From contig NZ_BSUO01000001.1 of the NCBI RefSeq assembly GCF_030161635.1, positions 2,089,199 through 2,153,198 on the forward strand: 64,000 nucleotides of DNA. The letters run 5' to 3'. The notes beneath the pieces are model-generated. The model saw only the letters and a program-made list of their open reading frames with translations, was not told the origin of the DNA and made no database searches. Made by a program: the position numbers and the translations under genes. This DNA comes from Mobilicoccus caccae (GTDB taxonomy: Bacteria; Actinomycetota; Actinomycetes; Actinomycetales; Dermatophilaceae). Shown one piece after another: positions 1-64,000 of this stretch; position 1 is the stretch's first letter; each line of letters starts with the position of its first letter.

Positions 1-624
1 CTTCTGCACCCGGCGCTCGATGTCGAGGCCGTGGTCCATGAGCTCGCAGTAGTAGTTCTCCGCGCCGAAGATGTCGCGCAACTCGGAGGCCGCCTGGATC
101 GCCTTGTCGTACTGCCCGAGGCGCAGGCGGGTCTGGACCTCACCCGAGGGGCATCCGGTGGTGGCGATGATGCCCTTGCCGTAGGTCTCGAGCAGCTCGC
201 GGTCCATGCGCGGCTTGAAGTAGTACCCCTCGAGAGAGGCCAGCGAACACAGCCGGAACAGGTTGTGCATCCCCGCGGTGTTCTCGGCCAGCAACGTCAT
301 GTGGGTGTAGGCCCCCGAACCCGACACGTCGTCGCGACCGCCGTCGCCGTACTTGACCCGCGTCTTGTCGCTGCGGTGCGTGCCCGGGGTGACGTACCCC
401 TCGATGCCGATGATCGGCTTGACCCCGTGCGCCCGCCCCTTCTTCCAGAACTCGTACGCGCCGAAGATCGAGCCGTGGTCGGTGGTGGCGATCGCCGGCA
501 TCCCCATGCGCGCCGCCTCGGTGAACAGGTCGTCGATCCGCGCCGCGCCGTCGAGCATCGAGTACTCGGTGTGGCAGTGCAGGTGGACGAAGTTGCCGGG
601 GGCGGAGGCGGGGTTCTCACTCAT
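1..624 (-). CDS. dnaE: DNA polymerase III subunit alpha, N-terminal part (cut by window edge)
   Basis: This is the 5' end of the replicative polymerase subunit, about 208 residues, running off the left edge. The visible part is the PHP domain: HLHCHTEYSMLDGA near residue 15, TTDHGSIFGAYEFW near residue 45 and PIIGIEGYV near residue 70, all typical of C-family polymerases. The ATG at 622-624 is the natural start because the PHP domain begins about ten residues later. It is the last visible gene of the divIVA-lspA-rluD side of the dcw neighbourhood, where dnaE is commonly found in actinobacteria. Identification is secure; nothing can be said about the polymerase domains outside the window. Confidence 0.95.
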   Translation of the reverse strand, partial: MSENPASAPGNFVHLHCHTEYSMLDGAARIDDLFTEAARMGMPAIATTDHGSIFGAYEFWKKGRAHGVKPIIGIEGYVTPGTHRSDKTRVKYGDGGRDDVSGSGAYTHMTLLAENTAGMHNLFRLCSLASLEGYYFKPRMDRELLETYGKGIIATTGCPSGEVQTRLRLGQYDKAIQAASELRDIFGAENYYCELMDHGLDIERRVQK

Positions 625-770
625 GACCCGGGCATCCTAAGTCGGCCCACCGACAACCCTCGACCGTGTCCGCGCCCGGGCTGGCGGCTCGGCGTGTCCG
701 GCCCACGGCGCGACCCGAGGACGGCGCAGGCCCGCCGACGACACCGCGATACCGAACCGGTCGAGGAGCA

Positions 771-1307
771 CTACCCTCCCGCGGATCGCGTCTCGACCAG
801 TGATCGGGCCTCGTCCACGAGAGCGACCAGATCGAGTCCGTACCTCGGACCGCCGGAGCGCCCGTACTGCCCCAGTCGCTCCTCGCCGCGGCCCAGGAGA
901 CGCCGCGCTCCGGTGGTGTTGCCGCGAGCGCCGTGGGTGATCGCGACGCACAGCTGGGCGAGGCCCTTCCACAGGTCCCGCTCGGCCTGCGGGCACGACT
1001 TCCAGCGCGTCTCGTAGATCTCGTGCGCCGAGAACGGACGTCCCGCCGCCAGCAGCCCGCGGGCCACCTCGATCGTCCGTTCGGGAGGCAGCGGCGTCTC
1101 GTCGACGGGCTCGACCCCGGTGGCGCCGTAGGGCAGTGGGCGGCCGAGGGCGTCGCGCGGGCGGGCCTGCCGCGCACGTCCCTCCTCGTCGCGGTCTCGG
1201 GCTCGTCGCCGCGCGCGCCCGGTCGACGCCCTTTCCTGCCGATCCACGCCCGCGCCGTCGTCCTCGATCTCGTCCTCGGTCGCGTTCTCGTCCCGGTCGT
1301 CGCTCAT
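771..1307 (-). CDS. DUF309 domain-containing protein
   Basis: The 178-residue protein has a charged, low-complexity N-terminal third (about 60 residues rich in D, E and R) followed by a DUF309 core. The core shows FSAHEIYETRW, then ERDLWKGLAQLCVAITHGARGN, which is the helical HE..W signature of the family. DUF309 has no established biochemical role. Its ATG overlaps the stop of the upstream patatin gene (ATGA at 1304-1307), so the two are probably translated together. The family assignment is firm and the function unknown. Confidence 0.85.
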   Translation of the reverse strand: MSDDRDENATEDEIEDDGAGVDRQERASTGRARRRARDRDEEGRARQARPRDALGRPLPYGATGVEPVDETPLPPERTIEVARGLLAAGRPFSAHEIYETRWKSCPQAERDLWKGLAQLCVAITHGARGNTTGARRLLGRGEERLGQYGRSGGPRYGLDLVALVDEARSLVETRSAGG

Positions 1308-2245
1308 GCGATCCGCTCCTGATCCAGTGGCGCCAGCACCTCGTCGGCGGCCGCGCGTCCCAGCCGTACGGCCGTCCGCAGGGTCGCCTCGGAGCGCCCG
1401 ACGCGGGAGATGCGCGGCCCGTGGGCCGGTGGCGCGATCTGCAGGGTGTGTCGGTCACCGGCCAGGAGTCGCTCGGCCTCGGCCTTGGTCTCCTCGCGTC
1501 GCAGCCAGGCCGCCGCCGCGCCTGGGGCGTGGCGGGTCATCCATCGCGCCACGACGCCGCGTTCGAGCCTGCCGGCCGGTCGACGGACGTGGTCGGGTGA
1601 GGTGGTGCGCAGCACGAGCAGGTGCGTCGCCCCCTGGGCCCAGGCGGTGAGCGCGGGCACCGACTCGGCGATGCCCGCGTCGATGAACGTGCGCCCACCC
1701 AGGCTCACCGGCGGCCCGCCGAGCACCGGCATCCGCGTCGTGGCCCGCAGCGCCGCCTGCAGATCGCCCTTGCTCGAGACGAACGGCGCGAGGTCGGTCG
1801 ACTCCCCCGTCATCGCGTCGGTGGCCAGGGGGTGGAACTCGACGTCGCTCGCGAGGATCTCCGCGTACCCCATCGGGGTGATCCGCTCGTACACGTGGTC
1901 GACGAGGTGGTCGGTGTCGACCAACGCGCCACCCCGCAGCGCGCGGCGCACGTCGATCACCCCGTTCGTCACGACCGGCTCCCACCACCCGTGCACACCG
2001 GCCGCCACCCGCTCGCACACCAGCCACGCGCCGTTGAGGGCGCCGGCCGAGGATCCGTACACCGCGTCCACCGCGGGCAGCACGCCGCGGGACTCGAGCG
2101 CCTCGACCATCCCCCCGCCGTACGCGGCTCGCGAACTCCCGCCCTCGAGCACGACGGCCAGCCGGGCGTCGTCCTCCCGCGCCCCCGGACGGCTGGCCGA
2201 GGCCAGACGATCGGCGATGAGCGCGAGGACGGGGTGAGGGGTCAC
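1304..2245 (-). CDS. patatin-like phospholipase family protein
   Basis: This 313-residue protein is a predicted serine acyl hydrolase of the patatin/RssA type. The glycine-rich oxyanion segment (EGGSSRAAYGGGM, residues 34-46) precedes the nucleophile elbow GSSAG at residues 64-68 (Ser66). The second catalytic element, the aspartate of a DAG motif, appears about residue 190 (FIDAGIAES). There is no signal peptide, so it is likely cytoplasmic or membrane-peripheral. The GTG start at 2243-2245 places the catalytic core at the usual distance. It overlaps the DUF309 gene by 4 bases. The lipid substrate cannot be inferred. Confidence 0.88.
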   Translation of the reverse strand: MTPHPVLALIADRLASASRPGAREDDARLAVVLEGGSSRAAYGGGMVEALESRGVLPAVDAVYGSSAGALNGAWLVCERVAAGVHGWWEPVVTNGVIDVRRALRGGALVDTDHLVDHVYERITPMGYAEILASDVEFHPLATDAMTGESTDLAPFVSSKGDLQAALRATTRMPVLGGPPVSLGGRTFIDAGIAESVPALTAWAQGATHLLVLRTTSPDHVRRPAGRLERGVVARWMTRHAPGAAAAWLRREETKAEAERLLAGDRHTLQIAPPAHGPRISRVGRSEATLRTAVRLGRAAADEVLAPLDQERIA

Positions 2246-2278
2246 GGCCTGTTCGATCCTGGTGTCGGAGCTGCGGAT

Positions 2279-3211
2279 TCAGCCCTGGGCGAGGACGTCG
2301 AGGGCGTGCTGCAGGTCGGCGGGATAGGTGCTCTCGAAGGTGACGTACTCCCCCGAGCCGGGGTGCTCGAAGCCCAGGCCCATCGCGTGCAACCACTGCC
2401 GTTCCAGGCGAAGGCGCGCGCCGATGGTCGGGTCGGCGCCGTAGAGGGGGTCGCCGACGCACGGGTGCCGCAGCGCCGCCATGTGCACGCGGATCTGATG
2501 GGTGCGGCCCGTCTCCAGCTTGACCTCCAGCAGGCTCGCGCTGCGGAACGCCTCGAGCACCTCGTAGTGCGTGATGCTCGGCTTGCCGCTCGCCATGACC
2601 GCGAACTTGAAGTCGTACCCCGGGTGCCGGCCGATCGGCGCGTCGACCGTGCCGACCATCGGATCGGGCAGCCCCTGCACGACCGTGTGGTAGGTCTTGT
2701 CGACCTCCCGGTTGCGAAAGGCCCGCTTGAACATGGTGTAGGCGTGCTCGCTCTTGGCGACGACCATGAGACCGCTCGTCCCGACGTCCAGGCGGCTGAC
2801 GATGCCCTGTCGCTCGCTCGCGCCCGAGGTGGAGATGCGGTACCCCGCGGCGGCCAGGCCGCCGACGACGGTCGGTCCGTGCCAACCGACTCCGGGATGG
2901 GCCGCCACGCCCACGGGCTTGTCCACCACGACGATGTCGTCGTCGTCGTGGACGATGCGCATCCCCGGCACCGGGTCGGCCACGACCTCCAACCCCGTCG
3001 GGGCGTCGGGGTCGGGCAGGCTGACCTCGAGGACGGATCCACTCATCAGCCGGTCGGACTTGCCGACCGGCCGGCCGTCCAGCAGCACCGCACCGGCCGA
3101 CGCGAGATCGGCCGCCTTGGTGCGCGACACCCCGAACAGCCGCGCCAGGGCGGCGTCCACCCGCTCACCGGCGAGGCCGTCGGGCACGGGCATGGTGCGG
3201 ACGTCAGGCAT
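2279..3211 (-). CDS. RluA-family 23S rRNA pseudouridine synthase
   Basis: The 310-residue protein isomerises uridines in large-subunit rRNA. An N-terminal S4 RNA-binding domain (about residues 13-75) precedes the synthase domain. The catalytic aspartate is Asp142 in the motif [10 protein letters not shown], and the conserved [13 protein letters not shown] follows. Its ATG lies 8 bases inside the end of lspA, the usual lspA-rluD arrangement in Gram-positive bacteria. It resembles RluD most, but the exact target uridines cannot be read from sequence. Confidence 0.93.
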
Positions 3212-3773
3212 GGTCGACCTCCTCGGAGTGGGCGCGCGAGCCCCCGGCGAAGGGGATGTCCTTGAACGCCGCGACCATCAGGCAGGCCGCGGCCGTCGTG
3301 ATGAACGAGTCGGCCACGTTGAACACCGGGAAGTTCGGCAGCATGAGGAAGTCGACGACGTGACCGTGGGCGAAACCCGGCGGCCGGAACAACCGGTCGG
3401 TGAGGTTGCCCAGAGCGCCACCGAGGAGGAACCCCAACGACATCGCCCACCAGGACGAACGCACACGGGTCGAGGCGACGACGATCGCGATCGACACGCT
3501 CGCCATGATCACCGTCAGCACCGGCGTGAACGACGTCCCGAGGGAGAAGGCCGCGCCCGGGTTGAACACCAGCGTGAACTGCAGGATCCGCCCGAGGAAC
3601 GGCTCCGCCTCGCCCTGGACGAAGGAGGCCAGGGCCCACTGCTTGGAGAGCTGATCCAGCGCCCACACGGTGAGCGCGAGGACCAGCAGGAGGACCATGA
3701 GGGGCGGGCGGGCCACACGGGACCCGGCGGCGGTGGAACCGGAAATCAGCGACGCTCCGTCTTCTGTTTGCAC
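3204..3773 (-). CDS. lspA: signal peptidase II (lipoprotein signal peptidase)
   Basis: LspA removes signal peptides from prolipoproteins at the membrane. The 189-residue product has four hydrophobic segments and both catalytic aspartate motifs: LGNLTDRLF and [12 protein letters not shown], plus the conserved [10 protein letters not shown] chose the GTG at 3771-3773, which lies inside the end of the upstream DksA/TraR gene and leaves about 25 residues before the first membrane helix; an ATG about 25 codons further in is a possible alternative. Its substrates include lipoproteins such as the ZnuA-like protein in this window. Confidence 0.9.
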
Positions 3774-4185
3774 GCCACGCAGAGCGTGGCACGGGGAAGG
3801 CCTGCAGCCGCGCCTTGCCGATCGGCTCGGCGCACTGCTCGCACACACCGTAGCTGCCCTCGGCGAGCTTGCCGAGCGCGAGCCGGGACTGCTCCAGCAG
3901 GGTCCGCGAATGACGGGCCAGCGTGAGTTCTTGCTCCCGCTCGGCGACCTTGCCACCGGCGTCGGCCGTGTCGTCACCGGCGCCGCCGCCGTCGTTCTGC
4001 ATCAACTCGACGAGATCGGCCTCGGTCATCTCCACCTCGGCCGCGATCCTCGCGATCTCGGCATGGAGCTCGGCCTGGACCGCCTCGATCTCCTCGGCCG
4101 TCCAGGCCTGCTCACCGTCACGGACCGGCGGGGTCCCGGGTCCGGCGCCGGAGCTCTCCGGCACCGACGTGCTCACACTGGTCAT
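3746..4185 (-). CDS. DksA/TraR C4-type zinc finger protein (apparent frameshift)
   Basis: The N-terminal half is a coiled coil (EIEAVQAELHAEIARIAAEVE) followed by the DksA/TraR zinc finger, beginning YGVCEQCAEPIGKARLQAFP. The reading frame breaks at the G run 3793-3796. One extra base there restores the second Cys pair ([10 protein letters not shown]) and a TGA at 3746-3748, giving 146 residues, a normal length. Members of this family can bind RNA polymerase; this gene sits between divIVA and lspA as in many actinobacteria. Start is the ATG at 4183-4185 or the adjacent GTG at 4186-4188. The break is probably a sequence error. Confidence 0.85.
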
Positions 4186-4204
4186 CACTCGTCCGATCCA
4201 CGGG

Positions 4205-4240
4205 CCTGCACCACGACAGCGGCTCGTGTCGTGGTGCAGG
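4205..4240 (-). terminator. hairpin terminator downstream of divIVA
   Basis: A perfect 14-bp stem (4205-4218 with 4227-4240) and an 8-base loop lies 47 bases beyond the divIVA stop and just before the DksA/TraR gene. There is no T-run on the minus strand, so termination may be partial or factor-assisted. Confidence 0.6.
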
Positions 4241-4286
4241 AAAGGATAGGGCTCACCGGCCCCCGGCGTCGCCCGGACCCGCCCCC

Positions 4287-5459
4287 TCAGAACTGAGGCT
4301 GCTCGACGCGTTCCTCCGAGCGCTCGGACTCCTCGGATCCGTGCTCCTGACCGGCCTGGTGGTCGTGCTGGTGGTGCTGGTCGGTCGCAGGCTCGTGCGC
4401 GTCGTCGGCGGCCATCGCGCCGTCGGGCAGGTCGCCCGGGCGCACCGACCCGCCGTCGGGCAGCCCGTGCAGGTGCGACTCGATGAACGAGGTCAGCCTG
4501 GTGCGGTAGTCGCCCTCGTAGGCCGCGAGCTCGCGGATCTTGGTGTCGTAGGACCCGCGACGCCGCTCGAGGTCGGAGAGGACCTCCTCGCGGCGGGACT
4601 CGGCCTCTCCGACGAGCTGCGCCGAGGTCTCGCGCGCCGTGGTGACGAGGCGCTCGTGCTCCTCCCGGCCCGTGGTGAGGAGGCGGTCGTGCTCGGCCTG
4701 CCCGGTGCGGACCAGCTCGTCGTGGCGGGCCTGGGCGGTGCCGACCAGCTCTTCGTGCCGCGCCTCGGCGGTCTCGATGAGCTCCTTGTTGCGGGCCTCA
4801 CCGGTCTGGACCAGCTCGTCGTGGCGGGCCTGACCCGTCTGCACCAGCTCGTCGTGGCGGGCCTGACCGGTCTCGACGAGTTCGGCGTGCTTGGCCCGAC
4901 CCTCCTCGAGCAGGGAGTCGCGCTCGGTGGTGCCCTCGCGGACGAGGCGATCGTGCTCGGTGCGTCCCTGGTCGACGTACTCGTCGTGGACCTTCTGCGC
5001 CAGCGCGATGACACCCGCGGCGTCCTGCACCGAGTCACCGCTCTCACCGGCGAGCTTGACCGGCGCCTGCGTCTGCTGCGCCTTCGGAGCGGCCTCGTCG
5101 TCGGACTCACCGGCGGCCGCGATCGCGGCCTCCCGCTCGGCGGCGGCCTTCTCGGCCGCCTCGATGCGCGCCTGCGCCTCCCGCTCGGCCTGCTCGGCAC
5201 GCGCCAGCGCGGCCTCGATGCGTGCGGCGGCCTCCTGCTCGGCCTCGGCGGACTCCTCGCCACCGGCCGTCTGCCCGATCGCGCCGGCGGGCCCACCGAC
5301 GGCGGCGGAGCGTCGCAGATCGGTGTTCTCGCCCGCGAGGCGTCGCAACTCGACGACGACCTCATCGAGGAAGTCGTCGACCTCCTGCTCGTCGTAACCA
5401 CGCCTGAACTGCGTCGCGGTGAAGTGCTTGTTCAGAACGTCCTCGGGGGTGAGCGGCAT
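4287..5459 (-). CDS. divIVA: DivIVA/Wag31-type polar growth protein with hendecad repeats
   Basis: DivIVA marks poles and septa and recruits growth machinery in actinobacteria. The start MPLTPEDVLNKHF at 5457-5459 opens the conserved membrane-binding domain, which continues with FRRGYDEQEVDDFLDEVV (residues 18-35). After an Ala/Glu-rich linker (about 68-120), residues 158-300 are 13 consecutive 11-residue repeats with consensus H-D-E-L-V-x-T-G-x-A-R. The C-terminus is acidic and His-rich (AHEPATDQHHQHDHQAG). At 390 residues it is longer than Wag31. The regular hendecads predict a long, nearly straight coiled coil. It lies upstream of the DksA/TraR gene but is separated by a hairpin, and an accessory insertion separates it from yggT/sepF. 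Confidence 0.95.
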   Translation of the reverse strand: MPLTPEDVLNKHFTATQFRRGYDEQEVDDFLDEVVVELRRLAGENTDLRRSAAVGGPAGAIGQTAGGEESAEAEQEAAARIEAALARAEQAEREAQARIEAAEKAAAEREAAIAAAGESDDEAAPKAQQTQAPVKLAGESGDSVQDAAGVIALAQKVHDEYVDQGRTEHDRLVREGTTERDSLLEEGRAKHAELVETGQARHDELVQTGQARHDELVQTGEARNKELIETAEARHEELVGTAQARHDELVRTGQAEHDRLLTTGREEHERLVTTARETSAQLVGEAESRREEVLSDLERRRGSYDTKIRELAAYEGDYRTRLTSFIESHLHGLPDGGSVRPGDLPDGAMAADDAHEPATDQHHQHDHQAGQEHGSEESERSEERVEQPQF

Positions 5460-5629
5460 GGTGAACCCTTTGATCGCGCCGGTGTATCCACCACCAGAGT
5501 AACGGAATTCGGGCGATTCGCCGAGCCCACATTTTCGACGACGTAGCAGGTGAGAGCGCCTTTGCAGAACATGCGTCCAGGTCGGACGCCCGTGTTCGAC
5601 GCTTCTGAGCACGACGCGATCGAGAAACC

Positions 5630-5638
5630 TGTGGACAA
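5630..5638 (-). promoter_or_regulatory. single DnaA-box-like 9-mer
   Basis: The minus strand reads TTGTCCACA, identical to the consensus DnaA box of high-GC actinobacteria. It is isolated, so it is not an origin; chance occurrence is possible. Confidence 0.25.
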
Positions 5639-5725
5639 CTCACCGCACCTGCCGAGGCGCACTCGCACGTCGCTCAGTGCGCTCGAGGGGCCCGCCGGAC
5701 CGGCGATCCGAGAGCCGGCTCGCGG

Positions 5726-5745
5726 GACGTAGCGCAGTTTCGACG
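5726..5745 (-). repeat. 20-bp dispersed repeat, copy 1 (inverted)
   Basis: The minus strand matches copies 2 and 3 exactly over 20 bases (core GAAACTGCGCTACGTC). It faces copy 2 across an 82-base spacer. Confidence 0.7.
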
Positions 5746-5827
5746 TCCTCGGAGAGGCCGCTTCTGCGGTCGCTGTGCGACATCGCAGGTCAGAAGGGTG
5801 CCCCCAAACCGTGTGGCGCGAGGAGTA

Positions 5828-5847
5828 CGTCGAAACTGCGCTACGTC
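5828..5847 (+). repeat. 20-bp dispersed repeat, copy 2
   Basis: Exact 20-base match to copy 3 at 12271-12290 on the same strand, and inverted relative to copy 1. It lies 20 bases from the end of the FG-GAP-like gene. Confidence 0.7.
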
Positions 5848-5867
5848 GTGGGTCACCCCGCCTCCGC

Positions 5868-6767
5868 TCAGCGGGGGCAGCCCACCGGGGTGACCTTGTC
5901 CCGGCCCTCGAGCCGGCCGCCGCTGAGGGTCTTGCCGACGAGCGCCGCGGTGGTGCTCGTACACGTCAGGCCCGTCTTCGACGTCCGGAAGGTCATGACG
6001 AGGTCGCGACGGCCGTCCCTGTCGATGTCGACCATGCGGTGACGCAGGGGGACGGCCTTCTTCGGTCCGAACCGGAACGTGCGCCGGTCGAGGCGGTCCG
6101 CCCGAAGATAGGGCGTGCTCTTGAGCGCGACCGTGACCTCTCCGCGGCCGATGCGCACCTGGTTGTGGCCGCGCCCGGGCACGATGTCGATCGGGGCGTA
6201 GAGGAAGCAGTCACCGATCGTCACGGACACGTGGTTGGGGGTGCTGTTGCCCAACGTGACCGCGGCGGGCCCCCGCGCCAGCGGACGACGCGCCGCGGCC
6301 ACCGGCACGAGGTAGCGGCCCCGGTTGCTCAGCGTCACCGTGGCCGTCGAGGGTGCCCCGCGCGGCAGCGTCACGAGCGCGGGCAACCTCGGGATGACGA
6401 TCGCCTTGCGGGCGACGACGTCGACCGTGCTCCACGGGTTGCCGTCGACGGGTGCGGACCTGGCCATGATGAACTCGGTCGCATAGTCGGACGTCGCCGG
6501 GGAGTCGTTGAAGACCTCGAGCCCCGCCTCGAAGCGGATGCCGTCGCGGCACGCCGAGACGACGTCGAGCACACGGCCGTCGAGGTTCTGCCAGCCCGCG
6601 TGAGCTGCCGGCGCATCGGCGATCCCCAGGACCGTCGACCCCGTCAACGCGCCGATCGCGACGACGCTCAAGGTCAGCGGTCGGCGGCGCGACGTGGCTC
6701 GCCGGCGACCCGGGGCCACGCCGGGTCCGGTCGGGTGTGGGCGACGCGGGTCGGCGATCGGGTGCAT
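5868..6767 (-). CDS. secreted protein with FG-GAP-like calcium-binding motif
   Basis: I do not recognise a named family. The 299-residue product starts at ATG 6765-6767 with a basic N-terminus (RRRATSRRRPLTLSVV), a hydrophobic stretch and a likely AHA signal-peptidase site near residue 55. The mature part contains the motif DIDRDGRRDLVMTF near its C-terminus, like the DxDxDGxxD loops of FG-GAP/VCBS repeats. The last residues hold two Cys. It is transcribed divergently from the cyclase gene and ends 20 bases from repeat copy 2. The open frame continues upstream antisense to the cyclase gene, but the signal peptide fixes the start. Likely exported; function unknown. Confidence 0.7.
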   Translation of the reverse strand: MHPIADPRRPHPTGPGVAPGRRRATSRRRPLTLSVVAIGALTGSTVLGIADAPAAHAGWQNLDGRVLDVVSACRDGIRFEAGLEVFNDSPATSDYATEFIMARSAPVDGNPWSTVDVVARKAIVIPRLPALVTLPRGAPSTATVTLSNRGRYLVPVAAARRPLARGPAAVTLGNSTPNHVSVTIGDCFLYAPIDIVPGRGHNQVRIGRGEVTVALKSTPYLRADRLDRRTFRFGPKKAVPLRHRMVDIDRDGRRDLVMTFRTSKTGLTCTSTTAALVGKTLSGGRLEGRDKVTPVGCPR

Positions 6768-6914
6768 GGCAGGAACTCCTCGGCGGCGGCCGGATCGACC
6801 GCCCGAATCGTCGCGGGTGCGACTCCTGTCAGCGTCGACCCGGCGCCCTCGACGGAGCAATGGTTGTGTCGTCCGGGGAACACTGCGGGCGTCGGCCTCC
6901 CGACACACTGAAGT

Positions 6915-9900
6915 GTGACGACGTCGTCTTCGGGCCGTGGGCCCGACCTGCCGCCCGACGTGGGGGTGGTCCTCCAGGCCGACCTGGTGGGCTTCACCCC
7001 GCTCGCGGCTGCGATGAGCCGCTCGGGCCAGCGTGGGATCGAACGTCTGCATGCCCTGCTCGACGGCACGTTCGCCGCGATGACCTGCGCCGTCGAGGCC
7101 CGTGGCGGCCGGGTCGTGACCTTCGCCGGGGACGCGCTCACCGCGGTGTTCACCGGCGGCCGACTGGCCATGACCCGAGCGGACGCGCTCGAGGCCTCCC
7201 GCGACCTCCTCGCCGTACGCGATCCGACCTGGCCGCAGGAGCACGGCAGCCCGATCTTCCGGGTCGGGTTGGGCAGCGGGCGGCTCCGCCTCGACGAGCT
7301 CGATCTCGATCTCGAACGGTCGGACAGGCCGTGGATGCGTGCGCGGGCCCCGACGCCCGGCGACGATCCCACCTCGCTGCGCGGGCTCGTCGTCCTCACC
7401 GGGCCGGCCGTCGAGGCCGCGGGAGTGGCCGTGAGGCGTGCGGAGGTCGGGCGTGGCCTCGCCTCCTGGACCCCGCAGGCCGTGATGCCGGCCGACCGGA
7501 GCATCCCGGTGCCTCCCACGGATCCGTCGATGCGCGCCCACCATCGCGTCGTCACGACCGTCTTCGTCCACGTCGGGTGCTGCGCCGGCGGGCTGCGGCG
7601 AGCACGCTCCGTCCTCGACGAGGCGGCCCGGATCGTCGCCCGTCGCCACGGCGACCTGCGCCAGATCGAGGGTCGCGGCGAGGACTTCGTCCTCGTGCTC
7701 GGGTTCGGCGCTCCCCGAAGCCACGCCGACGACGTCGTCCATGCGGTCGCGTGCGCCCACGACCTGCTCGTCCTGGGACACGACTCCGGCCTGGCCACGC
7801 GCGCGGGGATCGCCACCGGTGAGACCTTCTGCGCCGAGCTCGGTGGGCCGGGGCATCGGGAGTACGTCGTCGTCGGCGACTCGGTCAACCACGCCGCCCG
7901 CCTGGCGCAGAGCGCCTCCGCCGGTGAGGTACGTATCGATGCGGCGACCGCGCGGGGCTGCCGCGGGCGCGAGGGATTGTCGACGCGGGCCCTGGGCGTG
8001 CTGCCACTCAAGGGGCGAGCGGGGCAGGTGGCCTACGCGGTGGACTCCGACGTCGTCGACCCCGGCCACGCCACCGACGGGCTCGGCCTTCTCGAACCCG
8101 GCACACCACCGCCTCGGTCGGTCGGCCGGGACACCGAGATCGCCCACCTGCGCGACCTCACCGCGCTCGATCGCGACGGCCCGGGGCGCGTCGTCCTGGT
8201 GACCGGTGAGCCGGGCATCGGCACCTCCCATCTGCTGCGTCTCCTGCGCCCACACCTGAGCGGGCCCGTCGCCGTCGGCGCCGGCAGTTCGGTGCAGGCA
8301 CGGACGCCCTACCTGCCCTGGCGCAGCGTCTGGCGGGAGCCGCACATCGGCGGTGCGGAGGGGGCGACGGCGAGCCTGCCCGACGTCGACCGCGAGCTGG
8401 CACCGCTGCTCGCCACCGCCCTGGGGATCCCGACCCCCGACACCGACGCGACGCGACACCTGTCGCCGGCGGACCGGGCCGGAGCGACCCGGCGGCTGCT
8501 CGTGGACCTGCTGCGGCGGGCCTGCCGCGTCCACCGGCGCCTGACGATCCTCATGGACGACGCCGACGGGCTCGATGAGTTGTCCGGCCGGCTCCTCACC
8601 GACGTCGCGCGCCTGTCGACGACCCACCCGCTCGTGCTCGTCGTGGCCGCTCGTGGCCCCGTGACCTGGCTCGATGCTCCGGGGATCGAGGTCGCCAGGT
8701 CGGATCTGGGGCCTCTGGATCGGCGCGCCGCGCGGCACCTGGCGGCCGAGCTCCTCGGAGCAGGCCACCCCCGGATCGAGGCCGTGGCCACCCGCAGCGG
8801 CGGCAATCCGCTGTTCCTTCACCACCTCGCGCACTGGACCCTCGATCGCGACGGCGGCATCCGGGAGGAGCGCGACGCCGACACAGACCCGCCCGACGGG
8901 ATGCCCGAGGACGAGCCGCTGCCCGAGGACGTCCGGCGAGTGGTGCTGTCCCGCCTCGACAACCTGGGACCGGGCCGGCAGTCCCTCGTCCACGCCGCCG
9001 CCGTCGCGGGCCACACCGGCTCGGTCACCGTGCTGAGCGCCTGCGCCCGCGCCGCGGGAATCCCGTTGAGTCCCGAGCACGTCGAGGGCAGCGAGCACGG
9101 CGACGCGACCTCCGACGCGGGCTGGCCGGGTGCGCTGCGTGGGCTCATCGAGCGCCGGGGCGATGCGACGTTCGCATTCACCGACCCGCTGGTCCACGAC
9201 GTGGCCTACGCGACGATCAGCCTCGCCGTGCGGTCCCGCCTGCACGAAGTCGCGGCCCGCACCCTCGAACAGCAGGGGTCGGCGCCACAGGACGAGGAGC
9301 CCGCCCGCGTCGAGTTGCTCGCCCACCACTACGGGCGCTCGAACGACCTGGCCGGACAACGGCGGTGGATCGGTGCGGCCGCACGGATCGCCGAGCGCGA
9401 CTACGCCACCGACACCGCCCTCGCCCACCTGCGCCGGCTCGTCGCGATCGAGCGGGAGGACGCCGCGCGCGCCGACCTCTGGATCCGGCAGGCGGCGATC
9501 CTGGCTCTGCTGGGCCGACGCCCGCAGGCGCAGGCCCTGCTCGAACGCGCCCTACTCGCCGCCGCGGCAGCAGCCGGATCACCCGCGGTCTCGACCGGCC
9601 CGGTCGCTGTGTCGGCCGCCCGCGCGCGGCGCGACCTCGGCGCCCTCCTCCTGCCGACGACGCGGTTCGAGGACGCGATCGTGCTGCTGGCCACGGCGGC
9701 GGACGAACTCGAGGCGGGAGGAGACCTCGAGGGTGCGGCACTCGCCCTGGACCGGCTCGCCTTCGGGCATCTGGATCACGGAGATCCGGTGACGGCGCGG
9801 TCGGTCGCGCGGCACCAGCGTGACCTGGCCGACCACCTCGGCAGTGACGCGCTCGTGGCCGCCGCACTGTCGAATCTCGCGCTCACGGCTCTCGCGGCCG

Positions 9901-10502
9901 GAGCCTCGCAGCGGGCGCTGGAACTCAGCCGGGAGGCGCACCGTCGTGCGCTGCTCAGCCGTGACCGGCGCCTGCTCGTCCACACGGGCAACGACCTCGC
10001 GGGGCGTCTGCTCGAACACGGTGAGCCCGGTGCCGCGGCGGCCTGCGTCGAGGAGGCGCTACGGACGGCCCGCTCGATCGGATACCGCTCGGCCGAGGCG
10101 GCGCTGCGCGGCAATCTCGGCGAGCTGCACCGTCTCTGCGGCGATCCGCACACGGCGACGACGCTCGTCACGCGCGGGCTGCGCCAGGCGCTCGACCTCG
10201 AGGACTGCCCGACGGTCGCACGCTGCATCGTCAACCTCGCCCTGTGCCGCCTCGACGCCGGCGACGCCGTCGCGCCGTCGCTGGTGAGGCGGGTGGCGCG
10301 GATCGCCGTCGACCTCGGTCAACCCGCCTGCGCACAGGAGGCGCACATCGCGGCCGAGCAGGAGGGTCCGGTGGGCCCCGCTCTCGCCGGTGTGCGTCTG
10401 CCCACTCCTGTCGACCTCGCAGACCCTCCGTCCCCGGCCACGATCCTGGCCCTGGTGGACGCGGCCGAGCGGCTCGCCGCGGACCGGACCCGCGCCGACT
10501 GA
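6915..10502 (+). CDS. double class III nucleotide cyclase / AAA-type NTPase / TPR regulator
   Basis: This 1195-residue protein has the domain order cyclase 1 (about 16-180), cyclase 2 (about 210-355), a STAND/AAA_16-like NTPase (about 395-700) and a helical TPR-like C-terminus (about 790-1180), as in mammalian soluble adenylyl cyclase. Cyclase 1 keeps both metal aspartates (Asp23 in ADLVGFT, Asp73 in FAGDAL) but lacks the catalytic Asn/Arg (Glu167, Val171). Cyclase 2 keeps Asn325 and Arg329 (GDSVNHAAR) but has His219 and Glu256 at the metal positions. They could form one composite site. Glu252 sits where adenylyl cyclases usually have Lys, so ATP versus GTP is uncertain. The P-loop reads GEPGIGTSHLL, with Thr437 for the Walker A lysine. 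The GTG start at 6915 is followed by no membrane segment. A Crp-type gene follows after 49 bases. Confidence 0.85.
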   Translation: MTTSSSGRGPDLPPDVGVVLQADLVGFTPLAAAMSRSGQRGIERLHALLDGTFAAMTCAVEARGGRVVTFAGDALTAVFTGGRLAMTRADALEASRDLLAVRDPTWPQEHGSPIFRVGLGSGRLRLDELDLDLERSDRPWMRARAPTPGDDPTSLRGLVVLTGPAVEAAGVAVRRAEVGRGLASWTPQAVMPADRSIPVPPTDPSMRAHHRVVTTVFVHVGCCAGGLRRARSVLDEAARIVARRHGDLRQIEGRGEDFVLVLGFGAPRSHADDVVHAVACAHDLLVLGHDSGLATRAGIATGETFCAELGGPGHREYVVVGDSVNHAARLAQSASAGEVRIDAATARGCRGREGLSTRALGVLPLKGRAGQVAYAVDSDVVDPGHATDGLGLLEPGTPPPRSVGRDTEIAHLRDLTALDRDGPGRVVLVTGEPGIGTSHLLRLLRPHLSGPVAVGAGSSVQARTPYLPWRSVWREPHIGGAEGATASLPDVDRELAPLLATALGIPTPDTDATRHLSPADRAGATRRLLVDLLRRACRVHRRLTILMDDADGLDELSGRLLTDVARLSTTHPLVLVVAARGPVTWLDAPGIEVARSDLGPLDRRAARHLAAELLGAGHPRIEAVATRSGGNPLFLHHLAHWTLDRDGGIREERDADTDPPDGMPEDEPLPEDVRRVVLSRLDNLGPGRQSLVHAAAVAGHTGSVTVLSACARAAGIPLSPEHVEGSEHGDATSDAGWPGALRGLIERRGDATFAFTDPLVHDVAYATISLAVRSRLHEVAARTLEQQGSAPQDEEPARVELLAHHYGRSNDLAGQRRWIGAAARIAERDYATDTALAHLRRLVAIEREDAARADLWIRQAAILALLGRRPQAQALLERALLAAAAAAGSPAVSTGPVAVSAARARRDLGALLLPTTRFEDAIVLLATAADELEAGGDLEGAALALDRLAFGHLDHGDPVTARSVARHQRDLADHLGSDALVAAALSNLALTALAAGASQRALELSREAHRRALLSRDRRLLVHTGNDLAGRLLEHGEPGAAAACVEEALRTARSIGYRSAEAALRGNLGELHRLCGDPHTATTLVTRGLRQALDLEDCPTVARCIVNLALCRLDAGDAVAPSLVRRVARIAVDLGQPACAQEAHIAAEQEGPVGPALAGVRLPTPVDLADPPSPATILALVDAAERLAADRTRAD

Positions 10503-10551
10503 CTCCCCTGGGGTCTGGTGGGATCGCTCCCCCGGGCGGACAATCCGAAGG

Positions 10552-11205
10552 GTGGACTTCCCACTGCTGTCCGCCCTCGACGACGCCGCCCGCAACCGGT
10601 TGCGCGACGTCGGCGCGCGTCGGCACTTCCGCCGCGGTGAGGTCGTCTTCCACGCCGGAGACGCGGCCAACTCCATGCACCTCGTCCTCAGCGGCCACGT
10701 GAGTGTGCAGATCACCACGCGCTCAGGTGATCTGGCGATCCTCACGGTGCTCGGACCGGGGTCGAGCTTCGGGGAGATCGCGCTGCTGCGGGAGGAGTCC
10801 GAGCGCTCGGCGACGGTCTCGGCGCTGGACCCCGTCGAGACCTTCGTGCTCGGCAAGGCCGACTTCCTGCGGCTGCGGGCCACCCTGCCGGCCATGGACC
10901 GCTACCTCGTCGACCAGCTCGCCCGCTACATCCGGCGTCAGGACGCCCGGCTCGTCGAGGCGCTCTACGTCGCCGTCGACAAGCGGGTGCTGCGGCGAGT
11001 CCTGGCGATGGCCCGGCTCTACGGCGACGGTGGGGCCGGGACCGTCATCCCGTTGACGCAGGACGTCTTCGCGAGCATGGCGGGCACCACCCGTCCGACC
11101 GCCAACCAGGTGCTGCGCGCCGCCGAGCGCGACGGGCTCGTGACGATGTCGCGAGGCCGGATCCGCATCGAGGACCCTTCGGGTCTCGCCCGTCGCGCGC
11201 GGTAG
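10552..11205 (+). CDS. Crp/Fnr family transcriptional regulator
   Basis: The 217-residue protein has a cyclic-nucleotide-binding domain (about 1-120) and a Crp-type winged helix-turn-helix (about 150-212, LTQDVFASMAGTTRPTANQVL). The phosphate-binding cassette is intact: FGEIALL at 73-79 and RSAT at 85-88, residues that contact cAMP in Crp proteins. No Fe-S cysteines are present, so it is not an Fnr-like sensor. The start is the GTG at 10552-10554, 49 bases after the cyclase stop, so the pair is probably one transcript. The inference is that the cyclase product activates this regulator. Its targets are unknown; the adjacent secreted genes are candidates. Confidence 0.9.
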   Translation: MDFPLLSALDDAARNRLRDVGARRHFRRGEVVFHAGDAANSMHLVLSGHVSVQITTRSGDLAILTVLGPGSSFGEIALLREESERSATVSALDPVETFVLGKADFLRLRATLPAMDRYLVDQLARYIRRQDARLVEALYVAVDKRVLRRVLAMARLYGDGGAGTVIPLTQDVFASMAGTTRPTANQVLRAAERDGLVTMSRGRIRIEDPSGLARRAR

Positions 11206-11399
11206 CAGGACGGTTCGCGCGGGCGACCCGGCGAGGGCGCCGGCGACATCGTCCGGCCGAGGCACATCGCTGGGGCGTTGTCTGTCAGCTCCCTGACACC
11301 GTAAGCGGATTCGTGACGATGCCGCGGCAGGGGTACACGGCCGCACTGTGAGTGCACACCCGGACGCACCGGGAGTGCACATCACGGGAGGCAACACTC

Positions 11400-12146
11400 A
11401 TGGACACCATCACCCGCCCACGTCTGGCCAAGGCAGGGGCCCTCACCTCGGTCGCCCTCACCGCGCTGCTGGCCGGAGCCACCCTCGGCCCCGCCCCCGC
11501 ACAGGCCCAGGCACTCGGCTCGGCCACGGGTTCCACACCCGCCACGAGCAGCAGCTCGGCCGCCGCGCTCCTGCGCGCCGCCCCGGCACCGCCGCCGCCG
11601 GCACCTCGTCAGCTCAGGCAGCTCCGCCTGGTCGCGGCCCCCGTCCAGATCGTCAACACCTTCAGCAACCTCGCCGTCGACGTCGTCGGGGGCAGCACCG
11701 CCGTCGGCACGGGCACGTGGCTGTGGCCGAGGACGGGCTCCACCGCCCAGCTCGTCGACCTCCTGCCCACCGGTGACGGGTACTACCGCATCCGCGTCCG
11801 CCACTCCGGCCAGTGCCTCATGCTCGACTGGCGCACCGGCGCCTACAAGGACGGGACGAGGATCGTCCAGCACCCCTACTGCAACACCGGCTACACCCCC
11901 TCGCAGTGGCGTCTGCAGCGCATCCCGACGAAATCCGTCGTCAACGGCGTCACCGTCCCCGGATCGACCTACATGCGACTCATCAACCGGAAGACGGGGA
12001 AGTGCCTCGACGCCAACAACCCCCGCGGCTACACCCCGCCTGAACGAGCTGCGATCCAGCAGTACCGCTGCCTGCCGACGGCCGGCCGCTTCGGCGGAAA
12101 CCAGTCGTGGGACATCCTGCGTCACGGCCAGAACCGCGCCGACTGA
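11400..12146 (+). CDS. secreted ricin-type beta-trefoil lectin-like protein
   Basis: The 248-residue protein begins at ATG 11400-11402 after a GGGAGG ribosome-binding sequence. Residues 1-36 form a signal peptide ending near AQAQA. A Ser/Ala/Pro-rich linker follows (about 37-85). The C-terminal 160 residues resemble the RICIN fold: a YYRIRVRHSGQCLMLD block, a QWRL turn, then YMRLINRKTGKCLDANN and NQSWDI. There is no attached hydrolase domain, so it may be a free carbohydrate-binding protein. It is the third gene of the inserted region, 194 bases after the Crp gene, and is followed by a hairpin. The sugar ligand is not predictable. Confidence 0.8.
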   Translation: MDTITRPRLAKAGALTSVALTALLAGATLGPAPAQAQALGSATGSTPATSSSSAAALLRAAPAPPPPAPRQLRQLRLVAAPVQIVNTFSNLAVDVVGGSTAVGTGTWLWPRTGSTAQLVDLLPTGDGYYRIRVRHSGQCLMLDWRTGAYKDGTRIVQHPYCNTGYTPSQWRLQRIPTKSVVNGVTVPGSTYMRLINRKTGKCLDANNPRGYTPPERAAIQQYRCLPTAGRFGGNQSWDILRHGQNRAD

Positions 12147-12216
12147 CACAAAGACCGATCTGCCGGGCACCGGGAGGCCGACACCGGGCACAAGCCATGT
12201 GCCGACCTTCCCACCC

Positions 12217-12253
12217 ACGGGGTGCGCGCCGCTCATCATGCCGCGCACCCCGT
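12217..12253 (+). terminator. hairpin downstream of lectin gene
   Basis: A perfect 11-bp stem (12217-12227 with 12243-12253) with a 15-base loop, 71 bases after the lectin stop. There is no clear T-run. Confidence 0.45.
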
Positions 12254-12270
12254 CGGCCTGCTCTGGGCAC

Positions 12271-12290
12271 CGTCGAAACTGCGCTACGTC
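12271..12290 (+). repeat. 20-bp dispersed repeat, copy 3
   Basis: Exact 20-base match to copy 2 (same strand) and copy 1 (inverted). It lies at the opposite end of the inserted gene set. Confidence 0.7.
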
Positions 12291-12585
12291 GACCACAGCG
12301 CCGGTGGGGTGTTCCGGCGTGCTGCGCCGCGTCAAGGCGCTCGAGGCCGCCGAGCTCGTCGCCGGCTACCGGGGCGAGGTCGATCCCACGATGGTCGGGG
12401 GTTCACGGTCATCGCGCGTCGACCGGCATCTGCGCGAGACCGCACGCCACATCGAGGAATCGTGGCTCGTCAGAGCCCCGGACGCGCGCGCCGCTCAGGT
12501 CCCGACGCCCGTTCGGGTGACTTCGGGCCAGGCGCGGCGTACCGTCGACAGATGGAGCCGCGCGGCTCTCAAAGGGAGATGGACC

Positions 12586-12717
12586 ATGTCCGACAAGTCA
12601 CCTCGACAGTCGATGTCGAAGAAGAGCACCAAGTCCCTCAAGGAGAAACGGCGCGACAAGAAGGACGCCGCCACGGGCGGCAGCCAGGTCGACCAGGTGG
12701 TGCACACCAAGCGCTGA
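12586..12717 (+). CDS. small Lys-rich basic protein
   Basis: This 43-residue protein (MSDKSPRQSMSKKSTKSLKE...) is dominated by Lys, Ser and Arg. The ATG at 12586-12588 follows an AGGGAG ribosome-binding sequence by about 6 bases. Similar tiny basic proteins are widespread in actinobacteria, to my knowledge without an assigned function. It could bind nucleic acid by charge alone; that is a guess. It precedes a strong bidirectional hairpin and converges on yggT. The frame is open further upstream to GTG 12319, so a longer product is possible. Confidence 0.6.
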   Translation: MSDKSPRQSMSKKSTKSLKEKRRDKKDAATGGSQVDQVVHTKR

Positions 12718-12724
12718 TGTCCCG

Positions 12725-12752
12725 CTGGGAGGCTGCGCACGCAGCCTCCCAG
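12725..12752. terminator. bidirectional hairpin between convergent genes
   Basis: A perfect 12-bp stem (12725-12736 with 12741-12752) and a 4-base loop sit between the small basic gene (plus) and yggT (minus). The position suits termination from both sides. Confidence 0.7.
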
Positions 12753-12766
12753 GACAGCGGAGAGTC

Positions 12767-13063
12767 TCAGACGGTCAGAGCCAGCCTGCTGAGGACGCTG
12801 ATCAGCAACGACAGGCCGATGAACAGCACGATGAACGCGAGGTCCAAGGCGATTCCGCCGAGCCGCAACGGCGGGATGACCTTGCGCAGCGCCTTCAGGG
12901 GCGGATCGGTGAGGGTGTAGATCCCCTCGACGATGACGAGCACGAAACCCGTGGGCCGCCAGTCGCGCGCGAACACCTGGATCCAGTCGACGACGAGACG
13001 CGCGATGAGAACGAACAGGTAGAGGTTGAGAACGGTGACGAGGATCGCGAGCAGAGGTGCCAT
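12767..13063 (-). CDS. YggT family membrane protein
   Basis: The 98-residue protein has two hydrophobic segments, one at the N-terminus (LLAILVTVLNLYLFVLIARLVVDW) and one at the C-terminus, joined by the family-typical TDPPLKALRKVIPPLRLGGI. YggT proteins are conserved next to sepF in Gram-positive dcw clusters; a role in cell-envelope or division processes is suspected but not proven. It starts 21 bases after the sepF stop. Normally divIVA follows immediately; here 7.3 kb of other DNA intervenes. Confidence 0.92.
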   Translation of the reverse strand: MAPLLAILVTVLNLYLFVLIARLVVDWIQVFARDWRPTGFVLVIVEGIYTLTDPPLKALRKVIPPLRLGGIALDLAFIVLFIGLSLLISVLSRLALTV

Positions 13064-13084
13064 GTGGTCCAGTATCGCGGTCGG

Positions 13085-13735
13085 TCAGCTCTGATTGAAA
13101 AGCCCGCGGCGTACACGGGTGCCGTCGCCGTCGCTCGAGGTCACCTCGAGGTTGGCCGGGGACAGCAGGAAAACCTTGTTCGTGACCCGCTCGATCGTGC
13201 CCTGCAGGCCGAACACGAGGCCGGCGGCGAAGTCGACGAGCCGCTTGGCGTCGGCGTCGTCGAGGTCCGACAGGTTCATGATGACCGGGGTGCCCTCACG
13301 GAAGGTCTCGCCGATCTTCTTGGCCTCGTTGTACGTCCGCGGGTGGATCGTGCAGATCCGGTGAACACCTGACACATCCACGTCCTTCACGACCTCACTC
13401 ACCGGGGTACGGCGCGGAAACGGGGTGACTTCCGCGCTGCGCCGCTCCTCCACGGGGGCGAGAGCGACGTGCGACCCGCGACGCTCACGCGCGACGGGTG
13501 CGGGGATCACGGTACCGGTGTCGTGATCCTCCTCCCGGGGCGCCCGGCGCGGCTCGTCACGGACGGCCTCGCGCCGCTCGGTGCGGGGCTCGCGCTCACC
13601 GTCGCGCGCGTCGACGTCCTCGACACGGTGACGTTCGACGACCCGGGGGGCGTCCTCGTCCTCGTAGCGCACCTCGCGGTCCTCCTCGTCGGCCAGACCG
13701 AGGTACACCCAGGCCTTACGCAGTGCTCCAGCCAT
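13085..13735 (-). CDS. sepF: cell division protein SepF
   Basis: SepF anchors FtsZ to the membrane and stabilises the ring. The 216-residue product begins MAGALRKAWVYLGLADEED, the amphipathic membrane anchor. A long charged linker (about 25-110, many E/R) leads to the SepF core: HPRTYNEAKKIGETFREGTPVIMNLSDLDD, then KRLVDFAAGLVFGLQGTIERV and KVFLLSP. The ATG at 13733-13735 is fixed by the anchor helix. It lies between yggS and yggT as expected. Actinobacteria of this type lack FtsA and depend on SepF. Confidence 0.95.
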   Translation of the reverse strand: MAGALRKAWVYLGLADEEDREVRYEDEDAPRVVERHRVEDVDARDGEREPRTERREAVRDEPRRAPREEDHDTGTVIPAPVARERRGSHVALAPVEERRSAEVTPFPRRTPVSEVVKDVDVSGVHRICTIHPRTYNEAKKIGETFREGTPVIMNLSDLDDADAKRLVDFAAGLVFGLQGTIERVTNKVFLLSPANLEVTSSDGDGTRVRRGLFNQS

Positions 13736-13836
13736 CAGTGTGCTCCCACCTGCATGCTCGTTCTCTTGTGTCGGGGACGGCCTCGGGGCCCGCGTGAGGA
13801 CGCGGGTGCGCGAAGTCGGCCGTGTTGGGGCCCACG

Positions 13837-14522
13837 CTAGCGGGCCGGTGGTCGACCGCCCAGGATTGCGGACCCGACACGCACGTGAGTCGCGCCATGG
13901 GCCAGGGCGGCCTCCAGGTCGCCGCTCATCCCGGCCGAGATCCACGTCGCGTCCGGGTGGTCGAGCAGGAGACGTCGGTGCAGGTCGGCGAGCCTGGTGA
14001 AGGCCTCGTCGGGGTCCGCGCCCAGCGGCGCGACCGCCATCACGCCCCGCAGGGTGAGCACGTCGCTGCCTGCGACACGCTCCGCCAGGGCGGGGAGCTG
14101 ATCCGGCGCCGCTCCCCCGCGGCCGTCGCTGTCGACCTCGAGGTCGACCTGCAGGAGCACCTCCAGCTCGCGACCGGCCGCACGCGCCCCCTCTCCAGGG
14201 CCCCGACGAGCTTGACCCGGTCGACCGAGTGGACGACGTCGGCGTAGGCGGCCACCGAGGCGGCCTTGTTGGTCTGCAGTTGCCCGATGAAATGGACCCG
14301 CTCCGGGCGGGATCCGAGCTCCTCGAGTTCGGCCACCTTGGCGGAGGCCTCCTGGTCGCGGTTCTCACCCATGTCGGTGACCCCGAGCTCGACCAGCGAC
14401 GCCACGTCGGAGGCGGGGAAGAACTTGGTGACGACGATGACCGTGGGGTCGGCGCCGGTCGCCGCGATGCGCTCGCGGAGGGCGGTCAGGTTCTGCGCCA
14501 GCTCGGCGCGCCGATCACTCAC
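13837..14522 (-). CDS. yggS: YggS family PLP-binding protein (apparent frameshift)
   Basis: YggS/PLPBP proteins bind pyridoxal phosphate and help balance vitamin B6 and amino acids. The N-terminal half carries the PLP lysine (Lys33 in VIVVTKFFPAS), then GENRDQEA and HFIGQLQTNK. The C-terminal half shows LLQVDLE, GVMAV and the end motif WISAGMSGDLEAALAHGATHVRVGSAILG. The halves are in different frames; one extra base in the C run 14187-14191 joins them into 228 residues. The GTG start at 14520-14522 overlaps the pgeF stop (GTGA). The break is probably a sequencing error. Confidence 0.88.
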
Positions 14523-15294
14523 CGCGACCACACCGACACGACACCGGCGGTGCGTCCCGTGCGGGCCGAACGGCGGTAGCTGTAGAACCGCGCCGACTCC
14601 CGCGTGCACCCCGGCACCCACGTGACGTCGACGTCGAGGGCGTTCAGTCGCGCGACGACGCCGGCCGCGACGTCGAGGGCGGGTGTGCCCGTCCAGGACA
14701 CCGTGGCCGACACCGGGTGGGCCGCCGCGACCTCCTCCCGCATCGCCTCCGGCACCTCATAGCACCGGCCGCAGACACTCGGCCCGACGGCGGCGGTGAG
14801 CCGCGTCGCCCCCAGATCGCGCGCGGCCGAGACGGCGGCGTCGACGACCCCGGCGACGAGTCCCGGGCGACCGGCATGCACGGCCCCGACGACTCCGGCC
14901 TCGGGATCGGCCAGGAGGATCGGGGTGCAGTCGGCGACGAGCACACCGAGCGCCAGGCCGGGAGTGGTGGTGAGGACCGCGTCGACGCGAGGCGCCTCCC
15001 CTCCCACGGGCCGGTGGCGAGGGCCACGTCGGCGCCGTGCACCTGATTCATGAAGAGAAGGTGGGAACGGGGAACACCGATGTCGGCGGCGAGAAGACGC
15101 CGATTGGCCTCGACCGCGTCGGGGTCGTCGCCCACGTGACCACCGAGGTTCAGGCCGGCGAAGTCACCCGTGGACACACCCACCGACGGGGCGGCCTCGG
15201 TGAAGCCCCGGTCCACGAACGCACGCGTGGCGTGCGCCCGGGTGTCACCACCCTCGCGGGATGGACACTCCGTCTGCGCACGCCACGCGAACAC
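14519..15294 (-). CDS. pgeF: PgeF-type peptidoglycan editing factor / polyphenol oxidase (apparent frameshift)
   Basis: This family of copper or zinc laccase-like enzymes removes wrong amino acids from peptidoglycan precursors. The N-terminal part has LNLGGHVGDDPDAVEANRRLL and MNQVHGADV (metal His). The C-terminal part has VADCTPILLAD (metal Cys) and GAVHAGRPGL (metal His). The halves lie in different frames; a single extra base near 15008-15010 gives 258 residues. The GTG start at 15292-15294 is 8 bases after the ftsZ stop, matching the usual ftsZ-pgeF-yggS order. The break is most likely artefactual. Confidence 0.85.
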
Positions 15295-15301
15295 GGACCG
15301 C

Positions 15302-16651
15302 TTACTTGAGGAAGTCGGGCACGTCGAGGTCGTCGCCCTCGTCGAAGGTCACCGTGCGGGGCGGACGACCGGGCTGCTGCTGACCGCCACCCTGCGCCGG
15401 CTGTGCCTGACGCTGGGGCGCCGGGTGCTGACGCGGCTGGGCCTGACGCTGCGGCATCGGCTCGTGACCGGGCTGCACGCCCGCCGGCTGGACCTGCTGC
15501 GGCTGGCGCTCCTGCGGCTCCGGCTGACGGGGCACCTGACCCTGGCGAGGCATGACCGGCTGGCCCAGGCCCTCGCGCGGCTGACCCTGCGGCTGCTGCG
15601 GCGGCATCTGACGACCCTGCTGCGGGGGCATCTGCTGCTGACGCTGCTGCGGCTGAGCGGCACCGCCCTGCTGCTGCTGACGGTCGTCGGTGCGCCGCTG
15701 CGGGCTGCCACCGTCGAACCCGGCGGCGATGACCGTGACGCGGACCTCGTCGCCGAGGGCGTCGTCGATGACCGCACCGAAGATGATGTTGGCCTCGGGG
15801 TGCGCGGCCTCCTGCACCAGGCGGGCGGCCTCGTTGATCTCGAACAGACCGAGGTCGCTGCCACCCTGGATCGACAGGAGCACACCGTGCGCGCCGTCGA
15901 TGCTGGCCTCGAGCAGCGGGCTGCTGATCGCGAGCTCGGCGGCCTGGACGGCACGATCCTCGCCGCGGGCCGACCCGATACCCATGAGTGCCGAACCCGC
16001 ACCCTGCATGACCGACTTGACGTCGGCGAAGTCGAGGTTGATCAGACCCGGGGTGGTGATGAGGTCGGTGATGCCCTGGACACCGGAGAGCAGCACCTGG
16101 TCGGCGCTGCGGAAGGCGTCGAGCATGGAGACCGCGCGGTCGCTGATCGACAGCAGTCGGTCGTTGGGGATGACGATGAGCGTGTCGACCTCTTCGCGCA
16201 GCGCGCCGATGCCGGACTCGGCCTGGTTGGCGCGACGGCGACCCTCGAAGGTGAACGGACGCGTGACGACGCCGATGGTGAGCGCGCCGATGGACTTGGC
16301 GATCTTGGCGACGACCGGCGCTCCACCCGTACCGGTTCCACCACCCTCACCCGCGGTGACGAAGACCATGTCGGCGCCCTTGAGCGCCTCCTCGATCTCC
16401 TCGGCGTGGTCCTCGGCCGCCTTCTTGCCCACCTCGGGGTCGGCGCCGGCGCCGAGCCCACGCGTGAGCTCACGGCCCACGTCGAGCTTGAGGTCGGCGT
16501 CGCTCATGAGCAGGGCCTGCGCGTCGGTGTTGATGGCGATGAACTCGACGCCCTTCAGGCCGACCTCGATCATCCGGTTGATGGCATTGACACCGCCCCC
16601 ACCGATGCCGACGACCTTGATAACGGCCAGGTAGTTCTGCGGTGCTGCCAC
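15302..16651 (-). CDS. ftsZ: cell division GTPase FtsZ
   Basis: FtsZ polymerises into the cytokinetic ring. The 449-residue protein starts at the GTG 16649-16651 ([20 protein letters not shown]) behind a GGAGAGG ribosome-binding site. The tubulin signature [15 protein letters not shown] is near residue 107. The conserved GTPase and polymerisation domains end about residue 320. A long Gln/Pro-rich linker follows, and then the C-terminal peptide [10 protein letters not shown] that binds SepF. It is the central gene of the minus-strand dcw cluster, with its own 287-base upstream region where promoters are expected. Confidence 0.98.
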
Positions 16652-16938
16652 GACGGGGGCCTCTCCTGAAGACGATCTTTCGGTCGTGCGGATCGACACA
16701 CGAGGTGTCGGAACCACGATATGAGCTGGGACCGCAGGTTCGGCTCACGTGCCGATCTCCGGCGAGTCGCAGCGTTACTCACTACTGTCCGCGCCCATCG
16801 TAATGGACGGTCGGTGGCCCAGCCTGCCATCCCGGGGGGACTTTCCCAACCCTTGACCTCTCATTGACGTCTAGCAGTACCGATCGTCGGGGCGATGGCT
16901 CCCGCCCCGCGAGTCGGCTGCCGGGAGGGGCCCGCAGG

Positions 16939-17898
16939 TCAACCGGTTCGGGTACCGGAGCCTCCCGGGGTGCGGGACGACGTGTCGGTGGGCGTTCCCC
17001 GCCTCGTCCCACTCTCTCCGGCCCCGGTGCCCGCGGTGGAGTCCGCCTCGTCGGTGGACGCCGCGCTCGGCGTGCCGGTCCCCCCGCCGGTGCGCGGCGT
17101 CCGCGTCCCCCGCGTGCTCGGGGCACTCGGTGAGCTGCCTGGTGAGCGGGTGGCCGCCTGCCCTGCCGGTGTCGTCGGGGCCGTGTCACGGTCGGCGGAG
17201 GTGACGGGCGCCATGGGTGCGGAGACGTCGATCCGCGCGACCCCCTCCCGCTCGACGAGGTCACGGACGACGGCGGTCTTCAGGCGGCTGTCGCTCGCAT
17301 CGCCCCAGGTCACGTCCACGTCGTCGACGGTCAGGGTGATCGTGCCCGCGGCGTTCATCCGCACCTGCTCGACCGAGGTGCGCAGGTCGGGCGTGAGGCC
17401 GGCGACGACGGAGGCCAGGGCGCGCAGCATGGTCGGGTTCTTGGGGTCGGCCGTGGTCGCGCTCTGGACGCCGTCGGGCACCGAGCTCACCGTCTCGAAG
17501 GCCACGCCGTCGGCGTCGACGAGGTGGAACCCGGTGACCCCGGGACCGGTGACGGCGACGACCGGAACCCGCGGCGTCGCCTCGACGACGAGCGTCGACG
17601 GCCAGGCGCGGGAGACGGTCACCGCACTGAACAGGCGCGTCGAGAGCGCCGCGTCGCGCACCCGAGAAGTATCGACCTGAACTAGAGGCTCACCCTTGGT
17701 GACCGGCGCCGCCTGCTGCAGGGCACCCATCCGGGACGGGTCGGTCCGGTACTCCACCTGCTCCACCCGGAGGAACGGGGCGAACCATAGCAGCGCGGCC
17801 ACCGCGCCGGCGGCGACGACGATCGCGAGCGCGACCCAGGCGGTCAGCCGGGCCAGGCGACGCCGGGTCGGCCGCGTGGGCGCGGTCGAGGAACTCAC
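16939..17898 (-). CDS. ftsQ: cell division protein FtsQ
   Basis: FtsQ links FtsL/DivIC to the divisome outside the membrane. The 319-residue protein has a short basic cytoplasmic tail, one membrane helix (about 20-41, [20 protein letters not shown]), a POTRA domain (LRVEQVEY...) and the FtsQ domain with the typical LVVEATPRVPVVAV. About the last 100 residues are a Thr/Ser/Gly/Pro-rich extracellular tail. The ATG overlaps the murC stop by 4 bases, so translation is coupled. Confidence 0.93.
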   Translation of the reverse strand: MSSSTAPTRPTRRRLARLTAWVALAIVVAAGAVAALLWFAPFLRVEQVEYRTDPSRMGALQQAAPVTKGEPLVQVDTSRVRDAALSTRLFSAVTVSRAWPSTLVVEATPRVPVVAVTGPGVTGFHLVDADGVAFETVSSVPDGVQSATTADPKNPTMLRALASVVAGLTPDLRTSVEQVRMNAAGTITLTVDDVDVTWGDASDSRLKTAVVRDLVEREGVARIDVSAPMAPVTSADRDTAPTTPAGQAATRSPGSSPSAPSTRGTRTPRTGGGTGTPSAASTDEADSTAGTGAGESGTRRGTPTDTSSRTPGGSGTRTG

Positions 17899-19406
17899 GT
17901 GCTCACTCCCGCCAGCTCCTCCAGCAGACGCGGCCCCACGGTCGTCACGGATCCGGCCCCGACGGTGAGGACGAGGTCACCCGGTCGTACGACGTCGCGC
18001 AGGCGGGCCACGGCCGCGTCCAACCCGACGACGTCGTGCACGGTCGTGCCGGTGGCGGCGAGCGGAGCCGAGACGAGCTCGGAACTCACCCCGGGCATCG
18101 GGTCCTCGCGGGCGGGGTAGATGTCGGTGAGGACGACGACGTCGGCGCCGGACAGCGCCTGGGCGAAGCGGTCGGCGAAGTCGCGGGTGCGGCTGAACAG
18201 GTGGGGCTGGAAGCAGACGACGAGCCGGCCGGGCGCGCTGACCTGACGGCCGGCCGCGACGACGGCCTCGACCTTGGCCGGGTTGTGGGCGTAGTCGTCG
18301 ACGACGCGGATGCCGCCGACCTCGCCCTTGGCCTCGAACCGGCGACGGGTCCCGCTGTATCCGGCCAGACCGGCGAGGACCTGCTGCGGGTCGGCACCGA
18401 GACCGACGACGGCCGCGAGCAGCGCGGCGGCGGCGTCGAGCAGGTTGTGCACGCCCGGCAGCGCCACCTCGAGCCCCAGTCCGTCGAGGGTCGTGAGGGC
18501 CTCGACTGCGGCCCGGGCCCGTTCCCCCGGCTCGGCGCCCTCGAGGACGGGCGAGTCGGTACCGCGCACCGCGAGGCGGGCGCGTCCGGACAGCCCCTCG
18601 CCCACGACGTCGACGAGGCGCAGGTCGGCCCGGTCGTCGGTGCCGTAGGTGACGACGAGCGCACCGGCCTCCCGCCGGGCACAGGCGAGATCCCAGGCGC
18701 CGGGGTCGTCGGAACAGGTGACGAGCAACCGCGCCGACCCGCTCTCGGCGAACATCTGGTAGGCGGCGCGCACCACGTCGAACGTGCCGTAGAAGTCCAG
18801 GTGGTCGGGCTGGACGTTGGTGATGACGGCGACGTCGGGGCGATAGGCGAGGAAGGTGCCGTCGCTCTCGTCGGCCTCGACGACGAACGCCTCGCCCGAG
18901 CCCAGGCGGGCGTTGACCCCGAGGCCGACGAGCTCGCCGCCGATGGCGAAGGACGGGTCGGCACCGGCCGCCAGCAGCGCGACGGTGAGCATCGCGGTGG
19001 TCGTCGTCTTGCCGTTGGCGCCGGCCACGGCCACGCGGGCGTGTCCGCTCATGAGACTCGCCAGGGCCTGGGAGCGGTGCAGGATGCGTATCCCGGCGGT
19101 CCGGGCGGCGGCGAGTTCGACGTTCTCCTCGCGCACCGCCGAGGACACGACGACGGTGTCGGCGCCCGCGACGTGGGCGGGGTCGTGGCCGACATGGATG
19201 GTGGCGCCCCGCTCACGCAGGGAGTCCAGCACCGCCGAGTCCTGGGCGTCGGAGCCGCTGACGACGAGGCCGCCGTCGAGGAACAGCCGGACGATCGCCG
19301 ACATGCCCGCTCCCCCGGCGGCCAGCACGTGGATGCGGCCGAGCTCACGGGCGGGCGGCACGTCGACGCCGAGGTCGAAGCGCGTGGTGAACGGCAGGTC
19401 GGTCAT
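17895..19406 (-). CDS. murC: UDP-N-acetylmuramate--L-alanine ligase
   Basis: MurC adds the first amino acid of the peptidoglycan stem peptide. The 503-residue Mur ligase shows the N-terminal Rossmann motif HVLAAGGAGMSAIVRLF, the P-loop GANGKTTTTAML (about residue 130), and VVDDYAHNPAKVEAV in the C-terminal part. The ATG at 19404-19406 overlaps the end of murG (ATGA), and the stop overlaps ftsQ. Confidence 0.97.
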   Translation of the reverse strand: MTDLPFTTRFDLGVDVPPARELGRIHVLAAGGAGMSAIVRLFLDGGLVVSGSDAQDSAVLDSLRERGATIHVGHDPAHVAGADTVVVSSAVREENVELAAARTAGIRILHRSQALASLMSGHARVAVAGANGKTTTTAMLTVALLAAGADPSFAIGGELVGLGVNARLGSGEAFVVEADESDGTFLAYRPDVAVITNVQPDHLDFYGTFDVVRAAYQMFAESGSARLLVTCSDDPGAWDLACARREAGALVVTYGTDDRADLRLVDVVGEGLSGRARLAVRGTDSPVLEGAEPGERARAAVEALTTLDGLGLEVALPGVHNLLDAAAALLAAVVGLGADPQQVLAGLAGYSGTRRRFEAKGEVGGIRVVDDYAHNPAKVEAVVAAGRQVSAPGRLVVCFQPHLFSRTRDFADRFAQALSGADVVVLTDIYPAREDPMPGVSSELVSAPLAATGTTVHDVVGLDAAVARLRDVVRPGDLVLTVGAGSVTTVGPRLLEELAGVST

Positions 19407-20489
19407 CGCCGTCCCCCTGCGCCACGGCCCGTTCCACCATGTCGGTGAGCATCTCGTCGGCGTCGCGCCGCCCGCACGAGGCCGCAGCGGCCGCCATGTC
19501 GCGCACCCGGTCGGCGTCGGTGATCAGCGGCATGACGTCCGAGAGGATCCTCGCCGGCGTCAGGTCGGTGTCGTCGATGAGGAGGCCACCGCCCGCCCCG
19601 ACGACGTCGGTCGCGTTGACGCGCTGCTCGCCATTGCCGATCGGCAGCGGCACGTACACGGCGGGCAACCCGACGGCGGTGAGCTCGCACACCGTGTTGG
19701 CCCCCGACCGCGCCACGACGAGATCGGCTGCGGCATAGGCCAGCTCCATGCGGTCGGCGTACTCGCGGACGACGTAGGCCGGCCCTTCGCCGATCGGCGG
19801 CGGAAACTCCTTGCCCCGCCCGCACAGGTGGAGGACCTGGACACCGGCCGCACGGATCTGCGGCGCGGCGACGGCGAACGCGTCGTTGAGCCGCTTGGCA
19901 CCGAGCGACCCGCCGGTGACCAGCAACGTCGGGGTGTGGGGGTCGAGGCCGAAGGACTCGCGCGCCGGCTCGCGCACCGCCGAGCGGTCGAGGTCGGCGA
20001 TCTCGCGACGCAGGGGCATCCCGACGACCTGAGCGTGCGGCAGCGGGGTGGAGTCGAACGTGACCCCCACGTGGCGGGTGAGCCTGGCCCCCAGCTTGTT
20101 CGCCAGCCCGGGCCGGGCGTTCTGCTCGTGCACGACGATCGGGATGCCGCGGCGACGGGCCGCGAGATAGGCGGGGCTGGCGACGTAGCCGCCGAACCCG
20201 ACGACGACGTCCGCACCCGCGACGACCCGGTCGGCCGCGCGGACGGCCCCGCCGAGACGGCCCGGCAGGGAGAACACGTCCGTGCCTGGACGCCGGGGGA
20301 AGACGACCTTGGGCATCGTCTCGAGCCGATAACCGCGGGCCGGGACGAGCCGCGACTCGAGACCGGCGGCGGTGCCGAGAGCCGTGATCTCCACCTCGGG
20401 GTGGCGGCGGCGCAGGCAGTCCGCGAGGGCCAGCAACGGTGACACGTGCCCCGCCGACCCCCTCCTGCGAGGACGACGGATCGCATCAT
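19403..20489 (-). CDS. murG: UDP-GlcNAc--lipid I transferase MurG (two apparent frameshifts)
   Basis: MurG converts lipid I to lipid II at the inner membrane face. The start MMRSVVLAGGG at 20487-20489 overlaps the ftsW stop, but the frame is lost at the C run 20458-20462; one extra base restores GGGSAGHVSPLLALAD. The body is intact (GFGGYVASPAYLAA, HEQNARPGLANK, GGSLGAKRLN, RSGANTVCELTAVGLP). A second lost base in 19413-19417 would put the stop at 19403 and recreate the ATGA overlap with murC; otherwise the frame runs on to 19345. With both bases the length is 362 residues, normal for MurG. An essential gene with two breaks argues for sequence error. Confidence 0.92.
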
Positions 20490-21808
20490 CGGTCCTTTCG
20501 TTTCGAGGTGCGGGGCCGGGGCAGGGACGGCATCCGCAGGCCGTCTCGCTCACGCCACGCCCGTCCCGTGCGCTGCCAGAGGCCGGGGCGGCCGGCGAGG
20601 GCCTGACGGCACGCCGGTTCGCTGCGGGCGAAGGCGATGACCATGCCCAACGCCCCGAGGTTGGTGACGAGTGCGGACCCGCCGTAGGAGACCAGCGGCA
20701 ACGGCACACCGATGACGGGCAGCAGGCCGATCACCGAGCCGATGTTGATCATGGCCTGGACGACGATCCACACCATGACGCCCGTGGTGGCCAGGCACAC
20801 GAACTGGTCGTCGCTGTGCATGACCACGCGGTAGCAGGCGAGGGCGAGCAGGGCGTACAGCACGATGACGAGCAGGGTGCCCCAGAGGCCGAGTTCCTCA
20901 CCGATGATGGCGAAGATGAAGTCGTTGTGCGGCTCGGGCAGCCACAGCCACTTCTCGACGCTCTGACCGAGCCCGCGGCCGATGATCCCGCCGTCGGCGA
21001 GGGCGAACTGGCCGTGCCGTGTCTGCCAGCACTGGTGGACGTCGGTGCAGTTGAGCCACTGGTCGATGCGGGACATGCGGTTGCCGCTGAACGCGACGAG
21101 GGCCGCGACGCCGGCCGCGCCGAGCACGCCGACCCCGGCGAACAGCTTCCACGACACCCCGGCCGCCCACATGATGCCGGCGATGATCGCGATGAGGACG
21201 AGGGCGGTGCCCAGGTCGCGCCCGAGGAGCACGAGTCCCACCACGACGCCACCGAAGGGCACGAGAGCCGGGACGATGACGTGCTGCCACTGGTGGATGC
21301 GGTGCCGTTTGGTCGCCAGCGTCAGGGAGCAAATAAGGACGAGGGCGACCTTGCCGAGCTCGGAGGGCTGGAGTCCGATGCCGGCGATGTCGACCCAGTT
21401 GCGGTTGCCGCCGACGTCGCGACCGAGACCGGGCACGAAGACGAGGAGTTGCAGGGCCACCGCGGCGAGGAAGATCGGCAGCGCGAGACGGCGCCACATG
21501 AGCACCGGGATGCGGGAGGCGATGAGCGCTGCGATCCCGCCCAGGACCGCGAACATCGCCTGACGTCCGAAGAGCGAGTACGAGGAGTCACGGGCCACCA
21601 GGGAGGCCACCGAGGATGCCGAGAGCACCTCGACCAGTCCGATGATCGTCAGGCTCGAGACCACGGCGATGAGCAGGTAGTACGTCGACAGCGGGGATTC
21701 GAGCCGAGCCCAGAACGGGTGTTGCTCCGGGGGCCCTTCCTCGTCGTCGTGGCCCGCTCGGCGGCGGGCCGCCGCCGAGGTCGTCGGACGTCGCGTGGAC
21801 GTGCTCAC
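20486..21808 (-). CDS. ftsW: SEDS-family peptidoglycan glycosyltransferase FtsW
   Basis: FtsW polymerises lipid II at the septum together with FtsI. The 440-residue protein has about ten membrane helices after a charged 45-residue N-terminus. SEDS motifs are present: GGNRNWVDIAGIGLQPSELGK, the extracellular loop with IIGRGLGQSVEKWLWLPEPHNDFIFAIIGEELG, and PLVSYGGSALVTNL. It is placed between murD and murG as usual and overlaps murG by 4 bases. Confidence 0.96.
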   Translation of the reverse strand: MSTSTRRPTTSAAARRRAGHDDEEGPPEQHPFWARLESPLSTYYLLIAVVSSLTIIGLVEVLSASSVASLVARDSSYSLFGRQAMFAVLGGIAALIASRIPVLMWRRLALPIFLAAVALQLLVFVPGLGRDVGGNRNWVDIAGIGLQPSELGKVALVLICSLTLATKRHRIHQWQHVIVPALVPFGGVVVGLVLLGRDLGTALVLIAIIAGIMWAAGVSWKLFAGVGVLGAAGVAALVAFSGNRMSRIDQWLNCTDVHQCWQTRHGQFALADGGIIGRGLGQSVEKWLWLPEPHNDFIFAIIGEELGLWGTLLVIVLYALLALACYRVVMHSDDQFVCLATTGVMVWIVVQAMINIGSVIGLLPVIGVPLPLVSYGGSALVTNLGALGMVIAFARSEPACRQALAGRPGLWQRTGRAWRERDGLRMPSLPRPRTSKRKDR

Positions 21809-21864
21809 CGCTCACCCCTTCCGATCGCTCTCGATACCCGTGCGCGTTCCCGGCCTGCGGTCGC

Positions 21865-23370
21865 TCAGGCGCCCGACCGGGCTCTGACGGCCTCGGCGAA
21901 CGCATCGCCCCTGGCCTCGTAGTTGCGGAACATGTCCATCGACGCCGCCGCGGGGGCGAGGAGCACGACGTCACCCTCGCGCGCGAGCCCGGCCGCGGCC
22001 TCGACGACCGATGCCATCGCCCCAGTGTCGGTGGCCTCGACGTCGATCGTGGGGACGTCCGGGGCGTGTCGGGCGAGGGCCTCGGCGATGCGTGCGCGGT
22101 CACGGCCCATGAGGACCACGCCGCGCAGACGGCCGGCGTTCTCGCGCACGAGATCGTCGACGTCGGCGCCCTTGAGCAGCCCGCCGGCGATCCACACGAC
22201 GTTCTCGAAGGCCCGCAGCGAGGCGGACGCGGCGTGCGGGTTGGTCGCCTTGGAGTCGTCGATCCAGGTGACCCCACCCGTGACCGCGACCTCGGCGATG
22301 CGGTGGGCCTCGGGGGTGAACGCCCGCAGCCCGTCGCGCACCGCGGTGGCGCTCACGCCGGCGGCCCGGGCGAGGGCGGCCGCGGCCAGGGCGTTGGCGA
22401 TGACGTGGGGCGCGGGCTCGACGCTGCCGCGGCGCAGGTCCTCGATCGTGCCGAGCTCGGCCGCCGAGGTCCGACGGTTCTCGACGAAGGCGCGGTCGGC
22501 CAGGACGTCGTCGACGACTCCGACCATCGAGAGGGACGGGACCCCGGTGGTGAACCCGACCGCCCGGCATCCCTCGACGACGTCGGCCTCGCGCACGAGT
22601 TCCTCGGTGACCGGGTCGGCGACGTTGTAGACGCACGCGACGTGGGTGTTCTGATACACCCGCCCCTTGGCGGCGCGGTACTCCTCGAGCGAGCCGTGCC
22701 AGTCGACGTGGTCGGGCGCGACGTTGAGGCAGGCGGAGGCGACCGGCGAGATCGAGCGCTGCCAGTGCAGTTGGAAGCTGGAGAGTTCGACCGCGAGCAC
22801 GTCGTACGGCTCCGGGTCGAGGACGGCCTCCATGATCGGCGTGCCGACGTTGCCGACGCTGCGCGAACGCAGACCGGCCGCGGCGAAGATCGAGGCGAGC
22901 ATCTGAACAGTCGTCGTCTTGCCGTTGGTCCCGGTGATGGTGATCCACGGCGCCGCACCCTCGGGCCGCATGCGCCACGCGAGTTCGACCTCGCCCCACA
23001 CGGGGATCCCGCGCCGGTCGGCCTCGACGAACACGGGGCTCGTGGGGCGCCAGCCCGGGGAGGTCACGACGAGGTCGATGTCGGTGAGCAGACCCGCGGG
23101 GTCCTCCAGCGCGGCCTCGCCGGCCTCACCCATGAGGAGTTCGGCGCCGAGCACCTCGAGGATGCGGCAGCGCTCGGCCAGGCCCTCCGACGTGCTCGCG
23201 TCGACGCCGCGCACGACGGCGTCACGTTCGAGCAGCGCATCGGCGGCGGCGAATCCGCTGACGCCGAGCCCGGTGACGAGCACCCGCAACCCGGCCCAGT
23301 CGGCGCCGCGGTGGTCCAGCGGACCCGAGCGGCCGGCGGGTTCTCCCCGCACCTCACGGTCACAACGCAC
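21865..23370 (-). CDS. murD: UDP-N-acetylmuramoyl-L-alanine--D-glutamate ligase
   Basis: MurD adds D-glutamate to UDP-MurNAc-Ala. The protein of about 501 residues has the N-terminal [18 protein letters not shown], the P-loop [14 protein letters not shown] and the domain signature [10 protein letters not shown] ([11 protein letters not shown]). The first start in frame is the GTG at 23368-23370, overlapping the mraY stop by 11 bases; a GTG at 23350-23352 is an alternative with almost no overlap. It precedes ftsW by 56 bases. Confidence 0.95.
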
Positions 23371-24454
23371 CTCCGACGACGATCCACGGCATGTAGAACA
23401 AGCCCAGGGCCAGGCCGACGCACATGCCGGCGACGATCCAGAACCGGATGACGATGGTGACCTCGTTCCAGCCCTTGAGCTCGAAGTGGTGCTGCAGCGG
23501 CGCCATGCGGAACACGCGTCTGCCGGTGAGCTTGAACGAGGCGACCTGGATAATGACCGACATCGTGATGATGACGAACAGCCCGCCGAGGATGACCATG
23601 AGCAGCTCGGTGCGGGTGACGATCGCGAGCCCGGCCAGCGCGCCGCCGAGGGCGAGCGAGCCCGTGTCGCCCATGAAGATCTTGGCGGGCGAGGCGTTCC
23701 ACCACAGGAATCCGACGCAGGCACCCATGAGCGCGGCCGCGAAGATCGCGAGGTCGAGCGGGTGCGGGGTCTGGTAGCAGAGGGAGGCGTACGCCCCCGG
23801 CCGGGCGCAGCGCTGGTTGAACTGCCAGATGCCGATGAGGATGTAGGCGCCCGCGACCAACATCGTCGCGCCGGTGGCGAGGCCGTCGAGACCGTCGGTG
23901 AGGTTGACGCCGTTGCTCGTGCCGGCGATGAGCAGGTTGATCCACACGACGAACAGCACGAACCCGATCCCCGGGCCCCACAGGAACAGATCGATCGGCA
24001 GATCCCGCAGGAACGAGATCGACGTCGAGGCGGGCGTGGAGCCGTTGGGGGCGGGGAACTGCAGCGCCAGCAGAGCAAAGACCGTGCCGACGCCGAACTG
24101 TCCGAGCAACTTCTGCCACGACCGTAGGCCGAGGCTGCGCGCCTTGCTGATCTTGATGAAGTCGTCGGCCCACCCCACGATGCCGAGCCCGACCATGAGG
24201 AACATGACCAGCAGGACGCTCGGCGACAAGGGCGTGATCGTCACCAGGTGGGCGAAGAAGTAGCCGATGACGGTGGCCGCGATGATGACGGCGCCGCCCA
24301 TCGTGGGGGTACCGCGCTTGGTGTGGTGCGTCGTCGGGCCGTCGTCGCGGATGAACTGCCCGTACCCCCGCCGCACGAGGAACTTGATGTACAGGGGCGT
24401 CCCGAAGAGCGCGATGACGAGGGAGACCACGGTCGCGGCGAGCACGGGTTTCAT
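23360..24454 (-). CDS. mraY: phospho-MurNAc-pentapeptide transferase
   Basis: MraY forms lipid I from UDP-MurNAc-pentapeptide and undecaprenyl phosphate. The 364-residue membrane protein has about ten helices. It shows the catalytic aspartates in [20 protein letters not shown] and [15 protein letters not shown], and the histidine-rich [14 protein letters not shown]. It begins with ATG at 24452-24454 overlapping the murF stop (ATGA). Confidence 0.97.
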
Positions 24455-25890
24455 GCGGGGTCCTCCTGACCGACGAGACGGTCACCGAGGAGACGGAGAC
24501 CGGCATCCCTGCTGGATTTCAGGAGCACGACGTCTCCGGCGACCAGGACGTCCTCGAGGACGGCCTGAGCCGCGTCGAGGGTGTCGGCGCGGTAGACCTC
24601 GATCGGGCCGGTCGGTGCGTGATCGGCGGCGCCGTCGGCGATGGCCGCGGCGTCGGGCGCGACGGCCAGGAGGACGTCGACGCCCAGGTCGGCGGCCAAC
24701 CGACCCATCCGGCGGTGTTCGGCCGCGGAGTCGGGTCCGAGCTCGTACATGCCGCCCAGCACCGCGACGGTTCGTCCGGAGCGCTCCATGCGGGCCAGCG
24801 TGCGCAGCGCGGCGGCCATGGAATCGGGGTTGGCGTTGTAGGCGTCGTTGACGACGACGACACCGTCGGTCCGGTCGTGACGCTCCATGCGCCAGCGGCT
24901 GGCGGTGGTGGCGCTCTCGAGCCGTTCGACGATCTGCGGGGGCGTCATGCCGACCTCCAGCGCGGCCGCGACGACGGCGAGCGCGTTGTCGACCTGGTGC
25001 TCACCCAGCAGCGACATCCGCACCGGCCAGGATTCGCCGGCGGCGTGCAGGGTGAAGGAGGGCGCGCCCGAGCCGGCGAGGGTGACGTCGGTGGCGCGCA
25101 CGTCGGCGTCCGCCGCCCGGCCGGTGAGCATGACGCGCGCGGAGGTCGCCCCGGCCATGCCGCGCACGAGGTCGTCGTCGGCGTTGAGCACCGCGAGCCC
25201 GCCGGTCGGGAGGGCCTCGACGAGTTCGGCCTTGGCCGTCGCGATGACCTCGCGCGAGCCGAACTCCCCGAGGTGGGCCGAGCCCACGTTGAGCACGATG
25301 CCGATGCGCGGTGTGGCCATGCCGGTGAGGTAGTCGACGTGCCCGATGCCGCGGGCGCCCATCTCCAGCACGAGGATCCGCGTGCTCGGGGTGACCCGGC
25401 AGACGGTGAGCGGGACGCCGACCTCGGAGTTGAGGGAGCCGACGTTGGCGACGGTCTCGGCGTGTCCGGATAGGACGTGGGCGAGCAGGTCCTTGGTCGT
25501 CGTCTTGCCGGAGGACCCGGTGACGCCGACGACGACGAGGCCCACGTCCTGCACCTGCCGGCGCACGATCTCGCGGGCCAGCGCGGCGAAGGCCTCCTGC
25601 ACGTCCTCGACGAGCACGGCGGGCAGCTCGGCCACCGGGCGGGTCACGAGGGCGGCGACCGCCCCGGCCGCGCGGGCCGCGGGCACGTACACGTGGCCGT
25701 CGGCGTGCTCACCGACGCGCGCGACGTAGAGGGACCCGGGCCCGGCCTCGCGGGAGTCGGTGACGACGGGACCGTCGATGAGGACGCGCGCGAACGCGAC
25801 GTCGGGTGCGTTCGTGTCGACCGCGTCGGTCGGCGCGATCGGACGCCCGCCGGTGATGTCGGCGATCTCGGCGAGGGTGAGGGGGATCAT
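24451..25890 (-). CDS. murF: UDP-MurNAc-tripeptide--D-alanyl-D-alanine ligase
   Basis: MurF adds D-Ala-D-Ala to complete the stem pentapeptide. The 479-residue ligase begins [15 protein letters not shown], the characteristic MurF N-terminal substrate domain. The P-loop [15 protein letters not shown] is near residue 125, and [15 protein letters not shown] marks the C-terminal ligase domain. ATG 25888-25890 overlaps the murE stop by 4 bases. Confidence 0.97.
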
Positions 25891-27449
25891 GACGCTCCCT
25901 CCCGGATGCGTCGCCAGGCGCGGGAGACGGCGCTCCGGTCGTCGTAGGGGTGGATCGTGCCGCGGATCTCCTGGCCGTCCTCGTGCCCCTTGCCGAGCAC
26001 CGCGACGGTGCCGCCGGGCCCGGCCAGACGCAGCGCCGACTCGATGGCGAGCTCGCGGCCGTCCATCTCGGTGACGTCGGTGGCGTGCGCCTGACCTGTG
26101 TCGATGCAGGTGCGGGCGCCGGCGAGGACGGCGGCGCGGATGGTGGCCGGGTCCTCGTGGCGCGGGTTGTCGTCGGTGACCACGACGAGGTCGGCCTGCT
26201 CGGCGGCGGCGCGGCCCATGCCCGCGCGTTTGCCGGGGTCGCGACCGCCGCCGGCACCGAGCACGGCGACGAGCGGCTCGCGCGCACCGGGGCGCAGCGC
26301 GCCGAGCACGGAGGACACGGCGTCGGGGGTGTGGGCGAAGTCGAGGATGACCAGCGGCGCGTCCGGCCCGAGGTCGATGCGCTCGGCGCGACCCGGCACG
26401 GTCGTGGGGGCCTCCAGGGCGCGCTGGACGTCGGCGGCCGGGTAGCCGAGGGCGAGCAGCGCCAGGGCGGCGACCGCGGTGTTCGTCCGGTTGAAGTCGC
26501 CGGGCAGCGGGGAGCGCAGGTCGAGCTCGGCCGACCCGTCGGCGGCGGTGAGGACGAAGGCCGACTCCCCCGGCTCGGAGGAGATGACCCAGTCGGCCCC
26601 GCGATCGGGTGAGTTCGCGACGGTGCTGACGGGGATCCCGGCGCCGTCGGCCACGGACCGACCCCAGTCGTCGTCGACGCACACCACGCCGCGCCTCGCC
26701 CGCTCGGGCGTGAACAGCTCGGCCTTGGCCGCGGCGTAGTCCTGCATCGTGTGGTGGAAGTCGAGGTGGTCCTGGCTGAGGTTGGTGAAGCAGGCGACGT
26801 CGTAGACGATGCCGTCGACGCGGTGCAGGACCAGCGCGTGGCTCGAGACCTCCATCGTGGCGGTGCCCACGCCCTCCTCGACCATGACCGCGAGCAATCC
26901 GTGCAGGTCACAGGACTCCGGGGTGGTGCGTGTGCTCGGCACCCGCCGGTCGCCGACCCGCGTCTCGATCGTGCCGACGAGCCCGGTCTTCTCGCCGAGG
27001 GCGCGCAGGGCGCCGTCGAGCAGGTAGGCCGTCGTGGTCTTGCCGTTCGTGCCGGTGATCCCCACCGAGCGCACCCGCCCCGCGGGCCGCCCGTACACCC
27101 GGGCCGAGACCTCACCGAGGACGGCGCGGGGGTCCTGGGTGACGAGGATCGGCACGTCCGGCACGTCGGCGTCGCCCTCGGCCTCGGCCTCGGCCTCGCG
27201 GACCATCACCGCACCCGCCTCGTCGGTGAGCACGGCGCCGGCCCCCGAGGCGATGGCGCCGGAGGCGAACGAGGCCCCGTGGGCGTTGGAGCCGGGCATC
27301 CCGGCGTAGAGGTCGCCGGCAACCACGGTGCGGCTGTCGAGGCCGACACCGGTGACCGTGATCTCGGGGTCGCCGATGAGGCGGATCGCCGGGGAGGTGA
27401 GGTCACCGACCCGCACCGGGGTCACGTCACGAGGTCGTCGAGGAGTCAT
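25887..27449 (-). CDS. murE: UDP-MurNAc-L-Ala-D-Glu--diamino acid ligase MurE
   Basis: MurE adds the third residue of the stem peptide. The protein of about 520 residues has the P-loop [15 protein letters not shown], the UDP-binding SSHALVLHRV and the C-terminal motif DNPRHEDP. The DNPR form of that motif is associated with meso-diaminopimelate as substrate rather than lysine; this is an inference from motif only. Start is the ATG at 27447-27449, or a GTG six bases upstream. The stop overlaps murF. Confidence 0.95.
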   Translation of the reverse strand: MTPRRPRDVTPVRVGDLTSPAIRLIGDPEITVTGVGLDSRTVVAGDLYAGMPGSNAHGASFASGAIASGAGAVLTDEAGAVMVREAEAEAEGDADVPDVPILVTQDPRAVLGEVSARVYGRPAGRVRSVGITGTNGKTTTAYLLDGALRALGEKTGLVGTIETRVGDRRVPSTRTTPESCDLHGLLAVMVEEGVGTATMEVSSHALVLHRVDGIVYDVACFTNLSQDHLDFHHTMQDYAAAKAELFTPERARRGVVCVDDDWGRSVADGAGIPVSTVANSPDRGADWVISSEPGESAFVLTAADGSAELDLRSPLPGDFNRTNTAVAALALLALGYPAADVQRALEAPTTVPGRAERIDLGPDAPLVILDFAHTPDAVSSVLGALRPGAREPLVAVLGAGGGRDPGKRAGMGRAAAEQADLVVVTDDNPRHEDPATIRAAVLAGARTCIDTGQAHATDVTEMDGRELAIESALRLAGPGGTVAVLGKGHEDGQEIRGTIHPYDDRSAVSRAWRRIREGAS

Positions 27450-27460
27450 CGACACCGAAA

Positions 27461-29667
27461 CTACCGCCCCGCCGGGGACGATGGTGCATCGGAGGTCGTC
27501 GTCCCACTGCCGCCCGAGGTCGCGGCGCCGCCCTGGTCGGGCACCCTCTCCGGGGTGCCCTCGACGGCCCCGGGAACGGGCGCCGCGCCGGGGGTCGGCC
27601 CATCCTGCGGCATCCCCTGGGTGAGTTCCTTGCGGTCCAGGGGGTAGTGCTGGCTCACGACGGGCCCCGGCTTGGCGCCGGTCGTCTTGAGGGCGTAGGA
27701 CATGATCTCCTTGAACACCGGGCCGGCGACCGTGCCGCCGTAGATCGGCTTGCCCTTGCCGGGCTTGTTGACGATGACCGCGACGACGTACTGCGGGTCG
27801 TCGGCCGGCGCGTAGCCGATGAACGAGGAGACGTACCCGCCCTTGACGAGGTCCTGGGAGGTGCCGGTCTTGCCGCCGATGCGCACGCCCGGGATGGCGG
27901 CCGCCTGGGCGGTGCCGCTCTCGCTGACGACCGTCTCGAGCATCCGGCTCATCTCCACCGCCGACGTCTCGGGGAGCACCTGGACGGGGTCGGGCGCCGG
28001 GCGCGGCTCGAGGCGACCGTTCGCGTCGGTCTCCCCTCCACCAGGGAGGCCGGCACCCGGACACCCTTGTTGGCGATGGTCTGGAACACCCCGGCGGCCT
28101 GCACCGCGGTCACCGCCATGCCCTGACCGAACATGAGCGTGTACCACTGGGTCTCGTTCCACTGCGACGACGGCGCGAACAGGCCCGCGCTCTCGCCGGG
28201 GAACCCGACCGCGCTCGTCGAGCCCGCACCGAACTTGCGGTAGTACTCCTCGAGCTTGGCCTTGCCGAGCTGCTCGGCGATGAGGATCGTGCCGATGTTG
28301 CTCGACTGGGCCACGATGCCGGCCGTCGTCAGGTCCAGCGGCTCCTTGTGATCGTGGCTGTCACGGAAGCGCCGGTCCGAGCGCGGCAGCCGGTTCTCGA
28401 CGCGGTAGACGCTCGTCGGGGTCGTTTTACCCTCGGCCAGGGCCGCGCCGATGGACATGACCTTGGCCGTGGAGCCGGGCTCGAAGGTGTTCTGGAACGC
28501 CAGGCTGCCGAACACCTGACCCTTGCCCGAGCGGTCCTCGGGGTCGAATCCGGGCGACTGGGCCACGGCACGCAGACGTCCCTGCTTGTCCATGACGACC
28601 GCGACGCCGGACTCGGCGTCCATGGCCTCGACCTGCCGCGCGATGGCGTCGTGGGCGATGTACTGCAGATCGTTGTCGATGGTGAGCCGCACGTTGCGCC
28701 CGGGGACGGCCGGCTGGATCGCCTGCTGCCCCATGGGGATGACCCGGTTGTCGCGGGAGTACTCGCGCACGGCCCGTCCCGGCGTGCCGGTGAGGGTGTC
28801 GTCGAGGAGGTACTCGAGCCCGCCGCCGGCCTCCTTGGCGCTGCCGCCGGGGCCGACCCAGCCCACCAGCGGGGCGACCGGCTCGCCACCGGGATAGGTG
28901 CGCACCGAATCCGCCTGGGAGGCCACGCCCGGGATGCCCAACGACGCGACCTGCCGCCACACCGACGGCTCGATCTTGGTCGCCACGGTGGCCCCGAGGT
29001 CGGTGCCGGTCAGCTTGGTGCGCAGGTCGGACGCGCTCTGCCCGAGGAGCGGGGCCAGCGCCGCGGCCGCGCCGTCGACACCGACGGTGCGCTTCTCCTT
29101 GGTCGCGGGATCGCGGACCTCGTACGTCGACACGAGGTTCTGATCCACGAGGATCGTCCGACGCTCCGCGCTCGCCGCGAGCGGAACTCCCTTGTGGTCG
29201 AGGATCGCTCCCCGCTGCGCCGGCAGCGGCGTGATGCGGGACCGGACCTCCAGACCCTCGGCCGCGATGCGTCCGGCGTCGATGGCCTGCAGGCGCACCA
29301 ACTGGGCCGCGAAGAGGGTGAAGACGAACAGGGTGATGATGAACAGGGTCCGCACCCGGCGCCTGGCCGCAGGTGCGCCCGCTCGACGCGTCCGCGTGGA
29401 CCCGGATCCGCCGCGACCTCCACCGCCTCCGCCACGGCCTCCACCGCCACGTCCACCGGAGCCGCCACGCCCACCGCCGCCGCGGTCGTTGCCGTCGCGT
29501 CCGGCACCACCGGATGCCCCACCGGCGGTGGCGCGGCGGGGCGAGGAGGGGAAGCTGTCGATGTCGCCGGGGTCCACGGGCCGGGTGGCACGTCGTCCCT
29601 GCGGATCGCGGCTGCGGGGGGACGACGTGTCTGCGGGGCCGGAGGTGCGGCGCGCCTGCACACTCAC
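27461..29667 (-). CDS. ftsI: septal class B penicillin-binding protein FtsI (apparent frameshift)
   Basis: FtsI is the septal transpeptidase that works with FtsW. Residues 1-105 are cytoplasmic and include a Gly/Arg-rich stretch (48-90). A single membrane helix follows at about 106-126, then the dimerisation domain and the transpeptidase domain with EPGSTAKVM, QSSN and GGKTGTSQ. The frame breaks at the C run 28033-28036, between GVRVPASLVEG and the next segment; one extra base gives 735 residues. The C-terminus is a Pro/Gly/Thr-rich tail with no PASTA repeat. Start is GTG 29665-29667, just after ftsL. The break is probably a sequencing error because all catalytic motifs are kept. Confidence 0.93.
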
Positions 29668-29671
29668 GGCG

Positions 29672-30190
29672 TCAGTTACCCCCGGCGGTCTCGGTTCCGG
29701 TGGGGGCCTTCGCCGGCTCCGATGCCGAGCCCGTGGCCGTGCCCGCCGAACCCGCCGTGCCCGCCGAACCCGAAGGAGTCGCCGTGGGCGTGGGGGCGGG
29801 CTTGGCCTCGCCGACCACCGTGCGCTCGGACACGTCGAGGAAGGCGGGGACGGTGCCGGGCACCATGCCGACCTCCTGCGCCGCCCGCGACAGGTGCGCC
29901 GGAGACTCCAGGACCGCCAACTCCTCGCGCAGCTGCTGCTCGTCCTGACTGAGGACGACCGAACGCGACTGGAGGTCGTGCAACTGGTAGGCGCCCTGCG
30001 CGAGGGACATGTTGATGAAGAGCAGGGCCAGCAGGCCCACGGCGAGCAGACCCGAGCAGAAGAGGACGAACGGCAGCCGGCGCGGCGGAGCGGCGACGCG
30101 GGTGGACCCGGTGACGACACGCAGATCGGGACGCGTGACGGCCGGCCGTCGCGGCGCCCGTAGGGCCGTGGTGGCTGGCATCTGGCTCAT
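29672..30190 (-). CDS. ftsL: cell division protein FtsL
   Basis: FtsL is a small bitopic divisome protein. The 172-residue product has a basic cytoplasmic tail, one membrane helix (about 40-62, [23 protein letters not shown]) and a short coiled coil ([28 protein letters not shown]). An Ala/Gly/Thr-rich C-terminal tail is added. The assignment rests mainly on position between rsmH and ftsI and on topology, as FtsL sequences diverge strongly. It overlaps the end of rsmH (ATGA). Confidence 0.85.
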
Positions 30191-31166
30191 CGTGTCCTCC
30201 CTCGTGATCGAATCCTGGTCGCGGCCCGGAGTTTGGCCGATGCTGCCCGCGGGTTCGCGGCGACCTCCCCCGGTTCGGGTTCTTCGGCCCCCTGGTCAGC
30301 AACCGCAGATACGCCCGATGCTCGGGCAGCTCCACCGGCAGCCCGGGCGGGGCGGAACTACGGCTTCCGGCTCCCAGAACTCTCTTGACCATCCTGTCCT
30401 CCAACGAGTGGTAGGACAGCACAGCGACACGCCCTTCGAGCGCAAGAGCATCGATCGATGCCGGAACGGCGCGCTCCAGGGCGTGCAGTTCGGCGTTGAC
30501 CTCGATGCGCAGAGCCTGGAACGTCCGCTTGGCAGGGTGACCGCCCGACCGCTGCGAGGCGGCGGGCACGACCGATCGTAGGAGATCGACGAGCCGTTCG
30601 GAACGCGACCACGGCTCCGCTTCTCGGGCCCGCACGATCGCGGCGGCGATCCGCCCGGCGAATCGCTCCTCGCCGTACTCGCGCAGGATGCGGGTGAGCT
30701 CGTGCTTCTCATAGGTGTTGAGGACGTCGGCCGCCGTCGGCCCGTCGGTCTGGTCCATGCGCATGTCCAGCGGCGCGTCGGTGCGGTAGGCGAAACCCCG
30801 GTCGACCTCGTCGAGCTGGAGGGAGGAGACGCCGAGGTCGAAGAGCACCCCGTCGAGGGCACGGACGCCCACCTCGGCCAGCACCTCGGGGATCTCGTCG
30901 TACACGGCGTGGACCGCGGTGAACCGGTCGCCGAACCGGGTGAGTCGCTCCCGCGCCAGGTCGATGGCCTGCGTGTCGCGGTCCAGGCCGATCACCCGCG
31001 CCGCCGGGCACGCCTCGAGGATCGCCTCGGTGTGGCCACCCATGCCGAGCGTGGCGTCGAGACAGACGGCGCCCTCGCGCTCCAGCGCCGGAGCGAGCAA
31101 CTCCACGATGCGGTCGCGCATCACCGGCACGTGCCGGTCCGCGGTGTCGCGCGGCGTCGTGTCCAT
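30187..31166 (-). CDS. rsmH: 16S rRNA (cytosine-1402-N4)-methyltransferase RsmH (apparent frameshift)
   Basis: RsmH methylates C1402 in the ribosomal P site. It starts [16 protein letters not shown], with the SAM motif [16 protein letters not shown] near residue 35, [11 protein letters not shown], and [11 protein letters not shown] near the end. The frame breaks at the C run 30288-30292; one extra base restores a C-terminus ending in a TGA at 30187 that overlaps the ftsL ATG, giving 326 residues, a normal length. It is the second gene of the dcw cluster, 310 bases below mraZ, which is wider than usual. Confidence 0.92.
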
Positions 31167-31476
31167 CCGGTCGCCCTCCTCTCGATGCGGGGGTCAAGCT
31201 GCCATCCGGTCCTGAGGAACGGCTGACCGTGTTCGTGTTCGATGTCTTCGGTTGCGTCGGTCGGTCGTCGGTGGTGCGGGCGGCCCTGGGACCAGGGCCC
31301 CACCCTGCCCGTCGCCCGAGGCCGGGGAAGTGACCTCGGGAGGCGATCCGTCCTCGACCCGGGAGCGGGGAAGAGCCCTCGGGGCGGAGTCGGATCCGAG
31401 TGGGTGGAGACCTGACGCCAGGGAGGCGTCTCGCGAACACGACGACCCCTGATGCAGGCGGGCGCCGGGATGCGGT
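31167..31476. other. intergenic region between mraZ and rsmH
   Basis: No gene or clear signal is visible in these 310 bases apart from a short GC-rich inverted repeat near 31279-31296. In many genomes mraZ and rsmH are much closer, so a separate promoter for the dcw cluster may lie here. Confidence 0.4.
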
Positions 31477-31908
31477 TCACAGCAGTCCGGGGATCACCTC
31501 CTCGGCCTGGTCGGCGAAGGCCTGCTCGGTGGATTCGAGGTAGGCGTTCCACGCGGCCGTGTCCCACAGCTCGACGCGGGACCCGGCGCCGATGACCGTG
31601 CACTCGCGGTCGAGGCCGGCGTACTGGCGCAGCGCGGGCGGGATGGTGACCCGGCCCTGCTTGTCGGGGATCTCGTCGGAGGCGCCGGAGAGGAAGACGC
31701 GCAGATAGTCGCGCACCGCCTTACTCGTGACCGGAGCCGCCTTGAGGTCGTCGGCGACGCGCACGAACTCGTCCATGGGAAAGACGTAGAGGCAGCGCTC
31801 CTGCCCCCGGGTGACCACGAGGCCGCCGGCGAGCTTCTCACGGAACTTCGCGGGCAGGATCAGGCGGCCCTTCTCGTCCAGGCGAGGCGTGTGCGTACCG
31901 AGGAACAT
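31477..31908 (-). CDS. mraZ: transcriptional regulator MraZ
   Basis: MraZ is the DNA-binding regulator at the head of dcw clusters. The 143-residue protein has two SpoVT/AbrB-like repeats, [15 protein letters not shown] near residue 9 and [15 protein letters not shown] near residue 85. I chose the ATG at 31906-31908 ([11 protein letters not shown]) because it matches family N-termini and follows a GGAGG ribosome-binding site; an in-frame upstream extension lacks support. Three direct repeats matching MraZ operators lie just upstream, so it probably controls its own promoter. Confidence 0.96.
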
Positions 31909-32343
31909 CCGGGCACCTCCCCTCCCGTTGGCCACCAAGTCACTCCCGCATCCCCCACTTTACTCCACTTCACGCCACTCGGGAACGCTCCGCGCTCCCC
32001 CGAGCTCCCCGATCCATACATCGATGCAGGTCAGGCAGGTGGAGGAAGGTGGGGGCGGGTGTCGGCGTCCGCGTCGCGGCCGCCCGGACTCTCGGCGACC
32101 ACCCCGTTCCAGGCGCTCCAGCGCCCCGAAAAAGTGCCGAAAGACTGCTCCGAGACCCCCATCTATCGGACATTTCGGCGATCGTGGTGATCGAGAACGC
32201 TGCCGGCACAGGAACGGTGGAGGGATGTGGAGGACCTCGCCGGAGGGCGCACGGCGTGGCCGTCGTGGCCCGGGTGGGGTGACGTGGGGCACCATCGAAG
32301 GAGGACACCCGCCACATCGGGCAGGACGAAGCGAGGACACGAC
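31909..32343. other. divergent promoter region of mraZ and moxR genes
   Basis: This 435-base divergent gap holds the mraZ operator repeats at 31955-31979. The rest contains no gene I can support; it should contain the promoters of mraZ (minus) and the MoxR operon (plus), but no standard -35/-10 pair stands out. Confidence 0.5.
31955..31979 (-). promoter_or_regulatory. MraZ operator (three 10-bp-spaced direct repeats)
   Basis: On the minus strand AGTGG occurs three times at exactly 10-bp spacing (plus-strand CCACT at 31955, 31965 and 31975), ending 47 bases before the mraZ start. MraZ is known to bind direct GTGG/TGGG-type repeats at one helical turn spacing in front of its own gene. The match is to spacing and core, not tested. 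Confidence 0.65.
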
Positions 32344-33323
32344 GTGGATCAGGCGATGACGACGACCCCGGCGCCGACGGCCGGCGAGGCCGACCCCGGG
32401 GACGTGACGTCACTCGCGGCCGACCTCACGAACGCCGTCCGCAGAGTGATCGAGGGCAAGGACGACGTCATCGACATCGCCGTCACGGTGTTGCTCGCGG
32501 GCGGGCACCTGCTGGTGGAGGACGTGCCGGGCGTCGGCAAGACGACCCTGGCCAAGGCCCTCGCCCGCGCCATCGGCGCCCCCATGCGGCGCATCCAGTT
32601 CACGCCCGACCTCATGCCGAGCGACATCACCGGCGTCAACATCTTCGACCCCCAGACGCGGGAGTTCCGGTTCCGGCCGGGCGCGATCTTCGCCGACGTC
32701 GTCGTCTGCGACGAGATCAACCGCGCCACACCCAAGGCCCAGTCCGCGGTCCTGGAGTGCATGGAGGAGGCCCAGGTCACCGTCGACGGCACGACCTACG
32801 CCCTCGGCTCCCCCTTCTTCGTGGTCGCCACCCAGAACCCTCTGGAGATGGAGGGGACCTATCCCCTGCCCGAGGCGCAGCGCGACCGGTTCACCGCCCG
32901 GATCTCGATGGGGTACCCCCGGCGGACGCGGAGATCGCCATGCTGGACCACTACTCCGCCGGCAGCCCGCTGGACGCCCTCACCCCGGTCACCGACCCCG
33001 AGCAGGTGGCCAAGGCCATCACCGCGATCGGCCGGGTCCACGCCTCCGAGCCGGTGCGGCGGTACATCGTCGAGCTCATCCGGGCCACCCGCACGAGCCC
33101 CGAACTGCGGCTGGGGGCCTCGCCGCGTGCGGGGCTGCAGCTCCTGCGCACCGCCCGCGCCCGCGCCGCCATGGACGGCCGCGCACACATCCTTCCCGAC
33201 GACGTGCAGGCCCTCGCCGTGCCCGTCCTCGACCACCGCATCCTGCTCTCCTCCCAGGGCCGGCTGTCGCGCGGGTCGACCGTGGAGGCACTGCAGGCGA
33301 TCCTCGCCCGGGTCGGACCGTGA
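32344..33323 (+). CDS. MoxR family AAA+ ATPase (apparent frameshift)
   Basis: MoxR ATPases act as chaperones, often with DUF58 and transglutaminase partners encoded next door as here. The N-terminal part has Walker A ([16 protein letters not shown]), Walker B ([24 protein letters not shown]) and the sensor [22 protein letters not shown]. The frame breaks at the C run 32916-32920; one extra base continues into [15 protein letters not shown] and the C-terminal lid ([18 protein letters not shown]). Repaired length is 326 residues. Start is GTG 32344 or ATG 32356. Its stop overlaps the DUF58 start (GTGA). Confidence 0.9.
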
Positions 33324-34538
33324 GCCTCGGTCTCACCGACCGAGGCCGCGCGACGGCGGCCGCCGGGACCACCCTCGCCGCGGCCGGCGCTCTCCTGGGA
33401 TTCGCCGACCTCACCCGCGTCGGCCTGCTGGCCGTCGTCGTCGTGGCGCTCGCCGCCGCACTCGTCGCGCTGACTCGACCTCGAGTAGACGTCGAGACCG
33501 ACGTCGACGCCACGGCCCTCACGGTCGGGCAGGCCGGCAAGCTCCCCTGCGGCTCATCCCCGTTCGCCGCACCCCCCACCTCCGCCTCGAGCAACCGTTC
33601 CCCGCGACGCTCGGAGGCGGCTCGGCGCGCGCACTGGTCCCCCCGCTGAGCGGCAGGCAAAGGTTCAACCTCGACCTGACGGTCACGTTCATCACCCGGG
33701 GTCGCCACGAGATCCCGCAGTGCCTGCTGTCCCGCGAGGACCCGTTCGGGTTCTCGATGCGTCAGTGGAGCGCCGGGGAGCGTCGGGTCGTCACCGTGCT
33801 GCCGCGCGTCCACACGCTCGACACCTCACTCGCCGGCGGGTCGAGCCTGCGCAGCGAGGGCGTGGCCCGGCGGGTCTCCGCCCTCCCCGGCGAGGAGTAC
33901 GGCTCGATCCGGGACTACCGCCCCGGCGACGACCTCCGCCGCATCCACTGGCCGGTCACCGCCCACCGCGGCGAACTCATGACCCGGCACGACGAACGCA
34001 CCTCGACCCGGCACGCCCTCCTCGTCCTCGATCCCCGCCTCGCCGACCGGGCGGCTCCCGCCGTCCTGGAGTGGGGCATCGAACTCCTCGCCTCGGTCGC
34101 CGTGGCCCTCGACCGTGACGGGATGTCCTTCGACCTGCTCACCTCCCGCGGGGGCGGGCCCGCGGGAGGCACGTCCACCGCGACCCACGAGCGGTGCGAC
34201 GACGCCCTGCTGGCACTGGCGTTGATCCCCACCACCGCCCGTCCTCAGCGCATGTACATGGCGGTCGAGGACCCGTTCGTCGAACTCGTCCGCGAGAACG
34301 CGGCGCGGGCCGGGCTCGTCGTCCTCGCGACCGGCTCCACCGACCCGTCGGCGACCCGCGACCTCCTGCTCGCGCTGCCACCCGGCACCACCGGGCTCGT
34401 GTGCCTGATCAACGCCCTCGGAGACGCGGGCGACCTCCCGGAGATCGCCGAGCAGGCCGGCTGGAGCGTCGCCGTGTGCACCCCCGCACTCCCCACAGCG
34501 AGGCCTGGGACGCCCTGATCCTCGAGGCGGCGCCGTGA
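33320..34538 (+). CDS. DUF58 domain-containing protein (two apparent frameshifts)
   Basis: This protein begins with two membrane helices (about 12-52) and carries a DUF58 domain with the signature [21 protein letters not shown] near residue 190. The frame breaks at the C run 33544-33547 (after VGQAGKLP) and again at 34491-34494 near the end. Two extra bases give 406 residues and a TGA at 34536-34538 that overlaps the next GTG start. DUF58 proteins are usually encoded with MoxR ATPases and are thought to be their membrane-linked partners. Breaks look like sequencing errors. Confidence 0.88.
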
Positions 34539-36892
34539 ACCGTTTCTCGGACGTCCGCGCCCTGCGCCCCGCGCTGCTCATCGCGATCGGCGTCATGGTG
34601 TCCGCCTGGCCGCTGGGCGGGCTGTTCCTCACTTCTCCCTGGCGGGGACCGCTGCTCGGTGTCGCGCTCACCGTCGCCCTCGTCGGGGCCGGCGCACGGA
34701 TGCTCAGTCGCTCCCTCGCCCCGCCTGCCCAGGCCCTCGTCCTGCTCGGCGCGCTGACGCTGCTGTTCTCCGAGGGGAGCGCGCTGCTCTGGGTGGTGCC
34801 CACCGCGGCCACCCTGGAGGTGGCCCGCGAGCTCACCGCCGACGCGATCCACACGATCACGACCAACCCGGCACCGGCCCCCGCCACCCCCGGCGTCACG
34901 TTCGTCTTCACCGCAGGCTTCGGCGCCGTCGCCCTCGTGGCCGACATGGTCGGGGTGACGCTGCGGCGGCCGCTGCTGGCGGCCGTCCCCCTGCTCATCC
35001 CGTTCCTCGCCGCCGTCGCCAACGTCGGCACCGCGCTGCCCTGGTACCACCTCGCCGCCCTCACGGTCGTGCTCGCCCTGCTGCTCTACGACGGTCACCG
35101 CCGCACCCTGCGGGGGTGGGCCGGTGAGAACTCCGACGAGCAGGGCACCGAACGCTCCTTCACGGCCGCGGGCCTGGTGGCGGGCGCTCTGCTCATCGCG
35201 GTCCCGGTCGCGGGCGTCCTGCCGCACATGCCCACCCGCTACCTCGCCGACGGATTCGGCCGCGTCGGGGGCGGCCTCGGGCAGGTCGGGTTCTCCCCCA
35301 GCCCCGACCTCATCACCGACCTGCGCGACGACGACACGACCCCCGTCCTTCGCTACCGCACCGACGACCCGGCACCCCCACCCATCCGGGTGGCCACCGC
35401 GAGCCGCTTCAGCGAGGGCAGCTGGGAGGCCCATTCGCCGACCGCGGTCCCCTCCGACTCCCCCGTGTTCTCACCGCCACCGGGGCTCTCCGGCGAGGTC
35501 GGCACCGAGCCACGCACGTTCGCCGTGGACGAGACCCGGCTGGAGGCGCCGTATCTCGCCTCCCCCGGCCCGGTCGTGGGCGGCACCGTCGCGGGCGCCC
35601 GGTGGAACCAGGACCGGGGCTCCCAGATGCTCGTCGTCGACGACCGCCCCTCGAGCTACTCGATGACCTACCTCAACGTCGTGGAGCGCACGGGCGGCGA
35701 CCAACTCTCCGAGGTGCGGCCGCTGCTCCGCTCCGGCGCGGTGACGCGGGAGGACCTCGACACCGGCGGATCGACCGACCTGCTGCGGGAGACCCTCGGC
35801 ACGGTGACGGAAAGTGCGACGACCCCGGCCGAACGGGCCACCGCCATCCAGAACTGGCTGCGCGACGACCCGTCGTTCACCTACTCCCTCGACCTGCCCC
35901 CCAGCGGCGACCTCGGCCCCGTCGACGCGTTCCTCACCCATCGGACGGGCTACTGCGTGCAGTTCGCCAGCGTCATGATCCTCATGGCGCGCGAGGAGGG
36001 GATCCCGGCGCGGATGGCCACCGGGTTCCTGCCCGGCACGGCCGACGGACCGATCCGCACCGTGCGTGCCGACGACGCCCACGCCTGGCCCGAGCTGTAC
36101 CTCGAGGACCTCGGCTGGGTCCGGTACGAGCCGACGCCGGCGTCCCGCACCGGTGCGCTCGCCCCGGAGTACGGCGAGGCTCCCGACACCGGCGTCGCGG
36201 ACCCCGACGGGGGTGCGGCCGAACCGACGGCGACCCCCACCCCCGGGCAGAGCGCCCCCGACCGCCGGCCCGAACGGGACACCGATCCCGGCGCCCCCAC
36301 CGGCGCCGACGCGGGAGCGGAGCCCACGTCCGGCGACACCGGCGGGCTGCTGACGGTGGCCGGGGTCGCGCTCCTCCTCCTGCTCCTGGTGGCGGCCTCG
36401 CCGCTGTCCTCCGCGTGGCTGCACCGCAGGCGGCTGACCCGCGCCTCCTCCGACGCGCAGCGCGTCGACGAGCACTGGCGCTGGCTCGACGCCCGGCTCG
36501 CCGACCTCGGCATCCAGGCGCCACCGGCCGCGACCGTCCGCACCCGCGGCGAGACCTACCGGCGGGCCCTGCGGCGTCACGATCCGCCGACCGGACGACG
36601 CGGCGACGGCACCGCGGATCAGGGTCACGAGGGAGGTCGCGACGGCGGGCTCGCGGCGGATGCGCAGGTCGACGGAGCCCTGACCCGGTTGGTCGAGCGC
36701 GTCGAGACGGCCCGCTACGGCGGGCCCGCGGCCCGGCTCGACGGCTCGTCGGCCAGGGCGTGCCGCGAGGACGCACGCACCGTCGCCGGGGTGGCCTGGC
36801 GGCAGGCGGATCCTCGGCGCCGGGCGCGCGCCGTCCTCGCCCCCTCGGACGGCATCGTCGGCCGCCTGCGCAACGGCGACCGCTCAGTTTGA
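34535..36892 (+). CDS. TgpA-type membrane transglutaminase (DUF3488/transglutaminase-like)
   Basis: The 785-residue protein has an N-terminal block of about six membrane helices (1-225), an extracytoplasmic transglutaminase-like domain and one more helix near residue 615, then a cytoplasmic DUF4129-like tail. The catalytic Cys474 lies in THRTGYCVQFASVM and His516 in DDAHAWPELY; the third position reads VRYEPTP, with Glu in place of the more usual Asp. Ser/Pro/Asp-rich segments flank the final helix. It ends the MoxR-DUF58-TgpA operon; a Zur box overlaps its stop codon. Substrate unknown. Confidence 0.92.
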   Translation: MNRFSDVRALRPALLIAIGVMVSAWPLGGLFLTSPWRGPLLGVALTVALVGAGARMLSRSLAPPAQALVLLGALTLLFSEGSALLWVVPTAATLEVARELTADAIHTITTNPAPAPATPGVTFVFTAGFGAVALVADMVGVTLRRPLLAAVPLLIPFLAAVANVGTALPWYHLAALTVVLALLLYDGHRRTLRGWAGENSDEQGTERSFTAAGLVAGALLIAVPVAGVLPHMPTRYLADGFGRVGGGLGQVGFSPSPDLITDLRDDDTTPVLRYRTDDPAPPPIRVATASRFSEGSWEAHSPTAVPSDSPVFSPPPGLSGEVGTEPRTFAVDETRLEAPYLASPGPVVGGTVAGARWNQDRGSQMLVVDDRPSSYSMTYLNVVERTGGDQLSEVRPLLRSGAVTREDLDTGGSTDLLRETLGTVTESATTPAERATAIQNWLRDDPSFTYSLDLPPSGDLGPVDAFLTHRTGYCVQFASVMILMAREEGIPARMATGFLPGTADGPIRTVRADDAHAWPELYLEDLGWVRYEPTPASRTGALAPEYGEAPDTGVADPDGGAAEPTATPTPGQSAPDRRPERDTDPGAPTGADAGAEPTSGDTGGLLTVAGVALLLLLLVAASPLSSAWLHRRRLTRASSDAQRVDEHWRWLDARLADLGIQAPPAATVRTRGETYRRALRRHDPPTGRRGDGTADQGHEGGRDGGLAADAQVDGALTRLVERVETARYGGPAARLDGSSARACREDARTVAGVAWRQADPRRRARAVLAPSDGIVGRLRNGDRSV

Positions 36893-36904
36893 CAATCATT
36901 ACCA
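36890..36904. promoter_or_regulatory. Zur box upstream of zinc uptake operon
   Basis: TGACAATCATTACCA is an imperfect palindrome close to actinobacterial Zur sites (TGAaAATnATTtTCA form). It lies 21 bases before the znuA start and overlaps the TGA of the upstream gene. Zinc-dependent repression of znuABC-zur is inferred. Confidence 0.65.
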
Positions 36905-36924
36905 ACTGCAGGAATCTCGGACGC

Positions 36925-37989
36925 ATGATCCGCCGTGCCTCCGTCTCCGTGCTCGCCTGTTCCGCCCTCCTGCTCTCCGCCTGCGGATCGGGGGCGACCG
37001 ACTCCGGAGCCTCGGGCGGTGGAGGCGGCAAGGGCGTCAACGTGGTGGTCGGGTTCTACCCGCTGGAGTACGCGACGGCACGCATCGGCGGTGACCGGGT
37101 CAGCGTCACCAACCTCACCAAGCCCGGCGGCCACGCGCACGACGTGGAGCTCTCGCCCCAGAACGTGGCCACCGTCGCCGAGGCCGACCTCGCCGTCTAT
37201 GAGAAGACGATCCAACCGGCCGTCGACGAGGCCGTGACCAGCCAGAACGTCAAGCACCACCTCGACGTGGGCCAGGCCGCGCAGCTCGACGCCGTCGTCG
37301 ACCAACCGATCATCGACGTCGCGGACCCCGAGGCGGCGAAGGAGCACGAGCACGGCGACGGGCACGACCACGAGCACGAGCAGCCGGCGCCGGGAGCCAG
37401 TGCCCCGGCCACCGAGGAGCCCGGGCACGAGGGACACGGTCACGAGGGACACGACCACGGCGCCGAAGCCGGGACGGTGGATCCGCACTTCTGGCTCGAC
37501 CCCGTGCGATACGGCAAGGTCGCCACGGCGATCGCGCAGCAGTTGTCGCAGATCGACCCCGAGGGCAAGGCGACCTACGAGAAGAACCTGCAGGCCTTCG
37601 AGGGGGACCTCAAGAGCCTCGACGAGTCCTACCGCACGACGCTGTCGAACTGCACCTCCAAGACGCTGGTCACGAGCCACGCCGCCTTCGGCTACCTCGC
37701 CGGCCGGTACGGCTTCGAGCAGGCGGCGATCAGCGGCCTGTCCCCCGAGCAGGAGCCGGACGCCGGGCGCCTGGCCAAGGTGGCGGACTACGCTGAGAAG
37801 CACCGCGTCACGGCGATCTACGCCGAGACCCTCGGCAACCCCGCCATCGCGGAGACCGTGGCCCGCGAGACCGGCGCGAAGCCGATGGTCCTCGACCCGA
37901 TCGAGGGCCTCGCCAAGGAAGGGACGGACTACCTCAGCATCATGCGCACCAACCTGGAGACCTTGAAGGCCGGGCAGGGCTGTTCGTGA
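36925..37989 (+). CDS. znuA: zinc ABC transporter substrate-binding lipoprotein
   Basis: This cluster A-I solute-binding protein delivers zinc to the ABC permease. The 354-residue product has a lipoprotein signal (LLLSACGSG, lipidated Cys near residue 20). Metal-binding histidines are in KPGGHAHDVELSP, HFWLDP and SHAAFGYLA, and a His/Glu-rich loop (about 130-185) is typical of zinc rather than manganese proteins. Start is ATG 36925-36927. It is the first gene of znuA-znuC-znuB-zur, and its stop overlaps the znuC start (GTGA). Confidence 0.93.
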   Translation: MIRRASVSVLACSALLLSACGSGATDSGASGGGGGKGVNVVVGFYPLEYATARIGGDRVSVTNLTKPGGHAHDVELSPQNVATVAEADLAVYEKTIQPAVDEAVTSQNVKHHLDVGQAAQLDAVVDQPIIDVADPEAAKEHEHGDGHDHEHEQPAPGASAPATEEPGHEGHGHEGHDHGAEAGTVDPHFWLDPVRYGKVATAIAQQLSQIDPEGKATYEKNLQAFEGDLKSLDESYRTTLSNCTSKTLVTSHAAFGYLAGRYGFEQAAISGLSPEQEPDAGRLAKVADYAEKHRVTAIYAETLGNPAIAETVARETGAKPMVLDPIEGLAKEGTDYLSIMRTNLETLKAGQGCS

Positions 37990-38728
37990 ATCGGCCCGGC
38001 CCTCTCGTCGAACTCGTCGACGCCTCGTTCGGGTACGCCCGGCGGCCGGTCGTCACGGGCGCGACGCTGCGCATCGACCGCGGTGAACGTCTCGCGGTGC
38101 TCGGCGCCAACGGCAGCGGCAAGTCCACGCTCGTCAAGGGGATCCTCGGCCTGAACGATCACCTCGGGGGCGGGTCGAGCTCTTCGGCACCCCGCTCGCC
38201 CGGCTGCGCGACCGGCATCTGCTGGGGTACGTCCCGCAGCGCCACACGCTGTCGGCCTCGGTCGCCGCCACGGCCGCCGAGATCGTCGCCAGCGGACGTC
38301 TGCCCCGGCTCGGGCTCGTGGGGCGCCTCGGGCGCGCCGACCGGGCGATCGTGCGCGACTGTCTCGAACTCGTCGGACTGGGCGACCTGGCCTCCCACGA
38401 GGTGAGCACGATGTCCGGTGGTCAGCAGCGGCGCGTCCTCATCGCCCGGGCGCTGGCCGCCGAGCCCGAGATGCTCGTCATGGACGAGCCGACGGCCGGG
38501 GTCGACGCGGCCAACCAGAAGGTCCTCGCGCAGGTGCTCCAGCGCCTCATCGACGCAGGGTCGACGCTGCTCGTGGTGACCCACGAGATGGGTCCGCTGA
38601 CGTCGTTGCTGTCGCGGGTCGTCACGGTCGAGGCCGGCCGCGTGCGCAAGGACGTGCCGATCGCCCGCCATCTCCAGGACCTCAGGTCCGAGGCCCAGGA
38701 CGATCTCGCCGTCCTCGCGGAGGGCTGA
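37986..38728 (+). CDS. znuC: zinc ABC transporter ATP-binding protein (apparent frameshift)
   Basis: The ATPase energises zinc import. Walker A is GANGSGKSTLVKGIL (about residue 38), the signature is STMSGGQQRRVLIARAL and Walker B is MLVMDEPTAGVD, with H-loop VVTHEM. The frame breaks at the G run 38166-38170; one extra base restores RVELFGTPLARLRDRHLLGYVPQRH, which contains the Q-loop. Repaired length is 247 residues. It begins with GTG 37986 overlapping znuA and ends 4 bases before znuB. Confidence 0.9.
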
Positions 38729-38732
38729 GCAG

Positions 38733-39745
38733 ATGGTGCCCGAGATCCTCACCTACGCGTTCATGCAGCGGGCCCTGCTCGCGGCCCTGCTCATCGGGAT
38801 CGCCGCGCCGATGGTCGGCATCTTCCTCGTCCAGCGACGCCTGTCCCTCATCGGCGACGGCCTGGGGCACGTGGCGTTCGCGGGTGTCGCGATCGGCGCG
38901 GTCACCGGCAACGCGCCGGTGTTCACCGCGTTGGTGGCGGCCGTGGCGGCCGCCGTCGGCATCGAGGTGATGCGCGCCAAGGGCCGCACCAGCGGCGAGA
39001 CGGCGCTGGCCATCATGTTCTACGGCGGCATCGCCCTGGGCGTGGTGCTCATGAGCTGGGCGCCCTCGGGCGGAACCAGCCTGCCGCAGTACCTGTTCGG
39101 GGCGATCACGACGACGACGGACAGCGACCTCGTCGTCTTCGCGGTGCTCGCGACCGCGGTCGTCATCACCACGTGGCTCCTGCTGCCCCGGCTGTTCGCC
39201 GTGGCCAACGACCCGGAGTTCGCGCAGGCCTCCGGGCTCAACGTGCTCGCCCTCAACATCACCCTCGCCGTGATGACGGCGGTGACCGTCGTCGTGGCGA
39301 TGCGCGTCGTCGGGCTCCTGCTCATCGCGGCGCTGATGATCGTGCCCAACGCGGCCTCCCAGGTCGTGGCCCGGAGTTTCTCCTCCGCCATGGGCATCGC
39401 CGTGGTGATCGGACTCGTGTGCAGCACCGGCGGGGTCGCGGTGTCGTTCTACGCCGACACCCCCTCGGGCGGGACAATCGTCGTGCTGGCCGTCCTCGCC
39501 TACATGCTCCTGGCGCTCGGCCACGCGGTGGTCGTACGGGTGCGGCATCGCCACCGTGGGTCCGATCACGAACACCCCCACCCGCACGGCCATGTCCACG
39601 GAGGCCCGGACTGCGAGCACGAGCCCGTGCTGCACGAGGACCACGTCGACTACGTGCACGACGGGCACCTGCACTCCCCCACGGCGACCACTACGACGAG
39701 CACGGACCGACCGACGTGCCGACCGATCGTCAGCGCGTCGTCTGA
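38733..39745 (+). CDS. znuB: zinc ABC transporter permease with His-rich tail (apparent frameshift)
   Basis: This ABC-3 family permease has about eight membrane helices in residues 1-270 (for example GDGLGHVAFAGVAIGAVTG and VVGLLLIAALMIVPNAAS). The last 65 residues are an unusual His/Asp-rich tail (HEHPHPHGHVHGG, then DHVDYVHDGHLHS). The frame breaks at the C run 39676-39680; with one extra base the tail continues PHGDHYDEHGPTD and stops at 39745, giving 337 residues. Without it the frame drifts to 39779. The tail may bind zinc in the cytoplasm; that is an inference. Confidence 0.88.
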
Positions 39746-39842
39746 GCCGCCGAGTCGCCGGCCGGGGCCTGGGCACTAGAGTTGGACGTCGAGCCGACGG
39801 CGGCCCACTCCGGCGGCGCGAAGGAGAGGACACTCCAGCACC

Positions 39843-40235
39843 ATGACCGAGCCCGACCGCCGCAACACGCGCCAACGTCGCGCCGTCGAGGCGACGCTGC
39901 GTCAGACCTCGGACTTCGTGTCGGCGCAGGAGCTGCACGCCAAGATGAGGAGCGGTGGCGACAGCGTCGGGCTGGCCACGGTGTACCGCACCCTGGGCCT
40001 CATGGCCGACACGGGCCTGGTCGACATGATCCGCGCCGAGGACGGCGAGGCCCGTTACCGGCTGTGCGAATCCGACGAGCACCACCACCACCTCGTGTGC
40101 CGCGACTGCGGCCGCACCGTCGAGGTGGAGGAGCCGGCGGCCGAGCAGTGGGCGGCCGAGATGGCCCGCTCCCACGGCTTCACGAACGTCTCCCACACCC
40201 TGGAGATCTTCGGCACCTGCGACGCCTGCGCCTGA
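39843..40235 (+). CDS. zur: Fur family zinc uptake regulator
   Basis: The 130-residue protein has the Fur winged helix (VSAQELHAKMRSGGDSVGLATVYRTLGLM) and the metal sites CESDEHHHHLVCRDCGRTVEVEE plus the C-terminal CDACA. Its location directly after znuABC supports the Zur subfamily rather than iron-sensing Fur. The ATG at 39843-39845 follows a GAGAGGA ribosome-binding sequence. It probably binds the box at 36890-36904. Confidence 0.93.
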   Translation: MTEPDRRNTRQRRAVEATLRQTSDFVSAQELHAKMRSGGDSVGLATVYRTLGLMADTGLVDMIRAEDGEARYRLCESDEHHHHLVCRDCGRTVEVEEPAAEQWAAEMARSHGFTNVSHTLEIFGTCDACA

Positions 40236-40567
40236 CCCCTCACCCGCTGCCGGAGGACACCCTCCCCTGGGTCAGGCGGATCCATTCCTGGACTGCGCCT
40301 CGCCTTCGACGTCGTGATCCACCCCGGACACACGCTCGGCTGCCTCCGGGACTCCACCCCTGGCGAGGTTAACGGGTTCTCCGGCATGCGCGCCGTCCCG
40401 CGGATCGAAGAACAACACCGACGACATCGAGGATGAGCCTCGCATCATCACCGCAGGTCAGGGGGTTGGGCGCGCCGTTCGAGCGGTGTCGATGTTGTCG
40501 GTGTTGTTCTTCAACCGCTGTCAGTCGTCGTGTCGATGCACATCGCGCTGTTCGCGAGCTACCGCCC
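40236..40567. other. intergenic region between zur and vapC
   Basis: No gene is supported in these 332 bases. The main content is the long inverted repeat at 40407-40512. Confidence 0.5.
40407..40512. repeat. 106-bp element with 23-bp inverted ends
   Basis: 40407-40429 and 40490-40512 are inverted copies of 23 bases with a single mismatch, separated by 60 bases. The interior has a further 6-bp inverted pair (CACCGC/GCGGTG) adjacent to the right arm. It could be a MITE-like element, a structured RNA or a strong terminator for zur and vapC. No target-site duplication is evident. Confidence 0.65.
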
Positions 40568-40966
40568 TCAGCCCGACGCGCCGGGCGCCACCACGGCGAG
40601 ACCGAGGTCGCGCGCGGCCTCCTGCATCCGTAGGTCGTACGTGAGGAGGGCATCGACGCCGATCCGGATCGCGGTGGCCAGGTGGAGCGCATCGAGGGAC
40701 CGCAATCCGAACCCCGGCAGCAGACCCGCCTCACGGAAGAGGGAGGGAGGGCATTCGTACAGTCCGATGCTGTCGAGCAGCCTGCTGGCCGATTCGTGCG
40801 TCAACGCCGGGACGCGATGCACCACACGCCGCACCTCGGTCTCGAGAAGATAGCTCGCGACGAGTTCGGGCTGCCGGCCCTCCAGTTCGTCTGCGAGCGC
40901 TGCAGACTCCTCCTCGTCGACGAGGAGTTTCGCCGCTGCGGAGGTGTCGATGTACCAGCGACTCAT
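40568..40966 (-). CDS. type II toxin, VapC-like PIN domain ribonuclease
   Basis: The 132-residue protein is a PIN nuclease: Asp7 in WYIDTSAAAKL, Glu in LLETEVRRV, Asp in RSLDALHLATA and Asp in LLTYDLRMQEAA supply the acidic metal site. These toxins cut RNA when the partner antitoxin is lost. The ATG at 40964-40966 overlaps the antitoxin stop, as in most such pairs. Confidence 0.88.
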   Translation of the reverse strand: MSRWYIDTSAAAKLLVDEEESAALADELEGRQPELVASYLLETEVRRVVHRVPALTHESASRLLDSIGLYECPPSLFREAGLLPGFGLRSLDALHLATAIRIGVDALLTYDLRMQEAARDLGLAVVAPGASG

Positions 40967-41210
40967 CTCTCGCCGCGCAGATCCGTGAGGATGTCCTGCG
41001 TGCTGACCTCACTCGCGACCCGGGGAGGCTCGTGAAGTCGGGACGCGATCTCGCAGGCCTGACGCACCGCAGGTCGGCCTCCCTGTCGATGGGGCCGAGC
41101 CTGGCCACCGGCACACCTCGTCGCGTCACCGTGTAGACCTCGCCGGCCTCGACGCCCGCCATGATCGCGGCGTTGTCGTTGCGCAGTTCACGTTGGCTGA
41201 TCGTCTTCAC
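40963..41210 (-). CDS. type II antitoxin, Phd/YefM-like (apparent frameshift)
   Basis: The N-terminus KTISQRELRNDNAAIMAGVEAGEVYTVTRRGVPVARLGP is a Phd/YefM-type DNA-binding domain. The frame breaks at the G run 41022-41025; one extra base gives a C-terminus (RVASEVSTQDILTDLRGER) that ends at a TGA overlapping the toxin ATG. The repaired length is 82 residues. It begins with GTG at 41208-41210. The partner encoded downstream is a PIN toxin, and the pair probably represses its own promoter. Confidence 0.8.
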
Positions 41211-41313
41211 GGTGCGACCGTAGCACCTCGTAGCACCTCGTGGCACATCGCCGGTGGACGGCGCGGTCATGGTCAGGTGACTGCCCTGGAAGATCGCAAA
41301 ACGGCAGCACTAC

Positions 41314-41332
41314 TTAGGTTAGGCTCCCTTAA
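41314..41332 (+). promoter_or_regulatory. IdeR/DtxR-type iron box
   Basis: The 19-mer TTAGGTTAGGCTCCCTTAA agrees with the DtxR/IdeR operator consensus (TTAGGTTAGSCTAACCTAA) at most positions, with an exact left half. It ends 32 bases before the siderophore-interacting protein start, where repression by iron-loaded IdeR is expected. Confidence 0.8.
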
Positions 41333-41364
41333 GAACGCGCGCGGCGCTGCGAGGAGGAATCGGT

Positions 41365-42186
41365 ATGGCGACGACGGACACGACGAGGCAACGACTCAAG
41401 CCGGACGTGAGCCGGCCGCTGCGGCTGCGGGTTCGCCGCCGGGAAACGATCACCCCGTCGATGTCGCGAGTCACGTTGGGCGGCGGCGACATCGGTGAGT
41501 TCGTGCCGATGGGTTTCGACCAATGGTTCCGCCTGTTCATCCCCGCGCCCGGCGCGGGTCTCGAGCGGTTGCCCGACCGCCTCACGCGGACGAGCTACGC
41601 CAAGTTCCTCCTCATCCCCAAGGCCGTGCGGCCCACGCTGCGCAACTACACCATCCGCGCGTATCGGGCCGACGGCGACGACGGGCCGGAGATCGACGTC
41701 GACTTCGTCCTGCACGGCTCCCCCGGCTCGGACACGGCCGGTCCGGCGAGCACCTGGGCGCAGACGTGTGTCGTCGGTGACGAGGTCGCCATCATCGACG
41801 AGGGAATCGGGTTCGTCGCCCCACCCGATCGTCACCTGCTCCTGGCCGCCGACGAGACGGGACTGCCTGCCGTGGCGGGCGTCCTCGGGAGTCTGCCCCG
41901 CGAGGCGCGTGGGGTCGCGGTCATCGAGGTGCCGACGGAGGCCGACCGCCAGGAGCTCGACGCCCCCGAGGGCGTGGAGGTGCGTTGGGTCATGCGGAAT
42001 GACCCACACAGCGTGCCGGGCCGGGCGACACTGGCGGAGGCGCGCGGCGTGGGCGTCCCCGACGGACCCGTGTTCGGCTGGGCGGTGGGCGAATCCGGCC
42101 TGGCCACGGGTATGCGGCGGCACTGGGTGTCGGCGGGCATCCCCAAGGACGACATCACCTTCTGCGGGTACTGGAAGCACGACTGA
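41365..42186 (+). CDS. siderophore-interacting FAD-binding protein (ferric-siderophore reductase)
   Basis: The 273-residue protein belongs to the SIP/ViuB family, flavoproteins that release iron from imported siderophores by reduction. It shows the FAD-binding segment PTLRNYTIRAYR near residue 95, VDFVLHG and GDEVAIIDEG, and the C-terminal half with LLAADETGLPAVAGVL and FGWAVGESG, then CGYWKHD at the end. It starts at ATG 41365 behind a GAGGAGG ribosome-binding site. It stands alone with its iron box, so it is predicted to be induced under iron limitation. Confidence 0.93.
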   Translation: MATTDTTRQRLKPDVSRPLRLRVRRRETITPSMSRVTLGGGDIGEFVPMGFDQWFRLFIPAPGAGLERLPDRLTRTSYAKFLLIPKAVRPTLRNYTIRAYRADGDDGPEIDVDFVLHGSPGSDTAGPASTWAQTCVVGDEVAIIDEGIGFVAPPDRHLLLAADETGLPAVAGVLGSLPREARGVAVIEVPTEADRQELDAPEGVEVRWVMRNDPHSVPGRATLAEARGVGVPDGPVFGWAVGESGLATGMRRHWVSAGIPKDDITFCGYWKHD

Positions 42187-42487
42187 GACGGCACCCCACC
42201 ACCGGGGAAGATATATGCGTCACGAGCGATCGGACATCGACCGCTCGCAGCAGCGTCACCTCCGGCAACCTAGGGGCACGGCCCAGGCGACCCTGCTCAG
42301 CGGCACGCCACCCGGCAGTCCTGCCCGGCGTTGACCACCCGGGTCGTTCTCGATCCGCGGTCGTCCCGCCGAGCCCGGCCGGTGTTCTCGCGCCCACGTC
42401 AACACGCAGGTCGCCGCACCAGAGGGACCCAGAAACGAAGCCTGCCCCGCCATCGGGCGGGGCAGGCTTCGATCTTCTCGACTTCTG
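42187..42487. other. intergenic region between SIP gene and tRNA-Ala
   Basis: No coding sequence is supported in these 301 bases. The only clear element is the hairpin at 42436-42471 downstream of the tRNA. Confidence 0.5.
42436..42471 (-). terminator. hairpin terminator downstream of tRNA-Ala
   Basis: A perfect 15-bp stem (42436-42450 with 42457-42471) with a 6-base loop, 16 bases beyond the tRNA 3' end. The minus strand continues with TTTCT. Confidence 0.75.
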
Positions 42488-42560
42488 TGGAGCTGAGGGG
42501 ACTCGAACCCCTGACCCCCTCCATGCCATGGAGGTGCGCTACCAGCTGCGCCACAGCCCC
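42488..42560 (-). tRNA. tRNA-Ala (GGC anticodon)
   Basis: The 73-base cloverleaf reads GGGGCTG at the 5' acceptor strand and CAGCTCCA at the 3' end. The anticodon arm is CCTCC-ATGGCAT-GGAGG with anticodon GGC. The T arm contains GGTTCGAGTCC. The acceptor has the G3-U70 pair that identifies alanine tRNA. No CCA is encoded. It lies after the rsfS/phosphatase genes, as in related genomes. Confidence 0.97.
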
Positions 42561-42631
42561 GTTCTCGCGATCTCGTCGAAAAGCCTGGTAGCGATTCGAA
42601 CAGCCTTGCGGCCCGCGAGCACCCGATGAGT

Positions 42632-43297
42632 TTAGCCGTCGGCCCGCCGTGCACCAAATCGGGCTCGGAGGTTCCAGCCGTGGAGTCGCCACTGGTCGCC
42701 GTACTGCCCCAGTTCCGCCCAATGGCAGTTGCCGAGGCCCGACAGCACCGTCCACGACGTGCGGCGGTCGAGACCGAGCAGATCCCCCGTCAGCACCCGC
42801 GTGGTGACACCGTGGGTGACGACCAGGGCGGTGCCGCCGTCGGGCAGATCCTCGAGGAGGTCGGCCAGCGCCGCACCCGCGCGATCGCCCAGCTCGGCGT
42901 ACGTCTCGCCGTCGTCGCCGCGGCGGAAGTCCTCCCCCGCCATCAGCAGATCGGGGGCGTCGGGAAAGCGTTCGAGCATCTCCTGCTGCGCCAGCCCCTG
43001 CCACTGCCCGACATGGATCTCGCGAAAACGCGGGTCGACCCGCAGCTCACGGCCGGGCAGTGCCCGCATCACGGTCTCGGCGGTGTCGCGGGCGCGGCGC
43101 AGGTCGCTCGTGACGACGAGGCTCGGATCGTGCCCGGCGATGACGTCGGCCACAGCCTCCGCCTGGGCGATCCCCTCGTCGCTGAGCACGCTGTCGAGGT
43201 GGCCCTGCCAGATGCCCTGCGCGTTGTGTTCGGTGATGCCGTGGCGCAGGATCAACAGCCGCCGGCGACGCCCCGGACGGTCGACCGGAGGGGTCAC
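42632..43297 (-). CDS. histidine phosphatase family protein
   Basis: The 221-residue protein has the phosphoglycerate-mutase-like RHG motif (LLILRHGITEHNAQGIWQGHLDS, near residue 15) with the catalytic histidine, the Arg-containing TSDLRRARDTAE, the acid GETYAELGDR region and the second histidine in VVTHGVTTRVL. Neighbours (rsfS, nadD) make a general phosphatase role likely; the substrate is not predictable. It overlaps rsfS by 4 bases. Confidence 0.93.
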   Translation of the reverse strand: MTPPVDRPGRRRRLLILRHGITEHNAQGIWQGHLDSVLSDEGIAQAEAVADVIAGHDPSLVVTSDLRRARDTAETVMRALPGRELRVDPRFREIHVGQWQGLAQQEMLERFPDAPDLLMAGEDFRRGDDGETYAELGDRAGAALADLLEDLPDGGTALVVTHGVTTRVLTGDLLGLDRRTSWTVLSGLGNCHWAELGQYGDQWRLHGWNLRARFGARRADG

Positions 43298-43776
43298 GCC
43301 CGCTCCGCCTCCCCCGACCCGCCGAGGTTCTCGTCGGCGTCGGCGTCGACGTCGACGCTGGCTGCGTCGTCCGCCTCGCCGTCCGCGCGCACGCCCTCGC
43401 GGTCGCCCTCAGCCGCGCCGATCCCTGGAAGCGGCACGATCGGGCCGTCCTTCCACAGGCGTTCGAGCTGGTAGTACATGCGGTCCTCGGCCTGCATCAC
43501 GTGCACGATGATGTCGCCGAAGTCGAGCAGCACCCAGTGCCCCTGCCGCTCCCCCTCGCGCCGCAACGGCTTGTGACCGGCCTCGCGCATCTTCTCCTCG
43601 ACGTTGTCGACGACGGCCTGTACCTGCCGGTCCGTGGGCGCGGAGGCGATGACGAAGATGTCGCTGAGCGCGAGGTGTTCGCTGACGTCGATGGCGACGA
43701 TGTCGCTGGCGAGCTTGTCGTCGGCCGCGAGGGCGGCCGTCCGTGCCTGGGCGATGGCCTCGGGCGTTGCGGGCAC
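43294..43776 (-). CDS. rsfS: ribosome silencing factor RsfS
   Basis: RsfS binds ribosomal protein L14 and blocks subunit joining when nutrients are scarce. The 160-residue protein shows DIVAIDVSEHLALSDIFVIASAPTDRQVQAVVDNVEE and GHWVLLDFGDIIVHVMQAEDRMYYQLERLWKD. About 40 extra acidic residues extend the C-terminus (EGVRADGEADDAASVDVDADADE). It lies between nadD and the phosphatase gene, the conserved order. Confidence 0.95.
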   Translation of the reverse strand: MPATPEAIAQARTAALAADDKLASDIVAIDVSEHLALSDIFVIASAPTDRQVQAVVDNVEEKMREAGHKPLRREGERQGHWVLLDFGDIIVHVMQAEDRMYYQLERLWKDGPIVPLPGIGAAEGDREGVRADGEADDAASVDVDADADENLGGSGEAERA

Positions 43777-43821
43777 GCGGGTGTCCTCCTGTGTGTGGGA
43801 TGCGTCGAGCGATCGTCTCGG

Positions 43822-44439
43822 TCACGCCTGGACGGCGCCGAGCGCCGGCTGACCGCCACCCGCCGCCTGGCTCTGCGGGCGGTACAGACCGTACTTGTTG
43901 ATGTACTGCACGACTCCGTCGGGCACGAGATACCAGACGGGGACGCTGCCCGCGACCCGCGATCTGCAGTCCGTGGAACTGATCGCCATGGCGGGGACCT
44001 CGGTGAGCGTGACGCCCTTCTCCGGCAGGCCCTCGTCACTGAGTTCATGCCCCGGCCGGGTGACCCCCACGAAATGGGCCAGGTCGAACAGCTCGTCGGC
44101 GTCCTTCCACGACAGGATCTGCTCGAGCGCGTCGGCGCCGGTGATGAAGAACAGGTCGGCGTCGGGGTTGGCCGTCCGCAGATCACGCAACGTGTCGATC
44201 GTGTACGTGGGGCCCGGGCGGTCGATGTCGACGCGACTGACCGAGAACCGCGGGTTGGACGCGGTGGCGATGACCGTCATGAGGTAGCGGTGCTCGGCGC
44301 GCGACACGCTGCGGTGGTTCTTCTGCCACGGATGCCCGGTGGGAACGAAGATCACCTCGTCGAGCCCGAGGAGGTGTTGAGCCTCGCTCGCGGCGACGAG
44401 GTGTCCGTGGTGGATGGGGTCGAACGTTCCGCCCATCAC
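43822..44439 (-). CDS. nadD: nicotinate-nucleotide adenylyltransferase
   Basis: NadD makes nicotinate adenine dinucleotide in NAD synthesis. It has [34 protein letters not shown] at the N-terminus and the C-terminal [13 protein letters not shown] with [11 protein letters not shown]. The start at GTG 44437-44439 (or ATG 44434-44436) leaves almost nothing before the GGTFDP motif. Homologues often have 3-10 more residues, and the frame is open upstream, so the true start may be slightly earlier. Confidence 0.92.
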
Positions 44440-44453
44440 ACCGAGGCGGCGTC

Positions 44454-44705
44454 TCAGTGGTGGCGCCCTTGCGTGGGGTGCGCGCCGTGACCAGGTGCAC
44501 CGTGAGCCTGAGCGTGGCCGTGGCCACGGGCGTCGTGCCCCCGGCCGCCTTCGATCATCGCCTGAGCGGTGTGGCGGAACATCCACACGAAGAGGAGCAG
44601 CACCGCGAACACGGCGAGCGCGAGGACGCCGAAGGCCCACGCCGGCATCGGCAGATGGTTCCCACCGGCAGGGTCGGCGGCCACGAACGTGATGAATGTC
44701 GACAT
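44454..44705 (-). CDS. small membrane protein with His-rich tail
   Basis: The 83-residue protein starts [26 protein letters not shown] and has one membrane helix (about 27-48, [17 protein letters not shown]). The cytoplasmic tail of about 30 residues is rich in Gly and His ([21 protein letters not shown]). Short single-helix proteins of this type are common near nadD in related actinobacteria, to my knowledge unnamed. The tail might bind metal. It is divergent from the glycosyltransferase gene by 54 bases. Confidence 0.75.
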
Positions 44706-44759
44706 GGGGGAAAGCCTACCTTGCAGGTTGCGTCGAGGCCGGTCACCTACCCTGTGCTC

Positions 44760-46015
44760 ATGCACCCAGAGTTGTCGGTCGTCGTCCCCGTCTACAACGA
44801 GGAGGAGGTCCTCCCCTCCTCGTGCATCGTCTGCGCCCGGTCTTGGATTCTCTGGGGTCGAGCTATGAGGTCGTGACGGTCGACGACGGCAGCACCGACG
44901 ACTCCGCTGTCATCCTGCAGCGCCTGCGCCGGGAGTGGCCGCAGATCCGCGTCATCCGCCTGCGGGCCAACGCCGGCCACCAGGCCGCGATCTCCGCCGG
45001 TCTGGCGCGCTCGCGCGGCGACTACATGGTGACGATCGACGCCGACCTGCAGGACCCGCCCGAGGTCGTCGCCGAGATGCTCGCGCTGGCCAAGAGCGAG
45101 AAGGTCGACGTGGTGTACGGCGTGCGCAACGACCGCAGCACCGACACCGCGTTCAAGCGCGGCACGGCGCGGGCGTTCTACGCGACGATGAAGGCCGTCT
45201 CCGGCACCGACGCCCCGCCGGACGCGGGTGACTTCCGTCTCATGTCGCGGGCCACGGTCGATGCCGTCAACGCCCTGCCCGAGCACCACCGCGTGCTGCG
45301 GCTGGTCGTTCCGGCGCTGGGGTTCCCGTCGGCGCAGGTGACCTACCGTCGCGAGGAGCGCGCGGCGGGGCACAGCAAGTACCCGCTGACCAAGATGATC
45401 AAGCTGTCGATCGACTCCCTCACCTCGCACTCGATGGCGCCGCTGCGCCTGGCCACGTGGTGCGGACTGCTCGGTGGAGTCCTGTCGCTGCTCATCCTCA
45501 TCTACGCGCTGATCTCGGTGTGGAGCGGACACGCGGTCGCCGGGTGGGCCTCCACGGTCGTCACGGTGTCGGCGGTGGGCGCGATCCAGTTGCTCTGCCT
45601 GGGACTCCTCGGTGAGTACGTGGGGCGTATGTACACGATGATGCAGGGCATCCCGACGTACTTCGTCGCCTACGACTCCGCCGAGATCCGCCGCGACGCC
45701 CGCTCCCTGCGCGACTTCGGCAGTGCCCCGGAGGTGGGCGCCGGGTCCCCGGGCGAGGCGATCACCCACACTCCCCCGGCCACCCCGGTGCCGAGCGGGT
45801 CCACGGCGGTCCGTCCGCCGGCCGAGGTCGTCGACGACGCGTCCTTGGAGACACCGCTCGACGGCTCCCCCGTCACCGAGCAGATCACCCTCGTCGACGA
45901 GGAGCCCGCGTCCGGACGCAACGGCTCCACCCGCCACGGCGTCCCGCGCCGCACCCCCGTCGAACCGGCACCGGCCCTGTCCGCCGAGGACCGCATGGCC
46001 CGCCGAGGCCACTGA
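44760..46015 (+). CDS. GT2 family polyprenyl-phosphate glycosyltransferase (apparent frameshift)
   Basis: It begins MHPELSVVVPVYNEEEVLP and resembles dolichyl-phosphate mannose synthase, GtrB or ArnC enzymes, which load a sugar on undecaprenyl phosphate. The frame breaks at the C run 44813-44816; one extra base continues LLVHRLRPVLDSLGSSYEVVTVDDGSTDD. Further motifs are TIDADLQDPPEVV (metal-binding DxD region), and two C-terminal membrane helices. A Pro/Thr/Glu-rich tail of about 100 residues follows. Repaired length is 418 residues. It converges on a methyltransferase gene. Confidence 0.88.
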
Positions 46016-46132
46016 GACCGGAGAGCACACACAAGGTCCCATACGCCGAGGCCGGAGGGTGGCGCTCAGACCGGACGCGATGTCCTTCGGTTCGAGCGCC
46101 ACGGCCTCAGGTGTCGGGGTGAGCTGTCGCGA

Positions 46133-46825
46133 TCAGACGCGGCGGAGGTCGGCGAAGAGCGTGACTCCGGGAAGTTGCTTGACGGGCAGGTAGCGCTCGG
46201 CCGTGACGATGGAGCGCAGGCCCAGGTTGACCACCGGGTGCATGTCCTCGAGGTCGCTGCCCTTGCTCGTCTTGCGACGCAGCGCGACGACCGGTCGCAG
46301 CAGCACGTTCCACGACGTCATCGAGCGCAGCTCCAGACCGGGCCGGTCGAGCAGCGCGGTGAGGGTCTCGCGGGTGTAGCGGCGCACGTGGTCGACGGCC
46401 ACGTCGTGGTCGCTCCACAGCTTGGGGTCGCACGGCACCGCCACGAGGAACCGCCCGTGCGGACGCAGCACGCGCATGACCTCCGAGACGCAGCCCTCGT
46501 CGTCGACGAGGTGCTCGAGCAGGTCGTAGGCCACCACGAGGTCGAGTGCCCCGTCGGCGATCGGCAGACGTGTCGCGTCGGCGCGGATGACCGCCAGGTC
46601 GCGCTCGGCCGCCACCTCGGCGCCCTCGGGCCCGTACTCCAACGGGATCGCGTTCCACCCGAGGTCGCGCAGGACGCGGGTGTTACCGCCACCGGCCGCT
46701 CCGATGTCGAGCGCCGTCCCCGGCGTCATCCCGGCCACGGTGCGGGCGAGGATGTGGCGCCGCTCGCGGTACCACCAGTGATCGTCCTCGAGCGCCGCGA
46801 GCTTGCGGACCTCGGTCCCTTCCAT
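46133..46825 (-). CDS. class I SAM-dependent methyltransferase
   Basis: The 230-residue protein has the SAM-binding glycine motif TALDIGAAGGGNTRVLRDLGW near residue 38, the acidic loop VIRADATRLPIADGALDLVVAYDLLEH and LRPHGRFLVAVPCDPKLWSDHD. This is the Methyltransf_11/UbiE-like pattern. The N-terminal EDDHWWYRERRHIL is typical of methyltransferases encoded with glycosyltransferases. The substrate is unknown. Confidence 0.88.
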   Translation of the reverse strand: MEGTEVRKLAALEDDHWWYRERRHILARTVAGMTPGTALDIGAAGGGNTRVLRDLGWNAIPLEYGPEGAEVAAERDLAVIRADATRLPIADGALDLVVAYDLLEHLVDDEGCVSEVMRVLRPHGRFLVAVPCDPKLWSDHDVAVDHVRRYTRETLTALLDRPGLELRSMTSWNVLLRPVVALRRKTSKGSDLEDMHPVVNLGLRSIVTAERYLPVKQLPGVTLFADLRRV

Positions 46826-46888
46826 CGGATGTTCTTCCTGACTGCCGGTTGCGGTGGACGTCCGACTCTAACGCGTCGCCCCGTGGCT

Positions 46889-48184
46889 TCAGTTCCTGAC
46901 CTGGCCGTCGCCCTCGACGATCCACGTCGTCGTCGTGAGTTCGGGCAGCGCCATCGGTCCGCGGGCGTGCAGCTTCTGGGTGCTGATGCCGATCTCGGCG
47001 CCGAAACCGAACTCGCCGCCGTCGGTGAACCGCGTGGACGCGTTGACCATGACGACCGCGGCGTCGATCCCGCTGGTCCAGCGCCGCGCGGCCACCCGGT
47101 CGTTCGTGACGATCGCCTCGGTGTGGCCGGTGCTGTAGCGCCGCACGTGCTCGAGGGCGGCGTCGATCGAGTCGAGGACCGCCACGGTCATCTCCAGGCC
47201 GTGGAACTCGGTGTCGTACAACTCCTCCGTGGCGGGTTCGACCGGCACGTCGCCCGCGAGGCGCAGCGTCTCGGCGTCGCCGTACAGGGTGACTCCCAGC
47301 GCGTGCAGGTCGCCCAGCAGCACCGGCAGGAGCGCGGGCGCGACGTTGCGGTGGATCAGCAGGGTCTCGGCGGCGTTGCACACGCTCGGTCGGTGCGTCT
47401 TGGAGTTGACGACGATCCGCCGGGCCATCTCGTGGTCGGCCGCAGCATCGACGTAGACGTGCACGTTGCCGCTGCCCGTCTCGATGACCGGCACCACCGA
47501 CTCGGCCACGACGGCCGCGATGAGCCCCGCTCCCCCGCGCGGGATGATAACGTCGACGAGCCCCCGGGCCCGCATCAGCGCACGTGCCGCCGCGCGCCCA
47601 CCGTCGTCGACGGACGCGACGGCGTCGGCCGGCACTCCCTGCTCGGTGAGCACCTGCCGGATGACCTCCACGAGCGCCTGGTTGCTCCTCGCCGCGGCCG
47701 AACCTCCGCGCAGCAGCACCGCGTTGCCGCTCTTGAGCGCGAGCGCGGCGGCGTCGACGGTGACGTTCGGACGCGCCTCGTAGATCATGCCCACCACACC
47801 CATGGGCACCCGCACCTGCGTGATCTTCAACCCGTTGGGCAGGGTCGATCCGCGCACCACCTCACCGACGGGGTCCGGCAACGCCGCCACCTGACGCACC
47901 GCGTCGGCGATGGCGGCCAGGCGGGCCTCGTCCAGGCGGAGTCGGTCGAGCAGGGAGTCGGCCAGACCCGCCTCCCGGCCGGCGGCGAGGTCGGCCTCGT
48001 TCGCCGGGAGCACCGTCGGGGCGGCCGCGTCCAGCGCGTCGGCCAGACGCAGGAGCAGCGCGTCCTTGTCGGCCCGCGTGAGCGCGGCGAGTTCGCGACC
48101 GGCCTCCTTGGCCAGACGCGCGCGGCGTTCGACCTCGGCGGTGACATCGAGATCGGCGTCGGGACGGACCTGCTGCTCACTCAC
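46889..48184 (-). CDS. proA: gamma-glutamyl phosphate reductase
   Basis: ProA reduces glutamyl-5-phosphate to the semialdehyde in proline synthesis. The 431-residue aldehyde-dehydrogenase-fold protein has the cofactor motif [14 protein letters not shown], the catalytic cysteine in [18 protein letters not shown], and [20 protein letters not shown] at the C-terminus. It starts at ATG 48182-48184. It lies downstream of proB, separated by a GNAT gene. Confidence 0.96.
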
Positions 48185-48316
48185 GGGAGGCTCCTCGGTG
48201 GGGGTGGCTGGGTGGGTGGGATGCCCGAGCGGACGGCCGGAGAGACAGCCTCACTGCCGTCATGGTGGCATCCGGGATGTCCGTTCGGCTGTCCCGCCGG
48301 ACGAGTGCCGGCCGGC

Positions 48317-48820
48317 TCAGTCGATGTCGATGCGCCGGATCAGCCGCGTCATATATGGACGGAATCCGTTGCTCTCCACCATGGCCAGCGCCTCGGAGTT
48401 GGTGGAGAGGGTCTCGATGCAGCAGAACGCGATCTCACGCTTCTCGAGCTCGCGGCGGCAGGTCGCCATGAGCTGATTGCCCACGCCCTGGCCCCGGTGG
48501 TCGGGGTGCACGACGACGGTCTCGATCACGCCGATGGCCTCGCCGAGGTTCATCGCCGCGCCGCTGTCGACGAAGCGCAGGGCGGCGTAGCCGATGACAC
48601 CGGTGTCACCGAACTCGTCGTCGGTCGCGAGGTAGATCACACCCATGCCGTCGTTGATCCACGACAGGTACTCCTGGTGGCGGCGCTCCCAGGCCTCCTT
48701 GGGGTCACGGACCGGCCAGTCACCTGCGGCGTAGTCCCGGTAGCGCTGGAGAAGCAGCTTCCACAACGGTTTCACGCGGGTGACGTCGCGCACGTGGGCG
48801 CGCTCGATGCGAACGGTCAT
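48317..48820 (-). CDS. GNAT family N-acetyltransferase
   Basis: The 167-residue protein has the acetyl-CoA loop VVVHPDHRGQGVGNQLMATC, preceded by the beta strand GVIETV and followed by LSTNSEALAMVESNGFRPYM. The ATG at 48818-48820 begins MTVRIERAHVRDV, a typical GNAT start. It sits between proB and proA in the same orientation. The acceptor substrate is unknown. Confidence 0.88.
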   Translation of the reverse strand: MTVRIERAHVRDVTRVKPLWKLLLQRYRDYAAGDWPVRDPKEAWERRHQEYLSWINDGMGVIYLATDDEFGDTGVIGYAALRFVDSGAAMNLGEAIGVIETVVVHPDHRGQGVGNQLMATCRRELEKREIAFCCIETLSTNSEALAMVESNGFRPYMTRLIRRIDID

Positions 48821-48904
48821 ACACCGACGGTATCCACTACCTGCCGGTCCTTCGAAACTCACCGCCCGTCCCGACGCCGGAGTCGGGCCACCGGCACCCG
48901 CGGC

Positions 48905-50034
48905 TCAGACGAGCACGAGGTGATCGCGGTGGATGATCTCCTTGGCGTAGGCCTCACCGAACACGTCGGCGATCCACGTGGTGCTGCGGCCGAGCAGGCG
49001 CGGGAGTTCGTCGCTGCCGTAGGCGACCAGGCCGCGGGCGATCCCGGTGCCGGCGCGGTCGACGACCTCCACCGGTGAGCCCTGGTCGAAGGACCCCTCG
49101 ACGCGCACGATGCCGGCGGGCAGCAGGGAGGCGTGTCGGCCGCGCAGGGCACGCACCGCGCCGTCGTCGACGACGAGCCTCCCGTCGGGCTCACTGGCGT
49201 GCGCGAGCCACAGATTCCGCGACGCCGGCCGCGGCGCCGTGGGCAGGAAGACCGTGCCGACGTCGCGTCCGTTGAGGGCGTCGGTGATGCTGCTCGCGCT
49301 GGTGAGCAGGGTCGTGACGCCGGCGCCGGTGGCGATCCGAGCGGCCTCGACCTTGGTGACCATGCCGCCGGTGCCGACGCGGGATCCGGTGCCGCCCAGC
49401 CGGACTCCGACGAGGTCCTCCTGACCGCGCACCACCTGCAGGCGTGTCGAGCCGGGCTCGCTCGGCGGCCCGTCGTAGAGGGCGTCGACGTCGGTGAGCA
49501 GGACGAGGGCGTCGGCGTGCGTGAGATGGGCCACGAGGGCGGCCAGGCGGTCGTTGTCGCCGAACCCGATCTCGTCGGTGGCGACGGCGTCGTTCTCGTT
49601 GACCACGGGGACGACTCCCAGATGCAGCAGCCGCCCGACCGCGCGACGGGCGTTGCCGTAGTTCATCCGCCGGATGAGGTCGTCGACCGTGAGCAGCACC
49701 TGCCCCACGGTGAGCCCGTGCGCCCCGAAGGCCCGCGTGTAGGCGGCGACGAGAGCCCCTGCCCGACGCTCGCCGCCGCCTGCTGCGTGGCGAGGTCGCG
49801 GGGGCGGGTGGTGTACCCGAGCGGCACGATGCCGGCGGCGATGGCGCCGGAGGAAACAAGGACGATCTTCGACCCGGCCAGGCGGCGCGCAGCCAGGGCC
49901 TGTGTGAGGGAGGTGAGCCGTTCGACGTCGAGCACACCCGCCGGCGTCGTCAGCGAGCTCGATCCGACCTTGACTACGACGGTCTGCGCATCGCGGATGC
50001 GGTCACGGGCGGCAGCGAGTGCTTCGGGGCTCAC
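48905..50034 (-). CDS. proB: glutamate 5-kinase (apparent frameshift)
   Basis: ProB phosphorylates glutamate, the first step of proline synthesis. The amino acid kinase domain has [11 protein letters not shown] near residue 18 and [11 protein letters not shown]; later [26 protein letters not shown] and [19 protein letters not shown] domain occupies the C-terminal 80 residues. The frame breaks at the C run 49756-49759, after ASVGQG; one extra base gives [22 protein letters not shown] and 376 residues. Start is GTG 50032-50034. An essential biosynthetic gene with one break suggests a sequencing error. Confidence 0.92.
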
Positions 50035-50200
50035 CCCCGAGGGTAGGCGTTCGGGGCGGGCAGGGAGCCGAGCGTCCGCGGGAGGGAAGGAAGCCGGGGC
50101 GGGGCTCGGAGCCGCACGACGCCGACACCGCCGGTTATAGGCGGCGGTCTCGGCGCGTTGCATCGAGTGGGCCCGGACGCTCCGCCCTCGGGCGCGACTC

Positions 50201-50635
50201 TCAGAGCACGACGTCGAGGCGGCCGGTCTCGCGGCTCTGCACGAAGTGCACGGCGCGGCTGAGCGCGTCGCCGGAGAACGGGTTGTGCTCGCCGAGGCCG
50301 GCGAGCCGGCGGCTGGTGCGCATGAGGTAGGAGAGATCGATCTCACGCCCCGGTGGCAGACGACGATGCCGACGATCGAGAAGGATCTGCGTGGCGAAGG
50401 GCGACAGGTCGCCGTCGCCGACGAGGCCGACGTCCTCACCGGTGACCGCGCGGATCAGGGCCCGGTCGAGGTCGGTGAAGTCTGCGGCGAGGCCTGCGCC
50501 GCGGGTGCGGGCGCCCCACTTCAGGCGCGGATCCTCTTCGGCGCGACCGGTGTTCGTCGCGGTCGCTCCCGGTGAGGGTGAGGCGACGACGGGCACAGCG
50601 GGCTGGATCGGCATCCGCACGTCCTGGACGAGCAT
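50201..50635 (-). CDS. hypothetical protein
   Basis: I do not recognise this 144-residue protein. It has no signal peptide or membrane helix. Its N-terminal 35 residues are Pro/Ala-rich. The rest looks like a small helical domain ([48 protein letters not shown]). The ATG at 50633-50635 is assumed. It is divergent from the chemoreceptor gene by 190 bases, which may hint at a related role, but nothing proves it. Confidence 0.6.
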
Positions 50636-50825
50636 GTCCTGACCCCCTCCGCACCTCGACGCCGAGGGCCGGTGTCGCGTGACCCTACGGCTGGAGAAAT
50701 CAGGGTAGGGGCGCGACCCCGACGCCGACCAGCGTCCTTGGACACAACTCAACAGCGCGGACGTCCGGCCGATGGGATGGCAGCGCCCACAGGGCGTCTC
50801 ACTCACCTGCGGATGAAGGACCATC

Positions 50826-52430
50826 ATGAGCAGCAACACCCCGGCCCAAGGACGGGCCATGGGAACCGTCGGCAAGATCATCGCGGTCGTGGCCCTCGTG
50901 GCTCTCACGACGCTCGTCGTCGGTGTGGTCGCGGTGGGCGGCGTGCGCTCTCTGGCCGGCCTCAACACGGCCATGCATCAGGAGCACGTCGACGGCATCG
51001 CCAAGGCCGAGGCCCTCAAGTACGACAACACTCAGATGCGGCTGCTGTCGGCCAACCGTGCGCTCATGACGGACCCGGCTCGCAAGGAGGAGATCGCGAA
51101 GGCCCGCGTGGGTGTCATCGACCGACTCCGCGTGAACTCCAAGGCCTTCTCCGAGCGCGCCGACCTCGACGACGAGCAGCGTGGCGTCGCGCAGGCCGTC
51201 GACGCCGACATCAACGCCTACGTCAACGCGCTGATCGCGGTCGACAAGCTGTTCAACGAGAACAAGGTCGAGGAGGGCAACGAACTGCGCTCCCAGACCC
51301 TGATCCCCGTCGGTGAGCGGGTCGCGACCAACCTCGACAAGATCTCGGCGCTCATGCAGGCGTCGGCGGCCGAGGCGGCGCAGGAGGCCTCGGCCACGGC
51401 CACCCGGGTGATGCTGCTCATCGCCCTCGTCTCGGTTCTCGGCATCATCGCTGCGCTCATCGCCGCACGCCTGGTGGGTCGTTCCATCGTCCGGCGGGTG
51501 CGTCGGATCCAGGACGTAGCCGAGGCTGCCGCCCGCGGTGACCTGTCCCAGCGCACGGGCGTCGTCAGCGGCGACGAGGCGGGTCAGGCCGCCGCGGCCC
51601 TGGACTCCTCCCTCGCCACCATCGGTGGGCTCATCACGCAGGTCTCCGACACGAGCCGTCGGGTGACCGACGCCGTGGAGAACCTGCACGCGTCGGCCAA
51701 GACGGTCGCGCAGGGGTCGGCGCGCTCGGCCGACGAGGCGACGACGATCTCGCGCTCAGCGGGCCTGGTCTCGGAGAACGTGCAGACCGTCGCCGCGGGC
51801 ACCGAGGAGATGACCGCCAGCATCCGCGAGATCGCCAAGTCCGCCAACGACGCCGCGCACGTGGCCGCCTCCGCCGTGGGCGTGGCCGACCAGACCAACG
51901 CGACCGTCGCCAAGCTGGGCGAGTCCAGCATCGAGATCGGGCACGTCATCAAGACGATCACGAGCATCGCCGAGCAGACCAACCTGCTGGCCCTCAACGC
52001 CACCATCGAGGCCGCCCGCGCCGGCGAGGCCGGCAAGGGCTTCGCCGTCGTCGCCAACGAGGTGAAGGACCTCGCGCAGGAGACCGCCAAGGCCACCGAG
52101 GACATCGGCGCCCGCGTCGAGGCCATCCAGGTCGACACGCAGGCCGCCGTGGCGGCGATCAGCCAGATCAGCTCGATCATCGCGCAGATCAACGACACCC
52201 AGTCCACCATCGCCTCGGCCGTGGAGGAGCAGACCGCCACGACGAACGAGATGGGCCGCAACGTCACCGACGCGGCAGGCGGCAGCACCCAGATCGCCTC
52301 CGGCCTCAACTCGATCGCGACGACGGCGGGTCAGGCGTCCTCGACCGTGGAGTCGATGACGAAGTCGTTCGACGAGCTGGCCGGTCTCAGCGACGAACTC
52401 CGTCAGCGGGTGCACGCCTTCCAGGTTTGA
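50826..52430 (+). CDS. methyl-accepting chemotaxis protein
   Basis: The 534-residue chemoreceptor has a short cytoplasmic tail, helix 1 (about 17-40), a four-helix-bundle sensor domain (about 41-190, 4HB_MCP-like), helix 2 (about 191-215), a HAMP domain (about 216-270) and the long coiled-coil signalling domain. The tip that contacts CheA/CheW is conserved: [40 protein letters not shown]. The ligand is unknown. No CheA, CheW or flagellar gene is present in the window. It is inserted between obgE and proB and is followed by a strong terminator. Confidence 0.95.
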
Positions 52431-52458
52431 GTCACGCCTGCGCTCGGCACACGGCACG

Positions 52459-52502
52459 ACGGCGCCGCCCCGATTCCTCAACAAGGATCGGGGCGGCGCC
52501 GT
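52459..52502. terminator. strong hairpin terminator after chemoreceptor gene
   Basis: A perfect 16-bp stem (52459-52474 with 52487-52502), 12-base loop, between the convergent chemoreceptor and obgE genes. It could serve both strands. Confidence 0.75.
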
Positions 52503-52533
52503 CTGCGGTGTGTCTGTCGTTGATCCGGCGGTG

Positions 52534-54072
52534 TCAGGAGCCGGGTGCGTCGTCGGAGTCGGGGGTCCACAGACCGGCCCGCCGCTCTTCGGCGAGCTCG
52601 TCGCGCGCGGCCTGCTTGGCGGCCCGACGGAGGTCGTAGTCATCCCGCTTCTCGGCGCGGGTGGGCCGGTGGCTCTCGGAGAGGCGGATGTCGGTCCCGC
52701 GGGGTCCGACGGTGCCGAGGAGCTCCGCCCCCGAGGAGAGGGTGGGCTCCCAGTCGAAGACGACCGAGTCCTCGGCCGTGCCGATGACCACGGTATCGCC
52801 GGCGACGGCGCCGGCCTTGACCAGCGCTTCCTCGACGCCTGCGCGCGCGAGGCGATCGGCGAGGTAGCCGACGGCCTCGTCGTTGGTGAAGTCGGTCTGC
52901 TTGACCCACCGGGTGGGGCGGGTGCCGAGCACGCGGAAGACCTCGCCCTCGGGCGTGTTCTCGCGCTTGACCGAGAAGCCCTGGTCGTCGACGGCCTTGG
53001 GGCGCAGGACGACGCGGGTGCGCTGCACCTCGCCGATCTCCGCGCGGGACGCGGCGACGTGGCGGGCCAGGGCGAACGTCAGTTCCTTGAGCCCGGTGCG
53101 CGCCACGGCGGAGACGACGTGCACCTCCAGGCCGCGCGCCTCGAGGTCGGGGCGGACGAACTCGGCGAGCTCGCGCGCCTCGGGGACGTCGGCCTTGTTG
53201 AGGACGACGATGCGGGTGCGTTCGGACAGCGGCCGGCCGCCGAGGGCCTCGTCGGGGACGTACTGGCGTAGTTCGTCCTCGATGACGTCGAGGTCGCTCA
53301 TGGGGTCGCGCCCGGGGTCGAGGGTGGCGCAGTCGACGACGTGGACGAGCACCGAGCAGCGTTCGACGTGGCGCAGGAACTCCAGGCCGAGTCCGCGGCC
53401 CTCGTGAGCACCGGGGATGAGGCCGGGCACGTCGGCGACGGTGTAGCGGACGTCGCCGGCGGTGACGACGCCGAGGTTGGGCACGAGGGTCGTGAAGGGG
53501 TAGTCGGCGATCTTGGGCTTGGCGGCCGAGATGACGGACACGAGGCTGGACTTGCCGGCGGAGGGGAAGCCGATGAGGGCGACGTCGGCGAGGGTCTTGA
53601 GTTCGAGGACGAGGTCGCTGCTGTCGCCGGGTTCGCCGAGGAGCGCGAAGCCGGGGGCCTTGCGGCGGGGTGAGGCGAGGGCCTTGTTGCCGAGGCCGCC
53701 GCGTCCGCCGCGGGCGGCGATGTATTCGCTTCCGGCGCCGACGAGGTCGGCGACGACCTCACCGCGGGAGTTCTTGACGACGGTGCCGTCGGGCACGGGC
53801 AGGACGAGGTCTTCGCCGGCGCCGCCGTTGCGTTCGTCGCCTTCGCCGGGGCGGCCGTTCTGGGCGCGGCGGTGGGGGCTGTGGTGGTAGTCGAGGAGGG
53901 TGGTGACCTGGTGGTCGACCCGCACGATGACGTCACCGCCGTTGCCGCCGTTGCCGCCGTCGGGCCCGCCGAGGGGTTTGAACTTCTCCCGGCGCACCGA
54001 GGCGACGCCGTGTCCCCCGTTGCCGCCGCTGACGTGCAGGGTGACGCGGTCGACGAAGGTCGGTGCTGCCAT
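52534..54072 (-). CDS. obgE: GTPase ObgE/CgtA
   Basis: Obg GTPases act in late 50S assembly and stress responses. The 512-residue protein has the glycine-rich Obg fold (1-160, [21 protein letters not shown]), then the G domain: [15 protein letters not shown] (G1), [16 protein letters not shown] (G3), NKAD (G4). An OCT domain (about 330-420) and a charged tail complete it. The ATG is at 54070-54072. The obgE-rpmA-rplU order is conserved. Confidence 0.97.
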
Positions 54073-54196
54073 GGGTTTCTCCTCCTGCCGCGATGCGGCT
54101 GCAGTGCTGTGGCGCCAGGGGGTCCTCGACCCGAGCGTAGAGAGCCGGCGGCCCCGGGGGTGACCACTGTCGAAACGAACCTCGACCCACGCCCCT

Positions 54197-54247
54197 AAAT
54201 CCGAATCCCGGGACCACCGCCAACGGTGAGTCCCGGGATTCGGATTT
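54197..54247 (-). terminator. hairpin terminator between rpmA and obgE
   Basis: A perfect 17-bp stem (54197-54213 with 54231-54247), with an inner CACCG/CGGTG pair extending it. It lies downstream of rpmA and may reduce read-through into obgE. Confidence 0.7.
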
Positions 54248-54257
54248 TGCCGGTCAA

Positions 54258-54403
54258 CCGTCGAGCGAAGCGAGCTTGGTTGACCGGAACAGAAGAACGC
54301 CGCGACGAAGTCGCGCCAACGCCTTCCGGTCCGTCGAGCGAAGCGAGCTTGGTTGACCGGAACAGAAGAACGCCGCGACGAAGTCGCGTCAACGCCTTCC
54401 GGT
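54258..54403. repeat. tandem 73-bp direct repeat, two copies
   Basis: 54258-54330 and 54331-54403 are identical except one C/T change (…GTCGCG[C/T]CAACG…). Each unit contains an inverted pair (CGCGAC-GAA-GTCGCG) and the GAGCGAAGCGAG motif common in actinobacterial intergenic repeats. It is located between rpmA and its downstream hairpin. Confidence 0.85.
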
Positions 54404-54409
54404 CGGCCG

Positions 54410-54661
54410 TCAGGCCGACTGGATGTTGACGGTCTTGCGGCCGCGCTTGGAGCCGAAGCTCACTTCACCGGCGGCAAGGGCGAACAGGGTGTCGTCCTTG
54501 CCACGGCCGACGTTGATGCCGGGGTGGAAGTGGGTGCCGCGCTGACGGACGAGGATCTCGCCCGCGTTGACCACCTGGCCGCCGAAGCGCTTGACGCCGA
54601 GGAATTGGGCGTTGGAGTCGCGTCCGTTCTTGGAGCTGGACGCACCCTTCTTGTGTGCCAT
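54410..54661 (-). CDS. rpmA: 50S ribosomal protein L27
   Basis: The 83-residue protein starts [29 protein letters not shown], the highly conserved L27 N-terminus that reaches the peptidyl transferase centre. Further [18 protein letters not shown] and [14 protein letters not shown] are present. There is no N-terminal cleaved extension of the Firmicutes type. It is 37 bases downstream of rplU in the same operon. Confidence 0.98.
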
Positions 54662-54698
54662 GTCGCTGCCTGCCTCTCGCTGCCTGAGAATCGACGCC

Positions 54699-55007
54699 TC
54701 AGGCGTCGATCGCGGTGACCTTGATCTGCGTCGAGTGCTGACGGTGACCCTGACGCTTCTTGTAGCCGGTCTTGTTCTTGTACTTCATGATGGTGATCTT
54801 GGGGCCCTTGGTGGGCTTGATGATCTCTGCCGAGACCGTGACCTTCGCGAGAGCGGAGGCGTCGCTGGTGATCTTGTCGCCGTCGACGAGGAGCAGCGGG
54901 GGCAGCTCGACGGAGTCGCCCGGCTCACCCTTCAGCTTGTCGACGATGAGAAGGTCTCCGACGGACACCTTCTCCTGACGGCCGCCTGCGCGGACGATCG
55001 CATACAT
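54699..55007 (-). CDS. rplU: 50S ribosomal protein L21
   Basis: The 102-residue protein begins [25 protein letters not shown], with the conserved C-terminal [22 protein letters not shown]. It leads the rplU-rpmA operon, with the 263-base region upstream (to rne) likely to hold the promoter. Confidence 0.98.
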
Positions 55008-55213
55008 GGTGGAACTCCTGTGTGGTCGTACGAAGCACCTCTTTCGACCGGCCCGTAGAGACGGGTTCGGCCGGTGACTCGGGGAGTCACGACGGACACG
55101 AACTCGCGAAGCACGGATCTCGGTGGGCGCACCGACACACCAGAGTACGTGATGCGTCAGGTCTGAACCAAACGCGGGACGGGGCCGTGACGTCCGAGGG
55201 CTGGTGGACGCCC

Positions 55214-55250
55214 CGCTCCCGACCCGGGCGGCGGGCCGGGGTCGGGAGCG
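55214..55250 (-). terminator. hairpin terminator downstream of RNase E/G gene
   Basis: A 12-bp GC-rich stem (55214-55225 with 55239-55250), 20 bases after the stop of the RNase E/G gene. Confidence 0.65.
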
Positions 55251-55270
55251 AGATCCGCACGGTGTGTCGG

Positions 55271-58200
55271 TCAGTCCGAATCGGTGTCGCCGGAGCCCGG
55301 GGGCGGGCCGGCGGGGGCGCCGGCGGCACGGCGGGCCGCGCGACGACGTCGGGGTGCCGGTGCCGGCTCCGCGGCGGGTTCGCCGGCGGGAGCGATGACG
55401 TCGTCCACCTGACCGGCGGTCGCGCCCTCAGCCGCCGCCTGAGCTGCGGAGACGGTGAGCGGTTCCTTGGCCGGCGGGGCCTCCTCGGCCGTGAACACAC
55501 CGGCCTCGGTCCCCGACGGTGCAGCGACGGGAGCCGCGGCCGCCCGTCGACCGGCCCGGCGACGTGCCGGGGCCTTCGCGGGTGCGGGGTCCTCGGCGTC
55601 GGGCGTCGGCGTCGGGGACGCCGGAGTCTCGCGCTCGGCGGACTCCCCCTGTGCGTCGGTGGCGGCGTCGGCATCGACGGGCTTGACCCGTCCGCCGACC
55701 CGGCCCGTCCGGCGCGTGCTCCGGGAGCCGCGTGAGGACACATCGGCCGGTTCGGGGACGTCGCCGTCGGCGTCGGCCGCCGTGGGCACCGGAACCTCGG
55801 CCCCGGCGAGGTGCTCCTCGACGATGGCCTCGACCGCGGCGGTCCGCTCGGCGGCGTCCTGCTCGTCGTCCTCGGAGTCCCCCGCCTCGTGAGACTGCAC
55901 GGCCGCGGCGTAGGCGGCAGCGGCGATCTGCGCCGGCGTCGGACCGCTCGGCGTCTGCGGCTCGGGCTGAGTCTGCTTGTCGTTCCGGTCGTTCCGGTCG
56001 TTGCCGCCTTTGGCGCGCCGGCCGCGACGTCCGCCGCGGCTGTCCCCGCCCGATCCGCTGTCGGACGACGCCGCCGAACGGTCCAGGGGCTCGGCGCTGA
56101 TGACGACACCGCGCCCACTGCAGTGCTCGCACGGCTCGGAGAACACCTCGATGAGCCCGGCCCCGACCCGCTTGCGCGTCATCTGCACCAGACCGAGCGA
56201 GGTGACCTCGGCGACCTGGTGCTTGGTGCGGTCGCGCCCGAGGCACTCGAGCAGGCGCCGGACGACGAGGTCGCGGTTGGACTCGAGCACCATGTCGATG
56301 AAGTCGACGACGATGATGCCGCCGATGTCACGCAGCCGGAGCTGGCGGACGATCTCCTCGGCCGCCTCGATGTTGTTCTTGGTCACCGTCTCCTCGAGGT
56401 TGCCCCCGGAGCCGGTGAACTTGCCGGTGTTGACGTCGACGACCGTCATCGCCTCGGTGCGGTCGATGACCAGCGACCCACCCGAGGGCAGCCACACCTT
56501 GCGGTCCATCGCCTTGGAGATCTGCTCGTCGATGCGGTAGTCGGAGAAGACGTCCTTCTCCCCCGTCCACTTGTGCAGACGGTCGGCGAGGTCGGGGGCC
56601 ACCGAGTCGACGTAGTCGCTGATCGACTCCCAGGAGCGGGCGCCGGCGACGACGAGCTTGGTGAAGTCCTCGTTGAACACGTCGCGCACGACGCGCGTGG
56701 TGAGGTCGGGCTCGCCGTGCAGGAGCACGGGCGCGTTGCCGGTCTTGGCCTTCTTCTGGATCTTCTCCCAGGCCCGACGCAGCCGTTCGACGTCGGCGGT
56801 CAGCTCGGCCTCCGAGGCTCCCTCGGCCGCGGTGCGCACGATGACGCCCGCGTCGTCGGGAACGATCTGCTTGAGGATCTTCTTCAGACGCGCGCGCTCG
56901 GTGTCGGGCAGCTTGCGCGAGATCCCCGTCATCGACCCGTCCGGCACGTACACGAGGTACCGCCCGGGCAGCGAGACCTGGGAGGTCAGGCGCGCACCCT
57001 TGTGCCCGATGGGGTCCTTGGTGACCTGCACGACGACCGACTGCCCCGAGGACAGCGCGTTCTCGATGCGGCGGGCCTTGTGCTGCTCGAGCCCGGCGGC
57101 GTCCCAGTTGACCTCACCGGCGTACAGCACGGCGTTGCGTCCGCGACCGATGTCGATGAACGCGGCCTCCATGCTCGGCAGCACGTTCTGCACGCGGCCG
57201 AGGTAGACGTTGCCGGCCATCGAGGCACCGGCCCCACCCGCGGCACCGGCAGCCGTGCCGCCGCCGGAGATGTAGTGCTCCACCAGCACGCCGTCCTCGA
57301 GGACGCCGATCTGCGTGTGGTCGCCACGGTCGCGCACGACCATGACCCGCTCGACGCTCTCACGGCGGGCGAGGAACTCGGCCTCGGTGATGATCGTGCG
57401 GCGGCGTCCGGCCTCGCGTCCCTCACGGCGACGCTGACGCTTGGCCTCCAGGCGGGTGGAGCCCTTGATGCCGGTGGCGGTGTCCTTGCCGGAGTCACGC
57501 GGCTCGCGCACCTTGGTCACGGTGCCGGGCGGGTCGTCCCCGTCGGTGGCGCTGCCGCTGCGACGACGACGCCTGCGACGGCGGCCGCCGCCGGAGGACT
57601 CGCCGTTGTCACCGGAGTCGTCGTTCGAGTCGTCGTCGGAGTCGCTCGAGTCGTCGCCGCGCGAGTCGTCGGTGTCGCCCGAGTCGTCGTCGCGCGAGGA
57701 GTCGTCGGAGTCCCCGCCCTTGCCGGCGCGGCGACGGCCACGGCCTCCACGGCGCCGGCGGCCGCGACCACCCGCACCGGAGTCGTCCGAATCGGAGTCG
57801 TCATCGTCGTCCGTGTCCGAGTCGTCGGAGTCACGCGAGGAATCGTCGCCTCGGTCCTCGGAGCCGCGCCCGCCGGAGCCGCCGGAGCGACGTCGTGAGC
57901 CGCGGGTGTCGTCGGAGTCGTCGGTGCTGTCGTCGCCGGCGTCGTCACGGTCGTCGTCGCCGCTGTCGTCACGGTCGTCGTCGCGCCGTGAACGAGAGCC
58001 GCGGCGGCGACCACGGCTGCGTGAGGAGCGCCGGCCACCGGTCTCCTCGCTCGACCCGCTCGCGTCGTCGCTCTCGTCGCTGGAGTCGATGTCGGACTTC
58101 GTGTCCTCGTCGTCCTCGGTCGGAGCCGCGGAACGCACCGGCTCGACGGCCACTGTCGGCGCCTGGAACAGCAGGCCGAACCCGGGAGCCGGAGCCTGAC

Positions 58201-58687
58201 CACGTGCCTCGGCGGCCTGCTCGGAGGTGTCGGACTCCCGGCCCAGACCACGGGCGGCGAGCACCACGGGGTCGCTCATCGGGTCGGCCAGGGAGTCGAC
58301 CGCGGGCTCGATGGCGCCCGCCACCGGCTCGGGCACGGCGTCGGCGGGCGGTGCCGCCGCGGCGAACGCCTCCGGTGCGGAGGGGATCTCGTTCTCGGGC
58401 GGGGCGACCTCGTCCTCGGCGGGGATCGGCTCGCTCACCGGGGCACCGGCCGCTGCGGCCGCGGCCTCGGCCTTCTTCCGTGCGCGCGTGGCGGCGGCCT
58501 TCTTGGCGGCCTCGGCCCGGGAGGCGGCGGTGCGGGGAGTTCCGCTGCGCGTCGCACGCTTGCGGGCGGGCTTGGCCTCGGCGGCGGGGACGATGTCGTC
58601 TCCGGCAGGGGCGGCCTGCATCGCCTCGGGTTGCTGCGCGTCGTTCGCGTCGGTGGGGGTGCTGCTGTCGTCTGTGTTGGAAGCCAT
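55271..58687 (-). CDS. rne: ribonuclease E/G
   Basis: This 1138-residue endoribonuclease processes rRNA and degrades mRNA. An Ala-rich and then strongly acidic/Arg-rich disordered N-terminal region (about 1-430) is typical of actinobacterial RNase E. The catalytic core follows: an S1 domain (about 485-590, [27 protein letters not shown]), the metal aspartates in [11 protein letters not shown] (about 749) and VVDFIDM (about 793), and the Zn-link CEHCSGRG (about 850). A disordered C-terminus, again Ala/Pro-rich, may bind degradosome partners. The ATG is at 58685-58687. The order rne-rplU-rpmA-obgE is conserved. Confidence 0.96.
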
Positions 58688-58807
58688 ACGGCGTTCCTTC
58701 CGTCATCCGCGAACGGAGACCACACCCGGCCATCACGGCCGTTCCCCGTCGCGCGGTGCGCGGTCCGGCGTCGTCGTGCCGGGTTCGGCACGACGGAAGT
58801 CCTGTCG

Positions 58808-59620
58808 TTACGTCGATTCGGCTCGCGTGTCGCGCGGCACCGCATCGACGCCGACGGCGACCTGTTCGGTGACCAATGGGTCGGCCACCCGCGGGGGAAC
58901 CTCGAGCAGCGGCCCTTGGGCCAGCCGGGTCACCATGGGCGGCGCAGGCGGGTCCAAGGCGGCGGCGGTACGCAGCGCGGTCAGGACGTCATCGGGGCGC
59001 ACGGCGGGTGTGGTGTGCCGTACGACCATCCGCAGTATCGCACAAGAGGTCGCCGCAGCCGTCGCGGCGCGGTCGACACCGGCGTCCGTCACCACCGCGT
59101 CCAGGACGGCCTCACGCACGTCGAAGGTGCGCGGCCCCTTCTTGAAGGTCCTGGTCACGAGCACTTCGGGCAGTCCGAGGAAGGTGTCGAGCGCCGCGCG
59201 GGCCCCGTCCGGGGTGACGCCCGGCAGCACGACCTCCCAGAGGCTGGCCTCGAGTGAATCGGCCAGCGCTCCCGGTGCCGCCTCGACGACGGTGAGGACG
59301 TCGTAGCCCACCGGCAGCGCCGCGTCGAGCGCCTCACGCAGACGCTCGGGGTCGAGGCGTTCCACGACGGAGATCTCGACGTACTCCGCCTCGCTGGCCG
59401 TGCCGGTGGGCGCGGCGTTGGCGTAGCTGATCTTGGGGTGGGGGTGGAATCCCGCCGAGTAGGCCATCGGCACCCCGGCGCGGCGCACGGCGCGCTCCAA
59501 CGCCCGCTGGTAGTCGCGGGTCGAGCTGAACCTCAGACGACCCCGCTTGGCGTACCGGATGCGCAACTTCTGCACCGGGGGGATCGCGGGAGGTCCTTCG
59601 GGAACACGCTGACGGGCCAT
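58808..59620 (-). CDS. TIGR03936 family radical-SAM-associated protein
   Basis: The 270-residue protein matches TIGR03936 (DUF2344): KLRIRYAKRGRLRFSSTRDYQRALERAVRRAGVPMAYSAGFHPHPKISYANA. The family is usually encoded beside or fused to a radical SAM protein and upstream of RNase E; here no radical SAM gene is visible before the divergent ABC genes. Its role is not established, probably RNA- or ribosome-related. It precedes rne by 120 bases. Confidence 0.88.
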   Translation of the reverse strand: MARQRVPEGPPAIPPVQKLRIRYAKRGRLRFSSTRDYQRALERAVRRAGVPMAYSAGFHPHPKISYANAAPTGTASEAEYVEISVVERLDPERLREALDAALPVGYDVLTVVEAAPGALADSLEASLWEVVLPGVTPDGARAALDTFLGLPEVLVTRTFKKGPRTFDVREAVLDAVVTDAGVDRAATAAATSCAILRMVVRHTTPAVRPDDVLTALRTAAALDPPAPPMVTRLAQGPLLEVPPRVADPLVTEQVAVGVDAVPRDTRAEST

Positions 59621-59917
59621 TCGCGCAAGGCTACCCGTGTCGGCGGCGACCCCGATCGCCCGCGCCGGTGGCCGCAGACCCCTCAGGGATGAGTACGGAT
59701 ACTCAGACCTGGGCGAAGGCCGCTCCGACCCCGGCCGCGCCGGTGGGCGACGACGTGCCGCGAGGACCCTCTGACCAGGGACGACCCCGGCCGGGCCCGG
59801 GGTTGCAGCCGGGGTCCTCCCCTACCCCTTGAGGAGGGTGCGGACCATACCGGAGGATGAGGCGGAATAGGCCTCCGGACTGATGTGCTCACGGCCGCCG
59901 GCCGCCAGAGTGGAGTC

Positions 59918-60646
59918 ATGAGCACCGCAGCCGCCCTCATCTCCGCACCCAGTGCCGTCGTCTCCCAGGACCTCCGCCTGACCCGCGGGGGCCGCGAGCT
60001 GTTGGCCGGCATCGACCTGACCGTCGCACCGGGTGAGACCGTCGCCGTGCTCGGAACGGGTGCCGATTCCGGAGCCCCGCGCGCTCTGCTGGAGGTCGTC
60101 GCCGGGCTCGCCGTCCCCGCCGCCGGATGGATCCACTGGGGTGGGCACGACCTGCTGCGCCTGACGGACTCCGCCATGAGTGCCCTGCGCCGCCGCGACG
60201 TCGGCATCGCCCTCGACGCCACCGCCGCACTGCCCGAGCTGCCCGTCCTGCAGAACATCGCCCTGCCGCTGCTGCTCGACGGCCTGTCCCACCGGGCCGC
60301 CGTGAGCCGCGCCGCCGACCTCCTCGACACCATCGGGCTCAGCGGCGCCGGCGCCCGACGGGTCGGTGACCTGTCGGATCGAGACCGCGCCCTGGTCGCC
60401 CTCGGCCGCGCGCTCGTCACCGAACCCGCGCTGGTCGTCGTCGACGACCCCACCGCGAACCTGTCCACCGACGAGACCGCGGAGGTGCTCGACCTGCTCA
60501 TCGCGGGATGCGCACGCATCGACGCCGCCCTCCTGCTCGCCACGGCCCGCGCGCGCACGGCCGCGACGTGCGCACGCACCGTCGTCATCTCCGGTGGTCG
60601 CATCGCCACCCGTGAGGTGCTGTACGCACCCCAGGCGCTCCTGTGA
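59918..60646 (+). CDS. degenerate ABC transporter ATPase-like protein
   Basis: The 242-residue protein aligns along its length with the MacB/LolD-type ATPase at 62623-63354, yet every ATP-handling motif is altered. Walker A reads GTGADSGAPRALL without a lysine, the Q-loop position reads ALDATAALPEL, the signature is LSDRDRALVALGRAL instead of LSGGQ, Walker B is VVVDDPTANL (Glu to Asp), and the H-loop histidine is lost (ATARAR). The frame is intact and starts at ATG 59918-59920 after a GGAG, so it is probably translated. It overlaps the half-permease gene (GTGA). Catalysis by this subunit is unlikely. Confidence 0.8.
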   Translation: MSTAAALISAPSAVVSQDLRLTRGGRELLAGIDLTVAPGETVAVLGTGADSGAPRALLEVVAGLAVPAAGWIHWGGHDLLRLTDSAMSALRRRDVGIALDATAALPELPVLQNIALPLLLDGLSHRAAVSRAADLLDTIGLSGAGARRVGDLSDRDRALVALGRALVTEPALVVVDDPTANLSTDETAEVLDLLIAGCARIDAALLLATARARTAATCARTVVISGGRIATREVLYAPQALL

Positions 60647-61146
60647 GTGCAGCCCTGCGCCTGTGGTGGCTGCTGCGTTCGACCTCGCAGCGACCACGCG
60701 ATCTCGCCGTGGCCGCCTCGTTCGGCCTGGTGGCCTGGGCACTGCTGGCCGCCACCGGGCTGGTCCAGCTCGCCCGCCACTCCACGGATCTGAACCGCAG
60801 CCTGCTGGGCGCGCTCGTCGTCCTCGTCCTGGCCCTGGCCCTGACCGCCGTCATCGCCGTCCGCTCGCTGTTGCAACGTGACCAGGACCGCCGCCTCGAG
60901 GTGTTGCGATCGGCCGGGGCCTCCCGCCTCCAGACGACGCTCGTCTGCACGCTCGAGGTCCTCGACTCCGCACTCCCCGGGGTGGTCGTCGGCGTGCTCG
61001 CCCACCTGGCCCTGTGCTGGGCCGTGGCCTTCGGCGGCGCCGACCTCACCCCCACCGCGGCGGCCATGCTCGTGCCGTTCGCGTTGTTCGCCCTGGCCCT
61101 GGCCGGGGTCGTGGTGTGGCGGGTCCGCAGCGCCACCCGCTCCTGA
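60643..61146 (+). CDS. FtsX-like half permease
   Basis: The 167-residue protein has four membrane helices. It resembles the first half of the permease at 63351: both start MxAAxRLxWxLRR, both have RLEVLRSAGAS/RLATLRLAGAT after the third segment. The second half of a normal FtsX-type permease is missing. It starts at GTG 60643-60645, overlapping the degenerate ATPase stop. It could be a relic or form a homodimer. Confidence 0.75.
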   Translation: MSAALRLWWLLRSTSQRPRDLAVAASFGLVAWALLAATGLVQLARHSTDLNRSLLGALVVLVLALALTAVIAVRSLLQRDQDRRLEVLRSAGASRLQTTLVCTLEVLDSALPGVVVGVLAHLALCWAVAFGGADLTPTAAAMLVPFALFALALAGVVVWRVRSATRS

Positions 61147-61172
61147 CCGAGCTCGGCCCGCCACCACAGACT

Positions 61173-61232
61173 GCATCGCAGAAGGCACCGAACTGGTCGT
61201 CATCACGACCATTCGGCTGCCTTCTGCGATGC
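61173..61232. repeat. 60-bp near-perfect palindrome
   Basis: 61173-61200 and 61205-61232 are 28-base inverted arms with only two single-base bulges and a 4-base loop. It lies 27 bases after the half-permease stop and 71 bases before the YbaK-like gene, so it may act as a terminator; there is no T-run. Confidence 0.75.
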
Positions 61233-61302
61233 GGTCCTCCGTCGTTGGCCGAGGGTCGACAGGGAACGACACGGCCGACCTCGCCGTGGCAGGCTGGCGT
61301 GC

Positions 61303-61838
61303 ATGCCCAGCGCCGAAGGAAACCTGACCTGGACACCACTCGCGGAGGCCGGTGAGCTGCTCGCCCCGCCCGTCGCCGCGGCCGCCGCGCACGTGCCGAA
61401 CGCGAGGGTCGCGAAGATCGATCCGCACGTGGCCGACACCGCCGCGTTCTGCGAGACCTACGACGTCGCGCCCGAGGCCAGCGCCAACTGCGTGGTCGTG
61501 CTCGGTCGCCGCGGCGACCGGGAGACCCACGCCGCGGTCATGGTGCTCGCGACGGACAAGGCCGACATCAACAAGACCGTCCGCAAGGAGCTCGACGCCC
61601 GCAAGGTCAGCTTCGCCGACCAGGACGACACCGAGGCCCGCACCGGCATGACCTCCGGCGGCATCACCCCGATCGGGCTGCCGGAGGACTGGGTGATCCT
61701 CGTGGATCAGGCCGTCGTCGACGCCGGCCCCGTCGTCATCGGTGGGGGTGTGCGGGGATCGAAGATCCTCCTCGACGGCGCCGACCTCGCGGCCCTGCCG
61801 GGTGCCCGCGTCGTGCCGCTGGCGCTCCCCGCGACTGA
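61303..61838 (+). CDS. YbaK/EbsC family protein (probable 3' frameshift)
   Basis: YbaK-domain proteins include trans-editing deacylases that clear mischarged Cys-tRNA(Pro). This protein has NCVVVLGRRGDRETHAAVMVLATDKADINKTVRKEL and GMTSGGITPIGLPEDWVILVD, then GSKILLDGADLAAL. The literal frame runs to 62199, antisense through the hemerythrin gene, which is not credible. One extra base in the C run 61827-61830 brings a TGA at 61836-61838 into frame, giving 178 residues, a normal length. Start is ATG 61303. Exact substrate is uncertain. Confidence 0.78.
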
Positions 61839-61904
61839 CCCGCGACTTCAGGCGCCGCCAAGCAGGCGGTGCGCGGCGCCCGGGCGTGAGGTGAGGATCC
61901 TTGC

Positions 61905-62441
61905 TCAGCCGAGAGGTTCGAACCGGGCCGGGGGTGCCGCCGCGTTCTGCGCCGCCCACAACGGACGATCGAGGCGGGCCGTGGCCTCGTCCCGCAGCCG
62001 CTCGCACCGGGTCCAGTCCTCCGGGTCGAGGATGACAGCTGCAGCCGGGAACAACCCGTTCTCCTCGTGGTTGATGTGCTCGACAAGGATCTCGAACTCG
62101 GCCAACAACGGGGCGAAGTCGATGCCCTCGGTCCGGCCGGCGGCGTCCTCGGCGAGGAGATCGTCGATCACCTCGTCCAGGGCGTCGTGCTCGTCGTAGA
62201 GGGTGCCCGCCTTCTCCTCGTACTCCTCGAACCGCGTCATCGACAGGTAGAGCCCACCCTCCTCGACGCTGTTGTGCACACCGAACGTGCGCTGCAACTC
62301 ACGCACCAGGGCCACGGCCTCTCCCTTCTCCCCCGCGAGGACATGGCCGCGGATGCGACCGCAGAGGTTGCGGATCTCGAAGTGGTCGTCCATCAGGGCT
62401 CCGATGGGCCCGATCTCCTGACAGCCGCAGTACTGGCACAT
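61905..62441 (-). CDS. hemerythrin domain-containing protein
   Basis: The 178-residue protein starts MCQYCGCQE, a short cysteine motif, followed by a hemerythrin HHE cation-binding four-helix domain: DDHFEIRNLCGRI, FGVHNSVEEGGLYLS, YDEHDALDEVIDDLL and LVEHINHEENGLFPAA. The histidines and acids would hold a di-iron centre. Function could be oxygen, NO or iron sensing; undecided. It converges on the YbaK-like gene and stands alone. Confidence 0.9.
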   Translation of the reverse strand: MCQYCGCQEIGPIGALMDDHFEIRNLCGRIRGHVLAGEKGEAVALVRELQRTFGVHNSVEEGGLYLSMTRFEEYEEKAGTLYDEHDALDEVIDDLLAEDAAGRTEGIDFAPLLAEFEILVEHINHEENGLFPAAAVILDPEDWTRCERLRDEATARLDRPLWAAQNAAAPPARFEPLG

Positions 62442-62622
62442 GGGGTCTCCTTGCTCGAGTCCGTCCAGAATGGCACTCCCGCGAGAGCGGCCCCGGCCCG
62501 GGTGTCGCCCTCCGGCGCGTCCCCGGCGGGGTGTCGAGGGGCCGGCCCCCTCCCCCGGTCGTAGGCGGGAATGGTCCCCCGGCGTGACGACGGCGCAGGC
62601 CTGCAGCGACCACCGTGGATGC

Positions 62623-63354
62623 ATGTTCACCCACACCGATATCGGCGCCTTCGATCCCGTCGTCACCACGAACACCCTACGCGGTTCCGCCCTCGTCAAG
62701 ACCTACCCCGGAGCCGAGGCCACACCGGCTCTCGACGGGGTCGATCTGACGGTCACCTCCGGCGAGAGCGTCGCCATCATGGGCCCGTCGGGGTCGGGCA
62801 AGACGACGCTCCTGCACGTACTGGCCGGCGTGCTGGCACCCACCTCCGGGCAGGTCGTCTGGCGTGGTCGCGACCTCGCCGCCATGGGCGACGCCGGACG
62901 GACCCGTTTGCGCCGCACCGACTTCGGATTCGTCTTCCAGTCCGGCCACCTGTTGCCCGAGCTGCCCGCCGTCGAGAACGCGGCCCTCCCGCTCATGCTC
63001 TCCGGCGTCTCCCGGCGCGAGGCGACGCGCCGCGCGGAGGCGCTCCTGGCACCGCTCGGCCTGTCCGGGCTGTCGGCACGCCGGCCGGGAGAACTCTCCG
63101 GCGGACAGGCCCAGCGCGTCGCGATCGCGCGGGCCCTCGTCTGCGAGCCCGGTGTGGTCTTCGCCGACGAGCCCACCGGCGCCCTCGACCAAGGCACCAG
63201 CGCCGAGGTGTTGGAGCAGTTGGTGACGCGGTGCCGGGCGGTGGGCGCCTCGCTGGTCGTCGTCACCCACGACGAGAACGTGGCGTCCTGGTGCGAACGC
63301 ACCGTGCGCCTGCGCGACGGCCGGATCGTCTCCGACGCCAGGACCACCCGATGA
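62623..63354 (+). CDS. ABC transporter ATP-binding protein (MacB/LolD type)
   Basis: The 243-residue ATPase has intact motifs: Walker A GPSGSGKTTLLHVLAG, Q-loop FVFQSGHLLPEL, signature GELSGGQAQRVAIARAL, Walker B VVFADEPTGALD and H-loop VVVTHDE. It starts at ATG 62623-62625. Its stop overlaps the permease ATG (ATGA). Such pairs often export lipids, peptides or antimicrobial compounds; the cargo is unknown. It is the functional counterpart of the degenerate copy at 59918-60646. Confidence 0.93.
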   Translation: MFTHTDIGAFDPVVTTNTLRGSALVKTYPGAEATPALDGVDLTVTSGESVAIMGPSGSGKTTLLHVLAGVLAPTSGQVVWRGRDLAAMGDAGRTRLRRTDFGFVFQSGHLLPELPAVENAALPLMLSGVSRREATRRAEALLAPLGLSGLSARRPGELSGGQAQRVAIARALVCEPGVVFADEPTGALDQGTSAEVLEQLVTRCRAVGASLVVVTHDENVASWCERTVRLRDGRIVSDARTTR

Positions 63355-64000
63355 TCGCCGCCGTGCGCCTCGTCTGGCATCTGCGCCGGCAGGAACGCGC
63401 CGAGACGGCCCTGCCCGGGACCCTGGCGGTCACCGGATTCGCCGTCACCACCGCCGCCCTGCTCGTCACACTCGGCGGCGTCGGCGCCTTCGAATCCCGC
63501 GCCCAGGGCGAGTCCGCCGGCGAACTCGGCGTGACGTACGTGGTCCTCGCCTACATCGCCGCGGTCCTGCTCGTCGTCCCGGTGATGACCTTGGGCTCCG
63601 TGGCGGCCCGGCTCACGGTCTCCCGGCGCGACGCCCGCCTCGCCACCCTCCGCCTGGCGGGTGCCACCACCGGTCAGGTGACGACGATGACCCTCACCGA
63701 GCAGGCCGTCCAGGCGGCGCTCGGCGCGCTCATCGGGTCAGTCCTCTACGGAGTGCTGCTGTTCCCGTTGTCGTTGCTGTCGTTCCAGGGGCGGGCGCTG
63801 ACCCCCGCCGAACTCTGGGTCGGCCCGGGTCTGCTCCTGGCCGTGGTCGCCGGTGTCGTCGCGCTCGCCGTGCTCTCCGGTGTCCTCGGCCTGGCGCGCG
63901 TGGTGGTCAGCCCGCTCGGTGTCGTCGGGCGGACGACGCCGAGGCGCCTCAGCGTGCTGCGGGTCGCGGTGCCGGCCGTGATCCTCCTGGTCTGGATCCA
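63351..64000 (+). CDS. FtsX-like ABC transporter permease, N-terminal part (cut by window end)
   Basis: The open frame runs from ATG 63351 to the right edge, at least 216 residues. It has an N-terminal helix (VTGFAVTTAALLVTLGGV), then TYVVLAYIAAVLLVVPVMTLGSVAARLTVSRRDARLATLRLAGATTGQV, the characteristic FtsX-domain segment, followed by further helices. It is translationally coupled to the ATPase (ATGA). Homology to the half permease at 60643 is visible in residues 1-140. Confidence 0.88.
   Translation, partial: MIAAVRLVWHLRRQERAETALPGTLAVTGFAVTTAALLVTLGGVGAFESRAQGESAGELGVTYVVLAYIAAVLLVVPVMTLGSVAARLTVSRRDARLATLRLAGATTGQVTTMTLTEQAVQAALGALIGSVLYGVLLFPLSLLSFQGRALTPAELWVGPGLLLAVVAGVVALAVLSGVLGLARVVVSPLGVVGRTTPRRLSVLRVAVPAVILLVWI

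Follow-up and report, generated by a model that had tools for sequence, protein, structure and literature searches.

In the window, that is, the whole 64,000-nucleotide stretch of Mobilicoccus caccae DNA analysed here, a gene for a class III cyclase similar to soluble adenylyl cyclase (sAC, ADCY10) is followed by a gene for a Crp-type regulator, and this adjacency is conserved. The sequence comparisons make it probable that the conserved pair acts as one signalling unit, in which the cyclase would make a cyclic nucleotide (cNMP) at a composite site, to be bound by the Crp protein as a switch of gene expression. The finding is stronger than first claimed as a gene pair and weaker as an equivalent of ADCY10.

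Composite catalytic site of the cyclase

The cyclase gene spans 6,915–10,502 on the plus strand, starts with GTG and encodes 1,195 amino acids, as defined by translation of the open reading frame and by Pfam. The translation confirmed the originally predicted frame and the positions of D23, D73, E167, V171, H219, E256, N325 and R329, and the GTG was equivalently placed in Agilicoccus and in contig L026 of a MAG. The protein has the architecture C1-C2-NTPase-TPR. The C1 domain (residues about 12–190; 6,948–7,484, plus strand; alignment and model) carries the metal aspartates D23 and D73 and the degenerate E167/V171, and the C2 domain (residues about 205–382; 7,527–8,060, plus strand; Pfam, alignment and model) carries N325 and R329 along with Q250 and V318. 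These are followed by an AAA_16 or STAND-type NTPase domain (residues 403–576; 8,121–8,642, plus strand; Pfam and Foldseek) and by a TPR array with a fold like that of MalT domain III (residues about 791–1,140; 9,285–10,334, plus strand; Pfam and model), which together give the STAND arrangement of an NTPase core with a C-terminal repeat sensor fold. The Pfam matches were AAA_16 (1.7e-16), Guanylate_cyc (4.7e-08, on C2 only) and TPR_12 (2.8e-07). No Pfam match was reported for C1 of the window protein alone; the domain became visible when the protein was aligned by profile to human sAC, and again in the structure model, and a family profile also picked up C1 in relatives. C1 is the more degenerate of the two cyclase domains.

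Among solved structures, sAC was the best match of the window cyclase both by profile (A1, E = 5.4e-60) and by Foldseek. ADCY10 likewise has tandem C1-C2 domains with the metal aspartates in C1, Asn/Arg in C2 and a single site, and its cyclase domains are followed by an NTPase and an extended region of helical repeats; the window cyclase is unlike it in being bacterial and paired with a Crp gene. The order C1-C2-AAA-TPR is shared by bacterial sAC-like class III cyclases; of the candidates that were scored, 490 proteins reached E ≤ 0.001. The near clade of the window protein stands apart from these by the adjoining Crp gene and by Gln/Val in the base slots.

Conservation was read from 120 alignment rows, made up of the query and P0002–P0120 and drawn from the best 120 of the 490 matches, with P0001 (99% identical) excluded. 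D23 was aspartate in 118 of the 120 aligned proteins (the remaining two had gaps), D73 was kept in 119, N325 in 117 and R329 in all 120. The complete composite site, D23 and D73 from C1 with N325 and R329 from C2, was present in 114 rows, and the reciprocal Asn/Arg pair in C1 was found in none of the 120. As judged from these alignments, the complementarity of C1 and C2 residues exceeds chance, and retention of the four catalytic residues during decay of the reciprocal set would not be expected unless selection acts on catalysis. The tandem C1-C2 was also folded as a single pseudo-heterodimer in the predicted model, as in sAC. Conservation, the sAC alignment and the model together support the earlier proposal of one shared, ADCY10-like catalytic site, which is thus a well-founded prediction. 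It had further been proposed that His219 and Glu256 replace the aspartates of C2; both residues were found, and the placement of Glu256 had to be corrected. In the profile alignment to sAC it lies opposite human Lys340 in the C2 beta2/beta3 loop, the human motif of which is FDKG (PMC12867704).

The substrate and regulatory positions differ from those of the human enzyme. In human sAC, Lys334 and Thr405 are described as contacting the adenine base (PMC12867704, PMC12250328), and the bicarbonate response is lost when Lys95/Arg176 are replaced (PMC12867704). The aligned residues of the window protein were Gln250/Val318 and Thr69/Val171, respectively. Its base slots also matched neither of the base-specifying pairs given for class III enzymes, Lys/Asp in adenylyl and Glu/Cys in guanylyl cyclases (PMC7384201). 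Going by these residues, neither a cAMP product nor the bicarbonate mode would be assured for the window cyclase. The NTPase domain contains a degenerate Walker A motif, GEPGIGTS (8,205–8,228, plus strand; alignment), in which Lys437 is replaced by Thr. This lysine was kept in 118 of the 120 rows, and Thr437 occurred only in the window protein and P0002; threonine was noted at this position in the window and Agilicoccus cyclases. The view that AAA and TPR domains follow as in ADCY10 is therefore unsupported in the form given: Pfam matched both domains, but the normal lysine of the P-loop is lost.

The Crp-type regulator and its conserved association with cyclases

The Crp-type regulator is encoded at 10,552–11,205 on the plus strand (217 amino acids, GTG start), and its start 49 bases after the cyclase stop was confirmed. 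Pfam gave a cNMP-binding domain (PF00027, 1.5e-23) and a Crp helix-turn-helix (PF13545, 4.8e-14) when the longer open reading frame 10,390–11,205 was scanned. GlxR and mycobacterial CRP share these two domains and the Gly-Glu...Arg pocket. In E. coli CRP, Gly-Glu...Arg-Ser makes the phosphate and ribose contacts, and the C-helix Thr (and Ser/Asn) contacts the base. The phosphate/ribose residues were present in the window Crp, and G, E, R and S were found in all three sAC-linked Crps. The C-helix base slots were Gln-Asp (Q130 and D131) and not the cAMP-type Thr-Asn seen in GlxR (4cyd) and in the GlxR-like protein of the same genome. Hence the pocket described at first as intact appears to be so in its phosphate/ribose part and altered in its base-contact slots; together with Gln250/Val318 of the cyclase, this is why cAMP is not assured as the shared nucleotide. 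The window Crp was 26% identical to the GlxR-like protein of its own genome, and the recognition helix (TRPTANQV) had RPT where the latter has RET.

Searching genomes with the near-clade alignment gave eight loci, three of which were close relatives; with the window, the near-clade loci found number four. In Agilicoccus flavus the cyclase was 65% and the Crp 91% identical to the window proteins, and in Kineosphaera limosa the values were 41% and 79%, with the Crp gene downstream of the cyclase in both. The MAG contig L026 stops 130 bases past the cyclase match. The two genes were therefore adjacent in all three near-clade loci able to show the pair (window, Agilicoccus flavus and Kineosphaera limosa), and the search proposed earlier for the same gene pair in other genomes recovered it in two other genera. 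Among 186 genomes of the family, a close cyclase (E ≤ 1e-150) was found in four and a close Crp (E ≤ 1e-100) in three, all of which also had the cyclase; a fifth cyclase match (E = 7e-31) was a weaker relative. Both genes were absent from the three same-genus genomes in this search. A literature search on bacterial sAC-like proteins and on a cyclase–Crp pair returned no report of the pair, which is a weak negative since subscription journals were thinly covered.

Outside these loci, Crp homologues were found in excess. When the Crp was used to search 394 genomes from the class, one genome was added (G561); its two Crps, at 57–58% identity, lay on short contigs of 7.2 and 4.1 kb that showed no cyclase. 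In the protein database, 34 Crps and two cyclases were listed at an identity of at least 65%, near-copies of the queries included. This surplus may be explained by faster divergence of the cyclase together with short contigs, and it is also possible that Crps without an sAC-like neighbour exist. Separately, the cyclase P0011 and the Crp P0158 were both located on contigs with the length 29906, a hint of a further candidate pair.

More distant Crps were examined as a set of 30 homologues (E ≤ 1e-35) from 29 genomes of the family, the three near-clade Crps being kept apart. At 21 of the 30, a class III cyclase domain was encoded on the same strand some 2 kb upstream, and no cyclase was found within the sequence stretch examined at the other nine. 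As a control, 20 windows of 20 kb were placed at round coordinates on contigs carrying such a Crp in nine of these genomes, and the same profile found a cyclase in none of them. All nine of the 21 cyclases that were scanned with Pfam had a receiver domain, and the gene between receiver-cyclase and Crp gave ATP-grasp matches in both loci scanned. These clusters of the same bacterial family share with the window pair a class III cyclase followed by a related Crp, which in the clusters lies some 2 kb further on, and differ from it in the receiver-domain cyclase with a single CHD and in the Crp slots, Leu-Ser/Thr instead of Gln-Asp. Gln-Asp occupied the base slots in all three sAC-linked Crps, Leu-Ser or Leu-Thr in all 21 receiver-linked ones, and Leu-Ser (8/9) or Leu-Gly (1/9) in those with no cyclase nearby; Gln-Asp also occurred in seven of ten further Crps whose neighbourhood lies outside the available sequence. 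On the Crp tree the four partner groups required three changes, the minimum, and none of 200 shuffles was as low, a result that near-copies favour. Co-adaptation of cyclase and Crp has to be read with caution because RPT was shared by many of the compared Crps and is not peculiar to the sAC-linked ones, and because the base slots of the receiver-cyclases, read by eye as His and Ala, are also unusual.

Upstream region and genomic site of the pair

A candidate Crp operator, GTGT-N10-ACAC, was found at 6,866–6,883 on the plus strand, and its centre lies 40.5 bp before the cyclase start. The same spacing to the GTG was exact in the window, Agilicoccus and the MAG, i.e. in three of the four loci, and the extended form TGTGTCG-N5-GGAACAC was invariant in these three; no operator-like site was present upstream of the Kineosphaera cyclase. 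Genome-wide, with at most one mismatch, the longer motif matched once in the window genome, twice each in Agilicoccus and the MAG, once in one of the three same-genus genomes without the pair and nowhere in the Kineosphaera genome, and a reversed control pattern gave one match over seven genomes. The short form GTGT-N10-ACAC is expected 0.65 times per window by chance. A -10-like hexamer, CACACT (6,904–6,909, plus strand), ends 5 bases before the GTG at 6,915, and the corresponding hexamer was CACACT or CAGAAT across the loci, which would fit a leaderless-type arrangement. A site near -40.5 corresponds to the class II activator position under the E. coli CRP rule, and the candidate operator would be close to this position if the cyclase mRNA is leaderless. 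The half-site pair at this distance from the cyclase start suggests feedback by Crp on the candidate operator of the cyclase. A second -10-like hexamer, GACAAT (10,539–10,544, plus strand), lies 7 bases before the crp start and is also found in Agilicoccus. The crp gene may possibly have its own leaderless promoter, and with it transcription apart from the cyclase would be possible. A scan for sigma-70 promoters and terminators found nothing.

Two further genes flank the pair. A divergent gene (5,868–6,767, minus strand) encodes a 299-amino acid protein that looks secreted, with a signal-like start as judged by eye, and that had no Pfam match; it was found beside the cyclase in all three other near-clade loci at 73%, 62% and 46% identity. 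The plus-strand frame 5,775–6,911 was considered as an upstream operon gene and rejected as an antisense frame of a minus-strand gene. On the 3′ side, a ricin-type beta-trefoil lectin (11,400–12,146, plus strand; Pfam) with an N-terminus resembling a signal peptide by eye was present in the window and in Agilicoccus.

The pair is part of a block of about 7.15 kb (5,613–12,766) situated between divIVA (4,287–5,612, minus strand) and yggT (12,767–13,063, minus strand). In all six relatives checked, namely the three same-genus genomes, Agilicoccus, Kineosphaera and the MAG, yggT and divIVA were adjacent with a gap of 43–185 bases between alignment edges, and in the last three of these the cyclase and yggT were on separate contigs. 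As the block is at a different site in the window genome, its movement as one unit would be the simplest reading. The placement between yggT and divIVA could also stem from misassembly, since the window genome is 89% complete in five contigs. The joint, patchy distribution of the two genes and the different site strengthened the original prediction of a self-contained unit, the activity side of which is predicted only.

Proposed signalling unit and alternative readings

In the proposed unit, the C-terminal TPR array would sense a ligand, and the signal would be relayed through the STAND-like NTPase core lacking the normal P-loop lysine. Ligand binding would then alter the C1-C2 dimer, at whose single composite site one 3′,5′-cyclic nucleotide is predicted to be made; this product may be cAMP, although the residues in the base slots do not guarantee it. 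The neighbouring Crp-type protein would be the receptor of the product and switch genes. Nucleotide-bound Crp may activate the cyclase promoter from the site near -40.5, which would close a positive feedback loop, and the divergent gene is probably under its control as well.

Linked cyclase and receptor genes are known from other bacteria. In Rhodospirillum centenum, CgrA, a Crp homologue in a cGMP system, is reported to control clustered cyclase-subunit genes directly in a feed-forward manner, and the divergent gene of that cluster is co-regulated (PMC4681086). The subunits encoded in that cluster are called non-catalytic, and the ligand and regulation of the window pair are predictions from sequence. 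In Xanthomonas campestris, the class III cyclase gene XC_0250 is linked to the cNMP-receptor gene XC_0249, whose product is described as a diguanylate cyclase and not a transcription factor as here (PMC3770947). Both cases use cGMP and indicate that such pairing can work. A tentative, more specific reading is that the pair forms a private channel, in which an sAC-type cyclase with an altered pocket makes a cNMP other than cAMP (cGMP or another) and a Crp with matching pocket and DNA helix reads it with no cross-talk to GlxR and activates its own cyclase from a class II position; the whole cassette would move between genera and would have landed here in the cell-division cluster.

The C1-C2 part could instead be a nucleotide-binding pseudo-cyclase that serves as sensor or scaffold for STAND-TPR, with the Crp answering the nucleotide of another cyclase. 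The non-canonical base residues, the solved precedent of a class III-like ATP-binding protein (6yii) and the presence of another class III cyclase domain in the window genome (a 383-amino acid open reading frame with motif KTIGD, L019) would agree with this, yet we consider it unlikely given the four catalytic residues kept in 114 of 120 relatives beside a decayed reciprocal set. In human sAC, the Asn and Arg of the site act in product release and at the alpha-phosphate (PMC12867704). It is slightly less likely still that shared descent alone keeps cyclase and Crp side by side and that the Crp reads the general cAMP pool like GlxR: the joint and patchy presence of the pair, its shared block at a different site, the frequent pairing of distant Crps with class III cyclases and the base-contact and recognition-helix residues unlike those of the GlxR-like protein in the same cell all argue against it, notwithstanding the promoter-like hexamer of crp itself, the few independent near-clade loci and the numerous close database Crps with neighbourhoods outside the available sequence.

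The effector of a Pycsar defence system, in which a cyclase stands beside a cNMP-binding effector, is a cNMP-gated TIR or membrane protein. PADLOC matched both window proteins to such anti-phage systems (best E = 4e-09 and 6e-16); however, such matches are expected from the common domains and extend no further than the cyclase and cNMP-binding regions. With a Crp helix-turn-helix in the receptor and no TIR domain found by Pfam, this assignment is highly improbable.

One signalling unit of cyclase and Crp is the reading that we prefer. Soluble adenylyl cyclase has many bacterial relatives, none of which, to our knowledge, has an established output. Comparative genomics here connects one sAC-like clade with one particular receptor gene, which makes substrate, ligand and regulon testable jointly with two proteins and one promoter. 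The window protein has naturally lost both the bicarbonate switch and the P-loop lysine and retained the catalytic residues, and within the family related Crps partner two very different types of cyclase.

Genes around the cyclase–Crp pair

The block that holds the sAC-like cyclase gene and the Crp-type gene is flanked by genes of a cell-division cluster, namely a divIVA/Wag31-like gene (4287-5612) on one side and a yggT-like gene, named by eye, together with sepF (12767-14368) on the other. The divergent gene at 5868-6767 encodes a 299-aa product that by eye appears to be secreted and gave no match in a Pfam scan; the gene was kept next to the cyclase in all three other near-clade loci. Downstream of the pair, the gene at 11400-12146 encodes a ricin-type beta-trefoil lectin whose N-terminus resembles a signal peptide, and the lectin gene located 3' of crp in Agilicoccus showed 70% identity to it. 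A second lectin copy, beyond the one behind crp, was also observed in Agilicoccus.

Other cyclase and operator-like sequences

The sole other PF00211 match in the M. caccae genome (L019) is an ORF of 383 aa that contains the motif KTIGD, and the adjoining ORF resembles a biotin-protein ligase. In Agilicoccus, a second exact copy of TGTGTCG-N5-GGAACAC, the longer form of the candidate Crp operator, begins at L111:3854. This is 97 bases upstream of an ORF (3951-4925) whose product resembles a tyrosine recombinase.

Distant sAC-like genes and related Crps

In genomes G022 and G004, more distant sAC-like genes (L172:15251-16927, L174:5235-8522) have in their vicinity genes whose products are MFS-type membrane proteins that carry a cNMP-binding domain; one such protein additionally has a patatin domain. 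No such gene was seen near a third sAC-like locus (L173). MFS-cNMP proteins also adjoin Crps without a cyclase at L150 and L159. Among the related Crps, more distant homologues from the same bacterial family, a class III cyclase was found ~2 kb upstream at 21 loci (L113, L114, L118-L122, L124, L155, L157, L158, L160-L164, L166, and L168-L171). The gene between cyclase and Crp, scanned at two loci, showed ATP-grasp and PGM1_C matches, and all nine of the 21 cyclases that were scanned with Pfam contain a receiver domain.
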